Shown piece after piece: positions 1 through 41,116 of a stretch of 41,116 nt of DNA. The notes beneath the pieces were generated by a model. That model did no database searches, was not told the origin of the DNA, and saw only the letters and a list, made by a program, of their open reading frames with translations. The stretch lies in the NCBI GenBank assembly GCA_027449105.1, contig DAIDMG010000009.1, forward strand, positions 1-41,116. Reading direction: 5' to 3'. This DNA is from Acidiphilium sp. (GTDB lineage: Bacteria > Pseudomonadota > Alphaproteobacteria > Acetobacterales > Acetobacteraceae). How positions within the stretch are numbered: the first letter of the stretch is position 1; each line of letters begins with the position of its first letter. The position numbers were made by a program, and so were the translations under genes.

Positions 1-840
1 ATACTTGTTGCCGCGCTTGCTGATCCCGACCAGCCGCGGTGGTCGGCCTCCTGTCGTGATCTGCCGCGGCACCAGACCAAGCCAGGCAGCAAGATCGCGG
101 CCCCGGCTGAACGTCTCACCGTTGCCGATCGCGGCAATCAGCGCGGTCGCGTTCATCACGCCGATCCCGGGAATGCTGATCAGCCGGCGTGCCGCTTCGT
201 CCTCGCGCGTGCGAGCGACAAATTCGTCCTCAAAAGCGGTGATCCGCCGATCCAGCTCACGCCATTCGGCCCGCATGTCGGCAATCAGCGCCCGCAGCCG
301 CGGCGTCAATGTCGCCGGTGGCTCGGCTTCATCGCCATCGAACATCTCGATCAGGGACCGCTCGAGCTTGCTCCGCCCCTGCGGCACCGTAACCCCGCGC
401 TCCAACAGGATCGCTCGCAGCTGGTTGATCAGCGCCGTCCGTTCACCGACCAGCCGGTCACGCGCCCGATGCAGGGTCTGCATGTCAAGCTGCTCCTCCG
501 TTTTCATGGACACGAAACGCATCGTCGGCCGTGTTGCCGCCTCCGCAATCGCCTCGGCATCGCGATCATCGTTCTTCTGCGCCTTCACATAAGGGCGCAC
601 GTATTCCGGCAACATCAGCCGGACGTCGTGTCCCTGCGCCGCGAGAAGTCGGGCAAGATGATGAGCGCCGCAGCACGCCTCCATCGCGATCACGCAAGGC
701 GGCAGGTCCTTCGTGAACGTCACCACGGTCTCCGGTCGCATCCGGCGCCGTTTGATCACCGCACCAGTCCCATCCAGTCCCGCAAGGCTGCAGCTGTTCT
801 TGCCCAGATCAATCCCTAAAACCGCAATCTCTGTCTTCAT
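1..840 (-). mobile_element. IS110/IS1111-type transposase, 3' part cut by window edge
   Basis: This is an open frame of 280 codons that starts at ATG 840 and runs off the left edge without a stop. The N-terminal RuvC-like DEDD domain is visible: GIDLGKN near residue 9, MEACCGAHH near 54, and KNDDRDAEAI near 90. The C-terminal Transposase_20 domain follows, with SIPGIG near 230 and LGLVPRQITTGGRPRL near 255. A ribosome binding site, GGGAGAAGG, lies just before the ATG. Only about 70 bases separate the start codon from the IS630 fragment at 913. That is short for an IS110-group leader, so a guide (bridge) RNA, if present, more likely lies beyond the left edge as in the IS1111 group. That last point is inference. 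Confidence 0.93.
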
Positions 841-912
841 TGCCCTTCTCCCTTTCTTCCGTTGGCCCCCGGCAGATTACTCTACAGGGGAAAGGGGCGG
901 GCCATTCCATAA

Positions 913-1488
913 AACTTCTCCAGCCTGAGCCAGGAGGCTTTGCCAGCAACGGCGCGGGACAAGCCGGTCGAAGTTTGGTTCCAGGATGAAGCCAGGGTCG
1001 GCCAGAAAGGCTCCATCGAATATGTCTGGGCGCCCATCGGCTCACGCCCGTCCATGCTGCGCGACAACCGTCACGATTCCGTTCACATATTCGGCGCGAT
1101 CTGCCCGGCACGCGGCGTGGGGGCTGCGATCATCATGCCCGCCGTCAATACCGAGGCGATGAACGAGCATCTGGCCGAAATCAGCACGCAGGTGAAACCC
1201 GGCGCGCATTGCCTCCTCGTCTGCGATGGCGCCGGATGGCACCAGAAAGGCGAGCGGCTGATTGTGCCAGACAACATCACAATGCTGCCCCTGCCGCCCT
1301 ACGCACCAGAACTCAACCCGATGGAAAATGTCTGGGACTATCTGCGCGGAAACAAGCTCAGCAGCCTGCTCTACGATACCTACGACGCGATGCTCCAAGC
1401 CTGCAAACAGGCGTGGCTCTTCCTCACCGCTGACCCAAACCGAATCACCTCAATCGGCACAAGAACATGGGCATGTGTCAAAGGTTAG
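913..1488 (+). pseudogene. IS630-family transposase, N-terminally truncated
   Basis: The frame opens directly after an in-frame stop at 910-912 and reads into typical IS630/Tc1-mariner transposase sequence. The catalytic triad can be seen: EVWFQDEARVG (first Asp), LLVCDGAGWH (second Asp) and APELNPMENVWDYLR (Glu). It ends in the family-like SIGTRTWACVKG. The N-terminal helix-turn-helix half is missing, and homology starts exactly where the IS110-type element ends. This fits insertion of that element into an older IS630 copy. The missing half may lie left of the window. The copy is unlikely to be active unless its N-terminus is supplied elsewhere. No terminal inverted repeat was identified. 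Confidence 0.85.
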
Positions 1489-1912
1489 GTCAGTTGGTAT
1501 AAAAACACCATTTATCTATTGTGTACACATTGTATGCTGGTACACGAAAAGGAAACGATCGTCATGCGTTGTGAAGAGACATCAGGGCGCGGATGCAAGC
1601 GGGACAGCCTGAAATCTGCCTGCCCTAGCAGGCCTTGGATTGCACATAATCCTTGTTAGTGCCGCAGGGTCATCAATGTCTTCCTGGCGTGATGGGTTAG
1701 GATACGACGCAGCATTCTGCATTATTCATATGTCCTGCGGCGTCGATGTACGGCGGCGTCAGCATCCGCCATAACGTTTGCGGTAGGTTCTCCTTTCGGC
1801 GTACGTACTTCTTTTATGTGAGATTGGCGGAGTGATGCCTGCGTCTGTTGCCAACTTCCGGGATCGGATCATTTGTGTGTCTTATCCTTTGCGCATATAA
1901 ATTGTAGAAAGG
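1489..1912. other. Intergenic stretch without a recognisable gene
   Basis: No frame here gives a recognisable protein. A small perfect hairpin (GCCTGC, loop CCTA, GCAGGC) lies at 1618-1633 but lacks a T-run. The right end of the IS630 copy should fall near 1490-1520, but its terminal repeat could not be fixed without the other end. Confidence 0.5.
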
Positions 1913-1966
1913 ATGGATGCGGTCGTGTATCTGACTGATGATGCTTTGATGGCCGCGACAGAATAA
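1913..1966 (+). CDS. Possible 17-codon leader peptide overlapping the next start
   Basis: A short frame starts at ATG 1913, preceded directly by AGAAAGG, and reads MDAVVYLTDDALMAATE. Its stop TAA shares one base with the ATG of the hydrolase gene (TAATG at 1964-1968). The downstream gene has no Shine-Dalgarno sequence of its own, so translational coupling is plausible. It could instead be the surviving 3' end of a gene disrupted by the neighbouring insertion sequences. No homology is recognised. Confidence 0.3.
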   Translation: MDAVVYLTDDALMAATE

Positions 1967-3033
1967 TGAGTGGACGAACTGCGGACGTGTTGATCCGGAC
2001 CGTGGGGCGGATCGGAAGGATCACGTTGAACCGACCGAATGTCCTCAATGCTTTAACCCGTGAAATGATAGCGTCTATCGGCGGGGTTCTCGCGGAGTGG
2101 GCGCACGACAAGAAAGTGATTGCTGTTCTGATGGACGGTGCCGGTGAGCGCGGGTTATGTGCTGGCGGAGATATCCGATGGCTCTACGAGGTGGCGCGCG
2201 CGAAGAGATTCGACGAGGCTGCCAGCTTTTTTGCCAATGAATACCGGATGAATGCTAAGATTGCCGCGTTCCCGAAGCCCCATATTGCGTTAATGGATGG
2301 CGTCATCATGGGGGGCGGTATTGGCATTTCTTCTCACGGCAGCCGTCGTATTGTCACGGACCGGGCTGTTCTATCTATGCCGGAGGTTTCCATTGGAATG
2401 ATTCCGGATGCCGGTGGGACATTCTTGCTAAGCCGTGCTCCAGACGAACTAGGAATACATGCGGCGTTGACGGCTATGCGGTTGTCGGCCGCCGACGCAA
2501 TCGTCCTAAGGTTGGCGGACAAGGTGATTTCGGCGGATTCTGTGCCAAGCCTTATCGAGGAGATTGAGCGAGCTGAGGATACCCGCGCCATCGACCAGGC
2601 GCTCGAGATTTCCGCGGTTGCTCCAGGAGGCAGCTGGCTTGAAGGTGCACGCAGCTGGATAGTTCGTTGCTACCGTGGCAACGATATGGAGGCGATCACA
2701 GCAGCACTGGATGCATCGCCAAATCCGGGTGCGCACGCAGCGTTACGGGCGATCCACGAGCAGTCTCCGACTGCTTTAAAGATTACCTTGCGGGCGCTTC
2801 GGGAAGCACAAAGTGAGCCCGTACTCCGATCATGTCTCTGCCGTGAATTTCGGCTCGCTATGCGGTGCCTACAGAGTCATGATTTCTTGGAAGGGGTGCG
2901 GGCAAAGATTATCGATAAGGATGATAATCCGGTGTGGCAACCAGCGAGCTTGGAGAAAGTAAGTGCGGCTATGGCAGATCGCTATTTTTCTCCCTTTGAC
3001 GATCCGCGCTTCGAACTTGTCTTTTTCGACTAG
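1966..3033 (+). CDS. 3-hydroxyisobutyryl-CoA hydrolase (enoyl-CoA hydratase/isomerase family)
   Basis: The 355-residue protein has the crotonase fold. The oxyanion-hole segment RGLCAGGDIRWLYE is near residue 62 and MGGGIGISSHG near 112. MPEVSIGMIPDAGGTF near 140 carries the Glu and Asp expected of HIBCH-type hydrolases. Length and the C-terminal extension (FREFRLAMRC followed by a SPFDDPRFELVFF-like end) fit this branch and not short enoyl-CoA hydratases. The expected reaction is release of CoA from 3-hydroxyisobutyryl-CoA in cytoplasmic valine breakdown. The usual neighbours of the valine pathway are absent, and the region just upstream was invaded by insertion sequences. The ATG at 1966 has no clear ribosome binding site (see the leader peptide). 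Confidence 0.88.
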   Translation: MSGRTADVLIRTVGRIGRITLNRPNVLNALTREMIASIGGVLAEWAHDKKVIAVLMDGAGERGLCAGGDIRWLYEVARAKRFDEAASFFANEYRMNAKIAAFPKPHIALMDGVIMGGGIGISSHGSRRIVTDRAVLSMPEVSIGMIPDAGGTFLLSRAPDELGIHAALTAMRLSAADAIVLRLADKVISADSVPSLIEEIERAEDTRAIDQALEISAVAPGGSWLEGARSWIVRCYRGNDMEAITAALDASPNPGAHAALRAIHEQSPTALKITLRALREAQSEPVLRSCLCREFRLAMRCLQSHDFLEGVRAKIIDKDDNPVWQPASLEKVSAAMADRYFSPFDDPRFELVFFD

Positions 3034-3404
3034 AGCACGATCCAGCGCACCGTCGTTAGAAATTGCGAGATCTCCCAACTATGCGGACCCTTTGGCTTCT
3101 TAGCACTATGATGAAGGCGGCTATTGCCCACTCTTGGCAATTGGCGTCCGACTGTCGGATACAAATGTTATCCTTTTTTCGAACAGGTCTAAATCTAATG
3201 GCGCAAAGGATCGGCCATCTATCAGACGAGCAACGCCGAACGACCCATTGCCAACGGGACTCTTGCTTCGCGCTGCACTTGCATTCCAGATACGACTGGT
3301 GCCGTTCGGGCCAGCAGATTGGAAGCGCGGCATGTGCTCATTCGGACCGCTCGGTGGCCTCTTGCGCAATCGGGCGCTTGCCGGTAATTGCGACACCAAT
3401 TCCC
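3034..3404. other. Gene-free stretch upstream of tRNA-Val
   Basis: There is no credible protein frame; the long plus-strand frame through here also reads across the tRNA and is spurious. A weak hairpin (GGATA at 3157-3161 with TATCC at 3169-3173) is followed by TTTTTT and could end the hydrolase transcript. The five-pair stem makes this uncertain. Confidence 0.4.
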
Positions 3405-3479
3405 GGGCGCGTAGCTCAGCGGGAGAGCACTGCCTTGACATGGCAGGGGTCACAGGTTCAATCCCTGTCGCGCCCACCA
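3405..3479 (+). tRNA. tRNA-Val (anticodon GAC)
   Basis: A full cloverleaf can be drawn. The acceptor arm GGGCGCG pairs with CGCGCCC, the D-arm is GTAGCTCAGCGGGAGAGC, and the anticodon stem CTGCC/GGCAG holds the loop TTGACAT with anticodon GAC. The T-arm carries GGTTCAATCC. Discriminator A is followed by an encoded CCA at 3477-3479. GAC reads the valine codons GUC and GUU. No integrase gene or duplicated 3' end is seen nearby. Confidence 0.96.
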
Positions 3480-4065
3480 CTCAACCCCGGCTTTGGCCTG
3501 ACCTCAATAAATGAGCAATCGCATGGCCATCTGAGGGAACGGCACTTCCGTCAATTCGCATTGGTGGCGCGTCGTCTTATCGAAGGGCAAAAAAACGGTC
3601 GCCTTGGTCTCACTGATCTACTTCAGGCGGTTTCGTGTACCCGGCGATGGTGGGGAGTGATTTTGGCGCAGCGCCCCGCTACCGCCACATCTGAAAAAGA
3701 CCGGGTTGACGCAGAAAAACCAATTCGCAGAATCGTTTGGCTTGGGGTACGCACCATGCGCGATGCCATGATGGTTTGTACGCGTACGGGCCAAAACGCA
3801 TGTGCGGTTCGACGCTTTTTCTTAGGGTGAAGCTGATGCTGGCGAGGTGTCCGGATTAAAGGTGACGACGTGGAAGCTCCACCGCCTATGCAGCGCGATA
3901 GGGCCAGACGAGATGGGAGGATTGTGGCGCCATGTACACGTCAGGCGTTCGCCGCTGAACGTCAATGCGTCGTCCGCGGCGATTCTCAAACGCTTCGGTT
4001 TGCACGAACGCTGGCAACAGTGTTGTTTAGGTTTTGAAACAGGATTTGGTCCAGGAGGCATTCGA
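3480..4065. other. Gene-poor stretch with a possible coding remnant on the minus strand
   Basis: No intact gene is recognised between the tRNA and the end of the AhpD-like gene. On the minus strand a frame from about 4065 down to a stop near 3822 reads protein-like sequence, including DALTFSGERLTCTWRH and WSFHVVTFNPDTS. It has no start of its own and simply continues antisense through the AhpD-like gene. It could be the 3' remnant of a decayed mobile-element gene; I cannot name the family. Confidence 0.35.
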
Positions 4066-4413
4066 TCAGTTTTTGCTGCTGGTCTGGTCGAAGGCTTCCA
4101 GCGCTTCAGCAGCGTACATTGCCGATGGCCCAGCGCCCATGTAGACCGCCATGCCAAGAGTTTCGGCGATCTCGGCACGAGTGGCACCAGCACGGGCGGC
4201 GTCGCGAGCGTGATAGGCGATGCACGGTGTACAGCGAGTGGCAACTGCTATTGCGAGAGCGATCAGTTCTTTGGTTTTGTAGTCTAGGGCAGTGCCGCCG
4301 TGGGCAGCTTTAGCGATACCGCTAAAGGCTTTCATAACGTCGGGTGCCGCTTCCCGCATGTCCCGGACGCCCTTATCCATCGCGTCAATAAGCGTTATCC
4401 AATTTTCAATCAT
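4066..4413 (-). CDS. AhpD-like / carboxymuconolactone decarboxylase family protein
   Basis: The 115-residue all-helical protein carries the family redox motif: a Glu in KTKELIALAIAV followed by RCTPCIAYH (Cys61, Cys64, His68). Members with this CxxC-H motif include thiol peroxidase partners of the AhpD type and uncharacterised stress proteins, while true decarboxylases usually lack it. A thiol-based peroxidase or disulfide role is therefore the better guess. The start ATG 4413 is preceded by AAGGG at a good distance. It is third in an apparent operon after the cytochrome-porin and the cytochrome c (48-base gap), suggesting protection from peroxide made during electron transfer. That link is inference. 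Confidence 0.85.
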   Translation of the reverse strand: MIENWITLIDAMDKGVRDMREAAPDVMKAFSGIAKAAHGGTALDYKTKELIALAIAVATRCTPCIAYHARDAARAGATRAEIAETLGMAVYMGAGPSAMYAAEALEAFDQTSSKN

Positions 4414-4461
4414 GATAGCTGACCCTTCATTTTGAAGTTGTCGTCCTATCGCAATGTTAAG

Positions 4462-4848
4462 TCATCCTCCTTTTCTTCTCAGGGACGCCAAATATGCAAT
4501 GATATCGGCGCGTTTTATAGCGTTTCTCATCCCCATGAAGGGCATCTTGGTTCCAGGAACGTCCATTTGCGGACTCAAAAGGAACTTCTTAAGGGCTGCA
4601 GAAGTCCAGGTAATATGAGCGGCCTTTAAAGCTGGAGAGAAGGCATAACCTGGTATGTTAGCGGCTTTTTCTCCGTAAACCCTTGAAAGGTTCGGACCAA
4701 TGTCATCCTGACCAGGTACAACACTATGGCAGGCGGAACATTGCGCTGCAAAAATTGCCTTTCCGTCATTAGCATTAGGCGACACGTCCGACGCGCTGGC
4801 CGCGGACATGGTGATTGCTGTGGCAATACAAAGAATTATCGCTTTCAT
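4462..4848 (-). CDS. Soluble class I cytochrome c, periplasmic
   Basis: The protein has 128 residues from ATG 4848. This start is chosen because the signal peptide begins there and GGGA lies just upstream; an in-frame ATG 14 codons earlier would spoil the signal peptide. The hydrophobic leader ends at about ASA-S (residue 20). Haem attaches through QCSACH (Cys37, Cys40, His41), and the axial methionine is probably Met102 in GTKMPFMG. The size and the KMPF context match mitochondrial-type cytochrome c/c2 monohaem carriers. It lies 42 bases after the beta-barrel cytochrome gene on the same strand, so it is a natural periplasmic acceptor or donor for it. That partnership is inferred from position. 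Confidence 0.92.
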   Translation of the reverse strand: MKAIILCIATAITMSAASASDVSPNANDGKAIFAAQCSACHSVVPGQDDIGPNLSRVYGEKAANIPGYAFSPALKAAHITWTSAALKKFLLSPQMDVPGTKMPFMGMRNAIKRADIIAYLASLRRKGG

Positions 4849-4890
4849 CTCCAATTCCCTTTTTCGCACGTGGAATAACGAAGATTCCAT

Positions 4891-6276
4891 CTAAAACGCC
4901 ACCCAGATTCCAGCGAACAGCGTGTCATTGGCCCCAGCGCTACGACCGAAGCCGTCGTAATTGTGGGCCAATCCATTGAACGTGGGATAAAACGTGTCGA
5001 CCACAAATAACTTGGCGTTCAACCATGGCAGCCACTTGGGCCCGCCATTATTGAAGGGGTAGTAGTCAAGTTCTGTTGACCAGCTATTCGTGTCTGGTTT
5101 GCCGTTTGCGCTGCCACCAATTGGGGATGCTGCATACAGCAGCGGATCAGCGTTGCCGTAAACTGTACGAAAAGACTCGATAATACCGTATTTTTGAAAC
5201 AGGAGTTCAGATACAGTCACCGTTAGTAGGTCTAGTGTATCGGAAGGATTCGCGGTAATCCCGAGCGGATAGCTTGCCCTCCAATCCTGGGATTCGTGAA
5301 CGAAATTTGCTTGGATCGAAAGTGCCTGCTTCGCTGTGATGTACTGGAATTGTGAGTCTGCGGCGACGTCGAGGATTCGATCCGTGGGTCCGTTAAGCAT
5401 GCCCGATGGGTAGGGGCGGTCAAATAATGCGTATGATCCGACCTCGAACGAGTTGTTTACCCAAGTGTGCTGGAATGCAAGCCTCACATATGGAATCACT
5501 CCGTCAACGCGGGGCGCTGGCCCAGCTCCGAGTGCGTAGCTGAGGTGGTTAGGAAGTGACTTGTAAAGGTCGGCTTCGGTGTAAAGCATATCGGCTGGCG
5601 TGATGTTCAAGGCGCCGTACGCACCGAGGCCGTAGACTTCGCCGCCTAAGGCATCGATCTGATCATCAGCGATGGGTCCGGGTGCCACATTTGAGTGGAT
5701 ATACGGGAAGCCCCAAGAAGGTACTGTGTTCCATAGATCCGTTATCGTCGGGGCATTGTTGAACGTAAGGCCAAAAAACAACGGTTTCCCGAACAGCGTA
5801 GCGGGGCGGGCAAGCCGGATATCCGCACCATCCCAGTGAACACTCTTTGATACTCCGGAATACGTTCCCTGGATGAATGCGCCCAGCCCAAGTTGTGTAT
5901 CAAGAGCACCGCCATAGAATACGCTGGTTTGCTGCGGCACCACAACGTCGTTGGATTTGAAGCCAGGATGTAGTCCTCCCGGTATTTTGTCGTGCAGCTG
6001 GGTAAAACCTATTTGAGAAGCGACGGCAAAGTTTTTCCATGTCGGAAAAGTTCCGCCGGCAATATATCCCTCAAGTTTGAACTCACGGCCGTACGGAGTG
6101 AGCTGAGGAAAACCAATATGGCACGCTGAACAGGGTTCTCCAGTTTGGGCCGCGAAGGCTGGGATGGCATGCGCTACGTCGGGGGAACCAATCAGAACAA
6201 GAGAGCTTAAAGCAGCAAGCAGGACACCAGTACTTGCGGCTGTTGGTCCGGTTGCACGGAAGCGATAAGGCGCCAT
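4891..6276 (-). CDS. Outer-membrane cytochrome-porin fusion, Cyc2-like
   Basis: The 461-residue protein begins at ATG 6276, chosen over an in-frame upstream start because a signal peptide (cleavage near DVAHA-IPAF, residue 37) and a GAGG ribosome binding site match it. A single haem motif EPCSACH (Cys49, Cys52, His53) comes right after the signal peptide, followed by FPQLTPYGREFKLEGY. The remaining ~400 residues are rich in alternating aromatic/polar strands and end in GIWVAF, with a terminal Phe as in outer-membrane barrels. One haem plugged into a barrel is the architecture of Cyc2 iron oxidases, but related porin-cytochromes of unknown substrate share it. It heads an operon with cytochrome c and an AhpD-like protein behind a perfect FNR-type box. 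Confidence 0.8.
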   Translation of the reverse strand: MAPYRFRATGPTAASTGVLLAALSSLVLIGSPDVAHAIPAFAAQTGEPCSACHIGFPQLTPYGREFKLEGYIAGGTFPTWKNFAVASQIGFTQLHDKIPGGLHPGFKSNDVVVPQQTSVFYGGALDTQLGLGAFIQGTYSGVSKSVHWDGADIRLARPATLFGKPLFFGLTFNNAPTITDLWNTVPSWGFPYIHSNVAPGPIADDQIDALGGEVYGLGAYGALNITPADMLYTEADLYKSLPNHLSYALGAGPAPRVDGVIPYVRLAFQHTWVNNSFEVGSYALFDRPYPSGMLNGPTDRILDVAADSQFQYITAKQALSIQANFVHESQDWRASYPLGITANPSDTLDLLTVTVSELLFQKYGIIESFRTVYGNADPLLYAASPIGGSANGKPDTNSWSTELDYYPFNNGGPKWLPWLNAKLFVVDTFYPTFNGLAHNYDGFGRSAGANDTLFAGIWVAF

Positions 6277-6323
6277 GGCACACACCTCAGTGATGAGACG
6301 ATAATATATTGCATAACGTACGC

Positions 6324-6329
6324 AGTATA
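6324..6329 (-). promoter_or_regulatory. -10 element of the cytochrome-porin operon
   Basis: Read on the minus strand this is TATACT, a near-consensus -10 hexamer. It lies 20 bases downstream of the FNR-type palindrome. This puts transcription start near 6317 and the palindrome centre near -40, the activating position of Crp/Fnr proteins. The leader before the ATG at 6276 would be about 40 bases. Confidence 0.6.
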
Positions 6330-6349
6330 CTACCGGCGGCGTCGTGCCG

Positions 6350-6363
6350 TTGATATAGATCAA
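6350..6363 (-). promoter_or_regulatory. FNR/FixK-type operator, perfect palindrome
   Basis: The minus strand reads TTGAT-CTAT-ATCAA, an exact match to the FNR/FixK/Dnr consensus TTGAT-N4-ATCAA. It is 74 bases upstream of the cytochrome-porin start and correctly spaced from TATACT. A regulator with the matching recognition residues is encoded at 9946-10677. Confidence 0.8.
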
Positions 6364-6638
6364 GCTCGTCAGAGGATCACGGAAATGTGAGTTTTGGTGC
6401 CGGTTCAGGTCGGCCACCGTTCAGTATCGCGATGACAGGAGACGATCCGAATAGCCAGGACGTTGGGCACTGCGTTTCGGAAGGCGGAGAACTCTATTGG
6501 GAATCGAGGCGGATTTATGCGGAAGCGATCATTGCGCCGAGCGGAGGGAAAGCGATATTGGTGCACCCTGTTTGATAACCTAACGCGGCTGTACTCCATG
6601 ATAAATTGCAGGATGTTGGAGGGCGTTATCCGGAGTAA

Positions 6639-6869
6639 AAGGTCCGCTCCACATCGAGCGATGCGCTCAAGGCTTTTTTCGGATCGGGATGCGTGAATTT
6701 TGAAGGACTGGCTGGGTGGCCCGGTCGCGTTTCCCGCGAGGAGACTGTAGGCCGTGTCGTGCGGCAGTATGGGAACAGCCTGGCGCTGGCGTCGGCAGCG
6801 GTACGTCTAGGCATAAACTGCTTGTATGGCATTACTGTTGACACTGTAACTATAGTACGGCGGCAATAG
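6639..6869 (+). pseudogene. Possible coding remnant, unidentified
   Basis: An open frame of 76 codons begins after a TAA at 6636-6638 and ends at TAG 6867-6869. It has no ATG; the first possible start is GTG 6693. The translation is protein-like in part, for example REETVGRVVRQYGNSLALAS, but no family is recognised. There is no ribosome binding site. It may be a decayed gene fragment or chance. Confidence 0.2.
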
Positions 6870-7205
6870 CCGTTGATACAACGCATTTTCATCTCTGGGT
6901 GTCCGGCAGATGGAGGGGCGTTTGGGTACCTATGTTATGCTATATTTCGTATTTGTTGGCGCTTTTGCCGGATTGAACCTTTCCAAAATTTATCTGCTTC
7001 TCTTCACATGGACCAATTCCAGGTTCAAATCTACGTTTGAAGGGGTAACAGGGCAATTTGCGCAGGAGCTTTGGCAACTCGCCGGAGTTACATTCTGACT
7101 GCCTTTTCATTACGCTTTGGCCTTTGTAGGCAGGCCTGATTACTGCTGCTCAGATGCTTCCGTGGCCCACGGTTTACCAAGAGTATCCCAACAAAAGCGC
7201 CGGAT

Positions 7206-7236
7206 AAAAAAAGGGAGGCGTTCTTGCGAACGCCTC
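7206..7236 (-). terminator. Strong rho-independent terminator for a minus-strand transcript
   Basis: Nine-base arms GAGGCGTTC (7215-7223) and GAACGCCTC (7228-7236) enclose TTGC. The adjoining plus-strand A-tract at 7206-7212 gives seven T residues right after the stem on the minus strand. No gene on the minus strand immediately upstream is recognisable, so the transcript it ends is unknown. Confidence 0.8.
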
Positions 7237-8331
7237 TGTCTAGTTTTGGTGTGTGCTTGGTAAGGTTCGCATCGTAAATCATGTTACAACGCGTCGCGTC
7301 AAATCAATCTAACGTGATGCGCTTTTTGCGCGCTAGAGCCGAATCGCCTGACCTGCGTTGGGTGTGGGAGAGCGTAGCTCGATTATCGGTTCGTCCCAAA
7401 TCGGATAATGCCGCTATCACGCGGAGTGGTAAAGTAAACCAGTATACTGGCGTGGAGTGCGATGAGAGCTTACGAAGTTGCGAGATCTGGTGTCTGCTAT
7501 TGTAGTAGAAGCCTTGGTCCGCTGTTTGGTACAAGAGCGTGGGCATGGACGACGACTGGCGGTACGGCAGACTGTGGCTACTTCCAATTAAAAAGCGGGT
7601 CGGATGTTGCCTCTCTTCAATAGCAGCCCGGCAACGATAAGGAAATTGTGATGGACGACCAATATCTGGTCGTTCAACATGAATACCGCCAGGATGAAAC
7701 GTGTTGAAAAACTACGTGTCTTTTGTATGCGGAACGCATGCCACGGACTAGAGGTTGGTGATGGGATTCCGTAAGCTGCGTCGACTTTAACTTTTGGGCA
7801 GGACATTCTACCGTTTGTAAGATCAGCAGGGCATTCGTTATCGTTGAGTGGGCGAATTCACCGGACTTTGATCCCGATTGCACTTGTCGTGCATTAGAGT
7901 GTTGGGCCCGACTCCACCGGTGAGGGGTTGTAAATGCCGATGTGAGGTATGAAAACGCGGGGAGGCAGGTCATCCATAGGCTGTGTTCCAAGCCTTCGGC
8001 TGATATTGCTCAATCATCTATGGGCTTGGTGCCCAAGGCCAACGATACGGAGCATCTTGTACAAGCGTCCGCTGCGCCAGCTGCAAGTGGATCCTACTCA
8101 ATGGCGATACGATTGATTTGGTGTGGACAACTAATTGCAGTAATTTTGGCAGGTTCCGCAGAAAGAACCCAGCTGATGAATCCTTCTCAACGTTACGACT
8201 TGTCTTCAACCGTTGCCGCATTGCGTCAGGTGGCTGGAAGAACCTTGGGATCTGTGAAAACGCTTCACAAAACCCTGAAATGGCAGAAATTCGTGATTCG
8301 ATTTGCAAGAAGGATTGGTCTGATCAGCAGG

Positions 8332-8358
8332 GGCCCGCACGGAGCGGGCCTTCCGTGC
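8332..8358 (+). promoter_or_regulatory. Overlapping alternative hairpins upstream of the phosphotransacetylase gene
   Basis: GGCCCGC (8332-8338) pairs with GCGGGCC (8344-8350). GCACGGA (8337-8343) can instead pair with TCCGTGC (8352-8358). The two 7-bp stems overlap and exclude each other. There is no T-run after the first stem except TT. It may be a decayed terminator or a leader switch, about 70 to 95 bases before the start codon. Confidence 0.4.
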
Positions 8359-8426
8359 ATTGGCCTGAACTTATACGCAAGCGGCTGGAAAGGCAAAAAG
8401 ATTTGAAAGCATCGACATTTCCACGC

Positions 8427-9812
8427 ATGTTGTCAGTGATCACCAATCGGACCTTCGACGAAATTGCCGTCGGGGACAGTGCTAGCATGACTCGAACTTT
8501 GGATTGGGACGACATTGCTCTAGTTGAGCGTCTTTCTGGCATTCTTAAACCGCCCCACGCCGATGTTGATGATGCCCGGCCAGCCATGCTTGACCATGTT
8601 ATGCTCCACGGAATGTGGGTGGCAGGATTGGTATCGACTGTGTTATGCACAAGGCTTCCGGGCCCTGGAGCTATCTATCTCAACCAAGAGCTAAAATTCG
8701 GGTCCTCAATTGGCTTGGGGGCTAGGGTAACCGCAATTGTTACCGTTACAAAGCTCTTTCCAGAAGAGCATCAGCTATTGCTTGATTGTCGAGCGATTGA
8801 CCAAGGCGGCAATGAAATCTTGCGTGGTACGGTGATGGTTCAAGCGCCAACGGAGCATAGGTCGCACCCGGTGATGACGTTGCCGGAGATTCGATTAACC
8901 CGTCATGAGCGCTTCAGCGCGATCCTTGCGGAAGCAAAATCACAAGGACCTTACACCGTTGCGGTCGTGCATCCTTGTGATGTGGTGAGTTTGCAAGGCG
9001 CCGTTGAGGCAGCCGCTGCCGGATTGATTGATCCGGTCTTGGTGGGGCCGGAACAAAAAATACGCGTCATCGCCGAAGCGGCAGGAATCGATGTCGCCGG
9101 TGTCCGAGTTAAAAACGTCTTGCACAGCCGCGCAGCTGCCGCAGAAGCGGTAAAAATGGCAAAGGATGGGGCCGTAAAAATGTTAATGAAAGGCGCCATT
9201 CATACTGACGAGTTGATGCATGAAGTTCTGCTTGCAGAGAATGGCTTGCGGACAAGCAGACGCCTGTCGCATGTCTACGTGATGGACGTGCCCAGCTATC
9301 CCCGGCCGCTGTTGGTTACGGATGCCGCGATCAACATCGCTCCAGGGCTCGAAGTCAAACGCGATATCGCGCAAAATGCGATTGATCTTGCACACATGAT
9401 CGGGATCGAGCGGCCGAAAGTCGCGGTACTTGCTGCTGTGGAGACGGTAAATCCCGCAATGTCTTCGACCCTTGATGCGGCTGCACTCAGCAAAATGGGG
9501 CAACGTGGGCAGATTACTGGCGGGATAGTGGATGGTCCACTCGCTCTCGACAATGCTGTCAGCCCTGTTGCCGCGGCCGGAAAATGTATCATGTCCGAGG
9601 TGGCTGGCCAGGCTGATATTCTCCTTGTTCCGAACATCGAAGCCGGTAACATGGTTGCAAAACAGCTTACTTTCTTGGCCGGGGCGGAAGCAGCCGGCGT
9701 TGTGGTCGGTGCTCGCATTCCCGTCATTTTGACGAGTCGGGCAGACGATTCCCGTACTCGCCTCGCATCGTGCGCGGTCGCGATCATGATGGCGGCCGAA
9801 CAAGGAGGCTAG
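8427..9812 (+). CDS. Bifunctional MaoC-like hydratase / phosphate acetyltransferase
   Basis: From ATG 8427 the protein has 461 residues, the usual size for this fusion. The ~100 residues upstream in the same frame are not conserved-looking and run through the hairpin region. TTG 8403, which has GGAAAGG before it, is an alternative start. Residues 1-145 form a MaoC-like hot-dog domain (RTFDEIAVGDSASMTRTL at the start). Residues ~160-461 form the PTA/PTB domain, with DVPSYPRPLLVTDAAIN and the C-terminal ILLVPNIEAGNMVAKQL and GARIPVILTSRADD motifs. The PTA half interconverts acetyl-CoA (or another acyl-CoA) and acyl phosphate. Acetate kinase is encoded 1 kb downstream on the other strand, completing acetyl-CoA to acetate with ATP gain. 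Confidence 0.9.
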   Translation: MLSVITNRTFDEIAVGDSASMTRTLDWDDIALVERLSGILKPPHADVDDARPAMLDHVMLHGMWVAGLVSTVLCTRLPGPGAIYLNQELKFGSSIGLGARVTAIVTVTKLFPEEHQLLLDCRAIDQGGNEILRGTVMVQAPTEHRSHPVMTLPEIRLTRHERFSAILAEAKSQGPYTVAVVHPCDVVSLQGAVEAAAAGLIDPVLVGPEQKIRVIAEAAGIDVAGVRVKNVLHSRAAAAEAVKMAKDGAVKMLMKGAIHTDELMHEVLLAENGLRTSRRLSHVYVMDVPSYPRPLLVTDAAINIAPGLEVKRDIAQNAIDLAHMIGIERPKVAVLAAVETVNPAMSSTLDAAALSKMGQRGQITGGIVDGPLALDNAVSPVAAAGKCIMSEVAGQADILLVPNIEAGNMVAKQLTFLAGAEAAGVVVGARIPVILTSRADDSRTRLASCAVAIMMAAEQGG

Positions 9813-9845
9813 GTCAGGCTAAAAGATCGACACGAGATCAACTGT

Positions 9846-9859
9846 TTGATTTTAATCAA
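9846..9859 (+). promoter_or_regulatory. FNR/FixK-type operator before the Crp/Fnr regulator gene
   Basis: The sequence TTGAT-TTTA-ATCAA is a perfect FNR-type palindrome. A possible -10, CATTAT at 9885-9890, would place its centre near -44. It lies between the end of the phosphotransacetylase gene and the TTG start of the regulator at 9946, so autoregulation is likely. Confidence 0.8.
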
Positions 9860-9945
9860 GGACCAAAAGCGGCGTTTCCATCATCATTATCTAAATTTTG
9901 GTTGTTTTTTTTGATCAAATTCAGCTGGAATAGTGGAGAAGTGAG

Positions 9946-10677
9946 TTGGGGCCGGCAATCTACGCAATCCCGCTTTGCGGCGGAACGACGGCGCCCCGGC
10001 AGCTTCTGTCCTTTGAGGAACGCCGAAAATTATCGCATATTGCTTTGATTCGCCGCTTTGAGGCGGGGGCGTTCTTATTCCGGGAAACGGAGCAGGCAAC
10101 GGAAATCTTCAATATCGTGGCCGGTGTGGTGAAGACAACAACCACTCTTGCTGATGGGCGCCAAAGTACTGTCGCTTTCTTTTTCAATCACGATCTACTT
10201 GGTATGTTTGAGGCGGGCTATTATAGCCAAACCGCCGAAGCATTGACATCAGTGACCACCTACAGTTTTCCCATTGATTCGTTGGTGCCACTTCTACGAA
10301 AAGACCCCGATCTGCAATTTCATTTTTTTTCAAAAGTTTTGGATGAATTGCGAGTTGCCCAGCGACAGGCACTGGTGCTTGGCCGATTTGGCGCTGCCCA
10401 AAGAATTGCATTATTTCTTGATTTGCTTGATCGTCACCCGGAAATGCACCGGAGCGGTGGCCCGAGCATATCGATCCCGATGGACCGCTCAGACATCGCT
10501 GACTACGTCGGGCTCACCGTTGAAAGTGTCAGCCGTACACTTCAGCGATTACATCGCGCGGGTATCATTTATCTTGACGGACGACATGCATTTGAAATTC
10601 GCGATCGCGTTGCTCTTGATCGCCTGATTGGTGGTACGGTTGCCGCTGACGATCAGACGCTGTTTCCCGCTTTGTAG
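9946..10677 (+). CDS. Crp/Fnr-family transcriptional regulator, FixK/Dnr-like
   Basis: The 243-residue protein starts at TTG 9946, which has GGAG nine bases ahead; no ATG or GTG fits. An N-terminal cyclic-nucleotide-binding-like beta-roll (about residues 20-125) is followed by the dimer helix and a Crp-type HTH (about 150-225). The recognition helix LTVESVSRTLQRL has Glu193, Ser196 and Arg197. This is the E-xx-SR set by which FNR reads TTGAT, matching the boxes at 6350 and 9846. Only one cysteine (residue 11) is present, so it cannot hold the FNR iron-sulfur cluster. Its signal must come from elsewhere, as for FixK, or from another ligand, as for haem-binding Dnr. Confidence 0.9.
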   Translation: MGPAIYAIPLCGGTTAPRQLLSFEERRKLSHIALIRRFEAGAFLFRETEQATEIFNIVAGVVKTTTTLADGRQSTVAFFFNHDLLGMFEAGYYSQTAEALTSVTTYSFPIDSLVPLLRKDPDLQFHFFSKVLDELRVAQRQALVLGRFGAAQRIALFLDLLDRHPEMHRSGGPSISIPMDRSDIADYVGLTVESVSRTLQRLHRAGIIYLDGRHAFEIRDRVALDRLIGGTVAADDQTLFPAL

Positions 10678-10777
10678 AAAACGCCACCTACCTGAGGCGG
10701 TAGAAAGTCTGATAAACCGGACCGTAGGTTACGGCTGCCGCGTGATGTTCGTAAGGGTTTGGCCCTACAGCGCCGTT

Positions 10778-11956
10778 TTAACACCCTAGAATTCGGATCG
10801 TATGGCGTGCAATCATAGCTTCTTCGTCGGTCGGAATGACCCAAACGGCTACTTTTGATGCTTTGTCGCTGATCACCCGCTCATGTCGAATGTTCGCAGC
10901 TTCATCGAGGCTGATTCCGAGATGTGCGAGGGCTTGACAAATTTCCTGCCGGATCGGCGCAGCATTTTCGCCGACACCGGCAGTGAAGATCAATGCATCA
11001 AGCCCACCGATGGCTACCGTTAGCGATGCAATCTCGCAAGCGGCGCGATAACAGAACAAGGCAACTGCGCGTCGTGATTCGGCTCGTGAACTGGCAAGCA
11101 AGCTGCGCATATCTGAGGACTCGCAGGAGACGCCGAGCAACCCGGATTCATGGTACAGGAGATGGCTGATTTTAGCGGCTGTGAGTTTTTCCTGTTCCAT
11201 CATGTATAATAACACACCAGGATCCAGTGCACCGGTGCGCGTGCCCATCATCAAGCCGTCCAAAGCGGTGAATCCCATGCTGGTTCCAATCGATTTTCTG
11301 CTGAACATGGCACATGCGCTGGCACCGTTTCCGAGGTGAGCAGCGATGATACGCCGATCAGCGTTGATGGGATCCAGCTGCGCAAACCGCGAAGCTATAA
11401 ACTCATAGGAGAGCCCGTGAAACCCATATCGACGAACTCCTGCCACGTAATAACGTGCCGGTAATGGCATCCAAGTTGCGAGTTCCGGCATCCCATGATG
11501 GAATGCCGTGTCAAAACAGGCAATCTGTGGTAGGTCTGGACGAAGAGTTTTGATCGTATTGACTGGGGCAAGATTATGGGGCTGGTGCAGAGGAGCCAGC
11601 GGCGTCAGTCGCTCGAGGGCAATAATGATGTCCGGATCTAGACGCACGGGGGAAGAAAAAAGCGTGCCGCCGTGTACAATCCGATGACCAACGCCGACAA
11701 GCTTCTTTCCTTGCAGGTGTGATTCTGCCCACCTCAGTATAGGTTCTAACAGAGCTTCATGCGAAAGTTCGGCGCCGTCTTCCCAATGTTTGTCTGCGGT
11801 CTTCTGACCGGTCTCGTCGAAGCCTTCGAAATGAGGGGCGCTTCCGATGCGCTCGACATTTCCATGAGCCACCGGCTTTTGCGGAGGTGTCGTCTCGAAT
11901 ACACCAAACTTGATGCTTGACGACCCTGCGTTGATCGTCAAAACAGCGTCAGTCAT
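10778..11956 (-). CDS. ackA: Acetate kinase
   Basis: The 392-residue protein starts at ATG 11956 with GGAGAAG upstream; the in-frame ATG at 12037 lies inside hemN and is rejected. Family motifs are in order: LTINAGSSSIKFGVFE at the start, GHRIVHGG, CFDTAFHHGMP, YGFHGLSYE, AAHLGNGAS, MGFTALDGLMMGTRTG and FTAGVGENAAPIR. It phosphorylates acetate reversibly with ATP in the cytoplasm. It follows hemN by 14 bases on the same strand, so the two probably share a transcript. With the phosphotransacetylase gene it makes a Pta-Ack pathway split over two convergent units around the Crp/Fnr gene. Confidence 0.96.
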   Translation of the reverse strand: MTDAVLTINAGSSSIKFGVFETTPPQKPVAHGNVERIGSAPHFEGFDETGQKTADKHWEDGAELSHEALLEPILRWAESHLQGKKLVGVGHRIVHGGTLFSSPVRLDPDIIIALERLTPLAPLHQPHNLAPVNTIKTLRPDLPQIACFDTAFHHGMPELATWMPLPARYYVAGVRRYGFHGLSYEFIASRFAQLDPINADRRIIAAHLGNGASACAMFSRKSIGTSMGFTALDGLMMGTRTGALDPGVLLYMMEQEKLTAAKISHLLYHESGLLGVSCESSDMRSLLASSRAESRRAVALFCYRAACEIASLTVAIGGLDALIFTAGVGENAAPIRQEICQALAHLGISLDEAANIRHERVISDKASKVAVWVIPTDEEAMIARHTIRILGC

Positions 11957-11970
11957 GTACTTCTCCGCTA

Positions 11971-13335
11971 TCAGATTGCAGCGGCGTGGCGCATGGTTCG
12001 CGAAGAATCCGTCATGTTCAGGTAGGAATCGAAACATGCGGCCACATTGCGCAGGAAAGGTCTCCCCCTCTCCGGAACCAGGACGGTCCAGCCATCACGG
12101 CAAACCAGCCCGTCTTTTGCCAGAGTGTCAAGCGCTTGTAGCGCGTCGTTAAAAATTACGGGGCTCATTCGAGCATCCTCGGCCATTGCGGCAATGTCAA
12201 CGCGGCAATCGCACATGATCCGCTCAATAATTGTCCGACGCAATCGGTCTTCGCAACTCAACTCGATGCCGCGGGCAGTAGCCAGTCCGCCAGCCTCGAT
12301 CGCGCGAAGATAATTTGCGGTAGGCGTCTCGTTCTGTGCATAACCTTGCGGTAGTGAGCTGATCGCAGAAGCTCCGAAGCCGATCAGCGCATCACCCGCA
12401 TCCACTGTGTAACCTTGAAAATTGCGGGTTAAGGCAGGGGTTCCGCTTGCTTCGGCCATCCGGTCGCCAGGTTTAGCGAAATGATCGAGCCCGATCCGGC
12501 AATAGCCCGCGGCGACAAGAAGCTCCGCAGCTCGCTCTTGTTGCGCAAATCGAGCCTGGAAGTCAGGCAGCGCCTGTTCCGCGAGCACTTGTTGGCGTTT
12601 TTGGATCCAGGGTACATGAGCGTAACCGAACAGCGCTACCCGGTCTGGCTTCAACGTTAGTACCGAAGATATGGTGGCTGTGAGAGACTCGACGGTTTGG
12701 TATGGCAGTCCATAAACTAGGTCGATGTTAACTGACGTTGCCCCCGCTTTTCGCGCAGCCTGCGCTGCGCTTCTTGTTTCTTCTAAGCTCTGATGCCGGC
12801 CAATTGCCGTTTGCACCGCTGGCGCGAAATCTTGGACGCCCAGGCTGACTCGGGTGATCCTGAGGGCAGTGAGAGTGGCCGCCGCATCAGAAGGGAGGGT
12901 CCGAGGATCAATTTCGATGGCAACTTCGGTCTCGTTACTCGTGTCGAAATGAAAACCGATAGCTGTGTCAATGGCCCGCATGAGAGGTGCCGGAAGGGAC
13001 GTGGGTGTACCTCCTCCCCAGTGGACATGCGCAACTGGCAGACGTCGGCCAATTGCCGCGGCAGCACGACCAATCTCGATTTGCACTGCCTCGGCATAGC
13101 GTTCCAGGGCCGAGACGCTGTGTACGACCGTGGTATTGCATCCGCAGAACCAGCACAATTTATCGCAGAACGGGACATGGACATAGAGGGATAAGCGCGC
13201 TCTGCCCGGTATTTGCGTAAGCCAACCCGCTAGGATGTCTGGTCCTACACGAGAACTAAAAAGCGGCGCCGTTGGGTAACTCGTGTAGCGGGGCAGCCGA
13301 CGGTTGTGGCGGGCAAGAAAACTACGTGCGTCCAT
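11971..13335 (-). CDS. hemN: Oxygen-independent coproporphyrinogen III dehydrogenase
   Basis: The 454-residue radical-SAM enzyme starts at ATG 13335 (MDARSFLARHN, then RLPRYTSYPTAP). Earlier in-frame starts would cover the FNR-like site. The cluster motif CDKLCWFCGC (CxxxCxxCxC) is followed by HWGGGTPTSL and the HemN-type LVYGLPYQT segment. The C-terminal HemN domain is present. It makes protoporphyrinogen IX from coproporphyrinogen III without oxygen, supplying haem when oxygen is scarce. The ATG has no clear Shine-Dalgarno sequence. If the FNR-like box at 13375 acts at -41, the mRNA would be nearly leaderless. Confidence 0.95.
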   Translation of the reverse strand: MDARSFLARHNRRLPRYTSYPTAPLFSSRVGPDILAGWLTQIPGRARLSLYVHVPFCDKLCWFCGCNTTVVHSVSALERYAEAVQIEIGRAAAAIGRRLPVAHVHWGGGTPTSLPAPLMRAIDTAIGFHFDTSNETEVAIEIDPRTLPSDAAATLTALRITRVSLGVQDFAPAVQTAIGRHQSLEETRSAAQAARKAGATSVNIDLVYGLPYQTVESLTATISSVLTLKPDRVALFGYAHVPWIQKRQQVLAEQALPDFQARFAQQERAAELLVAAGYCRIGLDHFAKPGDRMAEASGTPALTRNFQGYTVDAGDALIGFGASAISSLPQGYAQNETPTANYLRAIEAGGLATARGIELSCEDRLRRTIIERIMCDCRVDIAAMAEDARMSPVIFNDALQALDTLAKDGLVCRDGWTVLVPERGRPFLRNVAACFDSYLNMTDSSRTMRHAAAI

Positions 13336-13374
13336 GATGGCATTGACCGATATGGATACCTGTACTCTGTTGCC

Positions 13375-13388
13375 ATGATCTTGGTCAA
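13375..13388 (-). promoter_or_regulatory. Imperfect FNR-type site before hemN
   Basis: The minus strand reads TTGAC-CAAG-ATCAT, matching TTGAT-N4-ATCAA at 8 of 10 defined positions. It is 40 bases before the hemN ATG. hemN genes are commonly controlled by FNR or FixK, which makes the weak match worth noting. Confidence 0.45.
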
Positions 13389-13468
13389 ATACGGTCACAA
13401 TGACCAACATTAATCCGGTCCAACCTGTGCTCAGGATCACTTCGGGGTTGCTCTTCGGCGACGCGACA

Positions 13469-13491
13469 GGTCAATATATGATATGGTCAAT
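13469..13491 (+). promoter_or_regulatory. Promoter of the ppx-like gene with flanking GGTCAAT repeats
   Basis: A -10-like TATGAT (13477-13482) lies between two direct copies of GGTCAAT (13469-13475 and 13485-13491). Related half-sites occur at 13383 and as the palindrome GGTCA-CAA-TGACC at 13393-13405. Their arrangement suggests binding of a regulator over the hemN-ppx intergenic region. Confidence 0.4.
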
Positions 13492-13524
13492 CGGTCGGCG
13501 TTGACGAGTGAGGGGACAGGCTTG

Positions 13525-14556
13525 ATGCGGCGGCATCACGGCGTAGTTGCTCGACGAGTCCTGCCGCCGGCTTTTGCCGCAATTGATCTCGGAACGAATA
13601 GCTGCCGAATGTTGAGCGGTGTTCCAAGCGGACGTGGGTTCCGGGTTCTCGACCGCTTCAGTCGTGTTGTTCGACTCGGTGATGGACTCTACCAAACGGG
13701 GATCCTCAGCGAAACAGCGATGCTTCGTGCAATCAACGCCTGGGAGATTTGCGCCGAGCGTCTGAGACAATGGCAGATTCGTGATCTTCGTGCCATAGCA
13801 ACCGGGGCTTGCCGCCAAGCGGAAAATGGCACCAACTTTGTACATCGTGCCCGAGCTGACACAGGTTTGCCGATCGAAATCGTTTCGCCACGGGAAGAGA
13901 TCAGGCTTGCGTTGGAAAGTTGCGCTTCTCTGGTTTGCCGAACAAAGCGGCGTGCCTTGCTGTTTGACATCGGCCGAGGATCCACCGATCTGGCTTGGGT
14001 TCGTGTTCCGGCCAACGACGATTCGACGCGTCGCATGCCGGAGTTAATCGGCTGTTATACGGTTCCGATCGGTGTCGCGACGCTTGCAGAACGGTGTAAC
14101 GGGTGGTGTGAAACGAAACCCGGTTTTGCTCGTGTCGTGGAAGAGGTGCGGAGCCTGCTCGGACCCTTCGAGCAAACGCACCGAATTAGCCAGGAAATCC
14201 GGCAGGGAGGGGTTCGGTTGGTCGGAACCAGCGGTACAGTGACGACAGTGGCAGGAATGGCTCTGAAGCTGCAACGCTACCAGCGCACGTTAGTTGACGG
14301 CACAATCCTGTCACAGCGCTTATTCATGCGCGGTGTCGTTTCGATTCGCAGCCTTGGACGCGAGGGCTTGGCACAGCATCCGTGCGTTGGACCTGCTCGG
14401 GCGGATTTTATTCTTCCAGGCTGCGCAATTCTTTTGGCTATCGCCGCGATGTGGCCTGTGCAGGAACTTGCTGTGGCTGATCGCGGTCTACGTGAAGGTA
14501 TGCTGCTTCAGCTGATTGAGTCCCACCGGAGGCGGCGACGCCGCACTAAGACGTGA
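13525..14556 (+). CDS. Ppx/GppA phosphatase-family protein
   Basis: From ATG 13525 (GAGGGG upstream) the protein has 343 residues. It is the short two-domain form of exopolyphosphatase/guanosine pentaphosphatase: AAIDLGTNSCRML near 18, RAIATGACRQAENG near 89, SPREEIRLALES near 121, and VGTSGTVTTVAGMAL in the second domain. The phosphate-binding loop reads DIGRGSTD (148-155), whereas the family norm is DIGGGSTE. Both a glycine and the acidic catalytic-site residue are changed. Activity on polyphosphate or pppGpp is therefore uncertain. It overlaps rlmE by four bases (GTGA), so the two are co-translated. Confidence 0.9.
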   Translation: MRRHHGVVARRVLPPAFAAIDLGTNSCRMLSGVPSGRGFRVLDRFSRVVRLGDGLYQTGILSETAMLRAINAWEICAERLRQWQIRDLRAIATGACRQAENGTNFVHRARADTGLPIEIVSPREEIRLALESCASLVCRTKRRALLFDIGRGSTDLAWVRVPANDDSTRRMPELIGCYTVPIGVATLAERCNGWCETKPGFARVVEEVRSLLGPFEQTHRISQEIRQGGVRLVGTSGTVTTVAGMALKLQRYQRTLVDGTILSQRLFMRGVVSIRSLGREGLAQHPCVGPARADFILPGCAILLAIAAMWPVQELAVADRGLREGMLLQLIESHRRRRRRTKT

Positions 14557-15221
14557 GTCCCAGCTCTTTGCCACCTAATCGGCGCGGAGCTGTGCGCCTA
14601 AAATCGGCACGCAAGCATAGCCTTTCGTCGCAGCGATGGCTCGAGCGGCAACTGAACGATCCATATGTTCAAGCAGCAAAGGCGCAAGGATATCGCTCGC
14701 GCGCAGCTTTCAAGCTGATTGAGCTTGATGAGCGCTATAAATTGATCCGCGCCGGCGCGCGCGTGGTTGATCTGGGCGCAGCGCCAGGAGGATGGACGCA
14801 AGTCGCCCTGAAACGTGGTGCGGGGCGGGTCGTAGGTGTTGATTTGCTGCCGATCGAGCCCATCCCGGCCGCAACATTCCTGACTGGTGATTTTCAAGAT
14901 GAGGAAGTTGAGAGGGAGTTACTTGCCGTACTAGGTGGTGCGGCAGATCTCGTCTTGTCAGATATGGCGCCAAATACCACCGGGCATGCGGCAACGGATC
15001 ACCTGCGGATCTTGGCGCTGGCCGATTTAGCGCTGGCGTTTGCAGAGCAGGTACTTAGACCTGGCGGAGCATTTGTGACCAAATTATTCCAAGGCGGTGC
15101 CCAAGCGCCTATGCTGGCAACGTTAAAGCGACGGTTTTCTGTCGTTCGTCACGCGAAGCCGGGAGCTAGTCGAAAGGAAAGCCGAGAACTGTACCTGATC
15201 GCCAGCGGGTTTCGCGAGTGA
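14553..15221 (+). CDS. rlmE: 23S rRNA (uridine-2'-O) methyltransferase RlmE/FtsJ
   Basis: The 222-residue protein starts at GTG 14553, overlapping the stop of the upstream gene. The S-adenosylmethionine site VVDLGAAPGGWTQVAL is near 70, and the K-D-K-E catalytic set is present: Lys in YRSRAAFKLIE, Asp in LSDMAPNTTG, Lys in FVTKLFQGG and Glu in SRKESRELY. It methylates the universally conserved uridine of the 23S A-loop during late 50S assembly. Confidence 0.95.
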   Translation: MSPSSLPPNRRGAVRLKSARKHSLSSQRWLERQLNDPYVQAAKAQGYRSRAAFKLIELDERYKLIRAGARVVDLGAAPGGWTQVALKRGAGRVVGVDLLPIEPIPAATFLTGDFQDEEVERELLAVLGGAADLVLSDMAPNTTGHAATDHLRILALADLALAFAEQVLRPGGAFVTKLFQGGAQAPMLATLKRRFSVVRHAKPGASRKESRELYLIASGFRE

Positions 15222-15265
15222 TCGAACATGTGGCCGGCGTAGTTCCAAAGTCCCGTGTCCCGCTG

Positions 15266-17062
15266 TCACGTTTGAATTTTTGCTGGTTTCAGTGGTGGCA
15301 GCAATGCCAGCGAGAGTTCTTTGAGTCGAGCCGCTGATATCGGTGCTGGGGCGCCCATCAACAGGTCTTCACCTTGCTGGGTGAGAGGGAACGGGATCAC
15401 TTCACGCAAATTTGGTTCGCCGGCGAGCAACATGACGATTCGGTCAATGCCTGGCGCCGAGCCGCCATGCGGCGGCGCTCCGAAGCGAAAAGCGCTGAGC
15501 ATCCCGCCAAAGCGCGCTTCCACTTCGTCTGGACCATATCCTGCGATCTCGAAAGCTCGCAACATAATATCCGGGCGATGGTTACGTATTGCTCCTGAAG
15601 AGAGTTCGACGCCGTTGCAGACAATGTCATATTGATAGGCTTTGATGCTCAGCGGGTCGACGCTGTTTAGCGCATCAAGCCCGCCTTGAGGCATTGAGAA
15701 TGGGTTATGGCTGAAGTTGATCTGCCCCGTTTCCTCATCTCGCTCATACATCGGGAAATCAACAATCCAACAGAATTTGAACATGTTGTCATCGATTAAC
15801 CCGAGGTCGTGGCCGATTTTCGTCCGAACGGAGCCTGCGAATTTTGCGGTATGAGCCGAATCGCCTGCGGCAAAAAAAACCGCATCACCGGCTTTTACAC
15901 CTGCTGCTCTGCGGATGGCTTCAGCGCGATCGGATTCAAGTTTTTTTGCGATCGGTCCCTTCGCTCCTTCAGCTTCAAAAATAATATACCCGAGCCCACC
16001 AGCGCCTTCGGCTTTGGCCCATTCATTGAGCTTGTCAAAAAAACTTCGTGGTTGGTTGCCAACTCCGGGCGCCGGAATGGCGCGAACGACACCGCCAGTG
16101 GCGACGATATTCGCGAAAAGTGCAAAACCGGATGCTGTGAATATTTCGGTAACGTCAGCTATTTCAAGGGGATTGCGCAGATCCGGCTTATCAGACCCAT
16201 ATTTGAGCATCGCATCATCATACGAGATCCGTGGGAAAGGCCATTCATTGACCGATTTGCCATCCGCAAATTCCCGGAAGAGACCGCCGAGTACCGGCTC
16301 GATGGCGGCAAAGACATCGTCTTGGGTAACAAAACTCATCTCGAAATCAAGTTGGTAGAATTCGCCGGGTGCACGATCGGCACGGCTTGCCTCATCACGG
16401 AAACAGGGAGCGATCTGAAAATACCGGTCGAAGCCAGCGACCATCAGGAGCTGCTTGAACTGCTGTGGTGCCTGGGGCAGAGCATAAAATTTGCCTGGAT
16501 GCAGTCTGGCGGGGACAAGAAAGTCCCGCGCTCCTTCGGGGCTTGATGCTGTAAGGATTGGCGTGGTGAATTCGGTAAAGCCTCGTTCTGTCATTTCCCG
16601 GCGGAGCCACGAGATGACATTGGCCCGGAGAAGCATATTCTGATGTAGTTTGTCGCGTCGCAGATCGAGATACCGATAACGGAGGCGAAGATCTTCGGGA
16701 AAATGGGCGTCGCCGGCCACTTGGATGGGCAGCACTTCAGCCATCGATTGGACCGTCAGCGCATGTACCCTGAGCTCGATTTCGCCCGTCGGCAATTTGG
16801 GGTTAACCGTTGTGGCCTCGCGGGCGACAACCGTTCCTGTGACCGTGATGACGCTTTCCACCCGGAGAGCTTCAGCCTGTGAGAAGACGGTCGAATCCGC
16901 AGCCGGGATTACGCATTGAGTAACCCCGAAGTGGTCCCGCAGATCCAAGAACAGCAGGCTGCCATGATCACGCTTGGCATTGATCCAGCCAGATAGCCGG
17001 ACTGTGATGCCCGTATCGGCCGCACGGAGGGCGCCACAGTGATGGGTACGATATTCATGCAT
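15266..17062 (-). CDS. aspS: Aspartyl-tRNA synthetase, probably non-discriminating
   Basis: The 598-residue bacterial-type AspRS has an N-terminal OB-fold anticodon domain ([18 protein letters not shown]). Class II motif 2 is in [11 protein letters not shown], a GAD insertion lies around 290-420, and motif 3 is in [13 protein letters not shown]. His33 in KRDHGS is the residue type found in non-discriminating enzymes, where discriminating AspRS has Leu. The enzyme may therefore also charge tRNA-Asn for later amidation by GatCAB. It is divergent from rnd, whose start lies 85 bases away. Confidence 0.96.
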
Positions 17063-17147
17063 TGAGAGGACCGGTCCTGATTGAAATGATGGGCAAATGA
17101 CTGGTGCCCCTCTTTCCTGTCAAGTCATCGCGTGCCAGTCAGCAACC

Positions 17148-18329
17148 ATGAAACCGAAACCCATATTTCCCACTCCTGTCCTGATTACAACAACAAGTGA
17201 ACTTGCCGCGGTGTGCGAGCGCTTGGCACAGGAGCCTTATGTTGCTGTCGATACCGAGTTCATGCGTGAACGGACCTATTATCCGGAGTTATGCATTGTT
17301 CAGATCGGCGGTGCCCGAGAAGTAGTCGTGATAGATGCGGAGGTCGAGGAGCTTGATTTGACCCCATTGGGCGCCTTGCTGTCGAATCCGAATGTCGTCA
17401 AAGTATTTCACGCGTGTCGCCAGGATATCGAAATTTTTCTGCTCAAGTTCGGCACCGTTCCTGCGCCCTTGTTCGATACTCAAGTTGCCGCGATGGTTGC
17501 AGGCTTTGGTGATCAGGTTGCCTACGATACCTTGGCATCGTCGTTGGTGGGCGGGAAGATCGATAAGGCACATCGATTCTCTGACTGGCAGGCGAGGCCG
17601 CTGTCTCCGGCGCAGATCAACTATGCGGCTGCTGACGTCACTTGGTTGCGGCTGGTGTACGAAGTTCTTCGTGAACGGCTGTTGCGCGATTCTCGGATGG
17701 AGTGGGTTGCCGAGGAGGCAGCGACTTTGGCCGATCCCGCCACCTATCGTACGGATCCTGAGAATGCCTGGCGCCGGTTAAAGTTCCGCGGTGGAAGCGC
17801 GCGACAATTTGCAATCATTCAAGCAGTTGCAGCATGGCGTGAGCGCGAGGCGATGCGGATAAATGTCCCACGCCAGAGGATCATAAAAGATGAGCAAATT
17901 CCAGAGCTTGCGGCGATTGCTCCAACTGATATCGAGGGATTAACCCGGGTCCGCGGCATCGGTCGGGGCTTTGCAGAGGGGAGGGTAGCGCAGTCTTTGC
18001 TTGCGGTCATTGCTGCAGCGAAATCAATCCCGGAGCCCAGCTTGCCAATGTTGCCTCGCGCTAGCGACTCTGCAAAATCATCTCCGGGACTAGTAGCATT
18101 GCTTAAAGTTCTGCTCGCGGAGCGAGCTAGCTTTCATCATGTTGCCGCTCGACTGATTGCGTCGTCGGATGACATCGACCGCTTGGCCAGTGAGGAAGCA
18201 CCTGACCTTCCGTGTTTGTCGGGTTGGCGCGCTGAATTGTTCGGCGCTGATGCTATGCGGCTGAAGACCGGGAAGGTGGCCCTCCGAGCGCGTGGAAAGC
18301 GGGTGGAAGTTGTTGAACTCCCGAATTGA
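17148..18329 (+). CDS. rnd: Ribonuclease D
   Basis: Starting at ATG 17148 the protein has 393 residues; ATG 17097 is possible but lies only 34 bases from aspS and adds a non-conserved leader. The DEDDy exonuclease residues are seen: VAVDTEFMRERTYYP (Asp and Glu), CRQDIEIF (Asp) and NYAAADVTWL (Tyr and Asp). An HRDC domain follows (about 215-290, ERQ-like RQRIIKDEQIPELA). It trims tRNA 3' ends. Confidence 0.93.
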   Translation: MKPKPIFPTPVLITTTSELAAVCERLAQEPYVAVDTEFMRERTYYPELCIVQIGGAREVVVIDAEVEELDLTPLGALLSNPNVVKVFHACRQDIEIFLLKFGTVPAPLFDTQVAAMVAGFGDQVAYDTLASSLVGGKIDKAHRFSDWQARPLSPAQINYAAADVTWLRLVYEVLRERLLRDSRMEWVAEEAATLADPATYRTDPENAWRRLKFRGGSARQFAIIQAVAAWREREAMRINVPRQRIIKDEQIPELAAIAPTDIEGLTRVRGIGRGFAEGRVAQSLLAVIAAAKSIPEPSLPMLPRASDSAKSSPGLVALLKVLLAERASFHHVAARLIASSDDIDRLASEEAPDLPCLSGWRAELFGADAMRLKTGKVALRARGKRVEVVELPN

Positions 18330-18339
18330 TGCCGGAGGC

Positions 18340-19062
18340 CTAATACATATGCTGTCCGCCGTTGATCGATATTGTTGAACCCGTAACGAAATCCGCTTCG
18401 TCTGCAGTGAGAAACACGACGCCACGGGCGATATCGTTGGCTTTGCCGAGACGCCCGACTGGAATCCTTGTGACGATTTTTTTAAGGACATCAGGAGGGA
18501 CTGCTCTCACCATGTCGGTGTCGATATAGCCCGGCGCAATGGCGTTTACGGTAATGCCGAAACGAGCGCCTTCCTGGGCTAGCGCCTTGGTGAAACCGTG
18601 AATACCGGATTTCGCCGCTGCGTAGTTGACTTGGCCATATTGCCCTGCCTGGCCATTGATGCTGCCAATATTGACAATACGTCCGAACTGCCTGTTCTTC
18701 ATTCCATCAAAGGTGGCCTTACATAAATTGAAGCATGAACCAAGATTAGTATCGATTACGATCTCCCACATATCGCGCGTCATTCCCGTTATCGTCGCAT
18801 CTCGGGTAATTCCGGCATTATTAACCAGGATTTCAATCGGGCCGAGGCGGTTGGTGATCGACCGCACTGCATCAATCGTCTGCCCATAATCACTGGCATC
18901 AAATTTAATAGTTTCGATGCCGTGGACAGCGGTAAAGTTTTCTGCCGCGGTCTTATTGCCAATATAGGTTGCGATGACTGTGCGCCCGGCTGTTTTCAAT
19001 GCGGCACTAATAGCTTCTCCGATGCCCCGCGTACCACCGGTAACCAGCGCGACTCGTGACAT
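18340..19062 (-). CDS. phaB: Acetoacetyl-CoA reductase (NADPH-type SDR)
   Basis: The 240-residue short-chain dehydrogenase has the nucleotide motif VTGGTRGIGEAIS, NNAGITRD, the catalytic Ser in NIGSINGQAGQYGQ and the catalytic YAAAK. The stretch GQAGQYGQVNYAAAKSGIHG is characteristic of PhaB/PhbB and differs from FabG. GGAAGGAG precedes ATG 19062. It reduces acetoacetyl-CoA to (R)-3-hydroxybutyryl-CoA for polyhydroxybutyrate. The thiolase and synthase genes are not in the window. Its end converges on rnd with a 10-base gap and no obvious terminator. Confidence 0.93.
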   Translation of the reverse strand: MSRVALVTGGTRGIGEAISAALKTAGRTVIATYIGNKTAAENFTAVHGIETIKFDASDYGQTIDAVRSITNRLGPIEILVNNAGITRDATITGMTRDMWEIVIDTNLGSCFNLCKATFDGMKNRQFGRIVNIGSINGQAGQYGQVNYAAAKSGIHGFTKALAQEGARFGITVNAIAPGYIDTDMVRAVPPDVLKKIVTRIPVGRLGKANDIARGVVFLTADEADFVTGSTISINGGQHMY

Positions 19063-19141
19063 TTGAACTCCTTCCCATTTTGGCGGACAAGCAGGACAGT
19101 GTTCGCGCGAATGGGGCGATTGGTCTACGTATTAACTTAAA

Positions 19142-20230
19142 TTATCCCCAGGTGGTAATCCCGGCACGCTTAGCCATCGCATCGACCACGCCAAGCCATG
19201 CGAGGAACGGAAGAAAAGGCGCAAAAGCGATTGCAATTTTTGCGTTCCCATTGAGGTGGGTGAACACAACCACCATAGCGCCGCCAAAGATTGCAAATCC
19301 CCAGTAGACGATCGCGATCAGTCTCGCGTCCATGCCTGCCCGGTGAGCGACCTGATAAAGGTGGCCTCGATGAGCTTGGGCGAGGTTATGACCGGCGATT
19401 GCTCGGCGCACGAGCGTAAAAACAACATCCAGGAACACTCCAGAGAGTAATAACGGGACAACCATGAACGATAAGGAGACATGTTCATAGTGCGTCGCCG
19501 CGATGCCTAGAAGTGAAAGGAGAAAACCGCAGAACTGGCTGCCAACGTCCCCCATAAAGATGCGTGCCCGTGGATAATTGAAGGGCAGAAATCCCGCGAC
19601 ACCTCCGGCAAGAAGGAGGGATGTTGTATAAACAAAGAAACCCCCATGAATCCCGGCGATTCCAGCGAGAAATAGGCAGGCAATAAGCGTTGTGCCCGCG
19701 GCCAGCCCATCCAGCCCATCGATGAAATTCATTGCATTGGTGACGAATAGTATCCAGAGCGTTGAGATAATGGGCGCAGCCAGACCCAAGTAAACAGGGC
19801 CGACCAGCGGTAAGTCGAAGCGGCGTGCGGATAACCCCACGGCCACGGCCGCCAAGGCGGCGACTAACTGTGCTCCGAGCTTCACTGCGAAAGGAAAATC
19901 ATAGACATCATCGAGGAAGGAGACGGCGGCGATCAGAATCGCAGCAACGATAACGCCGAGGAACAATGGCGAGGCGAGGCGCGAAACTTGGCCGTACCGG
20001 TAGAGTAGGATGATCCCGAGCAAAAATGCGGCAACGATTCCGATTCCGCCGGATTTCGGGGTCGTTCGTGTGTGGGCCTTGCGCGCATCAGGGTGATCTG
20101 GCACGCCAACGGCAATCATGACCCGTACGACAGCGGCAGAAAACATTGCCAAGCCGGCGAACAACGCCAGGTGCCGCGGCAAAGCGAGCGCAGCGAATGT
20201 CGGGTGGGCGATATATGGAACGCCATGCAT
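19142..20230 (-). CDS. WecA/MraY-like undecaprenyl-phosphate sugar-1-phosphate transferase
   Basis: From ATG 20230 (GGGGA eight bases ahead) the protein has 362 residues and about ten membrane helices. Family signatures are present: FLDDVYDF, NAMNFIDGLDGLAAG, FMGDVGSQFCGF and the HRGHLYQ loop. It transfers a sugar-1-phosphate from a UDP-sugar to the lipid carrier at the inner membrane, starting a surface polysaccharide such as O-antigen, capsule or exopolysaccharide. The substrate sugar cannot be told from the sequence. It lies 181 bases after atpC and may be transcribed separately. Confidence 0.9.
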   Translation of the reverse strand: MHGVPYIAHPTFAALALPRHLALFAGLAMFSAAVVRVMIAVGVPDHPDARKAHTRTTPKSGGIGIVAAFLLGIILLYRYGQVSRLASPLFLGVIVAAILIAAVSFLDDVYDFPFAVKLGAQLVAALAAVAVGLSARRFDLPLVGPVYLGLAAPIISTLWILFVTNAMNFIDGLDGLAAGTTLIACLFLAGIAGIHGGFFVYTTSLLLAGGVAGFLPFNYPRARIFMGDVGSQFCGFLLSLLGIAATHYEHVSLSFMVVPLLLSGVFLDVVFTLVRRAIAGHNLAQAHRGHLYQVAHRAGMDARLIAIVYWGFAIFGGAMVVVFTHLNGNAKIAIAFAPFLPFLAWLGVVDAMAKRAGITTWG

Positions 20231-20411
20231 TACGCAGATCCCCCGTGCGTATTGGGTATCAATGACGACCACGAATGCAAGTTTACGGCAATTTCATTAT
20301 GACTTGGCATCGATGTCTGCTTGCGAGGCCAATCGGTGATCTGTCTCGTCGGTTAGAAGGAATGGTCCGCGAGCCAGCGCCTTTCGCCTGCAGTCTGCAG
20401 CTGCGCCGTCT

Positions 20412-20765
20412 CTAGGTGGTTTCGACGGGTTCGCCGGTACCATCCGTGGTCTCAGCATCATGCTGGATCTTTGCAAGCAAATTGTTGATTTCCGCTTGGT
20501 TGAATTCGCTGACCTTCGTGATCTGATCTGCCAAGACGGAGCATCTTTCTCCTGTGGCTTCGACGAAACCGCCCGATACAAGGAAGCGGTCAACAATCAC
20601 ACTTCCTTCGTAAAGCTCAATGAGGCCACGTCGCAGGGTTGTAATCAGGGGAGAGTGGTCGGGTAAAATACCGAGGTCGCCTTCGGAACCCGGGACTACA
20701 GCCATATCCACGGAGCGAGCTAGTATCAATCGCTCTGGACTGATGATTTCGAATGCAAGGCTCAT
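20412..20765 (-). CDS. atpC: F1 ATP synthase epsilon subunit
   Basis: The 117-residue protein has the beta-sandwich domain with FEIISPERLIL at the start, VPGSEGDLGILPDHSPLIT near 25, and SGGFVEAT. It is shorter than the usual 130-140 residues, so the C-terminal helical hairpin that inhibits the enzyme is reduced. It follows atpD by seven bases and ends the operon. Confidence 0.95.
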   Translation of the reverse strand: MSLAFEIISPERLILARSVDMAVVPGSEGDLGILPDHSPLITTLRRGLIELYEGSVIVDRFLVSGGFVEATGERCSVLADQITKVSEFNQAEINNLLAKIQHDAETTDGTGEPVETT

Positions 20766-20772
20766 AACGGAA

Positions 20773-23153
<2,381 letters not shown>

Positions 23154-23168
23154 GACGGCGCGGCGCCC

Positions 23169-25272
<2,104 letters not shown>

Positions 25273-25344
25273 GCGTTTCGTCCCGTTGCATTCGCGGTCG
25301 ATAAATTAAAAATAACCAGGATGTTTGGTAGCCAAAATCCGGGC

Positions 25345-25370
25345 AAAAAACCCTGTCCGCCCGGACGGAC
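25345..25370 (-). terminator. Rho-independent terminator between priA and atpH
   Basis: On the minus strand GTCCG and CGGAC pair around a six-base loop, followed by AGGG and six T residues (plus-strand A-tract 25345-25350). It ends the rplY-pth-ychF-priA transcript before the ATP synthase operon. Confidence 0.65.
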
Positions 25371-25414
25371 GGCGAGGGGTCGCCTAGCATAGGGGGCATG
25401 GACGCGCAACCGCC

Positions 25415-27568
25415 TCACAGAAACGAGATCGGATCGATATCAATGGTGACATGGACAGCGAGAGGGAGGGGTACCTGGTTCAGCCATTCCCGTATAAAGT
25501 GCTGGATGGCAAGCTTGCGTCCTGCTCGGAGCAGGAAACGCCAGCGATGCTGCCCGCGGAGTAATGAAATGGGGGCGGGGGCTGGGCCAAGAATGTCCAA
25601 GCCGGGGGAGTTTGGGGACTGCTGGGCCATGTTACGGGCCGCTTGCGCTGCGACGTCGGGATCTTTTGCGCTAATGATCAGCGCTGCGAGCCGACCGAAC
25701 GGCGGCCAGCCGCCAGGCTGCCGGAGCGCCGCTTCAGCGGCACGAAACTTTTTAAGGTCGCCGGACACCAGCGCTTCAATTACTGGATGGTCGGGATGGT
25801 AGGTTTGCAGCAAAGCTGACCCCGCACGAACGGCTCGACCGGCCCGGCCCGAAACTTGGTGCAACAATTGGGAGCTGCGCTCAGCAGCGCGCAAATCGCC
25901 GCCTGAGAGGCCGAGGTCTGCGTCGACGACCCCGACCAATGTGAGATTGGGGAAATGCCAACCTTTTGCGATCATTTGTGTGCCGATTATTACATCGACG
26001 TCGCCCGCCTCTATTGCGCGCACAGATTCGGCAGCGTGTTCCTGCGTGGAGATCAGGTCGCTGGTCATCACTAGGCGTCTGGCCTGTGGCAATGCGGTTG
26101 CGATTTCTTCGTCGATTCGCTCGACGCCAGGCCCGATTGCTGTCAGAGTGTCAGTTGCATAGCATGCAGGGCACGTAGCGGGCTGCGCCTGTTGATGGCC
26201 GCAATGATGACACAGCAGCACTCCCCGCCGGCGGTGCGCGACCAGCCATGCCGCGCAATTCGGACAGGTAACTCGATGCCCGCACGCACGGCACAGCATC
26301 AAGGGTGCGTATCCCCGCCGATTCAGGAACAGCATGGCTTGCTCGCCACGCGAGATTATCGACGCGATTTGATCGACCAGGGGCGCGGATAGAAAATGCC
26401 CTCGCGGCGGCTGATGAATTCGCATGTCGAGGGCACTTATTTGTGGTGGCAGTGCACCGCCATGACGCGATTTTAAAACGTGGTGATGGTAACGTCCCGC
26501 TTGCGCATTGACCCACGATTCAAGTGAAGGTGTTGCTGACGCCAAGATTACCGCCGCGCTGGCGAGCCGTGCCCGAACCACAGCCATGTCCCTGGCATGA
26601 TAAATGACGCCTTCCTCTTGCTTGTAGGCGGTATCGTGCTCCTCGTCCACCACAATTGCCCCAAGTGCAGGAAACGGCAGGAAAAGCGCCGAGCGCGCGC
26701 CAACAATGAGCCCAGCATCGCCTGAGGTGATTTGATGGAAGGCGCGACGCCGTTGCGAGTGCGTCAGCGACGAGTGCCAGACAGTGGGATCTGCGCCGAA
26801 ACGTTCGCCGATTCGTGCCGTGAACTGGGCTGATAGCGCAATTTCTGGGAGGAGTATCAGGGCTTGCCGCCCCGCAAGTAGCGCTTCGGCGACAGCCTCG
26901 AGGTAGGTTTCAGTCTTTCCTGCACCGGTCACACCTTCCAGCAACGTCACGGAGAATGTTTGGGATCTGACGGCTGATCTTAAGTCGCCAGCAATGGTAG
27001 CCTGCTGTGCCGACAAAACAGGTGCAGGATGGGAGGGATTTAACTTGGTTGGTGCCTCTGACTGCACATGAGGTATCAGGAAGCCAGAGTTAGCCATGGC
27101 ACGGATGACGTCGGTCGATACCCGTGAGGCCTTAGCCAATGTCGCGGTATCTGCTGCCCCAATTGCGGCAAGGCTCGCTAGGACGCGCTTGCGTGCCTCG
27201 GTTACCCGGGCAGAAATGGAGCCTTCGCGCCATAGTGTGCGTGTTTGTGGGCGCTCCAAAAGGCTGGGCTTGAGCGCTAATGCAAGTACCGAGCCGCGTG
27301 GCGCCATCGTGTAGTCTGCCACCCAGTCGACAAAACGCCGCAGGTCTTCCGGTAAACCTGGCGCGTCAAGTTTCGCAATAATATGTTTTAGTTTCAGTGC
27401 CTTCCGTTGTGTTTCGGAAGCCGTATCCCAGACTGATCCTGTTACCCGCCGTGCTCCTAGCGGCACAACCACAACATCCCCCGCCTTCACGGACATTCCT
27501 TCCGGGACTGCATAGCTGAAGAGCTGGTTGACGGCGTAAGGCAGAAGGATCGATGCGCGATCGCTCAG
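25415..27568 (-). CDS. priA: Primosomal protein N' (PriA helicase), apparent CTG start
   Basis: The protein has 717 residues when begun at CTG 27568. The first in-frame ATG, at 27496, would remove 24 residues that include the conserved ASILLPYAVNQLFSYAVPEG. No ATG, GTG or TTG exists in frame between the upstream stop and 27496. A strong Shine-Dalgarno AAGGAG (27579-27584) lies ten bases before the CTG and overlaps the ychF stop. Walker A is GVTGAGKTETYL and the DEEH box is VDEEHDTAYKQ. Eight zinc-binding cysteines lie in CRACGHRVTCPNCAAW and CHHCGHQQAQPATCPACY. It restarts stalled replication forks. Confidence 0.94.
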   Translation of the reverse strand: MSDRASILLPYAVNQLFSYAVPEGMSVKAGDVVVVPLGARRVTGSVWDTASETQRKALKLKHIIAKLDAPGLPEDLRRFVDWVADYTMAPRGSVLALALKPSLLERPQTRTLWREGSISARVTEARKRVLASLAAIGAADTATLAKASRVSTDVIRAMANSGFLIPHVQSEAPTKLNPSHPAPVLSAQQATIAGDLRSAVRSQTFSVTLLEGVTGAGKTETYLEAVAEALLAGRQALILLPEIALSAQFTARIGERFGADPTVWHSSLTHSQRRRAFHQITSGDAGLIVGARSALFLPFPALGAIVVDEEHDTAYKQEEGVIYHARDMAVVRARLASAAVILASATPSLESWVNAQAGRYHHHVLKSRHGGALPPQISALDMRIHQPPRGHFLSAPLVDQIASIISRGEQAMLFLNRRGYAPLMLCRACGHRVTCPNCAAWLVAHRRRGVLLCHHCGHQQAQPATCPACYATDTLTAIGPGVERIDEEIATALPQARRLVMTSDLISTQEHAAESVRAIEAGDVDVIIGTQMIAKGWHFPNLTLVGVVDADLGLSGGDLRAAERSSQLLHQVSGRAGRAVRAGSALLQTYHPDHPVIEALVSGDLKKFRAAEAALRQPGGWPPFGRLAALIISAKDPDVAAQAARNMAQQSPNSPGLDILGPAPAPISLLRGQHRWRFLLRAGRKLAIQHFIREWLNQVPLPLAVHVTIDIDPISFL

Positions 27569-27582
27569 TTTGCGGGATCTCC

Positions 27583-28677
27583 TTAAACATTAAAGCGGAA
27601 CAAAAGAACATCACCATCTTGGACGACGTAGTCCCGCCCTTCGATTCTGAGTTTCCCCGCTTCGCGGGCGCCGGCCTGTCCGGCGAATTCGACATAATCG
27701 GTATAGGCGACTGTTTCGCAAGCGATGAAACCGCGTTCGAAATCGCCATGGATGGCGCCAGCAGCCTGAGGCGCACGTGTGCCCCGTGTAATCGTCCATG
27801 CACGAGTTTCCTTCGGGCCGGCCGTAAAATAGGTGACCAAGCCAAGGAGATCATAGCCGGCACGGATCACGCGATCGAGTCCGGAGTCGGTGAGGCCGAG
27901 GCCGGCAAGGAACTCGCCGCGTTCATCGGCGGGCAATTGTGCGACCTCTGATTCAATCGCAGCAGAGATCACAACGTGGCCCGCCCCGTGGTTCCGGGCC
28001 ATGGCGGCAACGCGAGCAGACTGGTCATTGCCGACGGCCGCCGCGTTTTCCTCAACATTACAAACATACAGGACTGGCTTTGTCGTGAGCAGATTAAATC
28101 GGCGGATCGCTTCTTCTTGTCCTTTTTGTATGGCATTGCGTGCCGGTTGGCCAGATTCTAACGCGGCCAGAATTGGTTCAAATAACGAGAGCTCGGCTGA
28201 GGCGCTCCTGTCGCCGCCACGGGCTTTCTTCAGCAAATTCGGTACTCTTTTTTGGGCGGTTTCGAGATCGGCAAGCATCAGCTCGGTTTCTACCGTTTCC
28301 GCGTCGCGAATCGGATCAATACTACCTTCCACGTGGGCGACGTCATCATTTTTGAAGCAGCGCAATACGTGGACGATTGCATCCACCTCGCGGATGTTCG
28401 CCAGGAACTGGTTTCCCAAACCTTCACCTTTTGCTGCACCGCGTACCAGTCCGGCGATGTCCACGAACTCCAGGGCCGTCGGCGTGATTTTTGCTGACTT
28501 TTCGATTTTCGCCAGCACCTCAAGACGAGAGTCCGGTACAGCCACGCGACCTATGTTGGGTTCAATCGTGCAAAACGGGTAATTAGCTGCCTGGGCTACG
28601 ACGGTCGCTGTCAGAGCGTTAAAAAGTGTGGATTTGCCAACGTTCGGCAGGCCAACGATGCCGCAATTGAAGCCCAT
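27583..28677 (-). CDS. ychF: Ribosome-associated ATPase/GTPase YchF (OBG family)
   Basis: The 364-residue protein starts MGFNCGIVGLPNVGKSTLFNAL (P-loop) and contains FVDIAGLVRGAAKGEGLGNQFL (G3 region), FLTTKP-like NLLTTKPVLYVCNV, and a C-terminal TGS domain ending in QDGDVLLFRFNV. YchF prefers ATP and binds ribosomes. Next to pth is its common location. The gap to pth is two bases. Confidence 0.96.
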   Translation of the reverse strand: MGFNCGIVGLPNVGKSTLFNALTATVVAQAANYPFCTIEPNIGRVAVPDSRLEVLAKIEKSAKITPTALEFVDIAGLVRGAAKGEGLGNQFLANIREVDAIVHVLRCFKNDDVAHVEGSIDPIRDAETVETELMLADLETAQKRVPNLLKKARGGDRSASAELSLFEPILAALESGQPARNAIQKGQEEAIRRFNLLTTKPVLYVCNVEENAAAVGNDQSARVAAMARNHGAGHVVISAAIESEVAQLPADERGEFLAGLGLTDSGLDRVIRAGYDLLGLVTYFTAGPKETRAWTITRGTRAPQAAGAIHGDFERGFIACETVAYTDYVEFAGQAGAREAGKLRIEGRDYVVQDGDVLLFRFNV

Positions 28678-28679
28678 TT

Positions 28680-29258
28680 TCAGGATACATCCTTCGTCAA
28701 CAACGCCACTTTCGTCATGAAATTCTCAGGTTTTCCTTCAACAAGGAGCGGAACGGATTTGGACACCGCTTCCAACATCGGGATCAACCAATCCTCCTCG
28801 GAGGGTGTGAAATTGCCAAGAACATGAGATGTGACGCGTGATCTGTCTCGTGGATGCCCGATTCCGAGGCGGACACGCCAATAGTCAGGCGCAGCGAGAC
28901 ACCGATCGATGCTGCGCAGACCGTTGTGGCCTGCAGCGCTACCACCGCGCTTTACCCGCACTTTGCCGGGAGCCAGGTCAATATCGTCGTGAAACACAGT
29001 AATTGCCTCCGGCGGCAGCTTGAAAAAACCCACTGCCGACTGCACTGCGCTGCCTGAATCGTTCATGTAGGTCAGGGGCTTGAGCGCAATAATCTTAACC
29101 CCGTGGATGGTGCCATCTGCGATAGCCGCGCGGAAGCGGTGTCGCCACGGTGTAAAACGGTGACGATCGGCGATCACGTCGAGAGCCATGAAACCGATAT
29201 TGTGCCGATGTCGAGCCATTCCCGGTTCGGGATTGCCGAGGCCGACCCAGAGTAGCAC
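28680..29258 (-). CDS. pth: Peptidyl-tRNA hydrolase
   Basis: The 192-residue protein starts at GTG 29258. It shows LWVGLGNPEPGMARHRHNIGFM with the catalytic His, the FHDDIDLAPG acid site and GGSAAGHNGLRSI. It frees tRNA from prematurely released peptidyl-tRNA. It is co-transcribed with rplY (18-base gap) and ychF. Confidence 0.96.
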   Translation of the reverse strand: MLLWVGLGNPEPGMARHRHNIGFMALDVIADRHRFTPWRHRFRAAIADGTIHGVKIIALKPLTYMNDSGSAVQSAVGFFKLPPEAITVFHDDIDLAPGKVRVKRGGSAAGHNGLRSIDRCLAAPDYWRVRLGIGHPRDRSRVTSHVLGNFTPSEEDWLIPMLEAVSKSVPLLVEGKPENFMTKVALLTKDVS

Positions 29259-29276
29259 GGCGAACCTGAGTCGGTC

Positions 29277-29948
29277 TTATTTCTTTGCCGCCGGCTTGGC
29301 CGGGGCAGCCTTAGCACTTGCGGCTCCTTTTGTCGGAGCGGCCGGAGTTGCAGCAGTCGGTTCGACCGATACTTCGGTAATCACCGTCGGTGGCGCGACT
29401 GTCGCTATCACGAAATCGCGGTCAGTAATCGACGGACGTGTGTCTTCTGTGCCTCTCAGGTCATGCCAGCGAATGTTATCGTTGATGTCTAATGGACCGA
29501 GGTCAGCTTCGAACCGATCAGGAATACGATCGGGGTCACACAACACTTCTACGGAGTGCCTCACGACGTTGAGAACGCCGCCGCGTTTCAACCCAACTGA
29601 AATCGACTCATTGAGAAACACAACTTGTACCGCAACACGCACCGGTTCGCCTGGAGCAAGACGCTGAAAGTCGACGTGTTCCGGCTGGTCGGTTACGGGG
29701 TGAAACTGGACGTCGCGCATAAGTGCACGAGTTTTGTCGCTGCCTATGTCAATTTCATAAAGTCGCGAACGCCAGCCGCCACGCTTCAACTCTCGCATCA
29801 CCACCCGAGGGTCCAGCGCGATAAGGGTTGGCTCTTGCTTGGCCCCGTAAATGACCGCGGGTATTTTTCCCGTGCGCCGCGTCGCCCGCGCCACCCCCTT
29901 GCCGGCTCGCGCGCGACCTTCGGCCTGAATTGTTTCAAAGTTGGCCAT
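29277..29948 (-). CDS. rplY: 50S ribosomal protein bL25, long (CTC) form
   Basis: From ATG 29948 (AGGAG upstream; the ATG at 29966 lies before the ribosome binding site) the protein has 223 residues. The N-terminal L25 domain (GKGVARATRRTGKIPAVIYG) binds 5S rRNA, and the C-terminal TL5/CTC beta domain (LNESISVGLKRGGVLNVVRH, then LGPLDINDNIRWHDL) follows. The tail is Ala/Pro/Lys-rich. It leads the rplY-pth-ychF-priA operon. Confidence 0.95.
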   Translation of the reverse strand: MANFETIQAEGRARAGKGVARATRRTGKIPAVIYGAKQEPTLIALDPRVVMRELKRGGWRSRLYEIDIGSDKTRALMRDVQFHPVTDQPEHVDFQRLAPGEPVRVAVQVVFLNESISVGLKRGGVLNVVRHSVEVLCDPDRIPDRFEADLGPLDINDNIRWHDLRGTEDTRPSITDRDFVIATVAPPTVITEVSVEPTAATPAAPTKGAASAKAAPAKPAAKK

Positions 29949-29969
29949 GATCCGCTCCTGTTGCAATAC

Positions 29970-29996
29970 AAAAAGCCGGCCTCCAGGGGTGCCGGC
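29970..29996 (-). terminator. Terminator-like hairpin directly ahead of rplY
   Basis: On the minus strand two copies of the palindrome GCCGGC (29991-29996 and 29975-29980) pair around a ten-base loop, followed by TTTTT. It ends only about 21 bases before the rplY ATG. It may terminate the tRNA-Cys transcript, or act as an attenuator in the rplY leader. Confidence 0.65.
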
Positions 29997-30287
29997 AGCA
30001 GCGAGATAGCTGATCAGATCGAGATCGGCAAGAACGCGTCAGCACCGCACCGTTTTCATGCCTGCTCGGTCGACGACAAGCCATCGAAGCAACGCGAGAC
30101 GCGGCCGACCCGACGAGAGGCCACGATGCTGTGGGGGCTGGGGTCAGCCTATGAGGACGTCCGGGCATTAACCACGATTTCGCTGAAAAGGTCTCGCAGG
30201 ATCTTCTGCCCCTACTAGGTTCTCTGAGCGGGGCACAGGTAACGCTAAACGCCGCGTCGGGAAGCGCACTGCGCGGCTGGATCGAGG
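29997..30287. other. Spacer between tRNA-Cys and rplY
   Basis: No gene is recognised on either strand; the overlapping frames are not protein-like. If tRNA-Cys transcription reads to the hairpin at 29970, this would be its trailer. It may also contain the rplY promoter, which I could not place. Confidence 0.4.
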
Positions 30288-30361
30288 TGGAGGTCCGGGC
30301 GGGAATCGAACCCACATTCGCGGATTTGCAGTCCGCTGCATCACCACTCTGCCACCGGACC
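30288..30361 (-). tRNA. tRNA-Cys (anticodon GCA)
   Basis: On the minus strand the acceptor GGTCCGG pairs with CCGGACC. The anticodon stem CGGA/TCCG holds a loop with GCA, and the T-loop is GGTTCGATTCC. The discriminator is U73, as expected for tRNA-Cys, and CCA is encoded (30288-30290). Confidence 0.96.
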
Positions 30362-30487
30362 TCGTGTCAAACATCCTTATCGGCAGCGTCGCCTACAAGG
30401 TCAAGGGCGTACCGTTTTGCGGGCAGGGCAAACTCGCTCTATAGGGGGACAGCAACGTTCCTAAGCTCCCCTAGCAGAGGCATTCGA

Positions 30488-31153
30488 ATGACGGACCAGG
30501 AAACATATTTCCAAAAGGCTCGTGCACTGATGGTTGAAACCCAGATTCGACCCAACGACATCGTTGAGCCGAACCTTATTGGCGCCCTTCGTACGCTGCG
30601 CCGTGAGGCGTTTTTGCCCGAACCGCTGCGCGCATCCGCGTATATCGATGCGGACATCTGTTTGCCTAATGGGCGTGTGATGTTGGCTCCGCTTACGATC
30701 GCCCGCTTGATTCATGCGGCATCAGTTCGCCCCGGAGACCGGGCGCTGGTTGTTGGCTCGGGCACTGGATACGGTGCTGCAGTTCTTGTGCGTTGCGGTG
30801 CAGCCGTAACGGCGCTGGAGAGCGATTCCGAACTTCGTTCGGTCGCGGAGGGTGCTTTCTTGTCCGAATCCGTCGATGTCAGATTCATTGATGGCCCGCT
30901 TAGCGCAGGTGATCCGGAAGGCGCACCCTATGACCTTATCCTCATCGAAGGTAAGATCGACGTTGTTCCAACCAGTTTTGCGGCACAGATTTCTCCGCGT
31001 GGGCGGCTGGTCACCATTATGGCTGAGCGCAACGTTGGGCGCATCGTCGTAGCTGAGGCATTGCCAGCCGGCCGCTTCGCCTATCGTTTTGTCGCGGATG
31101 CCAACACCGGCTGGTTGCCGGGCTTCGTCAAGGCGTCGGAATTCGTGTTTTAA
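30488..31153 (+). CDS. Protein-L-isoaspartate O-methyltransferase family protein
   Basis: Starting at ATG 30488 (AGAGG eight bases ahead) the protein has 221 residues; the longer frame to 30287 would read through the tRNA-Cys gene. LVETQIRPNDI-like N-terminus (MVETQIRPNDIVEP) and the SAM motif ALVVGSGTGYGAAVLVR fit the PCMT family. The first motif has VGSGTG where classic Pcm has IGTGSGY, so this is the alphaproteobacterial Pcm-like branch whose repair activity is less certain. It overlaps the TolC-like gene by one base (TAATG). Confidence 0.88.
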   Translation: MTDQETYFQKARALMVETQIRPNDIVEPNLIGALRTLRREAFLPEPLRASAYIDADICLPNGRVMLAPLTIARLIHAASVRPGDRALVVGSGTGYGAAVLVRCGAAVTALESDSELRSVAEGAFLSESVDVRFIDGPLSAGDPEGAPYDLILIEGKIDVVPTSFAAQISPRGRLVTIMAERNVGRIVVAEALPAGRFAYRFVADANTGWLPGFVKASEFVF

Positions 31154-32643
31154 TGCGTTGCCACCCGAACCGCCTATTATGGGCATCCGTTGCTGCCCTG
31201 TATATGACGCCAGCGCTTGCTTTTGGACAGCAGACTCGGCCAGGAACTCTCACCGAGGCACTTGCGGCGGCCTACGCCAATAATCCGGTATTGCAACAAC
31301 AACGCGCCAATCTGCGTGCGACTGACGAAACGGTGCCGAGGGCACTCTCAGGTTGGCGACCAACCGTGACAATTAACGGCACGATAGGGCATCTTTCTGG
31401 GTTGAACAGTGAAGCATTCCCCGGGACGAACGCTGTGACTGGGCAAACCTATCTACAACATTTTAGGACTTCGGAACTGCGAAACGAAGCGGCGGGTGAA
31501 TTAACTGTGACCGAGCCGATTTTTAACAGCGGTGAGACCCTGGCAAAAACGGGCGAGGCAAAGAACAATGTATATGCCGCGCGGGCACAACTCCTCGCAG
31601 CTGAGCAAAAGGTATTCGCCGATGTCGTTAACGCTTACGTCGTGGTTCTGACGAACCGGCAGATTTTAGCTCTCGACCGCAGTGATCGAGCTGTTTTGAA
31701 GGAGCAACTGCAGGCGGTCGAGGATCAATATCGTGTTGGTGACCAGACGGAAACATCCGTTGCTCAGGCTCGCGCAGCACTTGCGCAGGCGGATGCACAG
31801 GTTCGGATTGCCGCCGGCAGTCTAAAGATTGCCAATGACAATTTTCGCCAATATGTGGGCGCTTATCCAGCGCGGGAGTTAAGGCCGCCCCAACCCCTAG
31901 CTTTGCCTGTTCATTCGAAATCGGCGTTAATCAAGATGGCAGCCATCAACAATCCAAGCGTGGTCGCTGCCTTGTTTGCCGAGAACGCAGCGAAGGAAGC
32001 GGTGAACGTCACTGTTGCTGCTTTGGGACCGCAAGTTTCGGTGTCCGCTTCAGCATTCGATAATTCGGGGGTCGGGGGACCACACACGAGATCGAACGGT
32101 GGGGATGTATTGGCTAATTTGACGATTCCCTTGTATCAAGGAGGGGCGGAATTTGCGGCGATCCGAGAAGCACGCGATAAACTGCAAGCTGCCTATTCTG
32201 GCACCGTAAATGCCCAACGCCAGTCAGTTGTCCAGGCGGTTCAGTCATGGGAATCGCTACAGTCGTCGAAAGCCACCGTCAAAAGCCTCAAAGAACAAGT
32301 TCGGGCCGACGCGATTGCCCTCGAAGGAACCGAGCGACAGGAGATTGTTGGGACATCGACCACGCTTGATGTTCTGAACGCCCAGCAGCTATTGCTCCAA
32401 GCGCAAACCCAGCAGATTGAGAATGTCGGTAATATTGTGATTAACTCGTACGCGGTTGTCGCAGCCATGGGTCGTCTCACCGCAGAGGACCTTGACTTGC
32501 CGGTCCATCATTATGACGACCTTAAATATTACCGGGCGGTGAAAGACTCCTTGTTTGGCGAAGGCAACGCAGCGTATGAGGGCGTTGGGATTTCTCCGAA
32601 CGGAGACTTATTGGAGGACCGACGCCCAAAAGAGGCCCAGTAG
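31153..32643 (+). CDS. TolC-family outer-membrane efflux protein
   Basis: The 496-residue protein has a signal peptide ending near ALAFGQQ (residue 25). It then shows the TolC fold: TLTEALAAAYANNPVLQQQRANLRA opens the first repeat and a second repeat begins near residue 255 (SALIKMAAINNPSV). Long coiled-coil helices are evident. It forms the trimeric outer-membrane exit duct for efflux pumps or type I secretion. The position after pcm and before popZ/valS is a common alphaproteobacterial arrangement. Confidence 0.93.
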   Translation: MRCHPNRLLWASVAALYMTPALAFGQQTRPGTLTEALAAAYANNPVLQQQRANLRATDETVPRALSGWRPTVTINGTIGHLSGLNSEAFPGTNAVTGQTYLQHFRTSELRNEAAGELTVTEPIFNSGETLAKTGEAKNNVYAARAQLLAAEQKVFADVVNAYVVVLTNRQILALDRSDRAVLKEQLQAVEDQYRVGDQTETSVAQARAALAQADAQVRIAAGSLKIANDNFRQYVGAYPARELRPPQPLALPVHSKSALIKMAAINNPSVVAALFAENAAKEAVNVTVAALGPQVSVSASAFDNSGVGGPHTRSNGGDVLANLTIPLYQGGAEFAAIREARDKLQAAYSGTVNAQRQSVVQAVQSWESLQSSKATVKSLKEQVRADAIALEGTERQEIVGTSTTLDVLNAQQLLLQAQTQQIENVGNIVINSYAVVAAMGRLTAEDLDLPVHHYDDLKYYRAVKDSLFGEGNAAYEGVGISPNGDLLEDRRPKEAQ

Positions 32644-32652
32644 GAGCGAGGA

Positions 32653-33315
32653 ATGAGTGTCCCGGACCAACCGATGAACGCCGAGCCGACGATGGATGAG
32701 ATCCTGGCATCGATCCGCAGTATGCTAAAGGACGATCATCAGTCGGCGGTTGCGTCGGGTGACGATCTGTCGGGCCATGAGCCTCAGATCGATCTTGACG
32801 TTTCGATGGTCGATAACTCAGGGTCCGAACGGACCGGTGAGTTGGCGCGTCCGGCGTCTTACGAGCCTTTCGGCGCAATGGCGACGACGCACAGTGAAGC
32901 TTTATCATCCCGCAAGGATTCAAACGTGAGCACCGATTCATCCGCTAAGACAGATCATGATTCTGACTATCCATCTGATTCAGAATTCTCACCCCCGACC
33001 GAGCACCAACGTCAAATGATTCAGTCTCAGGAGGTTTCGCGTCACTCGTTGTCAGGTGAGGGCATACAAAGCCCCGAATCAATAGTAGGCGAACAGGCTG
33101 CAAGCGAGTCTGGGCGACTACTTGGCACTTTGGTGAATTCATTGGCCAGGCAGCGCAACGTGGCCGTTTCCCGCGGCGGACCCTTGCTTGAGGATATTGT
33201 GCGCGAAGAATTGCGTCCATTGCTGAAAGCATGGCTGGATTCAAATTTGCCTGGTTTGGTCGAGAGGCTGGTACGCGCTGAAATTGAGCGTCTTATTGAA
33301 CGAGCCGATCACTGA
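32653..33315 (+). CDS. PopZ-like polar organising protein (DUF2497)
   Basis: The 220-residue protein has the short N-terminal helix PTMDEILASIRSMLKDD, a Ser/Asp/Glu-rich disordered middle, and the conserved C-terminal GGPLLEDIVREELRPLLKAW and LPGLVERLVRAEIERLI helices. In Caulobacter, PopZ assembles polar condensates that anchor the chromosome origin. The role here is inferred by family. The middle section is longer and more acidic than the ends. Confidence 0.88.
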   Translation: MSVPDQPMNAEPTMDEILASIRSMLKDDHQSAVASGDDLSGHEPQIDLDVSMVDNSGSERTGELARPASYEPFGAMATTHSEALSSRKDSNVSTDSSAKTDHDSDYPSDSEFSPPTEHQRQMIQSQEVSRHSLSGEGIQSPESIVGEQAASESGRLLGTLVNSLARQRNVAVSRGGPLLEDIVREELRPLLKAWLDSNLPGLVERLVRAEIERLIERADH

Positions 33316-33419
33316 GCTCTTGCTGCATCGGGTAGGACCCGACTGGAGCTCTCATTTCGCCGTTTCCCACATATCTCTTTCGGGGGCCGGCTGACCGCAA
33401 GTATTGAACAAGTGATATC

Positions 33420-36092
33420 ATGACGCTCGAGAAAAATTACGACCCAAAGGCGTTTGAAGCTTCGATATATGAGAAATGGGAGCAGAACGGTGGTTTTGCT
33501 GCCGACCCGTCGAGCAGCTCGACACCTTTTGTTGTTATGATTCCCCCTCCAAACGTCACTGGCAGTTTGCATGTCGGCCACGCTTTGAACATGACCCTCC
33601 AGGATGTTTTGGTCCGTTTTCGCCGAATGCAGGGGCGTGATGTGCTTTGGCAACCCGGTACCGACCACGCCGGAATTGCTACGCAGTTGATGGTAGAACG
33701 CGAGCTCATCCGCGAAGGAAGCTCACGTGAGGCTATTGGCCGCCCAGATTTTCTGGAACGAGTCTGGCAGTGGAAGCACCAGCAAGGCCATGCGATCACG
33801 AGCCAGCTGCGGCGGCTTGGCGCGTCTCCAGACTGGTCACGCGAACGTTTTACCATGGATGAAGGATTGTCGCGCGCCGTCGTCCGAACATTTAACCTGT
33901 TGTACCGGGATGGACTGATTTACCGGGCCCGGCGCTTAGTAAATTGGGACCCCAAGTTCGGGTCTGCGATTTCGGACCTCGAAGTCGAGATGCGCGAGGT
34001 CAATGGTAACCTGTGGTACGTGCGGTATCCAGTTGCAGACAGTGAGCAAGTGATCGTCGTGGCAACAACCAGGCCAGAAACCATGTTGGGTGACGTGGCA
34101 GTTGCGGTGCATCCTGAGGACGATCGCTATCGTGATTTCATCGGGAAGCACGTGGTCGTGCCGATCACTGGCCGCAAGATCCAGATTATTGCCGATCGGC
34201 ATTCGGATCCTGAAAAGGGTACGGGAGCCGTGAAGATCACTCCGGCCCATGACTTTAATGATTTCGCCGTTGGCCAGAGGCATGATCTTCCAGCGCCTTC
34301 GGTTCTAGATAAAAAGGGGCGGATTACACTTTCAGAAATCCGGACCGAATGTCAGTCTGAGAACCCTTTGTTCCTGGAGGGGCTAAACGGGCTCGATCGG
34401 TTTGAGGCGCGGCACCGCATCGTTGAACAGCTTGACGCTCTCAACATGCTGGAGCGCGTCGAGGCCCACCTTCATGCCGTACCATACGGCGACCGCTCGG
34501 GCGTACCGATTGAACCGCTGCTTACCGACCAATGGTTCTGCAATGCTGCCGAACTGGCGAAGCCGGCCATTGCAGCAGTTGAACAAGGTCAGATCACTTT
34601 CGTCCCAAAGCAATGGGAAAACACGTATTTTTCATGGATGCGCTCGATCGAACCGTGGTGCATTTCACGCCAGCTCTGGTGGGGGCACAGAATACCCGCT
34701 TGGTTCGGGCCAGACGGCGCCATCTTCGTTGCCGAGTCGACCACGACTGCTTACGAGCAAGCTGCACAGCATTATGGGCATGATGTGCATCTGACACAGG
34801 ATGAGGATGTTCTCGATACGTGGTTTAGCTCGGCTCTTTGGCCTTTTTCTACGCTTGGCTGGCCGGACCTTAAACCGGAACTCGCGCGCTACTACCCAGG
34901 GGATGTGCTAGTCAGCGGTTTCGACATCATTTTCTTCTGGGTTGCCCGAATGATCATGATGGGACTGTATGTGATGGGGAAAGAGCCATTTCATACGGTC
35001 TATATGCACGGTCTTGTGCGTGACGAGCGTGGCCAGAAGATGAGCAAGACTAGAGGCAATGTTGTTGATCCATTGGCGTTGATCGAGAGGTTTGGCGCCG
35101 ATGCGCTCCGCTACACGGTAATCGCTCAAAGCGGCACGGGTCGCAACATCAAGCTTGGCCCGCGTTTGGTTGAAGCCAATCGTAGTTTTGTAACGAAACT
35201 CTGGAATGCGGCTCGGTTTTGCGAGATGAACAGTTGCTGGCCTGATCCGGCTTTCCGTGCTGAAGACGCGAAGTTAGTGCTGTCCCGATGGATCCTAGAT
35301 ACAGCCAACCGCACAATTATTGACGCCACTCATGCGCTAGAGAACTTTCGCCTTAGCGAATACGCAATGATTTGTTATCGCTTCGCATGGGCGGATTTTT
35401 GCGATTGGTACCTTGAGTTAGCCAAACCCGGGCTCGGTGCAGAAGACGCCGCAGAATTGCGAGGCGTTACGTCCTATGTGCTTGGTGTATTGCTCCGGCT
35501 GCTTCACCCAGTAATTCCGTTTGTGACCGAGGAACTATGGGGCCATTTCGGTTACGGTGTGTCAGGGTCTTTAATTCGGGCTTCCTGGCCTGAGGTCGTG
35601 CTCGTTCCCGAAGCACCCGAAGCCCGCCACGAAATCGCTTGGCTGGTTCGCTTGGTGTCCGAAATCCGCGCGATTCGACATGAGATGAATGTTCCCGCGT
35701 CGAGCCAAATTTCTGTCCTCGTCCGCGATGCAAGCCCGACTGTCCTGGTGCGTATTGACCGGTGGCGCGATGCGGTCGGGCGGCTGGCACGTGTGGCGAG
35801 TGTCGAGACTTTGAAAGGGGATATGCCAACTGGCTTCGCACAGGCGTTGCTTGATGATGCAACTTTCATTTTGCCGCTTGCCGACATCATCGATTTGGCC
35901 GTCGAGCGCAACCGGCTGGCAGTGAGTCGCTCGAAAGCGGCCGGGGAGGTTGAAAAAATCGAACGCAAGCTGAATAATCAGGATTTCATTGCACATGCTC
36001 CCGAAGAAATTGTTCATGAAAACCAACAGCGTCTGGATACCGCGCGTGCGGAGGTTTTGCGGCTCGACGCCGCGCTCGCGCGCATTCGTTAA
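33420..36092 (+). CDS. valS: Valyl-tRNA synthetase
   Basis: The 890-residue class I enzyme carries PPPNVTGSLHVGHALNMTLQD (HIGH motif as HVGH), TDHAGIATQ, the editing domain, QKMSKTRGNVVDPL (KMSKS), and a C-terminal coiled coil (VERNRLAVSRSKAAGEVEKI). The length fits. It starts at ATG 33420, 104 bases after the popZ-like gene. Confidence 0.98.
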   Translation: MTLEKNYDPKAFEASIYEKWEQNGGFAADPSSSSTPFVVMIPPPNVTGSLHVGHALNMTLQDVLVRFRRMQGRDVLWQPGTDHAGIATQLMVERELIREGSSREAIGRPDFLERVWQWKHQQGHAITSQLRRLGASPDWSRERFTMDEGLSRAVVRTFNLLYRDGLIYRARRLVNWDPKFGSAISDLEVEMREVNGNLWYVRYPVADSEQVIVVATTRPETMLGDVAVAVHPEDDRYRDFIGKHVVVPITGRKIQIIADRHSDPEKGTGAVKITPAHDFNDFAVGQRHDLPAPSVLDKKGRITLSEIRTECQSENPLFLEGLNGLDRFEARHRIVEQLDALNMLERVEAHLHAVPYGDRSGVPIEPLLTDQWFCNAAELAKPAIAAVEQGQITFVPKQWENTYFSWMRSIEPWCISRQLWWGHRIPAWFGPDGAIFVAESTTTAYEQAAQHYGHDVHLTQDEDVLDTWFSSALWPFSTLGWPDLKPELARYYPGDVLVSGFDIIFFWVARMIMMGLYVMGKEPFHTVYMHGLVRDERGQKMSKTRGNVVDPLALIERFGADALRYTVIAQSGTGRNIKLGPRLVEANRSFVTKLWNAARFCEMNSCWPDPAFRAEDAKLVLSRWILDTANRTIIDATHALENFRLSEYAMICYRFAWADFCDWYLELAKPGLGAEDAAELRGVTSYVLGVLLRLLHPVIPFVTEELWGHFGYGVSGSLIRASWPEVVLVPEAPEARHEIAWLVRLVSEIRAIRHEMNVPASSQISVLVRDASPTVLVRIDRWRDAVGRLARVASVETLKGDMPTGFAQALLDDATFILPLADIIDLAVERNRLAVSRSKAAGEVEKIERKLNNQDFIAHAPEEIVHENQQRLDTARAEVLRLDAALARIR

Positions 36093-36294
36093 CGGAATCC
36101 AACCTTGATGTGGACGTGTTCCTGGCGTGATTTCAGTCGAGATTTTCTCTCACAGTGCTCTATCATCCCTGAGGAGGCTTTATTTGCAGCCTCGCTACGC
36201 CTTCGATGTGCTGGGCAAAAAGGAATCTAAATCTACTGCTGACGGCAGGGCGCGCCACGACCAGACGTTGGAGGATGCTACGGCGTGCTCCCGA

Positions 36295-37026
36295 TTACGG
36301 CCGGTTAGGGTCGATTGCGTGGAATGGAGCGCGGTCGGGTGGGCCGGCTGCGAATGAAAATAGCGAATTGCTTGTTCCAAGCGCGACCAATGCTGAGCAA
36401 ACCGTTCCAAATCCGTTAGAAGGCATCACGTTGAGGGATGTCTCTGCGGGTTTGGAACAGTCGGCGAGAAGCCTGATCCAACCAGACCAATCGGCTGCCG
36501 TAGGGTTCGGGCGCTGCGCACGAACGAATTGCGGATGATAACGTCGGATACGAGGGCATCGGCAGTCATTCGGATCGCCGGCAGTCATCATGGTGATGCC
36601 GCGTTTGACCGGGTGGCATTCAGGGTGCTCACGCTCTAGTCCGCGAAGCACGAAACCGCCGTAGCGATCAATAACTACCATATTGAAGCTGCGGTACATA
36701 CTCGCGTCGATCGAGGCAATGTGCCGAGCGGCAGCGCGGGCCGTGGAATGCTCAAGAGCAAGCAGGGGGAGCTCTCCGCGACTCGCCTTTCCTGGTGCGG
36801 GTCCAAGGCTACCGGTGCGATTGAGCAGGGCTGCGACTACTCCATGGTCGTTCATACCCAACCACGTTCCACCCGCGAGACGGTCCCGCCCTGCAATGAT
36901 GTTGGGTCGGGTAGCCCAGTGTCGTGCCGGCCCATCCCAGGCTCGCTCCAGCATTTCATCACGGTTCGCACCTATGAGAACAGGCCAAGGGTCGGTGGGT
37001 ACAAAGGAAAGAACAAGTGAGCACAT
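36295..37026 (-). CDS. NRDE/TANGO2-family protein
   Basis: The 243-residue protein has the defining N-terminal ANRDEMLERAW (NRDE motif) and AGRDRLAGGTWLGMNDHGVVAAL. An N-terminal cysteine after Met (MCSLVLSF) is typical and may act as an Ntn-type nucleophile. The function is not settled; haem or lipid handling has been proposed for relatives. It begins two bases after the purB stop, so it is co-transcribed with purB. Confidence 0.88.
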   Translation of the reverse strand: MCSLVLSFVPTDPWPVLIGANRDEMLERAWDGPARHWATRPNIIAGRDRLAGGTWLGMNDHGVVAALLNRTGSLGPAPGKASRGELPLLALEHSTARAAARHIASIDASMYRSFNMVVIDRYGGFVLRGLEREHPECHPVKRGITMMTAGDPNDCRCPRIRRYHPQFVRAQRPNPTAADWSGWIRLLADCSKPAETSLNVMPSNGFGTVCSALVALGTSNSLFSFAAGPPDRAPFHAIDPNRP

Positions 37027-37028
37027 GA

Positions 37029-38366
37029 TCAGTCAGAATCGAACACGCGTGAAAAGATCAGATCCACCTGGCGCAAATGCAGTTTGGGATTCATGGCCGC
37101 ATCGATTTCTGCCGGCGAGATCCGTGATGCAACGTCGGAGTCGGCCAAGAGGTGGTCGCGAAATGATTTCGCGTCTGGCTGGCCAAGGGTCGTCCAGGTT
37201 GCCATCGCGTTGCGTTGCACGATCCGGTACGACTCTTCTCGGGAAATTCCTGCCCGCGCAAGAAGAAGGAGTATATCGCCAGAATGAACCACGCCACCCA
37301 GACTGTCCAGATTTTGGGCCATACGTTCGGGATAAATCGTGAGATTTTCCACCATTGAGGCCAATCGGTGAAGAGCAAAATCAAGCGTGATAGTCGCATC
37401 AGGTGCGATTATTCGCTCGACCGAGGAATGGCTGATGTCGCGTTCATGCCATAAAGCCACATTTTCGAGGGCGGGCAAAGCGTACCCACGTACGACGCGC
37501 GCCAATCCCGTAAGATTTTCCGAAAGCACAGGGTTTCGTTTGTGCGGCATCGCGGAAGAGCCCTTCTGCCCCCGGGAAAAAAACTCCTCTGCTTCGCGTA
37601 CCTCGCTACGCTGTAAATGCCGTATTTCCGTGGCGAGGCGCTCGATGCCTGAGGCAATGACCGCGAGGGTAGCGAAATAAGTGGCGTGCCGATCGCGCGG
37701 AATGACCTGGGTCGACACGGTTTCAACGCCGAGGTGCAGATTCTTCGCGACGTGGGCCTCAACCGCCGGATCGATGTGCGCAAAAGTCCCTACTGCACCC
37801 GAAATCGCGCAGACGGCGATTTCCCTACGGGCGGCGATAAGTCGTGCACGGTTGCGGCTGAATTCGGCGTAGTGTCCTGCAAGTTTTAGCCCGAAGCTCG
37901 TAGGTTCGGCATGAATCCCGTGGCTGCGACCGATTGTGGCTGTGTACTTGTGCTCGATCGCTCGACGCTTCAGTGCCGCGAGCGCTGCGTCGATGCCATC
38001 GACAAGGAGGTCGGTGGCCTGCGCTAATTGCACGGCAAGGCAGGTATCGAGAACGTCCGATGACGTCATGCCGAGATGAACAAAACGAGCGTCCGGCCCG
38101 ATTGCCTGGGCTATCCATGTGAGGAAGGCAATGACGTCATGTTTTGTTTCGCGCTCTATGCCAGCAATTTCATCAATGTCTGCGTCGGTCATTCCGGCTA
38201 TTTTAGCGCCCCCCTTTGTCCGAATATTTTGTGCCGCATCGGCTGGTACGGCACCTGTCGCCGACATAGCCTCCGCGGCGAGCGCTTCAATTTCGAACCA
38301 GATTCGATAGCGGTTCAGCTCTTGCCATATCGCTACCATTTGGGGGCGTGAGTAACGTGGTACCAT
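37029..38366 (-). CDS. purB: Adenylosuccinate lyase
   Basis: The 445-residue fumarase/aspartase-superfamily enzyme starts MVPRYSRPQMVAIW. It contains HLGMTSSDVLDT, GRSHGIHAEPTSFG, and the signature GSSAMPHKRNPVLSENL. It acts twice in purine synthesis (SAICAR to AICAR, and adenylosuccinate to AMP). Confidence 0.97.
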   Translation of the reverse strand: MVPRYSRPQMVAIWQELNRYRIWFEIEALAAEAMSATGAVPADAAQNIRTKGGAKIAGMTDADIDEIAGIERETKHDVIAFLTWIAQAIGPDARFVHLGMTSSDVLDTCLAVQLAQATDLLVDGIDAALAALKRRAIEHKYTATIGRSHGIHAEPTSFGLKLAGHYAEFSRNRARLIAARREIAVCAISGAVGTFAHIDPAVEAHVAKNLHLGVETVSTQVIPRDRHATYFATLAVIASGIERLATEIRHLQRSEVREAEEFFSRGQKGSSAMPHKRNPVLSENLTGLARVVRGYALPALENVALWHERDISHSSVERIIAPDATITLDFALHRLASMVENLTIYPERMAQNLDSLGGVVHSGDILLLLARAGISREESYRIVQRNAMATWTTLGQPDAKSFRDHLLADSDVASRISPAEIDAAMNPKLHLRQVDLIFSRVFDSD

Positions 38367-38447
38367 GCTTCGCTCCTTCGGATGGGCGCCGTTTTGGTCC
38401 GGGTGTCGACAGTTGACAAGCTTGGTTGCAACCCGGAACCAGATCTG

Positions 38448-39059
38448 ATGGCGCTTATTCTTGCTGACCTTGCTGTGCTGGCGCAGGTCCTGATGATCGA
38501 TCTTGTACTCGCAGGCGACAACGCAATTGTCATCGCGGTTGCCGTCGTGCGGTTGCCTGAGAGGCAGCAGAAACGCGCGATTATGATCGGAGTCGGAACC
38601 GCAGCCATTATCCGCATTGCCCTGGCTTTGCTGGCTTTGCGTTTGATGGAGGTCATTGGTTTAACGCTCGCCGGCGGCATTCTGCTTCTTTATGTTGCGT
38701 GGAAATCATGGCGAGAATTTCGGCAGCCTATAAACGAGGTGCGCACAATAGGTCCAGCGCGATTGCGTGCTGCGGCCGCGCGGATCATCCTTGCGGATCT
38801 GTCAATGAGTTTGGACAACGTGCTTGCGGTTGCCGGGGCGGCGCGCGATCACCCAGCGTTGCTTGCCGTTGGCCTGGCGGCTTCCGTGGCTATGATGGCG
38901 TTCGTTGCCAATCTGGTGGCAAGCTTGCTAAGCCGTTACCGCTGGCTGGTTTGGATTGGGCTTGGCATTGTCCTTTATGTCGCGCTCAATATGATCCACA
39001 GTGGCGTAATTCAACTATCTACACGCATGGCTTATCCGTTGCCTGCATGGTTTATGTGA
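38448..39059 (+). CDS. TerC-family integral membrane protein (YjbE-like)
   Basis: From ATG 38448 the protein has 203 residues; the ATG at 38382 adds a non-conserved hydrophilic leader. The two family motifs with paired Asp/Asn are present: DLVLAGDNAIVIAVAV and LSMSLDNVLAVAGAA, in six to seven membrane helices. Relatives export manganese or other metals, but the substrate here is unknown. It overlaps mlaE. Confidence 0.88.
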   Translation: MALILADLAVLAQVLMIDLVLAGDNAIVIAVAVVRLPERQQKRAIMIGVGTAAIIRIALALLALRLMEVIGLTLAGGILLLYVAWKSWREFRQPINEVRTIGPARLRAAAARIILADLSMSLDNVLAVAGAARDHPALLAVGLAASVAMMAFVANLVASLLSRYRWLVWIGLGIVLYVALNMIHSGVIQLSTRMAYPLPAWFM

Positions 39060-40150
39060 GCACTGCTCGATTCGAGATCCGGAACGAGGGAAACGCTACG
39101 ATCGTTGCGTTTACCGGCCCGCTGACGGCAACCAGCTTGGCCCCAGTCTGGGCTCGCGCTCGCGAAGCGGCGGAGAAAACGGCCGGTCAGTTAACGATTG
39201 ATGCCAGTGACGCTACCAGGATAGACACTTCTGGTGCTGTCTTGCTGCTGGCACTAGAGCGCGATCATCCGGGCGGTGTGGTTTGGAGGGGGTTGGCCGA
39301 GCAGCCAAAAAAACTTTTGGCACGGCTTCGGCCCGCTCTTCAAGACGACACCGGGACACCACAGGTTTCTGCGCGCTATACGGGATCAAGAACTTCGGCG
39401 TGGCAAGATTTTCTAAATCGCATTGCGTTTTTCGGGCAAATCGTTCTCGCAATGATAGGTTTGCGGGAAAGACTCCGCTTCTTGCGAGGTTCTGATTTCT
39501 TTCGCATTACAGAGCGTGCGGGTGCCCAAGCGGTGCCCCTCGTGGCGATGCTGGGTTTTCTGATCGGTATGATCCTGGCGTTTCAGTCGATAATCCCCAT
39601 GCGGCAATTCGGGGCGGCGATCTACGTTGCGGCTCTGGTTTCACTTGCCTTATTCCGTGAGCTGGGACCGCTCATGGCGGGGGTTATTCTGGCTGGGCGC
39701 ACGGGTTCTGCCTTTGCGGCCGAGCTTGGCACGATGGTTGTCAATGAGGAGATCGCAGCCCTTACTACGATGGGCATCGATGCCGAGACGATGCTGGTCA
39801 TCCCACGAATTGCTGCCGCGATGATGGTGATGCCGGCACTAGCGGTCGGCATTGATGTTACCGGTCTGCTCGGGATGGCAGTGGTTATGATGATTCTCGG
39901 CATACCTCCCTTAGCCATTCTGGATCAGGTTAGGAGAGCGACGGATCCGGAGGATGTATTGCTTGGGCTGCTTAAGGCCATGGTTTTCGGTGCAGCTATA
40001 GGCATTATAGGTTGCAGGGCAGGATTAACGGCCGGTACAGGCTCGCGGGCAGTAGGCGAGGCCGCAACGTCGGCGGTTGTTGGCGGCATCGTGGCGACCA
40101 TCGTGCTTGATGGTTTGTTTGCTGTCATCACCTACCGGCTTGGTCTATGA
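39047..40150 (+). CDS. mlaE: MlaE-type lipid ABC transporter permease with N-terminal STAS domain
   Basis: The 367-residue protein starts at ATG 39047 or GTG 39056 (GTGA overlap with the TerC stop). Residues 1-95 form an MlaB-like STAS domain (IDASDATRIDTSGAVLLLAL). Residues ~125-367 form the MlaE permease, with VALVSLALFRELGPLMAGVILAG split across two helices and the TTMGIDAETMLVIPR loop. It moves phospholipid between inner-membrane and periplasmic MlaD. The fused STAS explains why no separate mlaB is seen here. Confidence 0.92.
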   Translation: MVYVSTARFEIRNEGNATIVAFTGPLTATSLAPVWARAREAAEKTAGQLTIDASDATRIDTSGAVLLLALERDHPGGVVWRGLAEQPKKLLARLRPALQDDTGTPQVSARYTGSRTSAWQDFLNRIAFFGQIVLAMIGLRERLRFLRGSDFFRITERAGAQAVPLVAMLGFLIGMILAFQSIIPMRQFGAAIYVAALVSLALFRELGPLMAGVILAGRTGSAFAAELGTMVVNEEIAALTTMGIDAETMLVIPRIAAAMMVMPALAVGIDVTGLLGMAVVMMILGIPPLAILDQVRRATDPEDVLLGLLKAMVFGAAIGIIGCRAGLTAGTGSRAVGEAATSAVVGGIVATIVLDGLFAVITYRLGL

Positions 40151-40902
40151 ATATGAACGATGCGATCATTGTCGATGATGCTGGGCAAGCCTTCGGCGAT
40201 GAAGTGATCTTCCAGAATGTTTCATTTCACGTTCGCACCGGTGAGATCTTCGTCATCCTGGGTGCCTCTGGCTGCGGAAAGTCTACTCTGCTCAAGCAGA
40301 TGATCGGCCTCTCGCCGCCTGCATTTGGTCGCATTATGGTCGCTGGACATGACGTGGTAACAGAAGTTGATTCTGTGCGGCGTGCAATCGGCGTGATGTT
40401 CCAGTCCGGCGCGCTCCTTGGCTCCATGACTTTACTTGAGAACATCATGTTACCACTCATGATGTTTACGGATTTACCGAGCGATGCACGCGCCGACATA
40501 GCCAGGGTCAAGCTGGCATTGGTTGGACTGGTCGATGCACAGCATTTACGGCCTTCGGAAATTTCCGGCGGCATGGTGAAACGCGCTGCAATTGCTCGGG
40601 CACTGGCCCTTGATCCACCAATCCTGCTTCTGGATGAACCCTCTGCTGGCCTTGATCCGGTTACGGGTGCAGGGCTGGACAAACTGATCCTTGATCTGCG
40701 CGGTGCCCTGAATTGTACATTTGTCGTCGTGACTCACGAGCTTGCCTCGGTTTTCACGATCGCTGACCGCTGTGTCATGCTGGATCGCAATGCACGTGGA
40801 ATGATCTCCATTGGAACGCCGGAGAGCATGAAGCGGGAGAGCAACCCTGTTGTCAGGGCTTTTTTTAACCGGGAGCTGCCCACCAGCGGAGGACCGTCAT
40901 GA
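40147..40902 (+). CDS. mlaF: MlaF-type ABC transporter ATPase
   Basis: The 251-residue ATPase has Walker A GASGCGKSTLLKQMIG, Q-loop MFQSGALLGSMTL, signature SGGMVKRAAIARALAL and Walker B ILLLDEPSAGLDP. It overlaps mlaE by four bases (ATGA) and mlaD likewise, so the three are translationally coupled. It powers retrograde or anterograde lipid traffic that keeps outer-membrane asymmetry. Confidence 0.95.
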   Translation: MNMNDAIIVDDAGQAFGDEVIFQNVSFHVRTGEIFVILGASGCGKSTLLKQMIGLSPPAFGRIMVAGHDVVTEVDSVRRAIGVMFQSGALLGSMTLLENIMLPLMMFTDLPSDARADIARVKLALVGLVDAQHLRPSEISGGMVKRAAIARALALDPPILLLDEPSAGLDPVTGAGLDKLILDLRGALNCTFVVVTHELASVFTIADRCVMLDRNARGMISIGTPESMKRESNPVVRAFFNRELPTSGGPS

Positions 40903-41116
40903 TGCGCGCTCGTGGTGAAGCTCTTCGAACCGGGTTCTTCGTGCTCGCCAGCTTGGTCATCCTAGTAGGCCTAATTTTGGTATTATCCGGAAATACGTTT
41001 CGCCGCGGCCTCGCTTATGAAACGTATTTCAAGGAATCGGTTCAGGGCCTCGACGTTGGTTCGCCGGTTAAATTCCGGGGGGTCACGATCGGGAAGGTTA
41101 CAGAGATCGGGCTGGT
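40899..41116 (+). CDS. mlaD: MlaD/MCE-family substrate-binding protein, 3' end outside the window
   Basis: The frame opens at ATG 40899 (a second ATG follows at 40902) and is open to the right edge, 72 codons. It has an N-terminal anchor helix (GFFVLASLVILVGLILV) and the start of an MCE domain (GLDVGSPVKFRGVTIGKVTE). It tethers the MCE ring to the inner membrane and receives lipid from MlaE. Confidence 0.93.
   Translation, partial: MMRARGEALRTGFFVLASLVILVGLILVLSGNTFRRGLAYETYFKESVQGLDVGSPVKFRGVTIGKVTEIGL

Follow-up and report, generated by a model that had tools for sequence, protein, structure and literature searches.

The question raised by this locus is in which direction, and under what conditions, a Cyc2-like cytochrome-porin of an Acidiphilium would carry electrons across the outer membrane. 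The window, meaning the whole stretch of 41,116 nucleotides that was analysed (contig C9, positions 1-41116), comes from a source genome of 2.77 Mb that is 88% complete. Three genes lie on its minus strand, separated by 42 and 48 bases as the first-pass annotation had stated. They code for a Cyc2-like outer-membrane cytochrome-porin (6276-4891), a periplasmic monohaem cytochrome c of 128 aa with one CXXCH (4848-4462) and an AhpD/CMD-family protein of 115 aa with the motif CTPCIAYH (4413-4066). A terminator scan of positions 3700-6500 found no minus-strand terminator between the three genes and only a single site, on the plus strand at 4007-4024, although the results of the terminator and sigma-70 scans were no better than chance.

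Homologues of the barrel protein were found in 59 of the 200 genomes sampled from the family and in all thirteen Acidiphilium genomes, its own included, which argues that the barrel gene is more than a chance ORF. The nearest relative of the locus is L053, a MAG, with 98% identity, and the nearest species-named relatives in the tree of barrel relatives are A. iwatense and A. rubrum, so that the genome counts as Acidiphilium-like. From a set of 80 relatives' loci, four (L075, L076, L084 and L129) were left out as no frame in them fitted the motif rule, leaving 76. Fifteen of the loci (L053-L067) form the Acidiphilium/Acidocella clade, referred to below as the clade. Two cut or broken loci (L002 and L014) were left out of the family sample. 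The family, genus and relatives sets share species, so the counts of upstream boxes given below overlap.

The barrel protein is 461 aa in length, against a length of at least 365 aa required of Cyc2, and carries AIPAFAAQTGEPCSACH after a hydrophobic leader and GIWVAF at its C-terminal end. Judged by eye, the leader has a basic start, a hydrophobic run and AHA before IPAF, and the structural model places a helix (residues 16-29) there. The single haem motif, CSACH, occupies residues 49-53 near the N terminus, and the PXL found four residues after the CXXCH is kept (CSACHIGFPQL). An AlphaFold2 model built from a 77-row alignment (A2) has a mean pLDDT of 87.7 and a pTM of 0.84; its 16 strands span residues 83-460, and the haem site precedes strand 1. 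The single-haem beta-barrel protein proposed in the first-pass annotation is thus upheld by the one CXXCH behind the leader, the terminal Phe and a predicted fold in which all 16 strands are present. Foldseek matched the model to porins including OprP and OprO, and VIA-align gave Z scores of about 22 for OmpC, OmpF and OprB and about 21 for OprO and OprP; OprP and OprO were likewise reported for Cyc2 by Keffer et al. (PMC8406198). No Pfam or NCBIfam model matched the barrel protein at E up to 1, and a PDB sequence search with it returned no credible relative.

Cyc2 has been defined by a signal peptide, one CXXCH, the motif AXPXFAR[QK][TY] upstream of it, PXL downstream and a 16-strand barrel (PMC8406198). 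The barrel protein departs from the signature at one residue, reading AIPAFAAQT with Ala in place of Arg. This position is Ala in fourteen of the fifteen clade loci and Gly in the remaining one (L067), while Arg occupies it in 55 of the 77 alignment rows. Because the signature Arg is missing and the tree in PMC8406198 excluded sequences without the upstream motif, we file the protein as a Cyc2-like cytochrome-porin that is a variant of Cyc2. The likeness to the Cyc2 architecture seen earlier in this alphaproteobacterium stands. With the Cyc2 family of Mariprofundus PV-1, At. ferrooxidans (Cyc2) and Leptospirillum (Cyt572) described in PMC8406198 it has in common the leader, CXXCH, PXL, 16-strand barrel and length, and it differs from them in the Ala at the signature position and in a low-oxygen box upstream of its gene. 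MtrCAB, MtoAB and PioAB also carry electrons through an outer-membrane barrel but have 26 strands and a decahaem partner (PMC8406198). The sole decahaem model searched, TIGR03507 (decahem_SO1788), matched none of the thirteen Acidiphilium genomes.

The product of the second gene matches Pfam Cytochrom_C (37.2 bits, cut-off 21.3). Its nearest model is c-550/CycA, where it scores 80.4 bits against a cut-off of 240, so that it is related to this family and not assigned to it. The pairing of the barrel with a soluble periplasmic monohaem cytochrome c finds support among the relatives, where a simple adjacency rule places a small c-type cytochrome beside the cyc2-like gene in 44 of 76 loci (37 downstream, 7 upstream). 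Within the clade such adjacency occurs at nine of fifteen loci, and the Acidocella-clade loci L064-L066 have no cytochrome at that place.

The gene combination had been called unusual, but the cyc2 and cytochrome c pair is already published for the Acetobacteraceae, where a mono- or dihaem cytochrome c gene often adjoins cyc2 and where the Acidocella homologues were counted as Cyc2 (PMC10715153). These Cyc2/Cyc1 pairs share the arrangement described here; Fe(II) oxidation is favoured for them, and FNR/FixK control is not mentioned in the passages of PMC10715153 that concern them. The Cyc2B/Cyc1B pair of At. ferrooxidans (Norris 2018, as cited) also has cyc2 beside a cytochrome c gene, and its Cyc2B was tied to anaerobic Fe(III) reduction. 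A similarity network in PMC10654088 links At. ferrooxidans Cyc2 to Acidiphilium. Neither the barrel protein nor the cyc2/cytochrome c pair is new in kind.

The third gene product is a match to Pfam CMD (81.2 bits, cut-off 23) and to the NCBIfam ahpD_dom model TIGR00778 (59.4 bits, cut-off 27.8), and shares with the AhpD/CMD family the CMD domain and the CXXC and His. What sets it apart is its place beside cyc2, which was found in only three of the thirteen Acidiphilium genomes (G000, G595 and G597), although twelve of them contain an orthologue (59-100%). The cytochrome and AhpD genes of G597 are separated by a DDE_3 transposase ORF. Among the 76 relatives' loci, a strong AhpD match beside cyc2 was found in L053 only, and a distant match near cyc2 in L057 is on the opposite strand. 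The AhpD-like gene is therefore a downstream neighbour at this locus and not a conserved member of the module, as had been supposed, and AhpD as a functional partner is ruled out as a general statement.

A perfect FNR/FixK palindrome, TTGATATAGATCAA (TTGAT-N4-ATCAA), lies on the minus strand at 6350-6363, 73 bases before the ATG of the barrel gene. Two perfect boxes occur in the window compared with 0.07 expected from shuffles, and no further box with one mismatch was found there (1.57 expected). A -10-like hexamer, TATACT, is located 20 bases after the box (6324-6329, minus strand), and L053 has TATAAT at this position. The best -10 score after 31 boxes has a mean of 3.52 compared with 3.08 (sd 0.13) in shuffles, a value reached in 1 of 500, and within the clade most members match only three of the six positions.

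TTGA-N6-TCAA was found upstream of the cyc2-like gene in 29 of 76 relatives (30 when a slightly longer upstream stretch was taken) and in fourteen of the fifteen clade loci. Nine control motifs (spacings N4, N5, N7 and N8, swapped and reversed half-sites, CRP and two other palindromes) were each present upstream in 0-2 of the 76 and in none of the fifteen. The background in the rest of the relatives' loci is 17 boxes in 694,925 bases, or 0.009 per 366. In the genus, the box precedes twelve of fourteen full-length copies with readable upstream sequence and is lacking at the other two; left out of these fourteen were one cut copy (L147), the truncated copies L157/L035 (box present) and the broken copies L156/L158 (no box). 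At least one full-length copy has the box in eleven of the twelve genus genomes with readable upstream sequence, the exception being G153, where it occurs only before a truncated second copy. In the family sample the box is found upstream in 14 of 29. At least twelve changes are required on the tree of relatives, which indicates that the box was gained or lost many times. The box is present in 17 of 22 relatives without the signature Arg compared with 9 of 55 with it; a link between Arg loss and the box was set aside, as the tree gives only two independent pairs and the association is confounded by descent.

No FNR/FixK control of cyc2 was reported in the literature searched, which includes few subscription journals and does not prove absence. 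In the passages of cyc2 and iron papers where FNR is mentioned, it refers to ferredoxin-NADP oxidoreductase, E. coli ccm genes or a reference. The putative FNR/FixK box upstream of the cyc2-like gene is thus an element that we did not find in print.

The source genome contains 27 TTGA-N6-TCAA sites compared with none for the backward control. Twenty-four sites outside the window were examined (one on contig C41 was left out), eleven of them between ORFs and thirteen inside an ORF. Nine proteins behind box sites were scanned against models and two of them scored over cut-off, namely a [NiFe]-hydrogenase small subunit (546.6 bits) and a BCAM0308 match. The name of the latter model begins with lxa, which we take to stand for low-oxygen activated. 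The seven under cut-off include a UbiT-like protein just short of it (46.1 bits, cut-off 46.9), whose gene is followed by ubiU with an 81% match to plasmid UbiU, a five-Cys FnrL-like regulator and a paralogue of c-550. The others are a lactate-permease-like protein, HtpX, a Pal-like lipoprotein and a weak CspE match, whose genes are not especially low-oxygen genes.

About 580 bases upstream of a torC-like/torA-like pair lies a box with letters identical to those of the cyc2 box. Fe(III) is ruled out as the sole anaerobic acceptor by the presence in the genome of a TorA-type S/N-oxide reductase, which passes the bisC_fam cut-off with 1049.9 bits. Near the cyc2-like gene the window also holds hemN (395.7 bits, over cut-off) and ackA, and the gammaproteobacterial loci L083 and L091 have hemN-like and FNR-type genes near theirs. 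Because the box stands before ubiT, the [NiFe] hydrogenase and the fnrL-like gene as well as before the cyc2-like gene, the cyc2-like/cytochrome c module probably belongs to a low-oxygen regulon.

A candidate regulator is encoded in the window itself, at 9946-10677 on the plus strand. This member of the Crp/FNR superfamily has FixK as its closest model, below cut-off (119.5 bits, cut-off 300), and contains one Cys and the helix VESVSR. The second perfect FNR/FixK box (9846-9859, no strand assigned) lies upstream of its gene. The FnrL-like gene (contig C16, L142) codes for a protein with five Cys that scores 167 bits, also under a cut-off of 300. Both regulators have an E..SR helix, as in FNR.

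Copies of the module are also carried by plasmids. In pACMV3 of A. multivorum and pACRY03 of A. cryptum, a cyc2 relative and a cytochrome gene stand beside ubiT, ubiU and ubiV (all over cut-off where pACMV3 was scanned; by annotation in pACRY03), and pACMV3 has nrdD and nrdG some 4 kb from its cyc2 relative. The reading frame of the pACRY03 copy is open over 455 codons and includes a leader and CXXCH, and that of the pACMV3 copy is broken up into two ORFs. No box was found before either cyc2 copy in the 396 bases searched, and the DNA just upstream of both adjoins a transposase gene. The ubiT beside these copies carries a box of its own.

The gene content, the barrel fold of the model, the conserved box and the low-oxygen company of that box form the observed basis for a tentative proposal, to which we give slightly less than an even chance, that the Cyc2-like monohaem cytochrome-porin and the soluble periplasmic cytochrome c make up a two-protein unit spanning the outer membrane, induced at low oxygen and exporting electrons to Fe(III). 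At low oxygen, an FNR- or FixK-type activator would bind the box at 6350-6363 and turn the operon on. The periplasmic cytochrome c would then pass electrons to the haem, which may sit where the barrel opens to the periplasm. Fe(III) from outside would take them up at the haem, allowing the cell to dispose of electrons. The supply of electrons in the source genome would probably do without a bc1 complex. Its Rieske protein has no usual [2Fe-2S] motif by eye and no Pfam match, which makes the route from quinol to cytochrome c through bc1 doubtful. The electron entry from Fe(II) that had been proposed earlier is possibly to be reversed.

Export is favoured because the module appears to lie in a low-oxygen regulon and because members of Acidiphilium are known to reduce Fe(III). 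The c-550-type cytochromes c have potentials well below that of the Fe(III)/Fe(II) couple, a further point for export. This couple lies at about +770 mV at pH 2 (PMC8406198). Also in favour, A. acidophilum, a species given as unable to oxidise Fe(II), reduced Fe(III) effectively only at lowered oxygen (PMC8790237), and Cyc2 levels in At. ferrooxidans are raised when the cells grow anaerobically on Fe(III) (PMC7735108). Photoferrotrophy was rejected for the source genome, which has no Photo_RC match although this absence is weak at 88% completeness; such a match is present in eight of the thirteen Acidiphilium genomes.

Several observations argue against export. Classic FNR tolerates less oxygen than 20-40% saturation. 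This range, at which alone A. acidophilum reduced Fe(III) effectively (PMC8790237), exceeds that tolerance, and A. acidophilum and strain SJH reduced no iron without any oxygen. In the same source iron reduction by SJH seemed constitutive, and that by A. cryptum JF-5 took place regardless of oxygen. The doubtful bc1 route, with a Rieske protein that seems damaged, counts against export as well. The box is missing before two full-length copies in the genus and before both copies on Acidiphilium plasmids, and another cytochrome, ApcA, has been named as ferric-reducing in Acidiphilium (PMC7677001).

FNR-type control would fit microaerobic Fe(II) oxidation too, which also weighs against export. 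Many iron oxidisers are microaerophiles, and the low-oxygen box is compatible with such a life. In the scheme proposed in PMC10715153, electrons from Fe(II) would reach a terminal oxidase by way of the Cyc2-like protein and cytochrome c, and so avoid a bc1 complex that does not function. The likeness to proven Fe(II) oxidases favours this low-oxygen Fe(II) oxidase, as does the Rieske protein without cluster motifs, since PMC10715153 argues in this direction from such damage. The rusticyanin-like protein of the source genome is a further point for it and one against export, but only two of the thirteen genus genomes have its gene, which lies near metal-resistance genes, and all thirteen have cyc2; a rusticyanin search over 398 genomes gave 52 matches, none over cut-off. 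Given that PMC8790237 does not count A. acidophilum among the Fe(II) oxidisers and that the box ties the cyc2-like gene to ubiT and other low-oxygen genes, we consider Fe(II) oxidation rather unlikely.

A reversible unit whose direction is set by the outside redox state, as suggested for Acidithiobacillus Cyc2, appears improbable to us. Anaerobic growth on Fe(III) does raise the products of the Rus operon and Cyc2B/Cyc1B in the Fe(II)-oxidising At. ferrooxidans (PMC7735108), but no report of Acidiphilium growth on Fe(II) was found in the literature searched. Least probable, with only a slim chance, is that the protein has no role with iron and serves as a cytochrome-porin for another acceptor or donor or as a redox-gated channel. 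Keffer et al. warn that function is unproven across much of the Cyc2 family (PMC8406198), and the signature Arg is missing in the clade. Against this, the haem site, the PXL motif and the barrel are all kept, as is the cytochrome partner in most of the clade, which consists largely of acidophile genera.

Taken further, the reading of electron export to Fe(III) would make the Acidiphilium/Acidocella branch a dedicated outer-membrane ferric reductase derived from the Cyc2 fold, having lost the Arg near the haem site and come under FNR/FixK control. In acidophilic heterotrophs it would serve as the terminal reductase for Fe(III), regulated by oxygen and with a bc1-free electron supply. We regard this extension as possible, if doubtful as a whole. 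If it were true, the replacement of upstream boxes by IS elements, as on the A. cryptum plasmid, could explain the strains that reduce iron indifferently to oxygen.

According to PMC8790237, the oxygen-dependent reduction of ferric iron by Acidiphilium was reported in 2002, and the exact mechanisms of Fe(III) reduction in extreme acidophiles are little known. The module offers a concrete outer-membrane candidate for this oxygen-regulated reduction, present in all thirteen genus genomes searched, and its putative switch predicts when the cytochrome-porin would be made. The case also cautions against taking a Cyc2-like gene automatically as a marker of Fe(II) oxidation.

Plasmid-borne cyc2-like genes, with adjoining transposase genes, were found on pACMV3 of A. 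multivorum (L047) and pACRY03 of A. cryptum (L048). The FNR/FixK-type box (TTGAT-N4-ATCAA) was not found with either gene. On pACRY03 the gene forms an open frame, and on pACMV3 it is split. The island around both includes ubiTUV, joined on pACMV3 by nrdDG. A plasmid recorded under Acidithiobacillus ferrooxidans YQ-N3 (CP084173.1, L049) matches the pACRY03 stretch of Acidiphilium gene for gene; transfer may have taken place, or the culture may have been mixed.

A second cyc2-like copy (72-75 %) occurs in the window's own genome (G000:C10:1-720, L002), where the contig end cuts through the gene, and in genome G595 (C82; L154, L199), where the box is present. No neighbouring cytochrome c was seen with this copy in either genome. 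The cytochrome c of the window has a paralogue at G000:C63:107-607 (L188) that carries an FNR box of its own in front, with no barrel gene in the 1.8 kb of sequence covered. Four loci of the Acidiphilium/Acidocella clade (L061, L064, L065 and L066) retain the box and lack an adjacent cytochrome c by the simple neighbour rule. Among gammaproteobacterial loci, hemN-like sequence lies near the cyc2-like genes in L083, L091 and L122, as fragments only in the last, and an FNR-type regulator is also close by in L083 and L091.

Within the window, a DDE_3 transposase fragment (940-1488; 85.8 bits) lies upstream of the tRNA-Val at 3405. Elsewhere in the genome, a rusticyanin-like blue copper protein was found at G000:C41:8260-8976 (L139) with 104.5 bits, below the cut-off of 146.7; heavy-metal P-type ATPase and metal-sensitive repressor genes are located a few kb off. 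Only two of the thirteen Acidiphilium genomes, G000 and G595, contain this protein.

Finally, a Rieske-like protein adjoins a cytochrome b on G000:C197 (L202:1401-1931); its sequence shows no recognisable [2Fe-2S] motifs, and a Pfam search gave no match. This is in line with the 'deranged bc1' already published for Acetobacteraceae (PMC10715153).
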